From: Pseudomonadota bacterium
GTDB taxonomy: Bacteria > Pseudomonadota > Alphaproteobacteria > Sphingomonadales > Sphingomonadaceae
Direction: 5' to 3'
DNA length: 47,793 bases
Assembly (NCBI GenBank): GCA_018240895.1
Contig: JAFEEX010000043.1
Coordinates: 1 to 47,793, forward strand
The position numbers and the translations under genes were made by a program. The notes beneath the pieces were generated by a model. The model did no database searches, was not told the origin of the DNA, and worked only from the letters and a program-made list of their open reading frames with translations. Positions within the stretch are counted from its first letter, which is position 1, and the number at the start of each line of letters is the position of its first letter. Below are positions 1 to 47,793 of the stretch, in pieces.

Positions 1-570
1 GGCGTTGAGCGTGTCGAACACCGTTTCGATCAGGATGAAATCGGCCCCGCCCTCCACCAGCGCGGCGGCCTGTTCGTGATAGACATCGACCAGTTCGTCC
101 CAATCGATTTCGCGGTAGCCGGGATCGTTGACATCGGGGCTGAGCGACAGGGTCTTGTTGGTCGGGCCGATTGCCCCGGCGACGAAGCGGGGGCGGCCAT
201 CGCCGGCCTGAAACTCGTCTGCCACCTTGCGGGCAAGCCGGGCGCTGGCCAGGTTGATTTCGCGAACCAGAGCCTCCGCACCATAGTCAGCCTGGCTGAT
301 GCGGTTGGCGGAGAAGGTGTTGGTTTCGGCGATATCCGCTCCCGCCTGAAAATAGGCGCGGTGAATCGCTTCGGGCACTTCTGGCCTGGTCAACGCCAGA
401 ATGTCGTTGTTGCCCTTCTGGTCCCGGGACAGGCCCAGCGAGCCGGCATAGTCGGCCTCGGTCAGGCCGCGGTTCTGGATTTCGGTGCCAAATGCGCCGT
501 CGGTAATCAGGATGCGGCGGCTTGCTGCATCCAGCAGCGCGGCGCGTGCGGGGCTGGGCGTCAGGGTCAT
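1..570 (-). CDS. Homocysteine S-methyltransferase (MetH N-terminal module), 3' end beyond window
   Basis: Transfers a methyl group to homocysteine in methionine synthesis. The frame is open from the ATG at 570 to the window edge (190 codons). It begins with the barrel signature [10 protein letters not shown] (about residues 24-33), followed by ETNTFSAN and [15 protein letters not shown], which are typical of the homocysteine-binding domain of cobalamin-dependent methionine synthase. The zinc-ligand cysteines lie further downstream, outside the window. Many alphaproteobacteria encode this domain as a separate short protein with the cobalamin part as a second gene; which arrangement applies here cannot be seen. 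Its ATG overlaps the metF stop codon (ATGA), so it is the third gene of the sahR-metF operon and translation is probably coupled. Confidence 0.9.
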
Positions 571-1472
571 TGCGGGCGTACTCCCAGCAGGTGGCAGATC
601 GCGTAAGACAGCTCTGCCCGGTTAAGCGTGTAAAAATGGAACTGGCGGACCCCGCCGGCGTAAAGCCGCCGCGACATTTCCGCAGCGACCGTGGCGGCGA
701 CAAGCTGGCGCGCGGCGGGCAGGTCATCCAGCCCCTCAAACAACCGGGCCAGCCAGTCGGGCACCGCGGTTCCGGTCATCCCGCTCATCCGTTGGACGGC
801 GGCGAAATTGCTGACCGGCATGATTCCGGGAACGATCTCGGCCTCAATTCCCGCCGCTGCCGCCGCATCGCGAAAGCGGAAGAAGGTGTCGGGTTCAAAG
901 AAGAACTGGGTGATCGCGCGGTCAGCCCCGGCGTCGATCTTGCGCTTCAGGTTGTCGAGGTCAGCGCTGGCGCTGGCGGCCTCGGGGTGGGTTTCGGGAT
1001 AGGCCCCGACCGAGATTTCGAACGGGGCAATCGCCTTCAGACCCGCGACAAGATCGGCAGCGCTGGCATAGCCATCGGCGCGCGGTTCAAACTTTGCGCC
1101 AAGGGTCGGCGGATCGCCGCGCAGCGCGACAATGTGGCGCACCCCGATCTCCCAATAGGCGCGGGCGACCTCCTCGATCTCGGCCCGGCTGGCCTCTACG
1201 CAGGTCAGGTGCGCGGCGGCGGGGATGGTGGTTTCCTTGACGATCCGTTCAACCGTCGCATGGGTGCGCTCGCGCGTCGATCCGCCCGCGCCATAGGTCA
1301 CCGAAACGAAGCGCGGGCCAAGCGGGGCCAGCGTCCCGATCGCTTCCCACAGGGTTTCCGCCATCTTTTCGGACTTGGGCGGAAAGAATTCGAACGACAC
1401 GCCGATGTCGCCGTCCAACCCGGCAAACAAGGGGGAGGCCGCGGCGCGGCGTTGTTCGCTGAGGGTGTTCAT
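567..1472 (-). CDS. metF: 5,10-methylenetetrahydrofolate reductase
   Basis: Reduces 5,10-methylene-THF to 5-methyl-THF, the methyl donor for the homocysteine methyltransferase encoded next to it. The 301-residue length is normal for bacterial MetF. The FEFFPPK motif places the general-acid glutamate at residue 28, and ALRGDPP places the FAD-contacting aspartate at residue 120; both numbers match E. coli MetF. The [12 protein letters not shown] motif at 57-68 is also typical. The start ATG overlaps the stop of the upstream regulator by four bases, and its own stop overlaps the next start, giving a tightly coupled three-gene operon. Regulation is probably through the palindrome at 2469-2488. 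Confidence 0.96.
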
Positions 1473-2458
1473 GCGGTCTGGGTCTTTCGGGGCTGGGGCA
1501 GACCGCGCGCCGGCTCGCGCCGGGCGGTCCAGATCTTGACGGTCAGCGGCTTGCCGGGAAGGGCCACCGGCGGTGCCGGCGCATAACCGGCCTGGCTGAG
1601 CAGGGCGAGCATCTGTTCATCGGAAAAGCCCAGACGGGCATGGGCGTGGGCCGTGCGCAATTCTTCACGGTCATGCGCGGCGAAATCGATGATCGCCACC
1701 GTGCCGCCCGGGCGGGTAACCCGGGCCGCCTCGGCCAGCACGCTTTCGGGTTCCTGCGCATAGTGCAGAACCTGGTGGAACAGCACCGTATCATAGCTTT
1801 CCTGCGCGAAGGGCAGCGCGGCGAAATCGCCCTGAACCAGCTCGACCGTGTCGGCCGGCAGGTTCTGGAGCCGCGCGCGGGCGAGCCGGAGCATTTCCGG
1901 GCTGCGATCGAACGCGGTGATGCGCGACGCCTGCGGGGCGAACAGTTCGGCCATCCGCCCGGTGCCCGTCCCGACATCAAGCAGCGTGCCAAGCGAGGCC
2001 TGGCCAAGCGCCCGGGCCAGGGCCGCTTCAACCGGGCCATCCGCGCTGTGGAGGCCGCGCAGTACGTCCCATTCGGCGGCGTGGCGGGCGAAGTAGGTTT
2101 CTGCGCTGGTCTGGCGCGCCGCGCGGATCGCGGCGAGGTGACGGCGATCTTCCGCGCAGCGCGCCGCGAACCCGGCATCGTCATGTTCGGCCACCGCCAG
2201 CAGCCGCGCGGCGGCTGCGCCCAGCGGCGGTGCGCGATGTTCACCAATGGCGCTGCGCAGGAATACCCAGCTTCCTTCCTTGCGCCGTTCGGCCAGATCG
2301 GCATCGCACAGGATCCGGATGTGGCGCGATACCCGCGGCTGGCTTTGCCCCAGCACCTGGGCAAGCTCGCCCACCGCCAGTTCCATGGTGGAAAGCAGGC
2401 GCATGATCCGCAGCCGGGTGGGGTCCGCCAGCGCGCGCAGGGTGGGGTCAATCCGCAT
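1469..2458 (-). CDS. sahR: ArsR-family regulator fused to SAM-dependent methyltransferase (SahR type)
   Basis: The N-terminal winged-helix ArsR domain (about 1-75, LADPTRLRIMRLL then the recognition region QSQPRVSRHIRIL) is followed by a class I methyltransferase fold with motif I LLDVGTGTGRMAEL at 159-172. This fusion is the architecture of SahR, described as an S-adenosylhomocysteine-responsive repressor of methionine-cycle genes in Proteobacteria. The position directly before metF and a methionine synthase module fits. The chosen start (MRIDP, 329 aa) leaves the palindromic operator in the untranslated leader; an in-frame ATG at 2470 would place the start codon inside the operator. Neither start has a strong Shine-Dalgarno. 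Whether the methyltransferase half is catalytic or only a ligand sensor cannot be seen. Confidence 0.87.
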   Translation of the reverse strand: MRIDPTLRALADPTRLRIMRLLSTMELAVGELAQVLGQSQPRVSRHIRILCDADLAERRKEGSWVFLRSAIGEHRAPPLGAAAARLLAVAEHDDAGFAARCAEDRRHLAAIRAARQTSAETYFARHAAEWDVLRGLHSADGPVEAALARALGQASLGTLLDVGTGTGRMAELFAPQASRITAFDRSPEMLRLARARLQNLPADTVELVQGDFAALPFAQESYDTVLFHQVLHYAQEPESVLAEAARVTRPGGTVAIIDFAAHDREELRTAHAHARLGFSDEQMLALLSQAGYAPAPPVALPGKPLTVKIWTARREPARGLPQPRKTQTA

Positions 2459-2468
2459 CGTCAGGCAC

Positions 2469-2488
2469 ATATAAAGAAATCTTTATAT
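2469..2488. promoter_or_regulatory. Palindromic operator of the sahR-metF operon
   Basis: A perfect 9-bp inverted repeat, ATATAAAGA and TCTTTATAT, separated by AA, sits immediately upstream of the regulator start. It is an AT island in GC-rich DNA. Size, symmetry and AAAGA/TCTTT core resemble ArsR-family operators, and from memory the alphaproteobacterial SahR motif. The likely binder is the protein encoded just downstream, giving autorepression. Confidence 0.8.
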
Positions 2489-2626
2489 GTTTACAACTCC
2501 CGATGGGCGGAACCATCGGCGACCGCGCCGGGTTATGGTGTTGGCAGTGGCGGGCGGCTTGGCTAGTAACCGTACTGCTCCGGATGACAATCGCTGAAAA
2601 TAGGCCCCTGATCGAAAGCCCGACTG

Positions 2627-2893
2627 ATGAAAAGATACGCGCAGCTTGCCTTCACCTTTGCCGCCGCCCTGGCGCTTTCCGCCTGCGGCAGCAGCGAAAG
2701 CGCGAAGGAAGAGGCGCAGCCGGACAATGTTGAAATGCCGGCGGAAGAAGCCATGGGCGATGTTGCAGCGACCCCGGTGGCGGACCCGTCCGCGAATGCG
2801 GTTGATGCCGCGCCTGCCACCGATGCCGCCCCCGCCGTCGAACCGGCACCTGCGCCAACGGCCAAGCCCCAGGCCGCCAAGCCAAAGCCCTGA
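2627..2893 (+). CDS. Small Ala/Pro-rich lipoprotein, function unknown
   Basis: The 88-residue product begins with a basic MKR and a hydrophobic stretch ending in the lipobox LSAC, with the lipidated cysteine at position 20. The mature part has an acidic segment (EEAQPDNVEMPAEEAMGD), then a low-complexity Ala/Pro/Val tail that turns basic at the end (KPQAAKPKP). No enzymatic domain is visible; such tails often serve as periplasmic linkers. It lies five bases before a second small lipoprotein of similar composition, so the two are probably co-transcribed. The start codon is clear but its ribosome binding site is weak. Not recognised as a named family. Confidence 0.7.
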   Translation: MKRYAQLAFTFAAALALSACGSSESAKEEAQPDNVEMPAEEAMGDVAATPVADPSANAVDAAPATDAAPAVEPAPAPTAKPQAAKPKP

Positions 2894-2898
2894 TCGCC

Positions 2899-3135
2899 AT
2901 GCGCGCGGTGCAATTATTGCTGCCCTTGTGCCTGCTGGGCCTTGGGGCGTGTCAAAAGGCTGATACCGCGCCGGGGCCCGGCGGGGTAACGGTGGGAGAG
3001 GCGCGCGCGCTCGATGATGCGGCGCAGATGATCGAGGATCAGCGACCGTCGCCCAACGCTGTGCCCGCGCCGCCCCCATCCGCCACGGCCAGTCCTGCAC
3101 CACCGGCCACCGGCTCCGCCAAACCCGCCGGTTGA
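2899..3135 (+). CDS. Small Pro/Ala-rich lipoprotein, function unknown
   Basis: The 78-residue product has a signal sequence ending in the lipobox LGAC (Cys18), a short helical acidic segment (GEARALDDAAQMIEDQRP) and a Pro/Ser/Ala-rich tail. It follows the preceding lipoprotein by five bases and probably belongs to the same transcript. The GEARALDDAAQMI segment resembles a short conserved segment in small sphingomonad proteins, but no function is known to me. It ends 68 bases before the acyl-CoA cluster. Confidence 0.65.
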   Translation: MRAVQLLLPLCLLGLGACQKADTAPGPGGVTVGEARALDDAAQMIEDQRPSPNAVPAPPPSATASPAPPATGSAKPAG

Positions 3136-3203
3136 TTTTCGCGAGCGCCCTCGTAATAGCCACTTTAAGCGCGCGGTTAAACGAAGGGATTCGCACGGTG
3201 GGA

Positions 3204-4112
3204 ATGCTTGAGGGCAAGGTTGTTGCCATAACCGGCGCAGGACGCGGGGTGGGGCGAGAGATCGCGCTGCTCTGCGCCGGCCACGGCGCGGCGGTGGTGG
3301 TCAACGATCCGGGAGTTGGCGGCGGCGGCGAAGGCGGCGATGCCGGACCCGCGCAGGAAACGGTGAACGACATCGTCGCGGCGGGCGGAAAGGCCCACGC
3401 CAACCTCGCCTCGGTGGCCGACCCCGTCGGCGCGGCAAGCATCATTGAGGATGCCGTGCAGCGCTTTGGCCGGATCGACGCAGTGGTCAACAACGCCGGA
3501 ATCTTGCGCGACACGATCTGGCACAAGATGAGCCATGAAGACTGGCGCGCGGTGATCGACGTGCACCTCAACGGTGCATTCAACGTCAGCAAGGCGGCGA
3601 CGCCCTATTTCCGTGAGCAGCAATCGGGCAGCTTCATCCATTTCACCAGCACCAGCGGGCTGATCGGCAACATCGGCCAGGCGAATTATTCGGCGGCTAA
3701 GCTGGCGATCGTTGGCCTGTCGCAGTCGATTGCGCTCGACATGGCCCGCGCCGGGGTGCGCTCCAATTGTATCGCGCCTTTCGCGTGGAGCCGGATGACC
3801 GCCTCGATCCCCGCCGAAACACCCGAGCAGAAGGAACGCGTCGAACGGCTGAAGACAATGAGCGCGGACAAGATTGCGCCTTTGGTGGTCTATCTCGCCT
3901 CGGATGCCAGCAAGGACGTGACCAACCAGATCTTCGCGGTGCGCAAGAACGAAATCGTGCTGTTTGGCAAGCCGCGTCCGGTGCGCTCGATGACCAAGCT
4001 GGAAGGCTGGACGCCCGAGGCGATTGCCGACGAGCTGATCCCCAGCTTCCGCCCGAGCATGGCCCGCGCCGATGAGGTTTCGGCCCACGTCTTCCCTTAC
4101 GATCCGATCTGA
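3204..4112 (+). CDS. Short-chain dehydrogenase, (3R)-hydroxyacyl-CoA dehydrogenase-like
   Basis: Oxidises a hydroxyl to a ketone with NAD(P); the context suggests a hydroxyacyl-CoA substrate. The Rossmann motif TGAGRGVGR is at 10-18, NNAG at 96-99, the catalytic Ser near 149-151, and YSAAK places Tyr162 and Lys166. An insertion after beta-2 (NDPGVGGGGEGGDAGPA, 34-50) and the extended C-terminus are typical of the dehydrogenase domain of peroxisomal multifunctional enzyme type 2 (HSD17B4). The start at 3204 (MLEGKVV) gives the normal SDR N-terminus and 302 residues; an in-frame codon at 3132 would add a non-conserved leader overlapping the lipoprotein gene. It is the first gene of the acyl-CoA cluster, 10 bases before the dehydrogenase. 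Confidence 0.88.
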   Translation: MLEGKVVAITGAGRGVGREIALLCAGHGAAVVVNDPGVGGGGEGGDAGPAQETVNDIVAAGGKAHANLASVADPVGAASIIEDAVQRFGRIDAVVNNAGILRDTIWHKMSHEDWRAVIDVHLNGAFNVSKAATPYFREQQSGSFIHFTSTSGLIGNIGQANYSAAKLAIVGLSQSIALDMARAGVRSNCIAPFAWSRMTASIPAETPEQKERVERLKTMSADKIAPLVVYLASDASKDVTNQIFAVRKNEIVLFGKPRPVRSMTKLEGWTPEAIADELIPSFRPSMARADEVSAHVFPYDPI

Positions 4113-4122
4113 GGAACGCTGC

Positions 4123-5298
4123 ATGAGCACCGTCAATCCCGGCATGGACGCCGACGTTTTCGACCAGTTCATCGAGCAGCTTCAGCGCTATGTGCGCGAG
4201 CGGCTGGTTCCGGCCGAGAAGGAAATCGTCGAGACCGACCAGATCCCTCAGGCGATCCTCGACGAGATGCGCGACATGGGCCTGTTCGGCCTGACCATGC
4301 CCGAGGAATACGGCGGCGCGGGGATGAACATCCAGCAATATACCCGCACCATCCGCGAACTGAGCTATGCCATGCCCTGCTACCGATCGATCACTTCGAT
4401 CAACATCGGCATGGTCTGTTCCGCGCTGAAGAACGGCGGGACCGAGGCGCAGAAGGCCGAATGGCTGCCGCGCCTTGCCGGGGGCGAAGTCGCCAGCTTT
4501 GGCCTGACCGAACCCGGCTCGGGATCGGATTCGGCGGCGATGCAGACCATGGCGGTGCGATCGGGCAATGGCTGGGTGCTCAACGGCACCAAACGCTACA
4601 TCACCAATGCACCGATGGCCGGGGTCGCGCTGATCATGGCGCGCACGCACAAGGAGGCGCTGCCCAAGAATGCCCACGTTTCGGCCTTCCTGATGCCGAT
4701 GGACACGCCCGGCGTTTCGGTTGGCAAAAGCGACAAGAAGATGGGCCAGGCCGGCAGCCACATCGCCGATATCATCATGGAGGACGTTCGCTTGCCTGCC
4801 GATGCCCTGCTCGGGCTTGAGGAGGGCAAGGGCTTTATCACGGCGATGCAGAGCCTGGATAACGGGCGGCTCTCGGTCGGTTCGGCGGCGGCGGGATATG
4901 CCCGGCGCGCGCTGGACAGCGCGCTGCGCTATGCCAACGAACGCAAGGCCTTTGGCGAACCAATCGCCAATTTCCAGCTGATCCAGCAGATGCTGGCGGA
5001 CAGCGAGATCGAGATCTACGCCGCCGAATGCATGCTGGAAGACGCCGCCCGCCGCGCCGATGCAGGGGAAAAGGTGCTGCGCCAGGCCGCCGCGGCCAAG
5101 GTCTTCGCCACGGAGATGTGCGGCCGCGTGGTTGACCGGGTTGTGCAGATCTATGGCGGGGCGGGCTACTTGGCCGAATACGACGCCGAACGCTTCTTCC
5201 GCGATGCCCGGATATACCGGATCTACGAAGGCACTACCCAGATCCTCCAGCTTCAAATCGCCAAGCATATGCTCCGCGAATGGGCAGCCAACCAATGA
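4123..5298 (+). CDS. Acyl-CoA dehydrogenase
   Basis: FAD-dependent alpha,beta-dehydrogenation of an acyl-CoA. At 391 residues it is a standard-length member of the family. Visible marks are the flavin/substrate motif FGLTEPGSGSDSAAM (about 126-140), NGTKRYITNA, the helix around ERKAFGEPIANFQLIQ, YGGAGYLAEY, and RIYEGTTQI with the usual catalytic-base glutamate at 369. The start at 4123 follows a GAGGAACGCTGC leader. An in-frame upstream codon at 4072 would run back into the SDR gene and is not favoured. Chain-length preference cannot be read from the sequence; the neighbouring genes suggest branched or dicarboxylic acyl-CoA esters. Confidence 0.92.
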   Translation: MSTVNPGMDADVFDQFIEQLQRYVRERLVPAEKEIVETDQIPQAILDEMRDMGLFGLTMPEEYGGAGMNIQQYTRTIRELSYAMPCYRSITSINIGMVCSALKNGGTEAQKAEWLPRLAGGEVASFGLTEPGSGSDSAAMQTMAVRSGNGWVLNGTKRYITNAPMAGVALIMARTHKEALPKNAHVSAFLMPMDTPGVSVGKSDKKMGQAGSHIADIIMEDVRLPADALLGLEEGKGFITAMQSLDNGRLSVGSAAAGYARRALDSALRYANERKAFGEPIANFQLIQQMLADSEIEIYAAECMLEDAARRADAGEKVLRQAAAAKVFATEMCGRVVDRVVQIYGGAGYLAEYDAERFFRDARIYRIYEGTTQILQLQIAKHMLREWAANQ

Positions 5299-5300
5299 TC

Positions 5301-5433
5301 CTCCCCTTCAGGGGAGGGGGACCGGCCGCAGGCTGGTGGAGGGGCACAGGCCGGTGGTCCTGCCCCTTCGATGACGCGATCAGCCGCGCCTGCCCCTCCA
5401 CCATGCTTCGCATGGTCCCCCTCCCCGCGCCGG
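5301..5433. repeat. Sphingomonad-type intergenic palindromic element
   Basis: A dense set of inverted repeats fills the gap between two cluster genes. It includes CTCCCC-TTCA-GGGGAG at 5301-5316, a larger pairing of a GGTGGAGGGGC segment near 5335-5345 with GCCCCTCCACC near 5391-5402, and a terminal hairpin with a TTCG loop around CCATGCTTCGCATGG. The unit looks like the REP-like element often found between sphingomonad genes. It may stabilise or attenuate the polycistronic message. Confidence 0.65.
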
Positions 5434-5443
5434 GGAGGAACTG

Positions 5444-6649
5444 ATGTACGACATTCTGACCGGGCTTTCGGTGGTCGAGGTGTCGTCCTTCGTCGCTTCA
5501 CCCACCGCCGGGCTCTACATGGCGCAGTTCGGCGCCGACGTGATCCGGGTCGACCAGATCGGCGGCGGGCAGGACTTCAAACGCTGGCCGGTGACGCGCG
5601 ACAACGATTCGCTGAGCTGGGAAAACCTCAATCGTGCCAAGCGCAGCCTTGCTCTTGACCTGACCCGGCCCGAGGGACGCGAGCTGCTGGTTGAGCTGTG
5701 CCGCAAGGTCGGCAGCCTGATCACCAACCTGCCCGCCAAAGGCTTCCTGGCTCATGACCGGATCGCCGAGGGGCGCGCTGACATGGTGACGGTGCGGGTG
5801 ATGGGCTGGCCCGATGGTTCGGTCGCGCTCGATTACACCGCCAACGCCGCGGTCGGTTACACCGCGCTGACCGGCCCGGTGGAAGACCCGCGCCCGGTCA
5901 ATCATGTGTTGCCCGCGTGGGATTTGCTGACCGGTGCCTATGCCGCCTTTGCCCTGCTGGCGGCGGTGCGGCGGCGCGAGCAGACCGGGCTGGGCGGTGA
6001 GGTGCGCCTGCCGCTCACTGACATCGCGATGGGTTCCGCCGCCAACATGGGCCGCATTGCCGAAGTGCTTTATACCGGCAAGGATCGCGAGCGGCTGGGC
6101 AATGCGGTGTTCGGCACGATTGGCCGCGATTTCGTCACGCGTGACGGGGTGCGGCTGATGGTGGTCGCGATCAACGAGCGTCAGTGGCAGGGGCTGATCA
6201 AGGCCTTGAACATCGCCCCCGCCATGACCGCGATCGAGGCGGAGCGGGGTGTCAGCTTCGCCGATGATGATGGAATGCGTTTCACGCACCGCGATGCGAT
6301 TTTCGCGGTGATCGAACGGGAAGTGGCGCGATACGATCACGCCGATCTGGTAGCGCTGCTTGATGCCAACGCGGTTGTCCACGGCCCTTACCGGACCATG
6401 GTGGAGGCGGTTGATGACCCGCGCCTCGTCACCGCCAACCCGATGTTCACTGCCACTGCCGACAACCCCAGCGGCTTTGCCTATCCCGCTGCTGGCGCCT
6501 TTGCCACGCTGCCGGCCATGGAGCGCAAAGCCCCCGCCCCCGCCCCGCGCAACGGGCAGCATAGCGAGGCGGTGCTGGCCGATGTGCTGGGGCTGTCCCC
6601 GGGGCAGATCGGCCATCTGATCGATCAAGGCCTGGTGGGGAGCGGATAA
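5444..6649 (+). CDS. mct: Class III CoA transferase, mesaconyl-CoA C1-C4 CoA transferase (Mct)-like
   Basis: Family III (CaiB/BaiF/Frc) CoA transferase of 401 residues. In Mct the CoA moiety moves within mesaconyl-CoA from C1 to C4. Features recalled from the Chloroflexus enzyme are present in order: VASPTAG, GGGQDFKRWPVT (about 40-51), NLPAKGF, VNHVLPAWDLLTG with the candidate catalytic Asp160, and FGTIGRDFVTRDG. The family is functionally diverse, so formyl-CoA, succinyl-CoA or other intermolecular transfer is possible. The argument for Mct is the company: a methylsuccinyl-CoA dehydrogenase-type and a mesaconyl-C4-CoA hydratase-type protein lie downstream in the same direction. A GAGGAACTG stretch precedes the start. 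Confidence 0.75.
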   Translation: MYDILTGLSVVEVSSFVASPTAGLYMAQFGADVIRVDQIGGGQDFKRWPVTRDNDSLSWENLNRAKRSLALDLTRPEGRELLVELCRKVGSLITNLPAKGFLAHDRIAEGRADMVTVRVMGWPDGSVALDYTANAAVGYTALTGPVEDPRPVNHVLPAWDLLTGAYAAFALLAAVRRREQTGLGGEVRLPLTDIAMGSAANMGRIAEVLYTGKDRERLGNAVFGTIGRDFVTRDGVRLMVVAINERQWQGLIKALNIAPAMTAIEAERGVSFADDDGMRFTHRDAIFAVIEREVARYDHADLVALLDANAVVHGPYRTMVEAVDDPRLVTANPMFTATADNPSGFAYPAAGAFATLPAMERKAPAPAPRNGQHSEAVLADVLGLSPGQIGHLIDQGLVGSG

Positions 6650-6661
6650 CCACAACAACAC

Positions 6662-6728
6662 CCGTTCGTGTCGAGCGCAGTCGAGACACGGGCGCGCAAC
6701 GTGTCTCGACTGCGCTCGACACGAACGG
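6662..6728. repeat. 29-bp perfect inverted repeat (REP-like hairpin)
   Basis: Arms 6662-6690 and 6700-6728 are exact reverse complements around a 9-base loop. The arm contains GTTCGTGTCGAGCGCAGTCG. Similar hairpins are dispersed in sphingomonad genomes. It lies between the stop of the CoA transferase gene and the thiolase start at 6746, so a transcript crossing this gap would carry a very stable hairpin. There is no T-tract for a classical terminator. Confidence 0.85.
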
Positions 6729-6745
6729 ACTCAAGGGATCAATTC

Positions 6746-7975
6746 ATGACCAAACTTCGCCCAAGTGAATTGAGGAGGGCCGCCATTGTCGCCCCGATCC
6801 GCACCGCCGTTGGCAAGTTCGGCGGCAGCCTGGCGCCGCTCACCGCCGGGGAACTGGGCGCTACGATCCTGAAGGCACTGATCGAGCGCACCGCGATCGA
6901 TCCATCCCGCGTCGATGATGTGGTGTTCAGCCAGGGCTATGGCAATGGTGAGGCGCCGTGCATCGGCCACTGGTCATGGCTCGCCGCGGGCTTGCCCGAA
7001 CAGGTGCCGGGTTATCAGCTTGACCGGCGCTGCGGCTCCGGCCTGCAGGCGGTGGTCAACGCGGCGATGATGGTCCAGACCGGGATGAGCGACGTGGTCG
7101 TTGCGGGCGGGTGCGAATCGATGTCCAACGTCGAGCATTACTCGACCGAGATTCGCAAGGGCGTGCGCGCCGGGAACCTCACCCTGCATGATCGGCTGAC
7201 CCGGGGCCGGGTGATGAGCCAGCCGATCGAACGCTATGGCGTGATTTCGGGCATGATCGAGACGGCGGAAAACCTGGCGAAGGACTGGAACATCAGCCGC
7301 GAGGCGTGTGACGCCTATGCCGTGCGCAGCCATCAGCGCGCCGCCGCCGCCTGGGCCGGGGGCAAGTTCGATGACGAACTGGTCCCGGTGTCGATCCCGC
7401 AGAAGAAGGGCGATCCGGTGGTGTTCGATCACGACGAGGGCTACCGCGCCGATGCGACGATGGAATCGCTGGGCAAACTGCGCCCGCTTGAGGGCGGCGT
7501 CGTGACGGCGGGCAACGCCAGCCAGCAGAACGATGCCGCCGCCGCCTGTCTGGTCGTGGCAGAGGACAAGCTGGAAGAACTGGGGCTAGAACCGATCGCC
7601 TGGTTCCATTCGTGGGCGGCGGCGGGGTGCGACCCCAGCCGCATGGGCTTCGGCCCGGTCCCGGCGACCGAACGGCTGTTCGCCCGCAACGGCCTGTCGT
7701 GGAGCGACATTGGCCTGATCGAACTTAACGAGGCTTTCGCCCCGCAGGTTCTGGCCTGCCTCAAGGGCTGGGGCTGGGCGGACGATGACAGCCGGCTTGA
7801 TATGCTCAACGTCAACGGTTCGGGCATCTCGCTGGGCCATCCGATCGGGGCCACCGGCGGGCGCATTCTGGCCAACCTGACGCGCGAGATGCAGCGCCGC
7901 GACGTGAAGTACGGGCTTGAGACGATGTGTATCGGCGGCGGCCAGGGCATCGCCGCGGTGTTTGAACGTGCCTGA
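6746..7975 (+). CDS. Thiolase family protein (acetyl-CoA C-acetyltransferase-like)
   Basis: Claisen condensation or thiolytic cleavage of 3-oxoacyl-CoA. The 409-residue length is normal. The acyl-accepting nucleophile is Cys96 ([11 protein letters not shown]), and the second half carries [16 protein letters not shown] with His365, and CIGGGQG with Cys395, so all catalytic residues are present. The ATG at 6746 is chosen because an earlier in-frame codon (6668) lies inside the inverted repeat. Its 3' end overlaps the GTG start of the next dehydrogenase by eight bases. Biosynthetic and degradative roles cannot be separated from sequence; beside an SDR and two dehydrogenases, beta-oxidation is the simplest reading. 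Confidence 0.92.
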
Positions 7976-9536
7976 ATGCCTGGACGCGGCGCGGCACTAT
8001 CGCGATGCGGCGCGTAGCGCTGCGGCGGGGATCGATCCCGCCAACCAGCGCGCGCATCACGGCTTTGCCTGGATCGCCACCAGTGTTGCCGCGCTGGAGG
8101 CGGTGGCGGTGTGGGAGGCGGCGGGCGGCGGGGCCAATCCGGTCGACGCGCTGGTCGCCCGCCTCGCCTTTGCCGAAACGATCGCGCAATTGGCCGGCGG
8201 CTTGCCGATGGGGCAGAACGAACTGGTGCGCCCCGCCGATCTGGGGCTGGGCACGGCAGCCGCGCAGCTTGTTTCTGCCTGCGCCGAACTGCTCGAAGCC
8301 GATCATGCCCCGACCCGCGCTGCACTGGCCGAAGCGCTCTCCGCCGGGCACTGGCCGAGCGAGACGCTCCACGATGCTGAGCTTGACGCAATCCGCGATC
8401 AGTTCCGCAAGTTCACCGAGGCGGAGGTGCTGCCGCACGCGCACAAATGGCACCTTGCGAACGATCTGATTCCCGACGCGACCGTGCAGGCGATGGCCGA
8501 TCTCGGCACCTTCGGGGTCTGCATCCCTGAGGAATACGGCGGCCTTGGCCTGGGCAAGCTGGTGATGTGCCTCGTCACCGAGGAATTGTCGCGCGGGTGG
8601 ATCGGGGCGGGTTCGCTCGGCACCCGCAGCGAAATCGCGGGCGAGCTGATCGCGATGGGTGGCACGGCGGAGCAGAAGACGCAGTGGCTCCCCCGGATCG
8701 CGAGCGGCGAAGTGCTGCCGACCGCCGTGTTCACCGAACCCGATGTCGGATCGGACCTCGGCTCATTGCAAACCCGGGCGCGTCTGGAAGATGGCCGATG
8801 GATCATCGACGGGGCCAAGAACTGGATCACGCACGCCGCCCGCTCCGATCTGATGACCCTGCTCGCCCGTACGGTTTCCGACGCGCGGGGCTATGCCGGG
8901 CTGTCGATGCTGCTGGTCCCCAAGCCGCGCGGCAGCGAAGGCGACGCCTTCCCCGCCACGGGCATGACCGGCAGCGAGATCGAGGTGCTGGGCTATCGCG
9001 GGATGCGCGAATATGCGTTGCAATTCGATGGCATGACGGCCCCCGCCGACGCGCTGCTCGGCGGCGAGGAAGGGCAGGGTTTCAAACAGTTGATGCGCAC
9101 TTTCGAGGGTGCCCGCATCCAGACCGCCGCGCGTGCCGTGGGAGTGGCGCGCCGGGCGCTGGAATTGGGGCTGGATTATGCCGTCACCCGCAAACAGTTC
9201 GGCAAGGCGCTGGTCCAGTTTCCTCGCGTGGCCGACAAGCTGGCGATGAGCCTCACCGACCTGATCATGGCGCGCGAGCTGACTTACGCCGCCGCGCGGG
9301 CCAAGGATCTGGGCAAGCGCTGCGACATAGAAGCAGGCATGGCCAAGCTGCTCGCCGCGCGGGCGGCGTGGAGCAATGCCGACGCCGCGCTGCAGATTCA
9401 CGGCGGCAACGGCTATGCCCTGGAATATGAGATCAGCCGGGTGCTGTGCGACGCGCGCATCCTCAACATCTTTGAAGGCGCGGCGGAGATTCAGGCCCAG
9501 GTGATCGCCAAGGGGCTGTTGGAGGGGCGGAATTGA
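7968..9536 (+). CDS. mcd: (2S)-methylsuccinyl-CoA dehydrogenase-type acyl-CoA dehydrogenase
   Basis: This acyl-CoA dehydrogenase of 522 residues carries an extra N-terminal domain of about 130-140 residues. That extension is the hallmark of methylsuccinyl-CoA dehydrogenase (Mcd), which forms mesaconyl-C1-CoA in the ethylmalonyl-CoA pathway. Segments recalled from Mcd are [13 protein letters not shown] and [11 protein letters not shown] in the extension, and [24 protein letters not shown] and [20 protein letters not shown] in the dehydrogenase part. [15 protein letters not shown] and IFEGAAEIQ (Glu503) are also present. The GTG at 7968, overlapping the thiolase stop, is preferred over an upstream ATG at 7917 inside the thiolase gene. 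A paralogue with another branched substrate is possible. Confidence 0.8.
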
Positions 9537-10387
9537 TGAGCGAGTGGCAGGACTGGATCGGGCGTGAGGAACTGCGCCACGACCGGATTGATCCGGGCAT
9601 GGCCGCCCGCTGGCTGGCGACGCTCGATCGCGTGGCTCCGGCCGATGGCTCCGCGCCGCAGGGCCTGCACTGGTGCCTGTGCCTGCCCGACGCGCCAACC
9701 GCCGCGCTGGGGGAGGACGGCCATCCGCGCCGTGAAGACGATACCGCCAGCTTCCTTCCGCCCTTGCCCCTGCCGCGCCGGATGTGGGCATCGAGCAAGG
9801 TTGAATTCCTGACCCCGTTGCGCGTCGGCGAAGCGGTAACCCGCACCTCGCGCCTTGCCTCTGTTACCGAGAAAAGCGGCAGCTCTGGCCGCCTGATCTT
9901 CGTTGAGGTTGAACACGAAACGCGCGGCGACCACGGCGTCGCGGTGCGTGAGGTGCAATCGCTGGTCTATCGCGAGCCTGCCGCCACCGGAACGCCACCC
10001 GCGCCGCCGCCGCTGGGCACCGCGCGTTTCGATCCAGGTGATTGGTCCGCCCACCGCGCGCTGGTGCCGGACGAGCCGCTGCTATTTCGCTATTCCGCGC
10101 TGACCTTCAACAGCCATCGCATCCACTATGATCTGCCTTACGCCACGGGCGCGGAAAACTACCGTGGGCTTGTCGTTCACGGTCCGCTCACCGCCACCCT
10201 GCTGCTTGATCTCGCGCAGCGCGAATTGGGCGACAACGCGCTGAAAAACTTTGCATTCCGCGGTGTATCTCCGGCCATCTGCGGGGAAATGCTGCACCTT
10301 GTGCTGCGCAGCACAGATGCAGCATGGGAACTGGGTGCCTTCGCCGCTGATGGACGTCAGGTAATGAGCGCCAGCGCGGCTGTCTGA
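9536..10387 (+). CDS. meh: Mesaconyl-C4-CoA hydratase / FAS1-like dehydratase-domain protein
   Basis: A double-hotdog protein of about 283 residues. The N-terminal half has LHWCLCLPDAPTAALGEDGHPRR and FLPPLPLPRRMWASSKVEF; the C-terminal half has FRYSALTFNSHRIHYDLPYA and VVHGPLTATLLLDL, the MaoC-like hydratase signature with its catalytic Asn/His. This matches the family of Chloroflexus mesaconyl-C4-CoA hydratase and mitochondrial HTD2. It would hydrate mesaconyl-C4-CoA to citramalyl-CoA if the Mct and Mcd assignments hold. The ATG at 9536 overlaps the last base of the preceding stop codon; another in-frame ATG lies one codon upstream (9533). Last gene of the cluster, ending next to the convergent arfB. 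Confidence 0.75.
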   Translation: MSEWQDWIGREELRHDRIDPGMAARWLATLDRVAPADGSAPQGLHWCLCLPDAPTAALGEDGHPRREDDTASFLPPLPLPRRMWASSKVEFLTPLRVGEAVTRTSRLASVTEKSGSSGRLIFVEVEHETRGDHGVAVREVQSLVYREPAATGTPPAPPPLGTARFDPGDWSAHRALVPDEPLLFRYSALTFNSHRIHYDLPYATGAENYRGLVVHGPLTATLLLDLAQRELGDNALKNFAFRGVSPAICGEMLHLVLRSTDAAWELGAFAADGRQVMSASAAV

Positions 10388-10807
10388 TCAGTCCAGCCGC
10401 ACCTTGCCGCGCCCGGCCTTGACCGCGCCGCGCTTTTTCTTGCCATCGAGCCGTTCGGCCTTGTTGATCCGGTTGAGGCGGCTTTTGGCGCGCTTTTCGG
10501 GCAGGTTGAACGCCTCCTCGATCAGGGCGGCAAGGCGCGCACGCGCGTCTTCGCGGTTGGCTTCCTGCGTGCGGAACCGCTGCGCTGTCAGCACCAGTTC
10601 CCCCTTGGCGGTCATCCGGCTTCCAGCAAGTTGCCTGATCCGCTGGAACACCTCGACCGGCAGGCGCAAGGCATAGACATCAACGCGAAGCTGCACCGCG
10701 CTTGCTACCTTGTTGACGTTCTGGCCGCCCGGGCCGGATGAAGTGATGAAAGCCTCGCTTGCCAGCGCCAGGGCGCGGGCAGTGGCGTCATGCGCAGAGA
10801 TCGTCAT
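10388..10807 (-). CDS. arfB: Alternative ribosome-rescue factor / peptidyl-tRNA hydrolase ArfB
   Basis: Hydrolyses peptidyl-tRNA on ribosomes stalled without a stop codon. The 139-residue product has SSGPGGQNVNKV with the catalytic GGQ at 27-29 and a lysine/arginine-rich C-terminal tail (from about residue 105) of the kind that enters the empty mRNA channel. Length and lack of a codon-recognition domain separate it from class I release factors. The ATG at 10807 gives the standard N-terminus and overlaps the end of the upstream pseudouridine synthase gene by 20 bases, so the genes are co-transcribed. Confidence 0.93.
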   Translation of the reverse strand: MTISAHDATARALALASEAFITSSGPGGQNVNKVASAVQLRVDVYALRLPVEVFQRIRQLAGSRMTAKGELVLTAQRFRTQEANREDARARLAALIEEAFNLPEKRAKSRLNRINKAERLDGKKKRGAVKAGRGKVRLD

Positions 10808-11456
10808 CGCCAAACCCAAGAGCAGCAAAGTCCGCCGGCAACGGAGCCACGGCGGAGATGGCGGGCTTGCCATCACGCTGCACGGTCAAGGCGCGGGCGT
10901 GAAGCATGGTGCGGGCCGCGCCCTGACCGTTCCCATAGACCGGATCGCCGAGCAGCGCCTTGCCCAGCCCGGTAAGGGCGTGGACACGGATCTGGTGCGT
11001 GCGTCCGGTCTCGGGCCGGAACTCGATCAGGGTGTTGCCGCCGCGCTCCGCCAGCTTGCGCCAGTGCGTGACTGAAGGTTTTCCCTTCTTCGCCGCGATC
11101 ATCCGCCAGCCCTTTTCGGCGCTGGAGATTTTGGTCAGCGACAGCGTGATGGTTCCCTCCGCCTCGGCCAGCGCGCCGGCGACAATGCCGAGATAGACCT
11201 TGTCCACCTGACGCGCTTCGAAAGCGGCGGAAAAGCGCTTCAGGGCCTTGGGGTTGCGGGCCAGCAGCAGGCAGCCAGAGGTGTCAATGTCGATCCGGTG
11301 AACCGGAGCCGGCACGCGCTGAAAGCCGAGTTTCAGGGCATCGAGATGGTTTTCCAGGCTCTGCCCCCCGGCGCGCGGACGCTCGATCGGCAGGCCGGCG
11401 GGCTTGTCGATGATCAGGGCTTCACCGTCTTCGTAGAGGATCGGGATCGCGTTCAT
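10788..11456 (-). CDS. RluA-family RNA pseudouridine synthase
   Basis: Isomerises uridine to pseudouridine in rRNA or tRNA. The 222-residue protein contains HRIDIDTSG, the RluA motif II with catalytic Asp56, then GRTHQIRVH and LGDPVYG. No N-terminal S4 domain is present, so it belongs to the short RluA/TruC-like group; the target site cannot be deduced. It starts four bases inside the end of the aminotransferase gene (ATGA overlap) and overlaps arfB at its 3' end, giving an RNA-modification and ribosome-rescue pair inside one operon. Confidence 0.9.
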   Translation of the reverse strand: MNAIPILYEDGEALIIDKPAGLPIERPRAGGQSLENHLDALKLGFQRVPAPVHRIDIDTSGCLLLARNPKALKRFSAAFEARQVDKVYLGIVAGALAEAEGTITLSLTKISSAEKGWRMIAAKKGKPSVTHWRKLAERGGNTLIEFRPETGRTHQIRVHALTGLGKALLGDPVYGNGQGAARTMLHARALTVQRDGKPAISAVAPLPADFAALGFGDDDLCA

Positions 11457-12619
11457 GCCACCGCCCTTGCTATCCGGCGCATCGCTTCGTCCAGCTTGGC
11501 ATCGTCGGCTGCAAAGCTGATGCGGAAACCAGCCCCGCTGCCGAAGGCGGAGGCGGCGACCACCGCGACGCCGTGGTCAAGCAGGTGAAGGCACAATGCC
11601 TCATCATCGCCAAACCGTTCCGTCAGCGGCGCGGCGTCAACCATGCAATAGAATGCGCCGTCGGGCACCGGCGTCGACAGGCCCGCAATGGCGTTGATTG
11701 CCGTCACTACAGAATCGCGCCGGGCGCGGAACCGCTCGCGCCAGTCGAGCAGGAAGTCCTGCGGCCCTTCAAAGGCCGCGACGGCGGCAGCCTGGCTGAC
11801 CGAGGCGGGATTGCCCGAGGAATGCGATTGCAGCTTGGCCATGGCCTTGATCAGCCATTCCGGCCCGGCCGCCACGCCGATGCGAAAGCCGGTCATTGCG
11901 TGGCTTTTCGATACGCCCGATACGGTGAGAATCCGGTCGGCCAATGCGGGGCATTCCACCGCCAATGTGGCGTGAGCGCCCGGGGTGTAGCGCAGCGGTG
12001 CGTAGATATCATCGGACAGGACCAGCACCTGCGGATGGCGCGCCAGCACCCCGCCCAAGGCCCGCAATTCCTCCGCCGGATAGGTTGCCCCGGTTGGATT
12101 GCCCGGGCTGTTGAGCAGCAGCCAGCGGGTGCGCGGGGTGATCGCCGCCTCCAACTGGGCGGGCGTGATCCGAAATCCGCCGCTCGCGCCGGTTGGCAGG
12201 GCGACCACCTCCGCTCCGACAAAGCGGGCGATTTCGGGATAGCTGACCCACCATGGCGCGGGGATGAGCACCTCGTCACCGGGATCGAGCGTTGCAAGCA
12301 GCGCGTGAAAGATTGCCTGCTTGCCCCCGGCGCTGACAATCACCTGCGCTGACGGAACAGTGATGCCCAGATCGCGCTTGAAGTGCAGCGCCGCCGCCTC
12401 GCGCAGGCGCTGGGTTCCGGCGACCGGGGTATAGCGGGTGTCACCGGCGTCAAGCGCGGCCTTGGCGGCAGCGATTACGTGGGGCGGGGTGGCAAAGTCC
12501 GGCTCGCCCACCGACAGCGAAATGATGTCGCGGCCCATGGCACGTAGCTCGCTCGCGCGGTCAGTCATCGCAGTGGTGCGCGATGGCGCGATCCGGGAAA
12601 GGGCTTGCGACAATTTCAC
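11453..12619 (-). CDS. Class I pyridoxal-phosphate aminotransferase (aspartate aminotransferase-like)
   Basis: Fold type I aminotransferase of 388 residues. SVGEPDFATPPH near the N-terminus, NSPGNPTG at 170-177, SDDIY at 202-206, the PLP lysine at 238 in SGVSKSHAMTGFRIG, and a C-terminal FRISFA place it in the I-gamma aspartate/prephenate aminotransferase group. The substrate is most likely aspartate/2-oxoglutarate or an aromatic relative. The start overlaps the stop of pabB-pabC by four bases and its stop overlaps the pseudouridine synthase start, so the genes form one transcript. Confidence 0.92.
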   Translation of the reverse strand: MKLSQALSRIAPSRTTAMTDRASELRAMGRDIISLSVGEPDFATPPHVIAAAKAALDAGDTRYTPVAGTQRLREAAALHFKRDLGITVPSAQVIVSAGGKQAIFHALLATLDPGDEVLIPAPWWVSYPEIARFVGAEVVALPTGASGGFRITPAQLEAAITPRTRWLLLNSPGNPTGATYPAEELRALGGVLARHPQVLVLSDDIYAPLRYTPGAHATLAVECPALADRILTVSGVSKSHAMTGFRIGVAAGPEWLIKAMAKLQSHSSGNPASVSQAAAVAAFEGPQDFLLDWRERFRARRDSVVTAINAIAGLSTPVPDGAFYCMVDAAPLTERFGDDEALCLHLLDHGVAVVAASAFGSGAGFRISFAADDAKLDEAMRRIARAVA

Positions 12620-14418
12620 AGCAGCCGCGCCGGCATCAGCCCGCGCAGGGCATTGCCGGCGAGGAAGCCGCCGGCCAGGTCATCAACGGTAAGCTCAGCC
12701 TCACGGGCGCGGCCCGCTTCGATCAGCGATCGGCGCAGCACGCCGGGCAGCAGGCCCAACCGCGCGGGCGGGGTCAGCAACACGCCGTCACGCTCGACGA
12801 ACAGGTTGGTGAAGCAGCCTTCGGTGACCAGCCCGTCATCGCGCACCAGCACCGCTTCCTGCGCCCCGGCATCGCGGGCGATGGCAAGGCCGAGATCGTA
12901 GAATCCCCGGTCGCTGCTCTTGTGGCGCAGCCGCCAGTCCCCGCTGTCGACAGGCTGGCGCAGCACCGCGCAAATCAATGGCTCGGTCAGCGGCACGGGC
13001 AACTCGCCCAGTTCGAGCGTATGGGCTCCGCTGCGCGCCAGGCTGAGGCGGAGGCGGGCCGGGGCTTCGGCATCGAAGCACAGCGCCTGGATCGCATTGC
13101 GCACGGCATGGCGATCAAAGGCGAAGCCCAGTTCGGCCGCGCTGGCCTTAATCCGCTCAAGATGGAGTTCGAGCAGCGGCACGCCCTCGTCAGGCGTAAA
13201 GCGCATCGTCTCGATCAGATCGGCACCCCCAGCGCCCAAACGCACGAATCCCCCTTTGACCAGGCATTCGCGCCATTCGGCAAGACAGTCCGAATCCGCC
13301 ACGATTGCCGAGCCGACACCCAATACCGCCCGGCCCCGTCCATTTTCCCCGGGGGTAAGGCGCAGGGTCCGGATTGCCACATTGAAAGCCGTGTCGGAAG
13401 CCCCGCTTTCGCCCGGTGGGTCGATCCGGCCGATCGCGCCGCAATAGGGGCCGCGCGCGTCGCGTTCATTGGCCTGGATCAGTTCCATCGCCCGGATCTT
13501 CGGCGCGCCGGTAATCGATCCGCAGGGAAACAGCGCGCGGATCAGGTCAGCCGCGCCCTTGTCAGGGCTGAGGCGGGCCTGGATCGTCGTCACCATCTGA
13601 TGAACCGTGGGGTAGCTTTCGACCGCGAAGGGCCGGTCAACCGTCACGCTGCCCGCCTCGGCCACGCGCGACAGATCGTTGCGCATCAGATCGACGATCA
13701 TCAGGTTTTCGGCCCGGTCCTTGGCCGAATGAGCCAGCTCATCATGCAGGGCCTTGTCCTCGGCCTGGTTGCGGCCGCGCGGTCTGGTCCCCTTCATGGG
13801 TTTGACGCGCGCACCGCCGTCCTTGAGCGCGAAAAACAGCTCGGGTGAGAGGCTGAGCAGCCAGTGCGAGCCATCGAACAGCACTCCGCCATAACCGGCC
13901 CCGGCCGCCGGACGCAGCGCGGCATAAAGCGCTAGCGGATCGCCGCGATAGGAGCCGGCCAGGGGGAAGGTCAGGTTGGCCTGATAGATGTCGCCAGCCG
14001 CAATCGCTTCTTCCAGCGCGTTGAAAGCCCGGGCATAACCACCGGGCGTCAGTTGCGGGTCCAGCGGGCCAACGCTGGCCGGGGCTGCGTCGGCGCGATC
14101 GGCCAGCCAGGCGGGCACATCCGCCGCGGCAATTGCCTGATAGTCGCGAAAGGCACCAAACCACAGAAGCGGCCCGTTCGCCCCGCTTCGCGCATCGGCG
14201 AGCGGACCGAGCCGCGGTTCGAGCGACAGTCCCGCTTCATAGGCAAGATAGCCGGCCAGATGGTGCCCATCGCGCCGCAACGCTTCGACGCGCGCCAGCG
14301 CGGACGGCACATCGCCGCCGCGCCGCGCCACCACCACCTCGACCGGGGCATCATAAAGCCGGGCCTGACTGGCCCCTTCGGGCCGGGCATCGTCTAGCAG
14401 GAGGAATGGAGCGGGCAT
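12616..14418 (-). CDS. pabB: Aminodeoxychorismate synthase component I fused to aminodeoxychorismate lyase (PabB-PabC)
   Basis: Two steps of p-aminobenzoate synthesis for folate on one 600-residue chain. The N-terminal chorismate-binding part (about 1-355) carries KPMKGTRPRGR, DLMRNDLSRVA, FPCGSITGAPK and a closing IGRIDPPG. The C-terminal part (about 370-600) is a class IV PLP enzyme with RHKSSDRGFYD carrying the PLP lysine and VTEGCFTNLF near the end. The fusion is common in alphaproteobacteria. The start at 14418 (MPAPFLLLDD) is chosen because more upstream codons encode a non-conserved leader. First gene of the operon running down to arfB. Confidence 0.92.
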   Translation of the reverse strand: MPAPFLLLDDARPEGASQARLYDAPVEVVVARRGGDVPSALARVEALRRDGHHLAGYLAYEAGLSLEPRLGPLADARSGANGPLLWFGAFRDYQAIAAADVPAWLADRADAAPASVGPLDPQLTPGGYARAFNALEEAIAAGDIYQANLTFPLAGSYRGDPLALYAALRPAAGAGYGGVLFDGSHWLLSLSPELFFALKDGGARVKPMKGTRPRGRNQAEDKALHDELAHSAKDRAENLMIVDLMRNDLSRVAEAGSVTVDRPFAVESYPTVHQMVTTIQARLSPDKGAADLIRALFPCGSITGAPKIRAMELIQANERDARGPYCGAIGRIDPPGESGASDTAFNVAIRTLRLTPGENGRGRAVLGVGSAIVADSDCLAEWRECLVKGGFVRLGAGGADLIETMRFTPDEGVPLLELHLERIKASAAELGFAFDRHAVRNAIQALCFDAEAPARLRLSLARSGAHTLELGELPVPLTEPLICAVLRQPVDSGDWRLRHKSSDRGFYDLGLAIARDAGAQEAVLVRDDGLVTEGCFTNLFVERDGVLLTPPARLGLLPGVLRRSLIEAGRAREAELTVDDLAGGFLAGNALRGLMPARLL

Positions 14419-14491
14419 GGTCGGCTGGCTTCTAGCGAGGCTTTGCCGCTGTGGCAAAAGGCTGCGTGTTGGAAGGGACGGCAGATGCCCA

Positions 14492-14532
14492 GCCGCTGCC
14501 CGGAAGCACGGAACAAGAGGGCGGGCAGCGGC
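14492..14532. other. 11-bp stem-loop between pabB-pabC and the M1 aminopeptidase gene
   Basis: GCCGCTGCCCG (14492-14502) and CGGGCAGCGGC (14522-14532) form a perfect stem with a 19-base loop in the 218-bp divergent intergenic region. The region otherwise shows no strong promoter match. The hairpin could be an upstream leader structure or a small repeat; it has no T-tract. Confidence 0.45.
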
Positions 14533-14636
14533 ATTGATCGAAACCCAGGTACCTTTCGTCGAGCGAGGAGGTTGCATTTGAAACTTTCGTGGTTGAGGGG
14601 CGCATTGGTCCATGCCGACTTGCGCGAGGGTTCTTC

Positions 14637-17309
14637 ATGCGATTTTCGATGTTCCGCCTGCTCTTTGCCACGGCGCTGGTTTCCCCGCTGATTGGCACGC
14701 CAGCATTGGCCCAATCGGTGGCCCAACCTGCGGCAGTTACGCCGGCCTTTCCCGCCGGGCAGCTCAGCGACGCGGTAAAGCCGGTCGCCTATCGGCTCGA
14801 CCTGACGGTCGATCCCGACCGCGAGAGGTTTTCGGGCAAGGTCGAAATTGACACAGCGCTGAAGGCGCCCGGCACTTACGTCGATCTGCATGGCCGTGAT
14901 CTGGCGATGCACAAGGCTGTCGCAACTGCGGGCGGCAAGACCTTCGTCGGCACCTGGAGCCAGCTCGATCCCACCGGCGTTGCGCGCCTGACCTTTGCCG
15001 AACCGCTTCCGGCCGGACCCGTTACCTTTGCGTTTGATTATGACGCCGCGTTCCAGTCCGGCCCGGCCGGAATGTTCCGCGTCAAGGTTGGCGATGACTG
15101 GTATGCTTGGACCCAGTTCGAATCGATCGATGCGCGCGCGGCCTATCCCTCGTTCGATCAACCCGGATACAAGCAGCCGTTCACCGTCACGCTGCGGACC
15201 AAGCCCGGACAGGTCGCGGTCAGCAATGCGCCGGAAGTGTCCAGGACGCTGGAAAACGGGCTGGAAGTTCACCGCTTTGCCCAAACCCTGCCGCTGCCGA
15301 CCTATCTGGTGGCAATGATGGTTGGCCCGTTTGCCACGCTGGAAGGCGCGGTGCCCCCAACGCCGCAGCGCGCCCAGCCGCTTCCCCTGCGGATCGTCAC
15401 CACCCGGCAGAATGCCAAAAACATGGCCTTTGCGCTGGCGGGATCGCAGGGGATCGTCCAGCATCTTGAAGCCTATTTCAACCAGCCCTTCCCCTATCCC
15501 AAGCTGGACCAGATCACCACGCCGATCCTGCCCGGGGCGATGGAGAATGCCGGGGCGGACCTTTATGCCGATCCGATCCTGATCATGGATGAAAAGGCAT
15601 CCACCGGCCAAAAACGCATCTTCGGCATGGTTGTGGCGCACGAACTGGCGCACCAATGGTTCGGCGATCTGGTTACTCCAGCATGGTGGGATGACATCTG
15701 GCTGAACGAAAGTTTCGCCAACTGGATGGGATACCGCATCGGCAACGAATGGCGGCCTGATCTGAACATCGGGGCCGGGGCCCGGGTGGAAGCCTTCGCC
15801 GCGATGGGCACCGATGCCCTGGTCGCTGGCCGGGCAATCCATCAGCCGATTACCACCAACGCCCAGATCGATGAAGCGTTTGACACGATCACCTATGGCA
15901 AGGGCGGGCAGGTTGTGGCGATGATCGCCGGTTATATGGGTGATGAGAAGTTCCGTGATGGGGTGCGCCGCTATATGACGGCGCACCGTTATGGCAATGC
16001 CACCAGCAAGGAGTTCTTCGCGGCCATGGCGGAGGCTGCCGGGGATCCCCGCATCGTTCCGGCGATGCAGAGCTTTACCGATCAGCAGGGCGTGCCGCTG
16101 GTCACCTTCACCCCGGCGAAAAACGGCACCTATGCGGTGAGCCAGAGCCGCTATGTCCGGCTGGGCACCAATGGCCCCGATACGCGCTGGGGCGTCCCGC
16201 TGTGCGTCCGGCGTCTTGGCGCTACGAAGCAGACCTGCCAGATACTCGATGACAGCAGCGGGACGATCAGCGTGCCGGGTGCGGGCGCACTGGTGCCCAA
16301 TGCCGGGGGCACCGGCTATTACCGGTTCGAATTGCCGGCGCGGGATTGGAACGCCCTGATTGCGCGGGCCGCCGCCTTGCCCGGCGGTGAAGCCCTGGCG
16401 CTCAGCGATTCGCTCTTCGCCAGCTTCCAGGCCGGGCGCGCAGCGCCTGATCAGCTGATTGCCGCGGCGCGCGAATTGTCGCGGAACAAGGACAGCTATG
16501 CCAGCGCATCCGGGTTTGACCGGCTGCAAAGCCTTTATGTCAGCGGGCTGATGGATGACGCTGGCAAGGCGGGCTATCGCCGTGTGCTCGAAGCCGAATT
16601 CAAATCCCGGCTTGCCGCCATGGGGTTTGATCCGCGCGCCGGTGCCTATGCCCAGGAAGACCCGCAGCGTTCCGAACAGCGCGTCCAGATCGTCAACCGG
16701 TTGGCGAACGTTGCGCGCGATCCGGCGCTGCGTCAGCAGATCGGTGCGGCGACACGGTCATGGCTGGGTGGCAACAATGCCGCGCTGGACCGGGCATGGC
16801 TTGAGGCCGGCCTTGGCGTGCTGATCGACGAAGGCGGGATTGGCGTGGCCAAACAGCTGGTAGAAAAGGCTATGGCATCGCAGGATCCGGTGGTTCGGCC
16901 GGCGCTGCTCACCGCGATCGGGGCCAGTGGCCGCGCCGATGTGGCGCACTGGGTGCTGGACGACTTCACTGACAAGCGGCTGCGCCCGGTTGAACGCCTG
17001 AGCCTGATCACCGGCGTTTCCATCAATATGGACACCCGCGATATCGGCTTTGACTGGATCAAGGCCAACCTCGATCAGTTGATGACCAGCAGTGGCGGCA
17101 TATTCTTTTCCGCGCGTCTGCCCAGCATTGTCGGCGTTGCATGTTCGGCGCAGCGCGCAGATGAGATCGCGGCATTGATGCAGCCGCGGCTGGCCGGCAA
17201 GACCGGAGGGCTGGAACTTGCCCGCACCGTCGAGCGCGTGCGCAGTTGCGGCAAGCTGAAGGATGCGCGCGGAGCCGAAGTTTCGCAGGCCTTCGCCCGG
17301 CAGAAGTGA
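14637..17309 (+). CDS. Secreted M1-family zinc aminopeptidase
   Basis: Removes N-terminal residues from peptides in the periplasm or outside the cell. The 890-residue precursor starts with a signal peptide (MRFSMFRLLFATALVSPLIG, cleavage probably after PALA). The exopeptidase motif GAMEN lies at 300-304 and the zinc site HELAH at 335-339 with the third ligand Glu358 in NESF. A beta-sandwich and an ERAP1-like helical C-terminal domain (about 550-890) follow, as in aminopeptidase N. GAGGG eight bases before 14637 supports this start; an in-frame ATG at 14589 would bury the signal peptide. It is transcribed alone, convergent with the histidine kinase gene. Confidence 0.94.
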   Translation: MRFSMFRLLFATALVSPLIGTPALAQSVAQPAAVTPAFPAGQLSDAVKPVAYRLDLTVDPDRERFSGKVEIDTALKAPGTYVDLHGRDLAMHKAVATAGGKTFVGTWSQLDPTGVARLTFAEPLPAGPVTFAFDYDAAFQSGPAGMFRVKVGDDWYAWTQFESIDARAAYPSFDQPGYKQPFTVTLRTKPGQVAVSNAPEVSRTLENGLEVHRFAQTLPLPTYLVAMMVGPFATLEGAVPPTPQRAQPLPLRIVTTRQNAKNMAFALAGSQGIVQHLEAYFNQPFPYPKLDQITTPILPGAMENAGADLYADPILIMDEKASTGQKRIFGMVVAHELAHQWFGDLVTPAWWDDIWLNESFANWMGYRIGNEWRPDLNIGAGARVEAFAAMGTDALVAGRAIHQPITTNAQIDEAFDTITYGKGGQVVAMIAGYMGDEKFRDGVRRYMTAHRYGNATSKEFFAAMAEAAGDPRIVPAMQSFTDQQGVPLVTFTPAKNGTYAVSQSRYVRLGTNGPDTRWGVPLCVRRLGATKQTCQILDDSSGTISVPGAGALVPNAGGTGYYRFELPARDWNALIARAAALPGGEALALSDSLFASFQAGRAAPDQLIAAARELSRNKDSYASASGFDRLQSLYVSGLMDDAGKAGYRRVLEAEFKSRLAAMGFDPRAGAYAQEDPQRSEQRVQIVNRLANVARDPALRQQIGAATRSWLGGNNAALDRAWLEAGLGVLIDEGGIGVAKQLVEKAMASQDPVVRPALLTAIGASGRADVAHWVLDDFTDKRLRPVERLSLITGVSINMDTRDIGFDWIKANLDQLMTSSGGIFFSARLPSIVGVACSAQRADEIAALMQPRLAGKTGGLELARTVERVRSCGKLKDARGAEVSQAFARQK

Positions 17310-17331
17310 GGGCTGCCCTGAAGCGTAGGCT

Positions 17332-18792
17332 TCAACGCAGCGGCAGGCGGATCGTTGCGGCAAGACCGGTGGTTGCGCCGCTCGTATCGTGGCGGTTGAC
17401 CAGTTCAAGCTGGCCGCCATGCTGTTCGGCGATGGCGCGGGCCAGGGCCAGGCCAAGGCCGGCCCCGCCGGTTGCCGTGTTGCGCGATGGATCGCCGCGG
17501 GTGAAGGGTTCCTGCATCCGGGCGATGTCTGCTGCGGGAATGCCCGGCCCGTCATCATCCACCCGGATCAGAACATTGCCGCCATCGCGGGCCATGGTGA
17601 TCCGCGCAACCTTGCCATAACGCAGCGCGTTGGAAACCAGATTGCGCAGCGCCCGCCGCAGCCAGGTGGGGCGCAGCGGCATGGCCAGCCGCTCGGTCGG
17701 CTCAAAGCTCACCGGCTCGCCCAGATCCTCGTATTCTTCGGCAACCTGTGAAACCAGCGCCGAAAGCTCGGTCGGCTCCAGCGGATCGCTTGGCCGCCCG
17801 ACCCGGGCGAGCGAGAGGATATCATCCAGCGACCGGACAATGTCCTCTATCGTCGCGGCCATGCGGCTGCGCTCGCTTTCGTTCTCCACGCTCTCGATCC
17901 GCACCCGCAGCGCGGCAAGCGGGGTTTTGAGATCATGCCCGATCGCGCCGAGCATCACATCCTTCTCATCCAGCAGCGACGCGATCCGCGCTTCCATGGC
18001 ATTGTGGGCCACAATCAGCCGTCGCACGTCTTCGGGGCCCTGGGGCTCAAGCTGTCCGCCCGCATCGCGGGTGGCGGCAAATTGCTCAACCCGGTCGGTC
18101 AGCGCCTGAAGCGGCCGGGTCAGCCGGCCCAGGATCAGCGCGATCACGCCCACCAGCAAGGCATAAAGCAGCAAGGTCTGGCCGATCAGCGAAAGGGACA
18201 GCGCGCGCTCAACCGGGGGAATCGGCACGCGCACCACCAGCCAGCCGCGCCCCTGTGAAAGCTCGACCCCCGCCACCATCATTTGGGTCGGCCGGTCGGG
18301 GTGAGGATTGCCGCGAAGCTGGGCTCGCAATACATAGCGGTGCACCATCCGCGGATCACCTTTCAGCGCCCGCCGGACGACAACCACATCGCCCAGGCTG
18401 ATATCCTGATCGGCCATGACTCGGCGCAGTTCCCGCTCCGCGCGGACCTGCCGCCGCTCTCCCGGCAGCACCGGGCTGATGTTCGTTCTTTCCACGCGAA
18501 GCTGGCGGTCGCCGCCAAAGCCCATGTGCGGCGGGGGATCATCGCCGCCAAACTGGCCGTCTTCACGATCGGCGGCAAACAGGCGCAGCGCGGCGGTGTG
18601 GACGATGCCCGCTTCGCGCCGGTCATTCTGGGCGGTATAAAGCAAAATCCCGCTGATTGTCTGGGCCAGCAGCAGCGCCAGGGCAATCGCCAGCAGCAAT
18701 TGCCCCTGCAAGCGGCGCGGCCACAGGCGGCGAAGGAAAAGGGGCAGGCCGGTCACGGTTGCCGCGTCAGTTGGCGGCAACCCGGCGGACAT
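17332..18792 (-). CDS. Two-component sensor histidine kinase
   Basis: Membrane-bound kinase of 486 residues. TM1 spans about 31-53, a periplasmic sensor loop of about 140 residues follows (Gly/Asp/Pro-rich around 78-95, FGGDDPPPHMGFGGD), and TM2 spans about 198-221. The HAMP linker begins at GRLTRPLQ. HisKA has the phosphorylated His286 in GHDLKTPLAALR, and the ATPase domain carries the N box (384-388, NLVSN) and DDDGPGIP at 412-419. The gene overlaps the response regulator gene by 26 bases, so they are cognate partners. The signal is unknown; the EF-hand gene at the head of the operon suggests calcium or another metal. Confidence 0.93.
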   Translation of the reverse strand: MSAGLPPTDAATVTGLPLFLRRLWPRRLQGQLLLAIALALLLAQTISGILLYTAQNDRREAGIVHTAALRLFAADREDGQFGGDDPPPHMGFGGDRQLRVERTNISPVLPGERRQVRAERELRRVMADQDISLGDVVVVRRALKGDPRMVHRYVLRAQLRGNPHPDRPTQMMVAGVELSQGRGWLVVRVPIPPVERALSLSLIGQTLLLYALLVGVIALILGRLTRPLQALTDRVEQFAATRDAGGQLEPQGPEDVRRLIVAHNAMEARIASLLDEKDVMLGAIGHDLKTPLAALRVRIESVENESERSRMAATIEDIVRSLDDILSLARVGRPSDPLEPTELSALVSQVAEEYEDLGEPVSFEPTERLAMPLRPTWLRRALRNLVSNALRYGKVARITMARDGGNVLIRVDDDGPGIPAADIARMQEPFTRGDPSRNTATGGAGLGLALARAIAEQHGGQLELVNRHDTSGATTGLAATIRLPLR

Positions 18793-19498
18793 CGGCGGCC
18801 AGCATATAACCGCCGCCCCAGACCGTCTGGATCAGGGTGGGGTTGCGGCTGTCAACCTCGATCTTGCGTCGCAGACGGCTGACCTGATTGTCCACCGCCC
18901 GGTCGAACAGGTGGGCCTCGCGGCCCTGGACCATGTCCAGCAGACGGTCGCGGTCAAGCACCCGGCGGGGATGTTCGACAAAAGCCATCAGCAGGCGGAA
19001 CTCAACCGAAGAGATGGTGACCAGCGCGCCCTGCGGATCGGTCAGTCGCCGTTTGAGCGGATCAAGCCGCCAGCCTTCGAATTCGAGCAACTCGTCTTCA
19101 GCCGGGGCACTGCCGCCGCCCTTGACGGCGCGGCGCAGGACCGAGCGAATGCGGGCAACCAGTTCACGCGGCTCAAACGGTTTGACCACATAATCGTCCG
19201 CGCCGATTTCCAGCCCGACGATGCGGTCCGTTGCCTCACCCCGGGCGGTCAGCAGGATCGTCGGGATGGCGCGGGTTTCCGACAGGTGCCGGCACAGCGA
19301 CAGCCCGTCTTCGCCCGGCATCATGATGTCGAGCAGAACCAGATCGGGCGTTCCGTCGCGCAGCCGGCTTCGCGCCTCTGCTGCGCTTGCGGCTTCGGTA
19401 ACGGCAAACCCCTGGCGTGAGAGGTACTCGGCCAGGGGTTCGCGCAGCGCTGCCTCATCATCGACGAGGAGGATGCGTGATTGCGTCACATCGTCCAT
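18767..19498 (-). CDS. OmpR/PhoB-family response regulator
   Basis: Receiver domain (about 8-120) with the acidic pair DD at 13-14, phospho-acceptor Asp57 in LVLLDIMMPG, and the conserved lysine in DYVVKPFEPREL. A winged-helix DNA-binding domain (about 140-235) ends in DNQVSRLRRKIE and the hairpin TVWGGGYML. The 243-residue length is normal. It is encoded 23 bases after the EF-hand gene and overlaps the kinase gene, so the three form one operon. OmpR-type regulators bind direct repeats with about 10-bp periodicity, and such a repeat lies at 20234-20253 upstream of the operon, suggesting autoregulation. Confidence 0.94.
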   Translation of the reverse strand: MDDVTQSRILLVDDEAALREPLAEYLSRQGFAVTEAASAAEARSRLRDGTPDLVLLDIMMPGEDGLSLCRHLSETRAIPTILLTARGEATDRIVGLEIGADDYVVKPFEPRELVARIRSVLRRAVKGGGSAPAEDELLEFEGWRLDPLKRRLTDPQGALVTISSVEFRLLMAFVEHPRRVLDRDRLLDMVQGREAHLFDRAVDNQVSRLRRKIEVDSRNPTLIQTVWGGGYMLAADVRRVAAN

Positions 19499-19521
19499 AC
19501 GGCCTGCCGGACGCGCAGCGA

Positions 19522-20094
19522 TCAGTTGGCAGGCGGTGGGGGCGGCGGCATATCGCCATCGGGCGCGCCGCGCATGGCCTTCATCTGGGGCCGCATCTTG
19601 GCAAAGGCGGCCTTGCGCTCTTCGGGGGTCAGCTTGCCGTCATGATTGGTGTCGGCTGCATCGAAGCGCTTCAGCGCGGCGTCCACAGCTTGCTGCCTGG
19701 TCATCGCGGTGCCGGCCATCGGTCCCATGCCGCCATCCCCATGATGGCCGCCCATCCGGTGACCACCCATGCGCCGGCCTTCACCGCCGCCCATTCCGTG
19801 TTCTTCACCCATGCGCTGATGCGCGGCGATGAATTCCTGGCGCGAGATTGAGCCGTTGTGATCAGTATCGATCTCATCGAATTTCTTGGCCAGCATCGCA
19901 TCACGGTCGGCCTGGTCGATCTTGCCGTCCTTGTTGATATCATGCTTGTCGAACATTTCTTCCGCCTTGGCCTGGGCCTGCGCGCGGGTGATCGTGGCAT
20001 TGCGATCGGGGAACTGGTCCTGGGCGGCATAGGCAATGCCCGATGCGGCCACCACGGCAGCGGCAATCGACAGGCCCTTGGTCAATCTTTTCAT
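19522..20094 (-). CDS. Secreted EF-hand calcium-binding protein with Gly/Met/His linker
   Basis: The 190-residue precursor has a signal peptide (1-24, ending AYA). Three canonical 12-residue EF-hand loops follow: DINKDGKIDQAD (52-63), DTDHNGSISRQE (76-87) and DTNHDGKLTPEE (148-159), each with acidic or Asn residues at calcium positions 1, 3 and 5 and an acidic residue at 12. Between hands two and three lies a flexible stretch (about 96-128) rich in Gly, Met and His that could bind soft metals. The C-terminus is a polyproline run (PPPPPP). AGAGGAAA on the minus strand supports the start at 20094. It heads the operon with the two-component genes and may feed the sensor. Confidence 0.9.
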   Translation of the reverse strand: MKRLTKGLSIAAAVVAASGIAYAAQDQFPDRNATITRAQAQAKAEEMFDKHDINKDGKIDQADRDAMLAKKFDEIDTDHNGSISRQEFIAAHQRMGEEHGMGGGEGRRMGGHRMGGHHGDGGMGPMAGTAMTRQQAVDAALKRFDAADTNHDGKLTPEERKAAFAKMRPQMKAMRGAPDGDMPPPPPPAN

Positions 20095-20211
20095 GGTTGC
20101 GATTTCCTCTTCGCGAATTGGGTGAAGTTGCGGGCCCCTGCGGCGGGGGGAGGGGGAACCGTCTGGAACCCGCAACTTTCACCAACCTGACTAGGCAGCT
20201 GATGTCGCGTG

Positions 20212-20253
20212 AGTATGCCATATTGCCGGAGTTTTGTCGCGAATTGTCGCAAT
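20212..20253 (-). promoter_or_regulatory. Putative promoter and tandem 10-bp operator of the EF-hand/two-component operon
   Basis: Two tandem near-identical decamers, TTGTCGCGAA and TTGTCGCAAT, occupy 20234-20253. On the minus strand a possible -35 (GCGACA, 20240-20235) lies within the proximal copy and a possible -10 (CATACT, 20217-20212) follows after 17 bases. Direct repeats with 10-bp period over or just upstream of -35 are the usual layout for OmpR-family activators. Both promoter boxes match the consensus only 4 of 6. Confidence 0.5.
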
Positions 20254-20297
20254 TCACACCTGCCATTCACAAAACCGCAATCTGGCCCGCAACCCGG

Positions 20298-20696
20298 TCA
20301 GCGCGGGCGGTGCTGGGTGCCCCACCCTGCCGTTATGAACAGTGCCCGCGCCTCACCCGCAACATCGGCGGTGTGCCAGACACCGGGCGGATTGATCGCA
20401 TAGGTCCCCGGTTCAAGCGCGATGATTTCACGCCGGCCATCGGGAAATTCCTGATGCAGGGTAATCCCGCCTGACAGGCACAGCACCACCTCATCGCCGG
20501 AAGGGTGCATTTCCCAGCTATCCCAGCTTTCTGTGAAGTGATGGATGGTGACCAGCCGTCCCTCAATCCCGTCCGCGGCATTGCGGGACACATAGTCACC
20601 ATACCATTCCATCGCCCCGGTGAACGCAGGCTGCTCCACCGCGCGGGCACCCAGCCCCAGGTGCAGCGGAAAGCGTTCAAGCGCGGGGGCGGCCAT
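20298..20696 (-). CDS. Cupin-domain protein
   Basis: A small single-domain cupin of 132 residues. Cupin motif 1 is visible as EMHPSGDEVVLCLSGG (a His and a Glu as metal ligands) and motif 2 as GTYAINPPGVWHTADV with the last histidine ligand. The N-terminus (FPLHLGLGARAVEQPAFTGAMEWYGDYV) is like that of uncharacterised cupins annotated as conserved hypotheticals. Substrate and reaction are unknown. It starts six bases after the VOC-family gene on the same strand; the two small beta-barrel proteins are probably co-transcribed. Confidence 0.85.
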   Translation of the reverse strand: MAAPALERFPLHLGLGARAVEQPAFTGAMEWYGDYVSRNAADGIEGRLVTIHHFTESWDSWEMHPSGDEVVLCLSGGITLHQEFPDGRREIIALEPGTYAINPPGVWHTADVAGEARALFITAGWGTQHRPR

Positions 20697-20702
20697 CGCG
20701 GC

Positions 20703-21074
20703 CTATCCCATCACGAAGGCGTTGAGCTTGTTCCCGTCGGGATCGCGGAAATAACCGGCATAGAACCCGCCATCGCCGCGCGGCCCCGGCGCGCCTTCAT
20801 CGCTGCCGCCGTTTTCCATCGCGATCTTGTAGATCCGGTCAACCTGATCGGTATCCTTGGCTTCAAAAGCGGCCATCACCCCGTTGCCAACGGTTGCCGG
20901 CTGGCCGTCAAACGGTTTGGTCGCGGCGATGCCGCAGCCCGCGCCCGGCGTGCCCCAGGCAATGAACGAATCGAATTCCATCATCCGCCCCGTGCCCATT
21001 TCCGCGGCGATTGCGTCATAGAACTTGGCAGCGCGGGCAAGATCATTTGTGCCCAGGGTTACATAGCCGATCAT
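20703..21074 (-). CDS. VOC-superfamily (glyoxalase/dioxygenase-like) protein
   Basis: The 123-residue protein has the paired beta-alpha-beta-beta-beta layout of the vicinal oxygen chelate fold. It begins MIGYVTLGTNDLARAAKFYDAI and ends GYFRDPDGNKLNAFVMG, both classic VOC signatures. The glutamate usually closing the metal site in glyoxalase I is replaced in NKLNAF, so catalytic metal binding is doubtful and a binding or resistance role is as likely. It precedes the cupin gene by six bases. A short AT-rich stretch upstream (21085-21126) separates it from aminopeptidase P. Confidence 0.88.
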   Translation of the reverse strand: MIGYVTLGTNDLARAAKFYDAIAAEMGTGRMMEFDSFIAWGTPGAGCGIAATKPFDGQPATVGNGVMAAFEAKDTDQVDRIYKIAMENGGSDEGAPGPRGDGGFYAGYFRDPDGNKLNAFVMG

Positions 21075-21126
21075 CTGCGTCCTCCATTCGAATCACTGTT
21101 GGAACAATACGAGAACATTAATTGTA

Positions 21127-22959
21127 TTACAAGGGGGCGCAAGCCGCCTTGAGCCAGGCGAGAGCGGCACCTTCAAGCTGCGGAGCAAGCAGGGCTTCAA
21201 CCTGCGCGTGATAGGCATTCCACCACGCCACTTCTTCCTCGCTCAGCAAGGCGCGATCGACCAGGGCGGCGTCGATTGGCGCGAAAGTCAGCGTCTCGAA
21301 CCCGAGATAGTCGCCTTCCTGCCCGGCAATCGTGCGCGGTTCGACCAGCACCAGATTCTCGATCCGGATGCCATAGGCCCCGGTCTTGTAATAGCCTGGC
21401 TCGTTCGACAGGATCATCCCGGCCAGCAATTCCTGCCCGGTGCCGGCCTGTCCGCCCTGCGCCTTGGCGATACGCTGCGGCCCTTCATGAACCGCCAGGA
21501 AACTGCCGACCCCATGCCCGGTGCCGTGGGCATAGTCCAATCCGGCGGCCCACAGGAACTGGCGCGCCAGGGTGTCAAGCTGGCTGCCGACCGTGCCGCG
21601 CGGAAACACCGCGCGGGCCAGGGCGATGTGACCCTTCAGCACGCGGGTAAAGCGGTCGCGCTGTTCGGCGCTGGGCTTTCCGCCGCCGTCCGCTGTACCG
21701 ATCCACACGGTACGGGTGATATCGGTGGTGCCGTCGGCATATTGCCCCCCCGAATCGACCAGATAGATCGAACCGGGCGCAATCGGGATATTGGACTGTT
21801 CATCCACCTTGTAATGCGGGCTGGCGGCATGGGCCCCGGCCGCGGAGATGGTATCGAATGACAGATCGCGCAGCAGCCCGGTTTCCTCCCGGAAGGCCTG
21901 AAGCCGCGCGGCGGCACTCAGCTCGTCCAGCCCGCCCTTTGGCGCCTCGACGCTCAACCAGTGGAGAAACCTGGCGATTGCCGCGCCATCGCGGGCCTGG
22001 GCGGCGCGCTGGCCAGCCTGTTCCACCGGATTCTTGACCGCCTTCGCCAGCACGGTCGGGTCAGTCAGCGGCACCACCCTGGCCCCGGCACCATCCAGCG
22101 CGGCAAAGATCGCCGCGACTGACCGTTCCGGATCGACGGCTACCTTGCGGCCCGCCAGAGCCTGCAGTGCCGGCACGAAAGCTTCACGCGGACGCACGGT
22201 AACGGCATTGCCCAGATGGGCCCGCAGTTCCGGGGCAACCTTGTCCTCGGCAATGAACAGTTCGGCGGTGCCGTCGGCATGAGCCAGGACGAACGACAGC
22301 GCAACCGGCGTGCGTTCAACATCGCTGCCGCGGATGTTGAGCAGCCAGGCAACGCCGTCCAGCGCGGAAACGACCGCCGCGTCAAGCCCGCTGGCGGCCA
22401 GCCATTCCGCCACGTCGCTGCGCTTCGCCTCGCTGGATTTACCCGCCAGTTCGGTCGGCTGGATAATCGCCGGGGCGGGCGATGGCAGGGGCTGGTCCTG
22501 CCAGATCGCATCAATCGGATTGCCGTCAACCGCAACCAGTTTGCCCCCGCGCGGGGCGAGCGCCGCATTGGTCGCATCAACCCACGGCTGGCCGTGCAGC
22601 CAGGCATCGTAGCCGATTCGCGCATTTTCAGGCGCGTTCGCCGCCAGCCAGGCCGGAATCGGGCTGGCGGGAACCGACTGGTATTCGAACAAGCGTTCAT
22701 CAACCTGTTCGCGCACCTGCAGGGTATAGCGTCCATCGACGAACATCGCCGCGCCCGGCCCGTTCATGGGGTCGGTCAGCACCACAGCCGATCCCGCCGA
22801 TCCGCCGAATCCCGTCAGCCAGGCCAGCCGCTGGGCATAGCTGCCGACATATTCGCTCATATGTTCATCGGATATCGGGATCACGAACCCGTCAAGCCCG
22901 CGTTTCCGCAATTCCTTGCGCAGCGCATCAAGCCGCGCTTCATGGGTATTCATCAGCAT
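21127..22959 (-). CDS. Aminopeptidase P family Xaa-Pro peptidase (M24B)
   Basis: Releases N-terminal residues preceding proline. The product is about 610 residues, the long three-domain form. Two creatinase-like N-terminal domains lie at about 1-155 and 160-310. The pita-bread metallopeptidase domain has the ligand set visible as VDSGGQYADGTTDITRT (two Asp), GTGHGVGSFLAVHEGP (His), SNEPGYY (Glu) and IRIENLVLV (Glu). No signal peptide is seen, so it is cytoplasmic. The ATG at 22959 is favoured by AGAAGGA upstream; MNTHEAR two codons later is an alternative. It is divergent from oligopeptidase B with only 38 bases between starts. Confidence 0.92.
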   Translation of the reverse strand: MLMNTHEARLDALRKELRKRGLDGFVIPISDEHMSEYVGSYAQRLAWLTGFGGSAGSAVVLTDPMNGPGAAMFVDGRYTLQVREQVDERLFEYQSVPASPIPAWLAANAPENARIGYDAWLHGQPWVDATNAALAPRGGKLVAVDGNPIDAIWQDQPLPSPAPAIIQPTELAGKSSEAKRSDVAEWLAASGLDAAVVSALDGVAWLLNIRGSDVERTPVALSFVLAHADGTAELFIAEDKVAPELRAHLGNAVTVRPREAFVPALQALAGRKVAVDPERSVAAIFAALDGAGARVVPLTDPTVLAKAVKNPVEQAGQRAAQARDGAAIARFLHWLSVEAPKGGLDELSAAARLQAFREETGLLRDLSFDTISAAGAHAASPHYKVDEQSNIPIAPGSIYLVDSGGQYADGTTDITRTVWIGTADGGGKPSAEQRDRFTRVLKGHIALARAVFPRGTVGSQLDTLARQFLWAAGLDYAHGTGHGVGSFLAVHEGPQRIAKAQGGQAGTGQELLAGMILSNEPGYYKTGAYGIRIENLVLVEPRTIAGQEGDYLGFETLTFAPIDAALVDRALLSEEEVAWWNAYHAQVEALLAPQLEGAALAWLKAACAPL

Positions 22960-22997
22960 GGGTTGCAGTCCTTCTGCCCCCACCATAGAGCCGTAGC

Positions 22998-25064
22998 ATG
23001 GCACTTACCACACCCCCCGTCGCGCCGAAACGGCCGCACGTCGAAACCCACCACGGCATTTCCATCAGCGATGATTACGCCTGGCTGCGCGATTCCGGCT
23101 ATCCCGAGGTTACCAACGCGGAAATCCTGGATCACCTTGCCGCGGAAAACGCCTGGTTCGAAACCCGGATGGCCGCGCAGCAGGACCGGATCGATTCGCT
23201 GTTCAGGGAAATGCGCGCGCGGATCAAGGAAGCGGACAAATCGGTCCCGCAAAAGGACGGCGATTACCTTTACTGGATCGAATTTGAGGAAGGCGCGGAA
23301 TACAAGAAGTGGTGGCGCCGCCCGGTTGGCGCAGTTGACGATGGCAGCGCTGACCAACTGATTCTGGATGAGGTGGCGCTGGCCCAGGGCAAGGATTATT
23401 TCCGGCTTGGCGCATTGTCCGTGTCACACGATGGCCGGCTGCTTGCCTGGTCGGTCGATGACAATGGATCGGAACGGTTCACCGCGCGGATCAAGAATCT
23501 CGATACCGGGGAAATGCTGGCGGATGAGATTCCCGGCACATTGTCTTCGCTGGCCTGGGTCGCTGGGGACAAGGGGCTGGTCTATTCGCTGGCCAATGAA
23601 CAGTGGCGCACCGACAATGCCCGGCTGCACTGGCTCGGCACGCCAATTTCAAACGATGTCGAACTTTACCATGAAGACGACGACGGCTTTCGCGTCGGGG
23701 CAGACCTGTCGGCCAACGAACAGTGGCTGATCATCGGTACGGCGGACCACGAAACTAGCGAGGTAAGGCTGGTTCCGGCAGCCGATCCGCTGGCCGCGCC
23801 GGTGCTGGTCCGCGCGCGTGAAAAGGGCGTGGAATATGCGATCGACCTGCATGAGGACACCCTGTTCATCCATGCCAACGACACGCACGAAAATTTCCGT
23901 CTGGCCACCGCTCACCTTTCTCATCCCGGTGATTGGACCACCCTGATCGAGGGGAGCGATCAGTTTTACCTGACGGGCTTCACTCTGTTCCGCGATTTCT
24001 ACGTCGTCGAAGGACGCCGCGCCGGGCTCGATCAGATCGAAGTGCGCTATTACGGCGATCCGGACCGGATCGAGCCGATCGCCTTTCCCGAAGCGAGTTA
24101 TTCCGCCGAACTGGGTGACAATCCGGAATGGGCAGTGACCGCGTTGCGGCTGTCCTATGAAAGCATGGTCAGCCCGGCGACGGTCTTTGACTATGACGTA
24201 GCCACGCGCCGCCTGATACCGCTCAAGGTGCAGGAAATCCCCTCGGGCTATGACGCCGCGCTCTATGCGACCGAGCGGCTGGAGATTGCGGCGCGCGATG
24301 GCACCCTGGTTCCGGTTTCAATCGTTTATCGCAAGGATCGGGCCATGGGCGGCCCGCTGCACCTTTACGCCTATGGCGCTTATGGCGATGCCGTAGCCCC
24401 GGGGTTTTCGACCACGCGGTTAAGCCTGGTCGATCGCGGTTTTGCCTATGCCATCGCCCATGTCCGCGGCGGGGATGATCTGGGCCGGGCGTGGTACAAG
24501 GCGGGCAAGCTGGAACGACGGACCAACACCTTCACCGATTTCGTTGACGTGGCGAAGGGGCTGATCGATCGCGGTTATACCCGCGCCGGGCGGATCAGCA
24601 TATCGGGTGGATCGGCGGGCGGAGAGCTGATGGGCGCCGTGGTCAATTCCGATCCCGCCCTGTGGGGCGCGGCGGTGGCGCACGTTCCTTTTGTGGACGT
24701 GCTGAACACCATGCTTGATGCCAGCCTGCCGCTGACCCCGGGCGAGTGGCCCGAATGGGGCAATCCGATAGAAGACAAGGCAGCCTTCGAACTGCTGCTG
24801 TCCTATTCCCCCTATGATCAGGTCAGCGCCCAGCCCTATCCCCCGCTGCTGGTAACCGCCGGGCTCAACGATCCGCGCGTGACCTATTGGGAGCCGGCCA
24901 AATGGGTGGCCAAATTGCGCGAGCTGAAAACTGACGACAACGTGCTGCTGCTCAAGACCAACATGGGCGCGGGCCACGGCGGCAAAAGCGGCCGGTTCGA
25001 AAGCCTGAAGGAGATGGCGGAGGAATTCGCCTTTATCCTGTGGCAGCTGGACATCGGGGAATAG
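22998..25064 (+). CDS. ptrB: Oligopeptidase B-like S9A serine peptidase
   Basis: Cleaves short peptides after basic residues in the cytoplasm. The 688-residue protein has the N-terminal seven-bladed propeller (about 70-400) and a C-terminal alpha/beta-hydrolase domain. The catalytic triad is Ser539 in ISGGSAGGELMG, Asp625 in GLNDPRVTYWEP and His660 in GAGHGGKSGRF. YAYGAYGDAVAPGFS and AHVRGGDDLGRAWY are typical oligopeptidase B segments. Divergent from the Xaa-Pro peptidase gene, so the two share a control region and may jointly degrade small peptides. The gene ends at the edge of the AT-rich islet. Confidence 0.93.
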   Translation: MALTTPPVAPKRPHVETHHGISISDDYAWLRDSGYPEVTNAEILDHLAAENAWFETRMAAQQDRIDSLFREMRARIKEADKSVPQKDGDYLYWIEFEEGAEYKKWWRRPVGAVDDGSADQLILDEVALAQGKDYFRLGALSVSHDGRLLAWSVDDNGSERFTARIKNLDTGEMLADEIPGTLSSLAWVAGDKGLVYSLANEQWRTDNARLHWLGTPISNDVELYHEDDDGFRVGADLSANEQWLIIGTADHETSEVRLVPAADPLAAPVLVRAREKGVEYAIDLHEDTLFIHANDTHENFRLATAHLSHPGDWTTLIEGSDQFYLTGFTLFRDFYVVEGRRAGLDQIEVRYYGDPDRIEPIAFPEASYSAELGDNPEWAVTALRLSYESMVSPATVFDYDVATRRLIPLKVQEIPSGYDAALYATERLEIAARDGTLVPVSIVYRKDRAMGGPLHLYAYGAYGDAVAPGFSTTRLSLVDRGFAYAIAHVRGGDDLGRAWYKAGKLERRTNTFTDFVDVAKGLIDRGYTRAGRISISGGSAGGELMGAVVNSDPALWGAAVAHVPFVDVLNTMLDASLPLTPGEWPEWGNPIEDKAAFELLLSYSPYDQVSAQPYPPLLVTAGLNDPRVTYWEPAKWVAKLRELKTDDNVLLLKTNMGAGHGGKSGRFESLKEMAEEFAFILWQLDIGE

Positions 25065-25091
25065 GCCGCAGAATAGGCAATGTGCCGGCGT

Positions 25092-25115
25092 CCGAGGTAT
25101 GGGCGTTTACCTCGG
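25092..25115. other. 8-bp stem-loop after oligopeptidase B
   Basis: CCGAGGTA (25092-25099) pairs with TACCTCGG (25108-25115) around an 8-base loop, 27 bases after the ptrB stop. There is no T-run, so if it ends transcription it is weak. It covers the ATG of the next open frame, which would hide that start in RNA. Confidence 0.4.
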
Positions 25116-25542
25116 GGCCGGGGGTGAGGCTGGGGCTGTTCTTGATGCTGGCGATCACACATCAGGAATTGGAGGCGCCTTACAAGGCCAAGTCGCAATG
25201 GTTCATTTAGGCAACGGCCAAACCGCCTTATTCCAGACAACGGGTGAATTTTATCAAGTGGGGAGCTACCAGTCTTCGTCATTGGCAGAGAATGGTACAG
25301 TTTTTGGAGCGTCAGCTGGCGGTTCGGGAGGCGCTGTGTTCACTAACGCTCAAACGGTCGATGATTTTGCCGGCCCTGCTACATCGTATAATTTTAATCT
25401 TGGTTCGATAGCGATAAGCTATTCGCAAAATCTTTCCGGAATACGAACACTGAATGTTGGCGTTTCCCCGATCGGGGGTGGGTATAGCTACTCATCTTAC
25501 ACCACTAATACTAATCCCCTGGGATTCCTTCCTGAATGTTGA
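25099..25542 (+). CDS. Glycine/serine-rich protein of unknown function, possibly a detached C-terminal module
   Basis: The 147-residue frame lacks a proper ribosome binding site (GAGG lies directly against the ATG) and any signal peptide. It reads as repeated Gly-rich beta-strand sequence (GVYLGAGGEAGAVLDAG, then GASAGGSGGAVF) and ends in a Tyr/Ser/Thr-rich tail, GGGYSYSSYTTNTN. This composition resembles the Gly-rich end of Rhs-type or other large secreted polymorphic proteins rather than a globular enzyme. I cannot name a family. Base composition drops sharply from ptrB into this gene, suggesting transfer. It may be a remnant whose 5' part was lost. It is followed 27 bases later by a small membrane protein. 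Confidence 0.5.
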   Translation: MGVYLGAGGEAGAVLDAGDHTSGIGGALQGQVAMVHLGNGQTALFQTTGEFYQVGSYQSSSLAENGTVFGASAGGSGGAVFTNAQTVDDFAGPATSYNFNLGSIAISYSQNLSGIRTLNVGVSPIGGGYSYSSYTTNTNPLGFLPEC

Positions 25543-25569
25543 TTAATCTGGTATTCGAAGGTATGAATC

Positions 25570-25803
25570 ATGGTAGATAATCATAATGTATGGTTCAAGC
25601 GGTGGCTCTGGAGATATTACCCCGTACACTTATACGGGTGGATATCGATGATTGTTACGGTCGTCATTATGATAGTATTATACTTTTCTATGAAAAGTAT
25701 AAACGATAAGTTTCATTTTGTTGATGATATTATTTTGGTATTCATAAGTGTTTTTCCGTGCTTGACTGTATTTATATATATCGCGAGGACGCATTCTGAT
25801 TAG
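25570..25803 (+). CDS. Small two-helix membrane protein, unknown, in AT-rich islet
   Basis: The 77-residue product starts with a basic and aromatic MVDNHNVWFKRWLWRYY and has two hydrophobic helices (about 22-41 and 52-71), separated by a short charged loop SINDKFHFVDD. GAAGG eight bases before the ATG supports translation. A hand count of 25561-25800 gives 82 G+C in 240 bases (34%), against about 65% around it, so it is clearly of foreign origin. Its size and place directly behind a polymorphic-tail-like frame would suit an immunity or regulatory partner, but that is inference only. Confidence 0.6.
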   Translation: MVDNHNVWFKRWLWRYYPVHLYGWISMIVTVVIMIVLYFSMKSINDKFHFVDDIILVFISVFPCLTVFIYIARTHSD

Positions 25804-25830
25804 ATATTTGCGGGTCTCCTAGGAGTTAAT

Positions 25831-26253
25831 TTGCTGAAAAATGAGATGAACCGTCACACGATGACCTTCACGGCCGAGCCTGCGCACATCGATGAGCTGG
25901 GCCATGTCAACAATGCGGTGTGGGTTGAGTGGATTCAGCAGATTGCCGTCGCTCACTGGGCGGCGGCGGCCCTGCCGGAACATCAGGCCCGATATGCCTG
26001 GGTCGTTTCCCGGCACGAGATTGATTATCGCGGCAATATTGGACCGGGCGAGACGGTCATGGCGGAAACCTTCATTCCCGCCGGGCCCAGCGGCGCGCGG
26101 TTTGACCGGCGGGTCGATTTCCGCAACGCAGCGGGCAAGGTCATCGTCTCGTCCAGAACTACCTGGGCGATACTCGACCGGATCAGCGGGCGTCTGGTGC
26201 GGGTGCCTGGCGAGGTTGCCTCGCGGTTCGGCCCGTTTGATGGATCGGACTGA
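25831..26253 (+). CDS. 4-hydroxybenzoyl-CoA thioesterase-family acyl-CoA thioesterase
   Basis: Hotdog-fold thioesterase of 140 residues. HIDELGHVNNAVWVEWIQQIA near the N-terminus is the active-site helix signature of the YbgC/4HBT group, where the Asp/His region acts on the thioester. The remainder (RHEIDYRGNIGPGETV) fits the fold. The TTG at 25831 has a strong AGGAG five bases upstream and is taken as the start; the ATG at 25846 would lose that spacing. GC content returns to normal here, marking the right edge of the low-GC islet. The acyl substrate is not known. Confidence 0.88.
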   Translation: MLKNEMNRHTMTFTAEPAHIDELGHVNNAVWVEWIQQIAVAHWAAAALPEHQARYAWVVSRHEIDYRGNIGPGETVMAETFIPAGPSGARFDRRVDFRNAAGKVIVSSRTTWAILDRISGRLVRVPGEVASRFGPFDGSD

Positions 26254-26321
26254 AGCCGCCACGCAAACATCCTTAACCGGCTTTTAAAGCGAACGGGACA
26301 TCATGCGTTTACTGTGGCCTG

Positions 26322-28148
26322 ATGTTCCGGTCGCTTTCCTTTCGGGCCATCGCCCTGGCAGCCGTGGTGGGCAGCGCGCTGCTGATCCTGCTGGGCGCGC
26401 TGTACATATCGACCCAGCAGACTCATTCGGAACTGATCCGGGTTGACCGTACCCAGACCACCATCGAAACCATCGAGGTGGCAACCGGTCGGCTGCGGGC
26501 GGCCGAATCGGGGCAGCGCGGGTTCATTCTTACGCATGATCCCGCCTTTGCCGGAGCGTTCGAGGACAGCATCGGCAAGGCCACCGCTGCTTCCGCCCGT
26601 CTGGTCGAGCTGAGCAAGGACAATCCCGGTCAGCGGGAACGGGCAGACCGGCTGATGCACCTGATCGCCGGGCGCGCCGACTATCTGACCACCAACTTCG
26701 ATCGTGCCCGCGCCGGACAATTCGATGCGGCGGCGCGGGATATCGCCGCCGGGCAGGGCCGCCGGCTGATGCGCGATGTTGATCAGCTTGCGGATGAATT
26801 CCTGGCAGAGGAGCGGCGGCAGATGCGTCTGCGCGCGCAGCGGATGGAGGGATTGGTTGATAGCAGCCGGCTGCTGCTGTTCATCGGCGGACCGCTGATT
26901 GTCCTGATGGTGATGGGGTTCGCCTATTCCGCGATGGAACAGGTCAGGCGGCCGGCACGCACCATTCTGGCCGCCATGGAACGTCTGGCTGCTGCCAGCG
27001 CCGCAGACGATCCGCCGACCGTACCGCGCAATCACGGTAGCACCGAATTTGATCAGCTTGCCGCCGGTTACAACGCCATGGCGCTGCGTCTGGCAGAGGC
27101 TGCGAAGCTGCGCCATCAGGCCGAAGACTCGCTGCACACCTCAAACGCGGCCCTGGCCGAATCTGCCAGTGCGGCGGAAAGCCGGGGTGCGGCTATCGAA
27201 CGACTGGCCGGCATGGCCCACCGGATGCAGGCGGCGCGCAGCGACGATGAAATGGCGCTGGTGATCGCCTGCTTCGTGCCGCAGGTTTTGCCGAACAGTT
27301 CCGGTGCGCTCTATGCGTTCAACAATTCGCGCAATCACCTGGGTCTGGTGGCCCAGTGGGGCGGCGGCGAACCGGCCAGCGCCAGTTTTGCGCCGGACGA
27401 ATGCTGGGCGCTGCGCCGCGGGCAAAGCCATGCCGTGATCGCGCCCGACGCTGACATCGTTTGCGGCCATATCGATGATGGTGCGATCCCTTATCACTGC
27501 GAACCGCTGTTGGCCGGCGGCGATGTGATCGGGCTGCTGCAACTGGACGGAGAGGTGGTTCAGCGCGACCTGTTCATGCTCAACGCCCTGGCGGAAAACA
27601 TCGCCTCCGCATTGGTCAACCAGCGTTTGCAGCGCGGGCTGCGCGAACAGACCATCCGCGATCCGCTGACCGGGCTGTACAACCGGCGCTATATGGAAGA
27701 GGCGCTGAGTACCGAGATTGCCCGCTGCGCGCGCAGCGGAACGCCGCTGGCGCTGGTGATGTGCGATGTCGATCACTTCAAACGCTTCAACGACGAATTC
27801 GGCCACAGCGCGGGCGATGCCGTGCTGCAGGCGGTGGGCGCGGAAATGAACCGGCAGTTTCGCGATGGCGATGTGGTCTGCCGCTTTGGCGGCGAGGAAT
27901 TTGCGATCATTGCCCCCGGAGCGACACCAGAGGCGCTGGCCGGGCGGATCGAACAGCTGCGTCTGGCGATCAGCCGGTTGATGGTCCGCGACGGCATGCG
28001 GACCCTGGGCAGTATCAGTATGTCGTTCGGACTGGCGGCCTGGTCCGATGATCTGGGCAGCGATGGAACAGTCCTGATCAACAATGCCGACGCGGCACTT
28101 TACAAGGCCAAGGATCAGGGGCGGAACCGGATCGTTCTGGCTGCCTGA
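26322..28148 (+). CDS. Membrane diguanylate cyclase (CHASE3-HAMP-GAF-GGDEF)
   Basis: Makes cyclic di-GMP. The 608-residue protein has TM1 at about 8-30, a periplasmic helical CHASE3-like domain (about 35-180, with RAAESGQRGFILT), TM2 at about 183-203, a HAMP-like linker (205-260), a GAF-like domain (about 295-435) and a C-terminal GGDEF domain (about 450-605). The active site GGEEF sits at 523-527. The allosteric inhibitory I-site RxxD is present as Arg514 to Asp517, five residues before it, so product inhibition is expected. No EAL domain is present. Transcribed alone; the signal is unknown. Confidence 0.93.
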   Translation: MFRSLSFRAIALAAVVGSALLILLGALYISTQQTHSELIRVDRTQTTIETIEVATGRLRAAESGQRGFILTHDPAFAGAFEDSIGKATAASARLVELSKDNPGQRERADRLMHLIAGRADYLTTNFDRARAGQFDAAARDIAAGQGRRLMRDVDQLADEFLAEERRQMRLRAQRMEGLVDSSRLLLFIGGPLIVLMVMGFAYSAMEQVRRPARTILAAMERLAAASAADDPPTVPRNHGSTEFDQLAAGYNAMALRLAEAAKLRHQAEDSLHTSNAALAESASAAESRGAAIERLAGMAHRMQAARSDDEMALVIACFVPQVLPNSSGALYAFNNSRNHLGLVAQWGGGEPASASFAPDECWALRRGQSHAVIAPDADIVCGHIDDGAIPYHCEPLLAGGDVIGLLQLDGEVVQRDLFMLNALAENIASALVNQRLQRGLREQTIRDPLTGLYNRRYMEEALSTEIARCARSGTPLALVMCDVDHFKRFNDEFGHSAGDAVLQAVGAEMNRQFRDGDVVCRFGGEEFAIIAPGATPEALAGRIEQLRLAISRLMVRDGMRTLGSISMSFGLAAWSDDLGSDGTVLINNADAALYKAKDQGRNRIVLAA

Positions 28149-28150
28149 TC

Positions 28151-29266
28151 TCAGGTCAGGATTTCCGCCACCGGAACGTAATCATACCCCAGTTCGCGCG
28201 CCACGGCTTCATAGGCAACCTTGCCGCCGCTGACGTTGAGCCCTTCGGCAAGATGGGCATTGGCCCGCAGCGCACCTTTCCAGCCCAGATCGGCAATCCG
28301 CAATGCGTGGGGCAGGGTGACGTTGTTAAGCGCGTAAGTGCTGGTCCGGGCGACCGCGCCGGGCATATTGGCAACGCAATAGTGCACGATCCCGTCGACG
28401 ACATAGGTGGGGTTGTCATGCGTGGTGGCATGGCTGGTTTCAAAACAGCCACCCTGATCGATCGCAACATCAACCAGCACCGCACCGCTCTTCATGCTTT
28501 TCAGCATGTCGCGGGTGACCAGCTTGGGCGCAGCCGCCCCGGGGATCAGCACCGCGCCAATCACCAGATCGGCCTCGCTGATCATCTGTTCGATATTGGC
28601 GCGGTTGGAAAAGCGAGTTTTGGCGCGGCTTTCAAAATGGATGCCCAGCCGCTCAAGCACTTCGGGATCGCGGTCAAGGATGGTCACGTCCGCGCCCAGG
28701 CCCACCGCCATTTGTGCAGCGTTGAAGCCAACCACGCCGCCGCCGATCACCATGACCTTGCCCGGCAACACACCGGGGACGCCGCCCAGCAGCACGCCGC
28801 GGCCGCCATGGGCCTTTTCCAGCGCGGTTGCCCCGGCCTGAATGCTCATCCGCCCGGCCACCTGGCTCATCGGCTTGAGCAGCGGCAGGGTGCCGCCCGG
28901 ACCGGTCACGGTTTCATAGGCAATCGCGGTGACGCCGGACTTGACCAGATCGGCGGTCTGCTCAGGATCGGGCGCTAGGTGAAGATAGGTATAAAGGATC
29001 TGGCCTTCACGCAGCATGGCGCGCTCACCGGGCTGCGGCTCCTTGACCTTGACGATCATCTCGCAGCCATCGAACACCGTCTTCTCATCGGGCTTGATGG
29101 TCCCGCCGGCGGCGGCGTAGGCCGCATCGTCCGCACCGATGCCCAGCCCCGCGCCGCTTTGAATCCAGACCTCATGCCCGTGGCTGGCCAGTTCGCGCAC
29201 CGATTCGGGGGTCAGGCCAACGCGGTATTCGTGGTTCTTGATTTCCTTGACGGTGCCGACGCGCAT
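28151..29266 (-). CDS. ald: Alanine dehydrogenase
   Basis: Reversible NAD-dependent deamination of L-alanine to pyruvate. The 371 residues are the family norm. The substrate-binding Lys75 (VKVKEPQ) and catalytic His96 (YLHLAPD) occur at the positions known for alanine dehydrogenase, and the Rossmann motif [12 protein letters not shown] lies at about 172-183. The 111-bp region to the divergent DUF2157 gene is AT-rich with several ATTGCAA/TTGCGCAA-type palindromic fragments, suggesting control by an Lrp/AsnC-type regulator, though no such gene is in the window. Confidence 0.96.
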
Positions 29267-29377
29267 GGTGCCTCTCCTTTGCAGGGTTGGTTACAATTGC
29301 AACGATTGTTGCGCAAGGCCGGTTCGACTTCAATCTGCGCGATTGCAATTGATTTTGCTGGCGATAGGGTCGCATTT

Positions 29378-30502
29378 GTGAACGAACGCAAACTTTCCGC
29401 CTGGGTCGAAGCCGGGGTGATCGACGCCGCAGCGGCGGAACGTATCCGGGCCTATGAAGGGCAGCACACCCGCCCGCTGGCCTTGTGGGCAGTAATCGGG
29501 ATTGGCGCGCTGGCGATCGGGCTGGGGCTGATTTCAGTGGTCGCGGCCAATTGGGATGCAATCCCGGCGATGGTTCGGCTGGGGCTGCACTTCACCCTGC
29601 TGATCGCCGCCGCCGCTGCGCTGTGGTGGCAGGCGGGCACACGCCGGCCATGGGCCGAAGAGGCGCTGCTGTTCGTGTTCGGCGCGCTGGGGCTGACCTT
29701 CATGGGGCACCTGGGCCAGGCCTATCAGACAACCTCGCCGCTGTGGCAGCCGCTGGCCTTATGGCTGGCGCTGTTTGGCCCGCTGTTCCTGCTGCGCGGG
29801 CAAGGCTGGCTGACCGCGCTGGCTTTCGCCGGGGTGCTGATGGTGGCGGTATGGAATTTCGCCCTCGATCGCGGCGGGCTTGATAACTGGTTCCTGTTCC
29901 TTGCCCTGCCTGCCGCGCTGCCGCTGGCTCTGGCCCCGCTTGGCGCGGTGCTGCGGGCGCGTTCGGAGCGGGTGGCGTTCTGGCGGCGGATCGAGGAACT
30001 GGGCTTTGCCTATGTTCTGGGCGGTGCAAGCCTGATTGCGATTCTTGCCGGAACCACCAGCCTGATGCACGGCGGCGATGCTGACAAGGTGTTGATGACC
30101 CTTCTTACCTGGGCCGCCGCCGGATTTGGCGCCGCCGGGTTGGTCTGGATCACGCGCCGGGATCGTTCTGGGCAGGCCGGGGCGATGATGCTGGCGGCGG
30201 CGGCGGTGGTCACGATGCTTGCCTGGCCGCTGTCGGGCGGTCGGGTCATCGGCGCGCTGCTGTTCATGGCATTGTGGGGCGCGGTCGCGGCCATGGCACT
30301 GCGCGGCGGCTGGCGCGGGGTGTTCCAGTTTGCCGTCGCCGTGCTGGCGCTGCGCCTGATCGTGCTGAGCTTTGAACTGGACGACAACCTGCTGACCAGC
30401 GGTGCCGGGCTGATCGTGGCGGGCTTGCTGATCCTCGGCATCGCCTGGGTTGCGCTGCGGGTGGCGCGCAAATATGCCCCGCCCAGGGAGGCCGGGGCAT
30501 GA
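29378..30502 (+). CDS. DUF2157 multi-pass membrane protein
   Basis: The 374-residue product begins with a short cytoplasmic helix-rich segment (NERKLSAWVEAGVIDAAAAERI), the DUF2157 N-terminal signature, followed by about ten hydrophobic helices up to the C-terminus. Function is unknown; members are often found beside GDYXXLXY proteins, as here. A GTG at 29378 with AGGG nine bases upstream is used. Earlier in-frame codons would run antisense through the ald promoter and coding region. The last four bases overlap the next gene (ATGA), so the two are coupled. Confidence 0.85.
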   Translation: MNERKLSAWVEAGVIDAAAAERIRAYEGQHTRPLALWAVIGIGALAIGLGLISVVAANWDAIPAMVRLGLHFTLLIAAAAALWWQAGTRRPWAEEALLFVFGALGLTFMGHLGQAYQTTSPLWQPLALWLALFGPLFLLRGQGWLTALAFAGVLMVAVWNFALDRGGLDNWFLFLALPAALPLALAPLGAVLRARSERVAFWRRIEELGFAYVLGGASLIAILAGTTSLMHGGDADKVLMTLLTWAAAGFGAAGLVWITRRDRSGQAGAMMLAAAAVVTMLAWPLSGGRVIGALLFMALWGAVAAMALRGGWRGVFQFAVAVLALRLIVLSFELDDNLLTSGAGLIVAGLLILGIAWVALRVARKYAPPREAGA

Positions 30503-31047
30503 ACCGCGCGCTGCTTCACGCCGCCGCACTGGCGCTGCCGCTGATCGGGCTTGGCGGGATGTGGCTGAGCGCCGATCATCTCAGCCGTCAGGGCACCGAA
30601 TGGGACGTGCCAATCCAGGGCGATGACCCGCGCGATCTCCTGCAAGGGCACTATGTGCAGTTCCAGTACGAGTGGCCCGGACTTCACGATGATGAGGGCG
30701 AACGACTTGTCACGTTCCTGTGCCTGACGGGAACGCCGCCGACGATTCGATTAACGCAGTTGGCCAAGGTGGGGTTCGCATTTGATGGGCCGGCCCGTCA
30801 TGCCGATGCTCCACCTGCGGACTGCACCAATCCCGTCAAATTGGACGGATCAAATGGCGGACGTTTGTACGTCTCCCAAGCCGAAGCGCAGACGCTTCAG
30901 GAGAAGCTCTGGGACCAAAAGCTGCAAGGCGTGGTCCGCATCCGCCTTCGTCCCGACGGTCACATCACCCCGCTGAACATAACCTTCCGTCCGCGCCCGC
31001 CTGAGACCCGTGCCCGCCCAGAACCAATCCAGCCCCTTGAACGCTGA
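30499..31047 (+). CDS. GDYXXLXY-family membrane-anchored protein
   Basis: The 182-residue protein has one N-terminal transmembrane or signal-anchor helix (about 5-24) and a periplasmic beta-rich domain. The family hallmark appears in a variant form as DDPRDLLQGHYVQFQYEW, where GHYVQFQY stands for GDYxxLxY. It is the usual partner of DUF2157 proteins and is translationally coupled to one here, so they probably form a membrane complex. Biochemical role unknown. Codon use in its centre looks somewhat less GC-biased than in its neighbours. Confidence 0.83.
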   Translation: MNRALLHAAALALPLIGLGGMWLSADHLSRQGTEWDVPIQGDDPRDLLQGHYVQFQYEWPGLHDDEGERLVTFLCLTGTPPTIRLTQLAKVGFAFDGPARHADAPPADCTNPVKLDGSNGGRLYVSQAEAQTLQEKLWDQKLQGVVRIRLRPDGHITPLNITFRPRPPETRARPEPIQPLER

Positions 31048-31834
31048 TCCCGATCTGATTGGGGCTCTGCTCGCGCGAATCACTGCATGGCAGAGGCACG
31101 GCCTGTGCGTAGTCGGCATCTGCGGCGCGCAAGGATCGGGCAAAAGCACGCTGGTCGCTGATCTGGCGGAACAATTGACGCTGCGCGGCGTGCGGGTCGC
31201 TGCACTTTCGTTGGATGACCTCTACCTCACCCGCGCCGAGCGACTGGTGCTGGCGCGCGATATGCATCCCTTGCTCGCCACGCGCGGGGTGCCGGGTACG
31301 CATGACGTGGCGCTGGGTCTTGCCACGATCGCCGCGCTGGCCCGGGGTGAGGCCGCGCCGCTGCCGCGCTTTGACAAGGCCAGCGATGATCGCACGCCTG
31401 AATGTGATTGGCCCCGTGCCCCGGCCAAAACGCAGGTTCTGTTGTTCGAAGGCTGGTGCCTTGGCGCCAGCCCTCAGGAGCAGGCCGCGCTGGCCGAGCC
31501 GGTCAATCCGCTGGAGCGTGATGAAGACGCGGATGGGCGATGGCGAAGCCATGCCAACGCCGCACTGGCGGGTGATTACCAACACCTGTGGAGCAAGATC
31601 GATCACCTGATCTTCCTCGCCGCGCCCAATTGCGAAGTGGTGGCCCGGTGGCGCGAGCAGCAGGAGGCGGCCCTGCGCCAGCGCGGCGGCGCGGCGGTGA
31701 TGAGTCCGGCTGAAGTGCGGCGCTTCATCCAGCACTACGAGCGGCTGACCCGCCATATTCTGGCGACCATGCCCGCCTATGCCGATGTGACCGTGCGATT
31801 GGGCGAGGGGCGAGAGATGCAGGTCATCACTTGA
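31010..31834 (+). CDS. P-loop kinase, D-glycerate 3-kinase-like
   Basis: The 274-residue protein has a Walker A GICGAQGSGKST (about 36-47), then SLDDLYLTRAERL and a FEGWCLGA Walker B-like segment. Together these match the yeast/plant-type D-glycerate 3-kinase family within the PRK/panK-like P-loop kinases, which make 3-phosphoglycerate. The GTG at 31010 overlaps the preceding gene by 38 bases. No clear ribosome binding site is seen, so coupling to the upstream gene is likely. The real substrate is uncertain because related kinases (phosphoribulokinase, uridine kinase) share the fold. Confidence 0.8.
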   Translation: MPAQNQSSPLNADPDLIGALLARITAWQRHGLCVVGICGAQGSGKSTLVADLAEQLTLRGVRVAALSLDDLYLTRAERLVLARDMHPLLATRGVPGTHDVALGLATIAALARGEAAPLPRFDKASDDRTPECDWPRAPAKTQVLLFEGWCLGASPQEQAALAEPVNPLERDEDADGRWRSHANAALAGDYQHLWSKIDHLIFLAAPNCEVVARWREQQEAALRQRGGAAVMSPAEVRRFIQHYERLTRHILATMPAYADVTVRLGEGREMQVIT

Positions 31835-31877
31835 CGGGGAGAGGCCGCGCGCTCCGCTCGTGCCAAGCGCTACGCAC

Positions 31878-34235
31878 TCAAAGCGGGCTGCCGTCCTTGT
31901 CGCGGTAGATTTCGCGGCGGCCGACGTGGTTGGCCGGGCCGACGAAGCCGTCCGCCTCCATCCGTTCGACCCATTTCGCCGCAGTGTTGTACCCCACCCC
32001 AAGCTGGCGCTGGAGCCACGATGCGCTGGCTTTCTGGCTTTCGAACACGATCTGGCAGGCCTGCCGGTACTTGCGCTCGTCCGGGCTGTCTGACGCCGTG
32101 GCGTCAAGATCGTCAAAGCCGAAGCCGCCATCCTCTGGCTCTTCGGTAACCGAATCGACGTATTCCGGCTTGCCCTGGCCGCGCCAGAAATCGGCGATCC
32201 GCTCCACTTCCTCGTCGGAAACGAATGGCCCGTGGACGCGTTTGATCGGGTCGGTATTGGGTTTGTAGAGCATATCGCCCTTGCCCAGCAGCTGTTCGGC
32301 GCCCTGTTCGCCCAGGATCGTCCGGCTGTCGATCCGGCTGGTCACGGCAAAGCTGATCCGGGTTGGCAGGTTGGCCTTGATCACGCCGGTAATGACGTCG
32401 ACCGAGGGGCGCTGGGTTGCCATGATCAGGTGGATTCCCGCCGCGCGGCTCTTTTGGGAAAGCCGCTGGATCAGCACTTCCACTTCCTTGCCAACGGTGA
32501 CCATCAGGTCGGCCAGTTCGTCAACAATCACCACGATCTGCGGCAGAGGCTGATAGTCAAGCTGCTGTTCTTCAAACAATTCTTCGCCAGTATCGGGGTC
32601 GAAACCGATCTGGATGCGGCGGCCCAGCGGCTTGCCCTTGGCTTGCGCCGCGCGAACCTTGTCATTGAAGCCGGACAGGTTGCGGACCGAAAGCTCGCTC
32701 ATCTGGCGATAGCGGCGCTCCATTTCCTCAACCGCCCATTTCAGCGCCCGCACCGCCTTGGCCGGTTCGGTCACCACCGGGGACAGCAGGTGGGGAATAT
32801 CATCATAACTCTTGAGTTCCAGCACCTTGGGGTCAACCAGGATCAAACGGCACTGGGCAGGGGTCAAACGGTACAGAAGCGACAGCAGGATGGTGTTAAG
32901 CCCCACGGACTTGCCCGATCCGGTGGTGCCGGCAACCAGCAGGTGCGGCATGGTGGCCAGATCGGCCACGATCGGCTCGCCGGCAATGTCCTTGCCCAGG
33001 ATGATCGGCAGCATCCCCTTGGCGCTGGCGAACTGTTCGCAGGCGACCAGTTCCTTGAAACTGACCATCTGCCGGTCGGCATTGGGCAGTTCGATGCCCA
33101 TCACGGTGCGCCCGGGAATTGAGGAGACGCGGGCGGAGATCGCGCTCATGTTGCGGGCTATATCGTCGGCCAGGCCGATCACCCGGCTGGCCTTGATCCC
33201 CGGCGCGGGTTCCAGCTCGTACATGGTCACCACCGGGCCGGTGCGGACGGCGTCGATGGTGCCCTTGACGTTGAAATCGTCCAGCACGGTTTCAAGCAGC
33301 CGGGCGTTGCGTTCCAGCGCCAGCTTGTCGATCTTCGGCGCGGAATTGGGCGGCGGATCATTCAACAGGTCAAGCCCGGGCAGCTCAAAGCTGTCGAACA
33401 GATCACCCTGGCGGCTGGAGCCGGAAAGCTGCGCTGGCCGGGCCGGGCGGGTGGGGTCGCTGATTTCAGGCGGGCGGCGCGGCTCGGCCAGCGGCACCGG
33501 CGGGGCCGCGCGATCTTCCCGCACTTTCTTTTCCCGCACCGATGGCAGGGGAATGGCGCTGCCCAGGCTTTCCAGGCTGGGCCGGCGTTTCAGCACGCCC
33601 GGCAGGGTGAACAGGCTGCCCCAGTCGATCGCGAAGACCCGCCCGGCCAGGATCGCCCCGCCGGCAAGGCAGGCAATCCCCATGCCAAGGATGGCCCAGA
33701 ACCGCCCGCTTTCGGGCAGTTGCGCCGCCAGCCAGCGGATGGCCCCGGCCCCGAGCAACCCGGAAATGCCGCCCGCCGAAGCCGGAAACGATCCGCGCGT
33801 TTCGGTGATGATCAGGGACAGCACGGTGGAAAGCAGGGCCATGGCGAACAGCAGTGTCGCGGTGGGCAGCCACCAGGCGTGCCGGGCGTGGGGAAGGTCC
33901 TGATCCTCCTCCTCAACCATGCGCCACAGCTTGCGCGCGATAACATACATCAGCGGCAGGAACAGCACCGAAACCGGACCGAACAGGAACAGGGCACGCT
34001 CTGCCACCCAGGCCCCCCAGGCGCCCATCCAGTTCTGCGCCGGCCCGGCGGCGGCGGTCGAGGCACTGGGATCAGTCTGGTGATAGCTGAGCAGGGCCAG
34101 CGTGAAGAACACCATTCCCGCACCCAGCAACAGCGCGCCGCCGATTTCGGCACTGCGCCGCAAGGCGCGCCGCAGCCCGGCGCGCCAATCGACGCGCGCA
34201 CCGCGCTGCCCTGCAGAAATTGGCCGTGTTGCCAT
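31878..34235 (-). CDS. ftsK: DNA translocase FtsK
   Basis: Pumps chromosome DNA through the division septum and activates XerCD at dif. The 785-residue protein has an N-terminal domain with four predicted transmembrane helices (about 30-180), a proline/charged linker, and a RecA-like motor with Walker A AGTTGSGKSVG (about 433-443) and Walker B IVVIVDELADLM. A C-terminal gamma winged-helix domain (last 65 residues, SQKASASWLQRQLGVGYNTAAKWVERM) reads KOPS sequences. The ATG at 34235 has AAGGGGAG upstream; a longer frame starting at 34289 lacks family similarity. The gene is monocistronic, convergent with the kinase gene. Confidence 0.96.
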   Translation of the reverse strand: MATRPISAGQRGARVDWRAGLRRALRRSAEIGGALLLGAGMVFFTLALLSYHQTDPSASTAAAGPAQNWMGAWGAWVAERALFLFGPVSVLFLPLMYVIARKLWRMVEEEDQDLPHARHAWWLPTATLLFAMALLSTVLSLIITETRGSFPASAGGISGLLGAGAIRWLAAQLPESGRFWAILGMGIACLAGGAILAGRVFAIDWGSLFTLPGVLKRRPSLESLGSAIPLPSVREKKVREDRAAPPVPLAEPRRPPEISDPTRPARPAQLSGSSRQGDLFDSFELPGLDLLNDPPPNSAPKIDKLALERNARLLETVLDDFNVKGTIDAVRTGPVVTMYELEPAPGIKASRVIGLADDIARNMSAISARVSSIPGRTVMGIELPNADRQMVSFKELVACEQFASAKGMLPIILGKDIAGEPIVADLATMPHLLVAGTTGSGKSVGLNTILLSLLYRLTPAQCRLILVDPKVLELKSYDDIPHLLSPVVTEPAKAVRALKWAVEEMERRYRQMSELSVRNLSGFNDKVRAAQAKGKPLGRRIQIGFDPDTGEELFEEQQLDYQPLPQIVVIVDELADLMVTVGKEVEVLIQRLSQKSRAAGIHLIMATQRPSVDVITGVIKANLPTRISFAVTSRIDSRTILGEQGAEQLLGKGDMLYKPNTDPIKRVHGPFVSDEEVERIADFWRGQGKPEYVDSVTEEPEDGGFGFDDLDATASDSPDERKYRQACQIVFESQKASASWLQRQLGVGYNTAAKWVERMEADGFVGPANHVGRREIYRDKDGSPL

Positions 34236-34316
34236 GATGCTCCCCTTGGTCTGCCGCGCATTATGCGCCCGTGGGTGACTCCCCGTCAAGAATCGCTGGG
34301 AATCCGGCGATTCGCT

Positions 34317-34859
34317 TCACCGCAAAAAGGCATCGATCGCGGCCCAGCGCGGCCAGTTCAGCCGCCGCGCCTTGCGTTCATCCATGCCGCCCAGCGCGAT
34401 GACTGGCCGGTCCGCACGGGCAGCGATCAGCCGAAAACGCAGCGGCCCCAGTGCTTTCCCGCCGGGGTGCGACCGGGTGGGAAATACCGGTGACAGCAGC
34501 AGGGCATCGGCGCGGCGGGCGCAGCGTATTTCGCGCAGGGAGTGGACCGGCATCAGCCGGGGCATGGCAGGGCCGCGCGCGACCAGACCCGGCGCGCCAT
34601 AGGCCGCATCCGCGCCCCAGCGCCGCGCGCACCGCACATCGCCCGCCAGCGCGATCCAGTGGCCCCCGGTCCGGGCCAGACGCTTCACCTGCGCGAACCG
34701 GGCGCGCCGCTCAGCCGGGTCCAGATGGTAATGGCGGAATATCAGCCCGCTGCCGCGCGGCAGGCGCTCCAGTGCCCGCGCCAGCGCCGCGTCATTGCGC
34801 GCGTCGGAAACGATCCACACCTTTGGCCAGATCTGCGGCAGGGGCTTCAATCGCGCCAT
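34317..34859 (-). CDS. ThiE/TenI-like thiamine-phosphate-synthase-fold protein
   Basis: A short (180 aa) TIM-barrel protein. The later strands carry typical ThiE/TenI features: SPVFPTRSHPGGKALG (phosphate/pyrimidine-loop region) and PVIALGGMDERKARRL. The N-terminal part is shortened and the pyrophosphate-binding motifs of true ThiE are not convincing, so it may be a TenI-like or degenerate paralogue rather than the functional thiamine phosphate synthase. The start at 34859 (MARLKPLP) is used; it is divergent from yggS with a 22-base gap. Confidence 0.75.
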   Translation of the reverse strand: MARLKPLPQIWPKVWIVSDARNDAALARALERLPRGSGLIFRHYHLDPAERRARFAQVKRLARTGGHWIALAGDVRCARRWGADAAYGAPGLVARGPAMPRLMPVHSLREIRCARRADALLLSPVFPTRSHPGGKALGPLRFRLIAARADRPVIALGGMDERKARRLNWPRWAAIDAFLR

Positions 34860-34881
34860 GGCCCCGCTATAGCAGCGCGCC

Positions 34882-35568
34882 ATGACCGATCCAGCCATTG
34901 CCCCTGCTGATGCCCCCGCTGATGCCCTTTCCGGGGTTCAATCCCGTATCGCCCACGCCGCCCGCATCGCCCGGCGCGATCCTGGTGACATCGCGCTGAT
35001 CGCGGTCAGCAAGACTCACCCGGTCGAGGCGATAGTACCGCTGATCACCGCCGGACAGCGCCTGTTTGGGGAGAACCGCGTGCAGGAGGCCCAGGCGAAG
35101 TGGCCCGCCCTGCGCGAGGCGCATCCGGGTCTTGCCCTGCATCTGATCGGCCAGCTTCAATCGAACAAGGCGGAAGAGGCGGTGGCCCTGTTCGATTGCA
35201 TCCATTCGCTTGACCGGCCCTCGCTGGTGACTGCGCTGGCGAAAGCGATGGACAAGGCGGGACGGCATCTGCCCTGCTTTGTTCAGGTCAACATCGGCGC
35301 AGAGGAGCAGAAGGGCGGCTGCGCGATTGGCGATCTGCCCGCATTGCTGGCCGAAGCGCGGGCGGCGCAAATCAACATTATCGGGCTGATGTGCGTGCCG
35401 CCACAAGCAATCGAACCCGCCCCGTTCTTTGCCCTGCTGGACAAGCTGGCTGCTGATCATGGCCTTGACGGGCGATCGATGGGGATGAGCGACGATTTCG
35501 AAACCGCGGTGATGCTGGGGGCAACGCATGTCCGCGTCGGCTCGGCCTTGTTCGGAGCGCGCGCCTAG
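34882..35568 (+). CDS. yggS: YggS-family pyridoxal-phosphate homeostasis protein
   Basis: A PLP-binding barrel without known enzyme activity that buffers cellular pyridoxal phosphate. The 228-residue protein has AVSKTHP with the PLP lysine at 44, FGENRVQEAQ, LHLIGQLQSNKA and a closing SMGMSDDFETAV and RVGSALFGAR, all family hallmarks. The N-terminus is a little extended and alanine-rich. Divergent from the ThiE-like gene. The next gene follows after about 46 bases on the same strand. Confidence 0.95.
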   Translation: MTDPAIAPADAPADALSGVQSRIAHAARIARRDPGDIALIAVSKTHPVEAIVPLITAGQRLFGENRVQEAQAKWPALREAHPGLALHLIGQLQSNKAEEAVALFDCIHSLDRPSLVTALAKAMDKAGRHLPCFVQVNIGAEEQKGGCAIGDLPALLAEARAAQINIIGLMCVPPQAIEPAPFFALLDKLAADHGLDGRSMGMSDDFETAVMLGATHVRVGSALFGARA

Positions 35569-35614
35569 CCTAGCCTGCCGGTTGCAAGCCGCAACGGGTC
35601 GGCGGAGGACTATG

Positions 35615-37339
35615 ATGGGTGAGGGTTTTTCCGAATGGATTCCGGCGGGCTGGCCGGCGATGAGTCTGGCACAGACCGAGGCCATACTCTGCGCCCCGGG
35701 TGAACGGTTTGAGATGGAAACCGTCACCATCCGCGGTGTGCCGACCCGGGTGTGGAAAAATGCCCCGCCAAACCTTGCCGTGCTGGCGCAGGTCGCCCGA
35801 AGCCACGGCGACGCAACTTTCCTGATCTATGAGGATGAACGTGTCAGCTTTGATGCGTGGTTCCGCGCGGTGGCGGCGCTGGCCGGCCATTTGCGCGAAC
35901 TGGGCGTCGGCAAGGGCGACAGGGCGGCGCTGGCCATGCGCAACCTGCCCGAATGGCCGGTGGCGTTTTTTGCCGCGGTAACGATCGGGGCAATCTGCGT
36001 TCCGCTCAACGCCTGGTGGACCGGGGCGGAACTGGCCTATGGCCTGTCCAATTCGGGGGCCAGGGTGCTGATCTGCGATGGGGAGCGGCTTGACCGCATT
36101 CTGCCCCATCGCGGTGAACTGCCCGCCCTGGCCCAGGTGCTGGCGGCGCGCCGTCAGGATCTGCCAGCCGGGGTTTCCGCGCTGGAAGGCGTGATCGGCC
36201 CTTCCTCTGCCTGGGCGGCGCTGCCGCCGTGCGAATTGCCAGAGGCCCCGATCGCGCCTGATGATGCGGCGACGATCCTTTACACATCGGGCACCACCGG
36301 TAATCCCAAGGGCGCGCTGGGCACGCACCGCAACTTCGTCACCAACATCTTTTCCAGCGCCTATGCCGCCGCACGGCAGGTGCTGCGCCGGGGCGATCCG
36401 CTGCCCGATCCGGAACGCAAGGTGCTGCTGACGGTGATTCCGCTGTTTCACGCCACGGCGTGCAGCGCCACCCTGATGGGGGTGCTGGCGGCCGGGCACA
36501 CCATGATCCTGATGCACAAGTGGGATCCGGTCAAAGCCTTCCAGATCATCGAGCGGGAAAAGGTCAATGCCACCGGCGGGGTGCCGACCATTGCCTGGCA
36601 ACTGATCGAACACCCCGCCCGGGCCAAATATGATCTCTCCTCGCTGGAAAGCATCGGCTATGGCGGCGCGCCTTCTGCCCCGGAACTGGTGCGCAAGATC
36701 CGCGAGGTGTTCGGCGCGCTGCCCGGCAACGGCTGGGGCATGACCGAAACCACCGCCACCGTCACCACGCATTCCGCCGAGGACTATCTCAACCGCCCGA
36801 CCAGCGCCGGGCCGCCGGTAGCGGTCGCCAGCCTGAAAGTGCTGGGCAAGGATGGGCGGGAATTGCCGGTGGGCGAGGTGGGAGAGCTTTACGCCGCCGG
36901 GCCGATGATCGTGGAGGGATACTGGCAAAACCCCGAGGCGAGCGCGGCTACCTTCATCCAGGGCTGGGTCCGCACCGGCGATCTGGCCTATCTGGATGAT
37001 GAAGGCTTCTGCTTCATCGCCGACCGTGCCAAGGACATCGTCATCCGCGGCGGAGAGAACATCTACTCGTCAGAAGTGGAGAACGTGCTGTACGATCACC
37101 CGGCGGTGATGGACGCGGCGGTTGTCGGCATTGCCCACCACACTTTGGGTGAGGAACCGGCGGCGGTGGTCCACCTGAAGCCAGGCGCAGAGGCCAGCGA
37201 GGATGACCTGCGCGCCTTCGTGGGTGACCGCCTCGCCGCCTTCAAGGTGCCAGTGCGGATCCTGTTCCTGCCCGAAACCCTGCCGCGCAACGCCAATGGC
37301 AAGATCCTGAAGAAGGATTTGAAGGCGCTGTTTGGTTAG
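35615..37339 (+). CDS. Acyl-CoA synthetase (class I adenylate-forming enzyme)
   Basis: Activates a carboxylic acid via an acyl-adenylate to the CoA thioester. The 574-residue protein has the P-loop motif ILYTSGTTGNPKGAL, the A5 motif GWGMTETTATVT, A7 VRTGDLAYLDDEG, the hinge DRAKDIVIRGGENIYS and a C-terminal lysine motif PRNANGKILKKDLK. It is most like long-chain or branched acyl-CoA synthetases of degradation pathways; the substrate is not readable. GGAGG lies six bases before the ATG at 35615 and only three before the ATG at 35612, so 35615 is preferred. It could supply substrates to the acyl-CoA cluster at 3-10 kb, but no direct link is visible. Confidence 0.93.
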   Translation: MGEGFSEWIPAGWPAMSLAQTEAILCAPGERFEMETVTIRGVPTRVWKNAPPNLAVLAQVARSHGDATFLIYEDERVSFDAWFRAVAALAGHLRELGVGKGDRAALAMRNLPEWPVAFFAAVTIGAICVPLNAWWTGAELAYGLSNSGARVLICDGERLDRILPHRGELPALAQVLAARRQDLPAGVSALEGVIGPSSAWAALPPCELPEAPIAPDDAATILYTSGTTGNPKGALGTHRNFVTNIFSSAYAAARQVLRRGDPLPDPERKVLLTVIPLFHATACSATLMGVLAAGHTMILMHKWDPVKAFQIIEREKVNATGGVPTIAWQLIEHPARAKYDLSSLESIGYGGAPSAPELVRKIREVFGALPGNGWGMTETTATVTTHSAEDYLNRPTSAGPPVAVASLKVLGKDGRELPVGEVGELYAAGPMIVEGYWQNPEASAATFIQGWVRTGDLAYLDDEGFCFIADRAKDIVIRGGENIYSSEVENVLYDHPAVMDAAVVGIAHHTLGEEPAAVVHLKPGAEASEDDLRAFVGDRLAAFKVPVRILFLPETLPRNANGKILKKDLKALFG

Positions 37340-37585
37340 GATCGCCGGCAGTTGGTCGCACCGGACAGGGTTTGTAGCCGCCTTCACGGCCTGTCTCATA
37401 ATCGGACATTGCCGCGCAAAAATATAGGCCCCTGTTGCCGTTGCGCGAAATATGAATTATTGATTAACGAGTGATTCGGCCTTTTGTGAAAATGTGCGGA
37501 ATCGCTAAAACATAATCCTGAATGGTCGCGAATTCCTGATGCCGGCGCTTGTGCCGGTGAGTGCAAGTTGTGGAGTAAACCGACC
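37340..37585. other. Intergenic region before the PEP-CTERM gene; nothing assignable
   Basis: The longest gene-free stretch, moderately AT-rich from 37410 to 37530. It contains a short hairpin, CCGGC-GCTTGT-GCCGG, near 37542-37557. No sigma-54 type TGGCAC/TTGC pair, tRNA or clear open frame was found. It presumably holds the promoter and a leader. Confidence 0.4.
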
Positions 37586-38170
37586 ATGGCATTCGATAAG
37601 ACAGCAAAGCTAAAAGTTGCGGCGGGCGTTGCGGCGTTCTCTGCGGTTGCTCTCAGCGCGCCAGCCGCTGATGCGCACCTTGTTACCTTTGGCTGGAAGC
37701 AGACCACGGCTGGCACGGTTCTTTAAGGGGAACACTGGCATGGTGATCTGACTACCGCCTTTTCGGACAACGGGGGGATTCACATCACCGACACTGCCAC
37801 TGGCGCTACGATTACCGCGGCGTGGAGCGGGGTGATCAACAATACGCCGGAAGCCTTGCTGGCCCTGACCGGTTCGCAGGCCGATGCCGGCAATTGCTGC
37901 CAGGGTAGCTACAATGACTGGATGTTCACCGTGCCGATTCCGCTTGGCAACGGCGTCTATGATTTCTTCACCGGAACGGCGTGCTGCGTTGACACGATGA
38001 CGAGTCCTGAACGCGTCACGATCACCGGCATCACCAATCAGGGCGGCGGCATCGGCACTGGCACGGTTCCCGAACCCGCCACCTGGCTGACGATGATTCT
38101 GGGCTTTGGTCTGCTCGGCGCGTTCATGCGGCGGCGGCACAGCGAAACCGTCAAGGTCACCTACGCCTGA
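37586..38170 (+). pseudogene. PEP-CTERM-sorted exported protein interrupted by an in-frame TAA
   Basis: A single reading frame of 195 codons runs from the ATG at 37586 (GTGGAG about ten bases upstream) to the TGA at 38168-38170, except for a TAA at codon 47 (37724-37726). Before it lie a signal peptide (KLKVAAGVAAFSAVALSAPA, cut near ADA) and HLVTFGWKQTTAGTVL. After it the same frame continues at once with GEHWHGDLTTAFSDNGG and ends with a complete alphaproteobacterial PEP-CTERM anchor: VPEPATWLTMILGFGLLGAFMRRR. Protein character does not change across the stop, so one substitution in a codon such as TAC or TGG explains it. Two Cys-Cys pairs (QADAGNCCQG and GTACCVD) lie in the mature part. 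Sequencing error or readthrough remain possible. Confidence 0.8.
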
Positions 38171-38200
38171 TCGGCAACGGCTGTTGACGATTGAAAACAG

Positions 38201-38237
38201 GCGAAAGGCGGGCAGTCCCGGGCTGCCCGCCTTTCGC
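38201..38237 (+). terminator. Hairpin terminator after the PEP-CTERM gene
   Basis: GCGAAAGGCGGGCAG (38201-38215) and CTGCCCGCCTTTCGC (38223-38237) form a perfect 15-bp stem with a seven-base loop, followed by TGCTTTT. The T-tract is short but the stem is very stable, so this is the likely end of the PEP-CTERM transcript. It may act in both directions and also serve the convergent bioB. Confidence 0.8.
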
Positions 38238-38324
38238 TGCTTTTGCCGGGGAACCACGGCGTTAATTCAACAGGTCAAAACCAGGGCGCGTTGACGCGGG
38301 TCCAGCCCGATGCCGACAGTGTGC

Positions 38325-39347
38325 CTAACCGGCCATGGCCGGGCTTGCACAGCCGCTGCTGCATCCACCCGCAGCGCGCAGCGGTTCCTCGCCTTCCATC
38401 GGTTTCAGGCCAAGCCGGGCGAACAGCGCGGCATCGGCATCGTCCCCGGCATTGGCGGCGGTCAGCAATTTGTCCCCGGTGAAGATCGAATTGGCCCCGG
38501 CCAGAAAGCACAACGCCTGGGTGCTGGCGCTCATCGCCTCGCGTCCGGCGGACAGGCGGACCATCGACTGGGGCATGGTCAGCCGCGCGGCCGCAACAGT
38601 GCGGACAAATTCGATCTCGTCGATCTTCGCCAGCGGGGTATCGGCCAGCATATCGCCCAGCACGGTTCCCTTGATCGGCACCAGCGCGTTGATCGGCACG
38701 CTTTCCGGGTGGCGCGGCAGGGTGGCAAGCGCGTGGATGAAGCCGACCCGATCGGCCCGGCTCTCCCCCATCCCGACAATGCCGCCCGAACAGACCGCAA
38801 TCCCGGCGGAGCGGACGTGTTCTAGCGTATCGAGCCGTTCCGCGAAGCTGCGGGTGGTGATCACCTCGCCATAGCGCTCTGGCGAGGTATCGATGTTGTG
38901 ATTGTAATAATCCAGCCCCGCCTCGGCCAGTTGGCCGGCCTGGCCGGGGGTCAGCATTCCCAACGTCATGCAGGTTTCCATGCCCATGGCGCGAACGCCC
39001 TTCACGATTTCGACAATCGCGGGCATATCGCGGTCCTTGGGGTTGCGCCAGGCAGCCCCCATGCAGAAGCGCTGGCTGCCGGCATCGCGCGCGCGCGCCG
39101 CGCTTTGCAGCACCTCGCGCACGTCCATCAGCCGGGTCGCCTTGACGCCGCTGTCGGCGTGGACCGACTGGGCGCAATATCCGCAATCTTCGGGACAGCC
39201 GCCGGTCTTGATCGACAGCAGCGTGCAAAGCTGGATTTCATCCGGGCGGTGGTGCTGGCGGTGAATCTCTGCAGCGCGGAACAGCAGTTCTGTCACCGGC
39301 AGGTCGAACAGAGCGGCAATCTCTTCGCGGGTCCAGTCGGTACGCAT
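38325..39347 (-). CDS. bioB: Biotin synthase
   Basis: Radical-SAM enzyme inserting sulfur into dethiobiotin. The 340-residue protein has the 4Fe-4S motif Cys51-Cys55-Cys58 in [15 protein letters not shown], then [33 protein letters not shown] and the cluster-2 region LSAGREAM. A cysteine/serine-rich tail ([10 protein letters not shown]) is common in sphingomonad BioB. The start at 39347 (MRTDWTREE) has GGAGA upstream on the minus strand; a ten-base C run (G on the coding strand) lies just before that site. No other biotin genes and no BioR-type operator are visible, so it appears to be a lone gene. Confidence 0.96.
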
Positions 39348-39355
39348 CGGTGTCT

Positions 39356-39365
39356 CCCCCCCCCC
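39356..39365. repeat. Ten-base C homopolymer in the bioB leader
   Basis: Ten consecutive C on the plus strand (G on the bioB coding strand), 9-18 bases upstream of the bioB start and joined to its Shine-Dalgarno. Runs this long slip during replication and could vary the ribosome-binding spacing or be a sequencing artefact. Confidence 0.7.
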
Positions 39366-39422
39366 AAATCCCGCCGCCTCTAGCAGACTGCGGGCCAGAG
39401 GCAACGGCGGCCCGTCAGGCCT

Positions 39423-40163
39423 TCACCGCGCTTTTCCCGGTTCCCGGTCGTCGCCCGGGCCGATCGCCCCCTGCTGCCAGGAACAGTGGACATCGCTGCG
39501 CCGCCAGTCCTGATGCAACTTGCGGGCATTGAGCGGAACGGCTTCGTCAAGAAGCGCGCAATTGTGGATACGGTCGGCGCGGAAGTGGCGAAAATCCTGG
39601 CGCAGTTCGCACCAGGCCGCGATCAGGCGCAAGGTTTCGGTATAGGCGATCGCGGCCGGCCAGATCCGCCGCCGGGTGGTTTTCCCTGCCGCATCGCAAT
39701 AATCGATGTCCAGCTTGCGCCGGGTGCGAATTGCCTGGCGGACCAGCGCCACATCAAACCGATCGGCTTCAATCCGGACAAAGCTGACAGCCTTCAGGTT
39801 CGCATCAAGCACGACCGGCCGCAGCGGCTCGGGCACGGCGGCGCTCAGCTTGGCGATCAGATCGCGCGCGCCGCGGGCCAGCGTGCCATCGCCGCGCGCC
39901 GCCACCCAGGTTGCGCCCAGCACCGCCGCTTCCAGCTCATCGGGGGTCAGCATCATCGGCGGCATATCGAAATCGCTGTCGATGACATAGCCGATCCCGG
40001 CCTCCCCCCGGATCGGCACGCGCTGGGCGATCAGTTCAGCCATGTCGCGATAGACCGTGCGCAGCGACACCTCCAGCTCGCGTGCCAGGGCATCGCCCGT
40101 CACCGGCTGGCGGTGCGATCGCAGCACCTGGATGATCTGGAAAAGGCGTTCGGTTCTTCGCAT
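39423..40163 (-). CDS. YafY-type transcriptional regulator (HTH-11 plus WYL domain)
   Basis: The 246-residue protein has an N-terminal DeoR-like winged helix (about 1-60, RRTERLFQIIQVLRSHRQPVTGDALARELEVSLRTVYRDM) and a WYL ligand-sensing domain (about 130-225, with KLDIDYCDAAGKTTRR and IWPAAIAYTETLRLIAAWCELR). WYL regulators of this type usually control an adjacent divergent gene. Here that is the glutathione-transferase-like gene, and a perfect palindrome lies between them. The start at 40163 (MRRTERLFQ) is the family N-terminus; more upstream codons overlap the palindrome. Confidence 0.92.
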   Translation of the reverse strand: MRRTERLFQIIQVLRSHRQPVTGDALARELEVSLRTVYRDMAELIAQRVPIRGEAGIGYVIDSDFDMPPMMLTPDELEAAVLGATWVAARGDGTLARGARDLIAKLSAAVPEPLRPVVLDANLKAVSFVRIEADRFDVALVRQAIRTRRKLDIDYCDAAGKTTRRRIWPAAIAYTETLRLIAAWCELRQDFRHFRADRIHNCALLDEAVPLNARKLHQDWRRSDVHCSWQQGAIGPGDDREPGKAR

Positions 40164-40184
40164 CGCTGGCACAGTTGCAGAAGA

Positions 40185-40208
40185 CTGCTGACAGCATGGT
40201 GTCAGCAG
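40185..40208. promoter_or_regulatory. Palindromic operator between WYL regulator and GST gene
   Basis: CTGCTGACA (40185-40193) and TGTCAGCAG (40200-40208) form a perfect 9-bp inverted repeat with a six-base spacer in the 89-bp divergent region. A TGACA/TGTCA core is what I recall for YafY-type operators. One site could control both genes. Confidence 0.75.
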
Positions 40209-40252
40209 GGCGTGTCTATGCGATGCCCTTCGCGTCAACAAGGAGCATATTC

Positions 40253-40975
40253 ATGACCGTTACACTCTATGGCTGGGGCGGGATGTTCGATCTGCCAAGC
40301 CCCAGCCCCTATGTGGCCAAGGCCGATATGCAGATGCAGATGCTGGGGATCGAATTTGACCGGGCCATTGCCGATCTGGAATCGGTCGGCAAGCACAAGG
40401 CGCCCTATGTCAATGACGGCGGCCAGGTGATCGAGGATTCAACCTTCATCCGCCGCCATTTTGAAGGGAAGACCGGCCGCGATCTTGATGCGGGCCTGTC
40501 ACCCCGGCAGCGCGCCGTGGCCCAGGCGCTTGGGGCGATGCTGGAAAATCGCCTGGCCCAGATCATGGCCTGCGAACGCTGGCTGATCGATACCAATTTC
40601 GATTCCGGACCGCGCCAGTTTTTTGCCGGCGTGCCTGATGCGATGCGCGATGCGGTTGTCGCCCAGGTCCGCGATGATTTTCGCCGGACCATGCACGGGG
40701 CCGGATTTGGCCGGCACAGCCGCGCGGAATTGATGCAGATCGCTGCGGCTGACATCGGCGCGGTGGCGGCGCTGCTGGGCGAACAGCAATGGCTGTTTGG
40801 TGACCATCCCAGCGCGGTTGATGCGGTTGCCTATGGCGTCCTCGCCGGCTCTGCCACCCGCTTTTTCGAAACCGAACTGGTTGACCTGATCGAGGCCCAG
40901 CCCAATCTGACCGCGTTCATCGCCCGGGCACAGCAGGCCTATTTCCCGGAAGATCGCTGGCCGCGGATGTCCTGA
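40253..40975 (+). CDS. Glutathione S-transferase-like protein
   Basis: The 240-residue protein has a thioredoxin-like N-terminal part (about 1-80: VTLYGWGGMFDLPSPSPYVAKADMQMQMLGI, then the cis-Pro and glutathione gamma-glutamyl site APYVNDGGQVIEDSTFI) and an all-helical C-terminal domain. The Ser/Pro-rich stretch SPSPYV replaces the usual catalytic Tyr/Ser/Cys motif, so the activity is uncertain. AAGGAG six bases upstream of 40253 fixes the start. Divergent from the WYL regulator, which probably represses it. Confidence 0.88.
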   Translation: MTVTLYGWGGMFDLPSPSPYVAKADMQMQMLGIEFDRAIADLESVGKHKAPYVNDGGQVIEDSTFIRRHFEGKTGRDLDAGLSPRQRAVAQALGAMLENRLAQIMACERWLIDTNFDSGPRQFFAGVPDAMRDAVVAQVRDDFRRTMHGAGFGRHSRAELMQIAAADIGAVAALLGEQQWLFGDHPSAVDAVAYGVLAGSATRFFETELVDLIEAQPNLTAFIARAQQAYFPEDRWPRMS

Positions 40976-41007
40976 TCCTGACTTGAATCCGGCGCGGGCG
41001 ATCCGCC

Positions 41008-41190
41008 TCAAACCTTGCGCACATTGCGCGCCAGCGTTTTGAAGCGGTCGCCCGATGCCTGACGCACGGTGATGGTGACATGGCCGGTTTTGCTGGTCTT
41101 GCGATCCTCCACCGTACCCGACCGGCCCTTGTGCGTACCGGCCACCACCATGCAGAAATCGCCGTCCTGCACCGTGCCATTGTCAGGCAT
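41008..41190 (-). CDS. Small KOW-motif protein
   Basis: About 60 residues with a KOW-like beta-barrel: DGDFCMVVAGTHKGRSGTVEDRKTSKTGHVTITVRQ, as found in ribosomal protein L24 and NusG. The C-terminus (DRFKTLARNVRKV) is basic, so RNA or nucleic-acid binding is likely. The start at 41190 overlaps the last eight bases of pyk; two earlier in-frame codons (41208 and 41211) lie further inside pyk and cannot be excluded. It is co-transcribed with and translationally linked to pyruvate kinase. Role unknown. Confidence 0.75.
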   Translation of the reverse strand: MPDNGTVQDGDFCMVVAGTHKGRSGTVEDRKTSKTGHVTITVRQASGDRFKTLARNVRKV

Positions 41191-42640
41191 GGTGTTTGCT
41201 GAGCTCATCACCGCTCAGCGTCACCACATGAAGCAGGTTGGTTGATCCCGGGGTGCCGAAGGGAACCCCGGCCAGCGTCACCAGCTTTGATCCCGCCCCG
41301 CCAAAACCGTGCCGCAGCGCCATCCGCTTGCCCTTGGCGATCATTTCCTCAAAGCTGCCGATGTCCTTGGTGTGGACGGGGTGCGTACCCCACAGCAGGG
41401 CCAGGCGGCGGGCGATCTTTTGCGACGGGGTCAGCACCATGATCGGCACCGATGGTCGTTCGCGCGCAACCCGGCGGGCGGTGCTGCCCGATCCGGTGAA
41501 GACGATGATCCCGGTAACATTGACCGTCTCGGCAATCCGCGCACTGGCATAGGACAGCGCGTCGGCAGTGGTCGAATCGGGCTGCACCTCGGTAAAGTGG
41601 ACCCGTTCGGCATAGCCGGGATCGCTTTCAACCTGAGCGGCGATGCGGTGCATGATCGTCACCGCTTCTTCTGGCCAGGCCCCGCTGGCGGTTTCGGCGG
41701 ACAGCATCACGGCGTCGGCCCCGTCATAAACCGCATTGGCCACGTCGGACACTTCGGCGCGGGTCGGGGCCGGGCTTTCGATCATCGATTCGAGCATCTG
41801 GGTGGCGACCACCACCGGCTTGCCCGATCGCCGGGTGGTGGCGACGATCCGCTTTTGCAGCGGGGGCACGTCTTCCGGGTTGAGTTCAACACCCAGATCG
41901 CCGCGCGCCACCATGATTCCGTCAGACAGTTCGATGATTTCATCAAGCCGCTCGACCGCGGCTGGTTTTTCAATCTTGGCCATCAGCGCGGTGGTGCTGG
42001 TGCCCATCAGCCGCCGCGCCTCGGCCACGTCCTCGGGCCGCTGGACAAAGGACAGCGCAATCCAGTCCGCCCCGTGTTCCAGCGCGAAAGACAGGTCACG
42101 CCGGTCCTTGTCAGTCAATGCCGGAACGGGGACGACCGCATCGGGCACGTTAACGCCCTTGCGATCGGAAATCACCCCGCCAACCTCTGCCGAACACAGG
42201 ATATGATCATCGTCAGCCACGATCACCCGCAGGCGCAGCTTGCCATCGTCGATCAGCAGGCGCTGCCCCTTTTTCAGGATGCCGAACAATTCGGGATGCG
42301 GCAGGCAGACGCGGTTTTCGTCACCCGGTGCGGGATGGCGATCAAAGCTGAAATGGGCGGAATGGCGGATCACCGCCTTGCCATCCTTGAACAGGCCGAC
42401 GCGCAGCTTGGGCCCCTGCAGATCGCACAGCACGGCAACCGGGCGGCCAAAATCCTTTTCGGCGGCACGCACCGCCGCAATCGTCGCGGCGTGGGTTTCA
42501 TGGTCGCCGTGGCTCATGTTGACGCGAAAGGCATCGGCGCCCGCGCGCAGCAACCGGGCGATCATTTCCGGTGAGCGGCTGGCTGGGCCAAGCGTTGCCA
42601 GAATTTTCACTTTGCGCCCGCGCGGATCGGTCTTCGCCAC
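41183..42640 (-). CDS. pyk: Pyruvate kinase
   Basis: Final step of glycolysis, PEP plus ADP to pyruvate plus ATP. The 485-residue protein has ILATLGPASRSPEM at the N-terminus, RVNMSHGDHETH, CDLQGPKLRVG, AKIEKPAAVERLDEI (active-site Lys and metal-binding Glu), ARGDLGVEL and TRAEVSDVANAVYDGADAVMLSAETASG. The C-terminal allosteric domain is complete. It is followed in the same transcript by the KOW gene. Divergent from the DUF1244/gapR group with a 66-bp gap. Confidence 0.96.
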   Translation of the reverse strand: MAKTDPRGRKVKILATLGPASRSPEMIARLLRAGADAFRVNMSHGDHETHAATIAAVRAAEKDFGRPVAVLCDLQGPKLRVGLFKDGKAVIRHSAHFSFDRHPAPGDENRVCLPHPELFGILKKGQRLLIDDGKLRLRVIVADDDHILCSAEVGGVISDRKGVNVPDAVVPVPALTDKDRRDLSFALEHGADWIALSFVQRPEDVAEARRLMGTSTTALMAKIEKPAAVERLDEIIELSDGIMVARGDLGVELNPEDVPPLQKRIVATTRRSGKPVVVATQMLESMIESPAPTRAEVSDVANAVYDGADAVMLSAETASGAWPEEAVTIMHRIAAQVESDPGYAERVHFTEVQPDSTTADALSYASARIAETVNVTGIIVFTGSGSTARRVARERPSVPIMVLTPSQKIARRLALLWGTHPVHTKDIGSFEEMIAKGKRMALRHGFGGAGSKLVTLAGVPFGTPGSTNLLHVVTLSGDELSKHHA

Positions 42641-42706
42641 TTTTGTTCCTTCCTCGTCAGGGCGCTTCTATGGCAAAGCGGCCCGCAAAGACCAAGGACT
42701 ACCCCG

Positions 42707-43042
42707 ATGAGCTGCAGCGAAAATACGAATGCGAACGCCGCCGATCCGCTTGAAACGCTGGATGATGCGGTTGCCGCCGCCGCCTTCCGGCGGCTGGTGC
42801 GCCACCTGCGCCACCGCCATGACGCGCAGAATATCGATCTGATGGGACTGGCGGGGTTCTGCCGCAATTGCCTGGCTGACTGGATTCGCGACGCCGGCGC
42901 GCCCTTTGACAAGGAAGAAGCCCGCGCGGTGATCCACGGGATGCCGGCGGCCGAATGGAAAGCACGTTTCCACAGGGAAGCGACGCAGGACCAGCTGGAT
43001 CGCATGGCCCAGAGCTTGAAGAAGAACGCCCCCGCCCCCTAA
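42707..43042 (+). CDS. DUF1244 family protein
   Basis: The 111-residue protein has AAFRRLVRHLRHRHDAQNIDLMGLAGFCRNCLADWI and the later HGMPAAEWKARFHREATQ, the DUF1244 signature. Two cysteines in FCRNCL could bind a metal. Function is unknown; it is a conserved small helical protein of alphaproteobacteria. AAGGA about nine bases upstream supports the start. It lies 42 bases before gapR on the same strand and is likely co-transcribed with it. Confidence 0.88.
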   Translation: MSCSENTNANAADPLETLDDAVAAAAFRRLVRHLRHRHDAQNIDLMGLAGFCRNCLADWIRDAGAPFDKEEARAVIHGMPAAEWKARFHREATQDQLDRMAQSLKKNAPAP

Positions 43043-43084
43043 GAGCGCGCCAACCGATTCTCAATTTACCGGAGTTTTCCCATC

Positions 43085-43321
43085 ATGGCCAATGCCACCG
43101 ACGACCGCCTGCGCCTGCTGATCGAGCGCATCGAACGCCTTGAGGAAGAGAAGAAAGGCATCGGCGATGACATCAAGGACGTCTATGCCGAGGGCAAGGC
43201 GGTGGGTTATGACAGCAAGATCATGCGCCAGATCGTCCGCCTGCGGAAGATGAAGCCCGATGACCGGGCCGAAATGGAAATGCTGCTTGATACCTACAAG
43301 GCGGCATTGGGTATCGGCTGA
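43085..43321 (+). CDS. gapR: GapR (DUF2312) nucleoid-associated protein
   Basis: The 78-residue helical protein ([58 protein letters not shown]) matches DUF2312. In Caulobacter the member GapR tetramerises around overtwisted, positively supercoiled DNA ahead of replication forks. Length is close to that of the Caulobacter protein. ACCGGAG is visible about ten bases upstream of the ATG. Set between DUF1244 and a YbjQ-type gene; no regulatory site is recognised. Confidence 0.92.
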
Positions 43322-43379
43322 TCTTGGCAGCGCGACGGGGCTTCCTATCGCGGTTGCCCACACCACAAGGGAGCCACCA

Positions 43380-43697
43380 ATGATTTCAACCACCACCAAC
43401 GCGATCGAGGGCCATCCGGTCCAGAAATACCTCGGCATCGTCACTGGCGAGGTGATTGTGGGCGCGAATATTTTTCGCGATCTGTTTGCCTCGGTGCGGG
43501 ACATCGTTGGGGGCCGCTCGGGGAGCTATGAAGACGTGCTGGCCCGCGCGCGCAAGCAGGCGCTTGAGGAAATGGAAGGCCACGCCGCCGCGCTGGGCGG
43601 GAACGCGGTGATCGGGGTCGATATCGATTACGAGGTGCTGGGCGCCAACGGATCGATGCTGATGGTCAGCACATCGGGCACCGCTGTAATCATCTAA
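43380..43697 (+). CDS. YbjQ-family (DUF74) protein
   Basis: The 105-residue protein contains [52 protein letters not shown] and [15 protein letters not shown], the YbjQ/DUF74 signature. The fold forms beta-rich pentamers of unclear function, sometimes annotated as heavy-metal binding. AAGGGAG lies seven bases before the ATG. The stop overlaps the stop of the convergent CPBP gene by two bases, leaving no room for a separate terminator. Confidence 0.9.
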
Positions 43698-44407
43698 CCC
43701 CCGGCCAGCGCCAGGGCGATGGTGCAGGCATTGGCCGTCATGTGGGCAAGTATCCCCGGGATCAGGCCCAGGCGCTGGCGCAGATAGCCCAGCACCAGCG
43801 CCGCCCACAATTGCGGCAGGACCAGCGGCAGAGCCAGCAGGCTGAAGCTGGGGTAATTGGTCAGGTGGATCAGCGCAAAGCCCGCCGCGACCACATAGAA
43901 GATCGCCGGAAACCCCCGCGCGAACCAGCCGAGCGGGGCCGGGCGCCTGCGCAGCAGGAACCAGCCCAGCGGCGCGGCGATCAGCAGGAAAAGGAGCGAC
44001 CCTGCGGCGGTCAGCGCCTGGGCCGGATCGGCCTCCACAATCAGCACGCCGATTGCCGCCAGCGCGCAGCCCAGCAGCCACAGCGCCGATGCGCTGCCGC
44101 GCTGCCACCCGCGGAACAGCAGTTCCTCGATCGGGGGGGCGATCAGCACCACCATCGGCACCAGCCAGACCTTGTCCATCTTGCCGAAGGCATCGGGCGA
44201 TGGCAGGTCAAATGCCTTCTGCCAGGCGCCGAGCAGTGGCAGCAGCACCCCGATCAGGCCGATCACCAGCAGCGCGGTCAGCACGGCCCAGCGCTTTGCG
44301 CCGCCGTCCCGCCAGCCTTGCGGTTCAAGAATCGCGGGGCGGCGCAGAAAATGGAGGAAATCGCGCAGCACGGTGCGCAGGGTGAGTGGGGCAGTCGTTT
44401 CAGTCAC
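43694..44407 (-). CDS. CPBP-family intramembrane glutamic protease
   Basis: A 237-residue multi-pass membrane protein with about six to seven helices. The catalytic motif EExxxR is present as [11 protein letters not shown] (around residue 93), with the later HLTNY and HMTANA histidine motifs of the CAAX-prenyl-protease-like (Rce1/Abi) family. Bacterial members are implicated in bacteriocin self-immunity or membrane-protein processing. No linked peptide gene is visible. Convergent with ybjQ and divergent from yebC. Confidence 0.9.
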
Positions 44408-44523
44408 GCGGGCGCTGATACGCCTGCAATCCTTTCACCTTGGTTGCCCAACCGCCATTGCCCAAATGGCCCTGCCCGGTGTAAGGGCGCGCCCAACCTC
44501 CCTTCCAGTCGAAACAGGACGCC

Positions 44524-45267
44524 ATGGCCGGCCATTCCAAATTCAAGAACATCATGCACCGCAAGGGCGCGCAAGATAAAAAGCGCGCGGCGCAGTTTTC
44601 CAAGCTTTCCCGCGAAATTACCGTCGCGGCCAAGATGGGTATGCCCGATCCGGATATGAACCCGCGCCTGCGGGCGGCAGTGCTGGCCGCGCGTGCCCAA
44701 TCGATGCCCAAGGACAACATCCAGCGCGCGATCGACAAGGCGAGCAAGGGCGACGGTGAGAATTACGAGGAAGTGCGCTATGAAGGCTATGGCCCCGGCG
44801 GGGTCGCCCTGATCGTTGAGGCGCTGACTGACAACCGCAACCGTACCGCCACCAATGTCCGCACCGCCTTTGCCAAGAACGGCGGCAACCTGGGCGCATC
44901 GGGCGCGGTCAGCCACGGCTTTGAACGGCTTGGCCTGATCGAATACGGCGCTGCCGCGGGTGATGAAGACAAGGTGCTTGAAGCCGCGATCGAGGCCGGC
45001 GCTGACGATGTCGAAAGCGATGAGGACGGCCACCAGATCTGGGTCGCGGTGGAAAACCTTCACCCCGTCGCGCGCGAACTGGAAAAGGCGCTGGGCGAGG
45101 CCGAAGGCGTCAAGCTGGCGTGGAAACCCAGCCTGAAAGCCGACGTGGGAGAGGCTGACGCGGCAACCCTGCTAAAGCTGATCGACGTGCTTGACGATGA
45201 TGACGACGTACAGACCGTGTGGGGCAATTATGAAATTTCCGACGCGGTGATGGAGAAGCTGGGGTGA
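44524..45267 (+). CDS. yebC: YebC/PmpR-family protein
   Basis: The 247-residue protein starts [32 protein letters not shown], the invariant YebC N-terminus, with the central [23 protein letters not shown] and an acidic C-terminus. Described both as a transcriptional regulator and as a ribosome-associated factor relieving stalling at proline-rich sites. ACAGGA is upstream. As in many alphaproteobacteria it precedes ruvC, but here a 220-bp gap carrying an inverted-repeat element separates them. Confidence 0.95.
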
Positions 45268-45323
45268 TTGCAATGCGGCGCGCTGGTTTAAGACTTGTGC
45301 CGCGCCCTTTGAACAATCAGTTC

Positions 45324-45468
45324 TCGCACAAAGACACAAAGACACAAAGCTGCCAGGCCCTGCGCCGCAGGCCATTCCCTATGACTGCACCAATACTACG
45401 GTATGTGATGGGCTGCATTCGGCTTTGCCGAAAGCACGGCATCTTCGTGTCTTCGTGTCTTTGTGCGA
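45324..45468. repeat. 145-bp element with 26-bp terminal inverted repeats, between yebC and ruvC
   Basis: The left arm 45324-45349 starts TCGCACAAAGACACAAAG. The right arm 45443-45468 is its inverted complement with two mismatches, and each arm contains internal 8-base periodic repeats (AAAGACAC/GAAGACAC). CTTCGTGTCTTTGTG-type arms recur in intergenic repeats of many bacteria. It is MITE- or REP-like; no target-site duplication was identified. The right end is 19 bases before the ruvC start. Confidence 0.75.
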
Positions 45469-45487
45469 CAAAACCCTTTACTGCGCC

Positions 45488-45958
45488 ATGCTGATCATCG
45501 GCCTTGATCCCTCGCTGACCTGCACCGGCTGGGGCGTGATCGCGAAAGTTGGCAACCGGCTGAGCCATGTGGCCAACGGTCAGATCAGGACTGATCCCAA
45601 GGCCTCGCTGCCTGAACGCCTCGTCACGCTTGATCGCGAATTGACCGACGTGATCCTGCGCCACCGCCCGGATCAGGGCGCGGTGGAAGAGGTGTTCGTC
45701 AACAAGAACCCGCAATCGACGCTCAAGCTGGGGCAGGCGCGCGGGGTCTGCCTGCTGGCGCTGGCCCGCGCCGGTCTGCCGGTAAACGAATATGCCACGC
45801 GCCTGATCAAGCAGGCGATTGTCGGCACCGGCGGGGCGGAAAAGGCGCAGGTTCAGGCCATGCTTGGCGTGCTGCTGCCCGGCGTGAAGCTGGCCGGGGC
45901 GGACGCGGCGGATGCGCTGGCGGTGGCGATCGCCCACGCGCATCTGGCGGGCAGATAG
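45488..45958 (+). CDS. ruvC: Holliday-junction resolvase RuvC
   Basis: Cuts Holliday junctions during recombination repair. The 156-residue protein has all four acidic catalytic residues: Asp7 ([14 protein letters not shown]), Glu67/68 ([13 protein letters not shown]) and Asp139/142 ([11 protein letters not shown]). The ATG at 45488 is chosen by homology. No Shine-Dalgarno is visible; upstream is the end of the inverted-repeat element, and an earlier in-frame ATG at 45425 would translate the repeat itself. Located in the ruvC-ruvA-ruvB group. Confidence 0.95.
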
Positions 45959-46023
45959 CCAGTCAGGGTTCAGCTTCGCGCGCTTAGGCAGCGCCGTTCC
46001 GGGGGCACAACCGGAGGTCGCCA

Positions 46024-46362
46024 ATGCACTTCATCAAGCCACTGACCCTTGCCGCAATGGCCGGGCTCACCCTTTCAGCCTGCACCGCCAGCCGTTACCA
46101 GATTTCCGACGCGCTGATGCGCTATGGTTTGAATCAGAACAAGGCGAGCTGCGCCGCAGAGTTCCTGCGTGGGCACCTCTCGTCCTCACAAGTCAGCCGC
46201 CTGAGCAAGGCCGCGCGGTATTATGATACTGGCCGCGCGCTGACCTTTGGTGATCTGGTTCGCGTCACCGGGACGATCAACGATAGCCAGACCACACTGC
46301 AAGTCGGGGCGGCGGCGCTGGCCTGCGGGCTGGTGGCGGATATGCGCATACCGGGGCTGTAA
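46024..46362 (+). CDS. Small lipoprotein between ruvC and ruvA
   Basis: The 112-residue precursor has a lipobox LSAC with lipidated Cys20 and a helical mature domain (YQISDALMRYGLNQNKASCAAEFLRGHLSSSQVSRLSKAARYY). Two further cysteines (CAAEF and ACGL) could form a disulfide. A GGAGG motif eight bases upstream supports the start. It sits inside the ruv group, and similar small lipoproteins are seen there in related sphingomonads as far as I recall. Function unknown. A strong GC hairpin follows it. Confidence 0.8.
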   Translation: MHFIKPLTLAAMAGLTLSACTASRYQISDALMRYGLNQNKASCAAEFLRGHLSSSQVSRLSKAARYYDTGRALTFGDLVRVTGTINDSQTTLQVGAAALACGLVADMRIPGL

Positions 46363-46366
46363 ACCA

Positions 46367-46400
46367 CCGGCCCGCCGCGCGGGCTTGCGCGGCGGGCCGG
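46367..46400. terminator. 14-bp GC hairpin before ruvA
   Basis: CCGGCCCGCCGCGC (46367-46380) and GCGCGGCGGGCCGG (46387-46400) form a perfect stem with a six-base loop, four bases after the lipoprotein stop. No T-tract follows, so it is either a Rho-dependent pause or a stability element between the lipoprotein and ruvA. Confidence 0.6.
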
Positions 46401-46420
46401 CGCGGTGCATAGAACAAACC

Positions 46421-47020
46421 ATGATCGCCCGCCTCTCTGGCCTGTTTGACGATTTCGGCCCCGACTGGGCGGTGATCGACGTCAATGGCGTGGGCTACCT
46501 CGTCCATTGCAGCGCCAAGACGCTGGATGCGCTGGGTGCGCGCGGGGACCGGGTGACGGTCCATACCGAACTGCAGGTTTCGGAAAACGATATGCGCCTG
46601 ATCGGTTTCGCCAGCGGAGAGGAACGCGCCTGGTTCCGCCTGCTTACCGGTGTGCAGGGCGTGGGCAGCAAGATGGCGCTGGCCGTGCTGTCCGCGCTGT
46701 CGACCGAGGATCTGCAGCACGCCTGCGCCGCCGGTGACGCGGCAATGGTCGCGCGGGCGCAGGGCGTGGGGCCAAAGCTGGCCGGGCGGATCGTCAATGA
46801 ATTGAAGGACAAGGCCGGCGGCCTGCCCGCTGCCCCCGGCGCGGCGCCGGCGACGGTCCCGGCCGGATCGGCCAGCACCGACGCGGTTTCCGCGCTGCAG
46901 AACCTGGGGTTCAAGCCCAACGTCGCGGCCCAGGCTGTGGCCCGGGCGATTGAGGAACTGGGCGAGGGGGCAGAGTTGAATGACCTGATCCGCGTGGGGC
47001 TGAAGAGGGCAGCAGGGTGA
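46421..47020 (+). CDS. ruvA: Holliday-junction branch-migration protein RuvA
   Basis: Binds four-way junctions and loads RuvB. The 199-residue protein starts MIARLSGLFDDFGPDWAVIDVNGVGYLV, has two helix-hairpin-helix segments (GVQGVGSKMALAVLSAL and GVGPKLAGRIVNELKDK), a proline/alanine linker (about 135-150) and domain III (ALQNLGFKPNVAAQAVARA) that contacts RuvB. The ATG at 46421 is the family start. Its stop overlaps the start of the next gene by one base (TGATG), so translation is coupled to a membrane protein and not directly to ruvB. Confidence 0.95.
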   Translation: MIARLSGLFDDFGPDWAVIDVNGVGYLVHCSAKTLDALGARGDRVTVHTELQVSENDMRLIGFASGEERAWFRLLTGVQGVGSKMALAVLSALSTEDLQHACAAGDAAMVARAQGVGPKLAGRIVNELKDKAGGLPAAPGAAPATVPAGSASTDAVSALQNLGFKPNVAAQAVARAIEELGEGAELNDLIRVGLKRAAG

Positions 47021-47502
47021 TGTGGCAGCCGCCAGAATCTAGATGCTGTGACGAATCGGTCCTCAAAGAAGTTGATCGGCACTGGGGAGATGCAAGCGAG
47101 CGATTAAAGTCTGCATCTGAGTATGCTCTTGGTGCCTTGAAGGGTCTTTTCCTCGCGAATGGGGGTGCGATCGTTGGTCTATTGACCTTTGTTGGCAACG
47201 CTCACGAAGCCCACATTAAGGTTGGTGGCATTCGATCAGCATTTGCTTTGTTCGCGCTAGGTTTATCGGCAGTGCTCGTGGCGTACATTGCTGGTTACGT
47301 GTCGCAGGCTTACAACATGCAGGCTAGCGACCGCCGTGCATGGCACGCGTACGAGAGGGCTTCGGCGCCTGAGGTGCTGCAACACGTAGATTCCCTTGCA
47401 AGACAGGCCAATCGCGCCGAGAATATAGGCATCGGAATGGTCGTTGCTTCGTTGGTTCTGTTCATCACTGGCGCATTCGTTGCCCTTAGTGCGATCTTAT
47501 GA
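47020..47502 (+). CDS. Unknown membrane protein inserted between ruvA and ruvB
   Basis: The 160-residue protein has a charged N-terminal helix ([24 protein letters not shown]), then hydrophobic helices at about 42-62, 74-97 and 136-159, with a hydrophilic segment ([29 protein letters not shown]) between the second and third. No family is recognised. It starts on the last base of the ruvA stop (TGATG; a GTG one codon earlier is possible) and its stop overlaps the ruvB ATG (ATGA). A hand count over 47041-47280 gives about 51% G+C, well below the flanking genes, so it looks acquired. Whether it affects RuvAB is unknown. Confidence 0.75.
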
Positions 47503-47793
47503 CCGACAACCCGCTCCTTTCTCCCGCGCCCCAAGCCGAAGACGCCGACGCGGCGCTGCGGCCCAAGACGCTGGCTGAATTCGTCGGGCAGGCGGGGGCG
47601 AAGGACAATCTCAAGGTGTTTATCGATTCCGCCCGGTCGCGGCGCGAGGCGATGGATCATGTGCTGTTCTATGGCCCGCCGGGCCTGGGCAAGACCACGC
47701 TGGCCAACATCATCGCGGCGGAGCTGGGCGTGAACCTGCGCCAGACGTCCGGCCCGGTGCTGGAGCGGCCGGGCGACCTTGCCGCGCTGCTCA
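47499..47793 (+). CDS. ruvB: Holliday-junction helicase RuvB, 5' part
   Basis: AAA+ motor driving branch migration with RuvA. Only the first 98 codons are in the window: [26 protein letters not shown], then the Walker A motif [12 protein letters not shown] and [22 protein letters not shown]. It continues beyond the right edge. The ATG at 47499 overlaps the stop of the membrane-protein gene by four bases. Confidence 0.95.

What the first reader, a model, noticed from the sequence alone, without database searches (positions are those of the whole stretch)
5444..10387. Mesaconyl-CoA segment (Mct, Mcd and Meh types) inside a six-gene acyl-CoA cluster
Three genes look like enzymes that together convert methylsuccinyl-CoA to citramalyl-CoA: the long-form dehydrogenase at 7968 (N-terminal extension and Mcd-like motifs), the class III CoA transferase at 5444 (GGG-x-D-x-KRWPVT, VNHVLPAWD), and the double-hotdog hydratase at 9536. 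Mct and Meh are known from the 3-hydroxypropionate bi-cycle of Chloroflexus; Mcd from the ethylmalonyl-CoA pathway. Having them together with an SDR, a second dehydrogenase and a thiolase in a sphingomonad-like genome suggests an uncommon route for C5 branched dicarboxylates (methylsuccinate, mesaconate, itaconate) or for propionyl-CoA plus glyoxylate assimilation. The lyase and upstream enzymes are not in the window.
Basis: partly seen in the sequence, partly recalled or inferred. Interest (0 to 1): 0.7.

Follow-up and report, generated by a model that had tools for sequence, protein, structure and literature searches.

The report
Bacterial route consuming methylsuccinyl-CoA
Six neighbouring bacterial genes look like a little-described breakdown route that turns methylsuccinyl-CoA into a C5 compound which other bacteria split into acetyl-CoA and pyruvate; the route seems put together from enzymes known from two other carbon pathways and a thiolase of the type that cleaves oxoadipate.

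Summary
In detail: SDR, acyl-CoA dehydrogenase, Mct-like, thiolase, Mcd and Meh/Ich-like genes lie on one strand (3204-10387). Mcd keeps all ten residues compared from the methylsuccinyl-CoA dehydrogenase 6es9. Mct is nearest to the Chloroflexus/Roseiflexus enzymes but misses NCBI's equivalog cut-off and the 'cork' leucine. Meh is nearest to itaconyl-CoA hydratase.

In 296 genomes of the order, 90 have a close Mcd: 27 have ccr (none in the window's family), and the other 63 all have Mct. The thiolase is in 112 of 118 Mct genomes, within 10 kb in 103, and is 76% identical to LinJ of the lindane beta-ketoadipate branch. Sphingobium herbicidovorans plasmid pSHV1 carries Mct-Mcd-Meh-lyase in one run.

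Best reading: a thiolase releases methylsuccinyl-C1-CoA; Mcd, Mct and Meh make citramalyl-CoA; a CitE-type lyase gives acetyl-CoA plus pyruvate. It is not the ethylmalonyl-CoA pathway and probably not propionyl-CoA/glyoxylate assimilation. Activities, parent substrate and lyase are inferred. Against it: 54 of 118 Mct genomes lack a close Mcd, and outside this order the thiolase is near Mct in only 3 of 80 loci. New variant of known kinds.

The parts
3204..4112 (+). SDR-family oxidoreductase; proposed 3-hydroxyacyl-CoA dehydrogenase of a beta-oxidation round
   Evidence: (best NF005861, 261.5 bits, below its cut-off 373), PF00106; role inferred from neighbourhood
4123..5298 (+). ACAD1, short-chain-type acyl-CoA dehydrogenase; not a second Mcd
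   Evidence: lacks the MCD diagnostic residues (SIGLAIVAYE against SRAFRETRFE)
5444..6649 (+). Mct-like class III CoA transferase; proposed mesaconyl-C1-CoA to mesaconyl-C4-CoA isomerase
   Evidence: TIGR04253 344.9 bits (cut-off 725, not met)
6746..7975 (+). Thiolase (PRK06205/LinJ type); proposed release of acetyl-CoA and methylsuccinyl-C1-CoA
   Evidence: NF004853, 685.7 bits, cut-off 551
7968..9536 (+). Mcd: (2S)-methylsuccinyl-C1-CoA dehydrogenase type, long form
   Evidence: co-occurrence
9536..10387 (+). Meh/Ich-like MaoC hydratase; proposed mesaconyl-C4-CoA to (S)-citramalyl-CoA

Best explanation
The cluster is a catabolic route that consumes methylsuccinyl-C1-CoA. A beta-oxidation round (ACAD1, an unassigned hydratase, the SDR and the LinJ-type thiolase) acts on a methyl-branched six-carbon dicarboxylyl-CoA such as 3-methyladipyl-CoA, or the thiolase alone acts on 4-methyl-3-oxoadipyl-CoA, and releases acetyl-CoA plus (2S)-methylsuccinyl-C1-CoA (inferred chemistry). 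Mcd oxidises this to mesaconyl-C1-CoA (strong sequence evidence). The Mct-like enzyme moves CoA from C1 to C4 (good homology). The Meh/Ich-like hydratase makes (S)-citramalyl-CoA (homology). A CitE/RipC-type lyase elsewhere in the genome would split it to acetyl-CoA and pyruvate; in S. herbicidovorans such a lyase is the fourth gene of the module.
For: (1) Mcd matches 6es9 at 599 bits. All ten residues compared (S248, R252, A285, F287, R376, E380, T418, R421, F534, E535 of PdMCD; roles from passages of PMC5798300) are kept in 43 of 43 close Mcds, 36 of them outside the seven EMCP-labelled rows, and not in ACAD1. (2) Of 296 genomes 90 have a close Mcd (three as fragments); 27 of these have Ccr, none in family f1; the other 63 all have Mct. 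(3) Meh is in 114 of 118 Mct genomes at E <= 1e-20, within 10 kb in 84; in 83 of the 118 it scores over 320 bits. (4) The thiolase is in 112 of 118, within 10 kb in 103, and is 76% identical to the pISP0 thiolase; passages of PMC4289293 place linGHIJ on pISP0. That thiolase branches inside the Mct-linked thiolases (97/91). (5) Modules: pSHV1 Mct-Mcd-Meh-lyase; G248 Mct-Thl-Mcd-Meh-Ccl-HAD-Ech-Ech; G122 Mct-Meh-Mcd-Thl; Azospirillum canadense Mct-Mcd beside a Ccl-Ich-type set. [quoted passage not shown] necator; Mct would remove that dead end.
Against: 54 of 118 Mct genomes have no close Mcd, among them genomes whose fetched locus has an ACAD1-Mct-Thl-Meh core, so Mcd is not obligatory or another dehydrogenase serves there. 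Outside this order a thiolase homologue lies within 8 kb of Mct in only 3 of 80 loci and a close Mcd in 3 of 80 (the 80 were ranked by likeness to Chloroflexus Mct). On pSHV1 and pCADAB1 the thiolases in the stretches seen are only 38% and 41% identical to the window's, and pCADAB1 showed no Meh or lyase. Mct fails NCBI's equivalog cut-off and has Gln where known intramolecular enzymes have Leu/Ile. Arg47 also aligns with Arg in two ordinary class III transferases of the genome. The only CitE-type gene scores 169.8 bits against a RipC_Ccl cut-off of 375, and such genes are in 283 of 296 genomes. Co-occurrence is not corrected for kinship. On the MCPA plasmid, ring chemistry (recalled) would give the C4 rather than the C1 ester.
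Confidence: 0.58

Rival explanations
1. Mct and its partners act on a different, larger dicarboxylyl-CoA; the CoA shift lets beta-oxidation restart from the other carboxyl, as ThnP does in naphthalene degradation, and Mcd is accessory.
For: Core ACAD1-Mct-Thl-Meh with no Mcd beside it in L054, L055, L056, L061, and 54 of 118 Mct genomes with no close Mcd at all. Twelve Mct-linked dehydrogenases of gamma- and betaproteobacteria keep the arginines and catalytic Glu but have a changed methyl pocket. Intramolecular transfer on a larger acid is known (PMC11659651 passages; a family I enzyme).
Against: The window Mcd keeps the methylsuccinyl pocket exactly; Meh and lyase genes recur beside Mct and point to C5 chemistry (38 and 31 of 80 loci; pSHV1).
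Confidence: 0.24
2. Uptake and degradation of free methylsuccinate, mesaconate or itaconate, as in the pseudomonad cluster.
For: Same C5 intermediates; Meh is nearest to itaconyl-CoA hydratase; four other class III CoA transferases exist in the genome, whose substrates were not examined.
Against: No Ict, MmgE or Ccl among the six genes or immediate neighbours; the thiolase, SDR and ACAD1 would have no role; Mcd is the C1 type, while the C. necator transferase makes the C4 ester (PMC12290011 passage).
Confidence: 0.1
3. Ethylmalonyl-CoA pathway or a 3HP-bicycle segment assimilating acetyl-CoA or propionyl-CoA plus glyoxylate.
For: Mcd is related to the Mcd of ccr-bearing genomes (58-62% identity), Mct to bicycle enzymes; a Mch-like fragment lies on contig C90; one f1 Mcd (L062) groups with Paracoccus Mcd.
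Against: No Ccr over cut-off in G000 (best 61 bits against 378.55) or in any family-f1 genome; Mch-like matches are in 24 of 196 genomes, 23 outside f1, G000 the only f1 one; isocitrate lyase matches over cut-off are present in three pieces.
Confidence: 0.05
4. Clean-up of methylsuccinyl-CoA formed by side reactions of mutase and carboxylase.
For: Would explain a broadly kept Mcd-Mct-Meh set (inference only, no call).
Against: Linkage to thiolase, SDR and ACAD1 in this order and presence on plasmids among catabolic genes suggest dedicated catabolism.
Confidence: 0.03

Closest known systems
Pseudomonad itaconate/methylsuccinate degradation cluster (Ict, Ich, Ccl, C4-Mcd, Msi; PMC12290011)
   Same: C5 branched dicarboxylyl-CoA to citramalyl-CoA to acetyl-CoA plus pyruvate; related hydratase
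   Different: That route uses the C4 ester and a CoA transferase entry; here a C1-type Mcd plus Mct, beside a thiolase, without Ict or Msi in the cluster
Ethylmalonyl-CoA pathway (Ccr, Ecm, Mcd, Mch, Mcl)
   Same: Mcd of the same family with the same active-site residues
   Different: No ccr in the window's family; mesaconyl-C1-CoA is proposed to be isomerised, not hydrated by Mch
3-Hydroxypropionate bi-cycle segment of Chloroflexus/Roseiflexus (Mcl, Mch, Mct, Meh)
   Same: Mct-like and Meh-like steps
   Different: Mct 45% identical, below the NCBI cut-off; mesaconyl-CoA proposed to come from Mcd, not from glyoxylate plus propionyl-CoA; Mcd and thiolase present
linGHIJ beta-ketoadipate branch of lindane degraders
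   Same: Thiolase 76% identical to the LinJ-position gene
   Different: No 3-oxoadipate CoA transferase beside it in the window; C5 module attached

Membership tests
Mcd ((2S)-methylsuccinyl-C1-CoA dehydrogenase) | Three arginines, A285/F287 methyl pocket, catalytic Glu, in the 6es9 frame | tested here: met
   ten of ten residues; roles
Mcd ((2S)-methylsuccinyl-C1-CoA dehydrogenase) | N-terminal extension before the ACAD core | tested here: met
   core from residue 137, alignment to 6es9 from residue 24
Mcd ((2S)-methylsuccinyl-C1-CoA dehydrogenase) | Activity and C1/2S specificity | not testable with these tools
   no assay
[quoted passage not shown]
   Arg47 not exclusive to Mct
[quoted passage not shown]
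   344.9 against 725; the Roseiflexus locus L063 scores 865.6
[quoted passage not shown]
   Gln in window; over 118 rows (117 fetched homologues plus the Chloroflexus chain) L/I 91, P 21, Q 3, M 2, V 1
Meh / itaconyl-CoA hydratase | Groups with a characterised member | tested here: inconclusive
   sphingomonad clade, apart from P. aeruginosa Ich and the Chloroflexi clade
LinJ-type beta-ketoadipyl-CoA thiolase | Falls in the clade of the linGHIJ thiolase | tested here: met
   76% identity, nested; LinJ assignment by position and order, not by the record's own name
Ethylmalonyl-CoA pathway | Crotonyl-CoA carboxylase/reductase | tested here: not met
3HP bi-cycle segment | Mcl and Mch with Mct and Meh | tested here: not met
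   no lyase of the family on this contig, no Mch among the six genes; a Mch-like fragment lies on another small contig
Pseudomonad itaconate/methylsuccinate cluster | Ict, Ccl and MmgE beside Ich and Mcd | tested here: not met
   six genes and immediate neighbours are none of these; MmgE not searched genome-wide

The most novel reading that the evidence does not exclude
A widespread, apparently undescribed natural pathway that drains methylsuccinyl-C1-CoA, formed by thiolysis of methyl-branched 3-oxoadipates, through Mcd-Mct-Meh-Ccl to acetyl-CoA and pyruvate. It would be the downstream end of methyl-branched ring, terpenoid or methyl-phenoxy herbicide breakdown in sphingomonads, spread on plasmids. 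In genomes without Mcd the thiolase would release mesaconyl-C1-CoA directly.
Probability: 0.35. Interest if true: 0.68.

Novelty: new variant of a known kind. Interest (0 to 1): 0.55.

Why it matters
It would give a fate to methylsuccinyl-C1-CoA, which PMC12290011 calls a dead end in C. necator, and an end to methyl-branched dicarboxylate breakdown that joins aromatic or terpenoid catabolism to pyruvate. It would also give Mct, known from autotrophic CO2 fixation, a common heterotrophic role: homologues are in 118 of 296 genomes of this order, and the 80 best loci of a wider scan (57-92% identical to Chloroflexus Mct over the best segment) span several phyla.

Tried and rejected
Rejected: EMCP or an EMCP variant ending in pyruvate (no ccr); propionyl-CoA plus glyoxylate; ACAD1 as a second Mcd; Arg47 as a mark of intramolecular transfer (of four control transferases of the genome, two were aligned and both show Arg there, one was read in a wrong frame, one was not extracted); presence of a CitE gene as evidence (283 of 296). 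Steroid ring end products were considered and dropped: PMC5380842 (passages) proposes propionyl-CoA and succinyl-CoA. Composition of contig C90 was inconclusive for contamination (L1 distance 0.285, equal to the largest of 18 own pieces). My simple gene caller mislabelled genes and shadow frames, so positions rest on tblastn or the record's annotation. No structure prediction was run, because solved relatives exist.

Rows dropped before counts: one search used the 55 Mcd-like rows of at least 240 bits (6es9 chain included) and five weaker ones out of 81 hits kept; no Mcd, Mct, Meh or thiolase hit was dropped for a stop codon, and one for coverage. In one search the close Mcds are the hits of at least 560 bits plus three fragments of 51-73% identity; hits of 45% identity or less were left out.

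Searches for prior description: 0 papers; 0 papers. None of the titles, abstracts or passages I saw describes this route; most listed papers were seen only as listings, PMC9875883 only as abstract. Most subscription-journal papers and all bioRxiv preprints are missing from the library.

Full report
What is there. The window is contig C42 of a 3.17-Mb, 104-contig draft genome, 89% complete. On the plus strand lie an SDR (3204-4112), a short-chain-type acyl-CoA dehydrogenase ACAD1 (4123-5298), an Mct-like CoA transferase (5444-6649), a thiolase (6746-7975), a long-form dehydrogenase (7968-9536) and a MaoC-type hydratase (9536-10387). The last three overlap or share bases. The flanks are a metF-type gene and an ArsR-methyltransferase gene on one side and an RF-1-type gene on the other.

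Identity of the three enzymes. The dehydrogenase matches the MCD structure 6es9 at 599 bits, far above the next chain (268 bits). Passages of PMC5798300 name the residues that hold the carboxylate, the methyl branch and the proton-abstracting glutamate. All ten positions I compared are identical in 43 of 43 close Mcds, seven labelled EMCP and 36 others. ACAD1 has a different set, and 12 Mct-linked dehydrogenases from gamma- and betaproteobacteria keep the arginines and glutamate but change the methyl pocket and position 380. The CoA transferase matches the Chloroflexus and Roseiflexus Mct chains at 335 bits, while the next class III transferase scores 92. It scores 344.9 against the NCBI equivalog cut-off of 725. 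Over 118 aligned rows (117 homologues in the fetched loci plus the Chloroflexus chain), Arg47, Asn100, Asp135 and Asp165 are kept in all and Tyr136 in 107, but the 'cork' Leu43 described in PMC9813914 (passages) is Gln here. Two of the genome's other class III transferases also align an Arg at position 47, so this residue proves little; the other two of four controls could not be used. The hydratase is nearest in the PDB to itaconyl-CoA hydratase (204 bits) and falls in a sphingomonad clade apart from the Ich and Chloroflexi rows.

Not the ethylmalonyl-CoA pathway. In 296 genomes of the order, 90 have a close Mcd (87 with hits of at least 560 bits, three with fragments). Ccr is over its cut-off in 27, all outside the window's family, and all 27 have Mcd, three of them as fragments; one of the 27 (G098) also has Mct. 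The remaining 63 Mcd genomes all have Mct, with no exception. These counts are not corrected for kinship. In the tree the EMCP-labelled rows are not one clade: an f1 Mcd (L062, genome G213) groups with Paracoccus. A Mch-like protein matches 24 of 196 genomes: 23 in families f4 and f8 (21 of these have Ccr), and G000 alone in f1, by a fragment on a 4.3-kb contig. Six Ccr genomes of families f3 and f6 are not among the matches, and the shortened list does not show whether they were among the 196. The G000 contig may be foreign; its composition test was inconclusive. Isocitrate lyase matches over cut-off are present in G000, in three pieces, so acetyl-CoA assimilation probably has another route.

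The thiolase is the tightest partner in this order. It occurs in 117 of 296 genomes at E <= 1e-150, in 112 of the 118 Mct genomes, and within 10 kb of Mct in 103. Meh is in 114 of 118 at E <= 1e-20, within 10 kb in 84; in 83 of the 118 it scores over 320 bits, so 31 rest on weaker hits. A close Mcd is in 64 of 118, within 10 kb in 35; all three of Mct, Mcd and Meh lie within 10 kb in 21. The thiolase is 76% identical to genes on Sphingomonas sp. MM-1 pISP0 and Sphingobium sp. MI1205 pMI1 that sit beside a 3-oxoacid CoA transferase pair and an IclR regulator. PMC4289293 (passages) places linGHIJ on pISP0 and gives LinJ as the thiolase of the beta-ketoadipate branch. In the tree this thiolase branches inside the Mct-linked set (97/91).

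Modules elsewhere. Sphingobium herbicidovorans plasmid pSHV1 has CoA transferase, dehydrogenase, MaoC hydratase and a citrate-lyase-family gene in one run, the first three 63, 78 and 64% identical to the window's Mct, Mcd and Meh; its lyase scores 266 bits on RipC_Ccl, below the cut-off of 375. G248 has Mct, thiolase, Mcd, Meh, a Ccl (284 bits), a 3-hydroxyacyl-CoA dehydrogenase and two enoyl-CoA hydratases together. Sphingomonas sp. ERG5 plasmid pCADAB1, known for MCPA degradation (PMC3877037 passages), carries Mct and Mcd near transposase genes; 'acyl-CoA' does not occur in that paper's main text, so the pair is not discussed there under that name. The stretches of pSHV1 and pCADAB1 that I saw hold only distant thiolases (38 and 41% identity), and pCADAB1 showed no Meh or lyase match. 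Pseudorhizobium flavum and S. paeninsulae plasmids carry Mct, Mcd and MaoC genes among beta-oxidation genes, and a Comamonadaceae plasmid has thiolase-CoA transferase-MaoC. N. aromaticivorans pNL2 and Novosphingobium sp. ES2-1 p1 have Mcd next to MaoC without Mct in the stretch seen. Among the 80 best loci of an Mct-profile scan, within 8 kb of Mct there is a Meh homologue in 38, a CitE/Ccl homologue in 31, any ACAD in 16, a close SDR in 7, a 3-hydroxyacyl-CoA dehydrogenase in 5, a close Mcd in 3 and a thiolase homologue in 3; 15 of the 80 loci are shorter than 10 kb. These loci were ranked by likeness to the Chloroflexus enzyme, so they lean towards bicycle-type neighbourhoods; still, the thiolase link is a feature of this order and a few plasmids, not of Mct everywhere.

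Mechanism. Thiolysis of 4-methyl-3-oxoadipyl-CoA, which one beta-oxidation round on 3-methyladipyl-CoA would form, gives acetyl-CoA and methylsuccinyl-C1-CoA, the ester Mcd uses (structural reasoning). PMC12290011 (Introduction, first part of the Discussion and passages read) says the C1 ester would be a dead end in C. necator, whose Mcd works on the C4 ester. Mcd followed by Mct and Meh would resolve that by making mesaconyl-C4-CoA and citramalyl-CoA. Sequence supports Mcd strongly and Mct and Meh well. The parent substrate, the lyase of this genome and all activities are inferred.

Results against this reading. 54 of 118 Mct genomes lack a close Mcd. Either another dehydrogenase serves there, or the thiolase delivers an already unsaturated product, or the module has another substrate. 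Six Mct genomes lack the thiolase at the threshold used (one of them, G122, has a 53% one beside Mct) and four lack Meh. CitE-type genes are almost universal in the order (283 of 296), so the lyase step is unassigned here. For MCPA-type substrates the expected thiolysis product would be the C4 ester (recalled chemistry), which fits less well.

Verdict. Each enzyme belongs to, or closely resembles, a known family. Their combination with a LinJ-type thiolase, outside both parent pathways, is what looks new. None of the papers I saw in ten library searches describes it.

Noticed in passing
L057 and L060 (same-genus genomes G145, G110): ACAD1 and Mct look replaced as a pair: SDR and thiolase are 83-94% identical to the window's, but Mct only 53-54% and ACAD1 73-78%, in the same gene order. 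Suggests the two Mct types are interchangeable.
   Followed up: partly
   Followed up: partly
L084, L088, L090-L092, L106, L108, L122, L127, L128, L131, L182: Mct-linked dehydrogenases with arginines and glutamate kept but Ala/Phe of the methyl pocket changed: possibly a separate dicarboxylyl-CoA dehydrogenase class.
   Followed up: no
L152 29106-32552 and L155 32711-36184: A pyruvate carboxylase gene lies about 5 kb from the lyase gene on two unrelated plasmids, fitting pyruvate as a product.
   Followed up: no
G000 contig C90: The only family-f1 match to a Mch-like protein; it sits on a 4.3-kb contig with an sdhA-like gene (by eye) and may be foreign to this draft genome.
   Followed up: partly
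L157 9369-18661: Sphingomonas paeninsulae plasmid: SDR-MaoC-OB-fold protein-thiolase-ACAD-Mct-Mcd-MaoC run, recalling gammaproteobacterial clusters (L084); may be terpenoid or steroid-like breakdown.
   Followed up: no
L164 and L165 (G098): One draft genome holds both a ccr-linked Mcd and, on another contig, Mct-Meh-ACAD-CitE with the LinJ-type thiolase.
   Followed up: no
window 1472-2470: ArsR-type regulator domain joined to a methyltransferase beside a metF-type gene.
   Followed up: no
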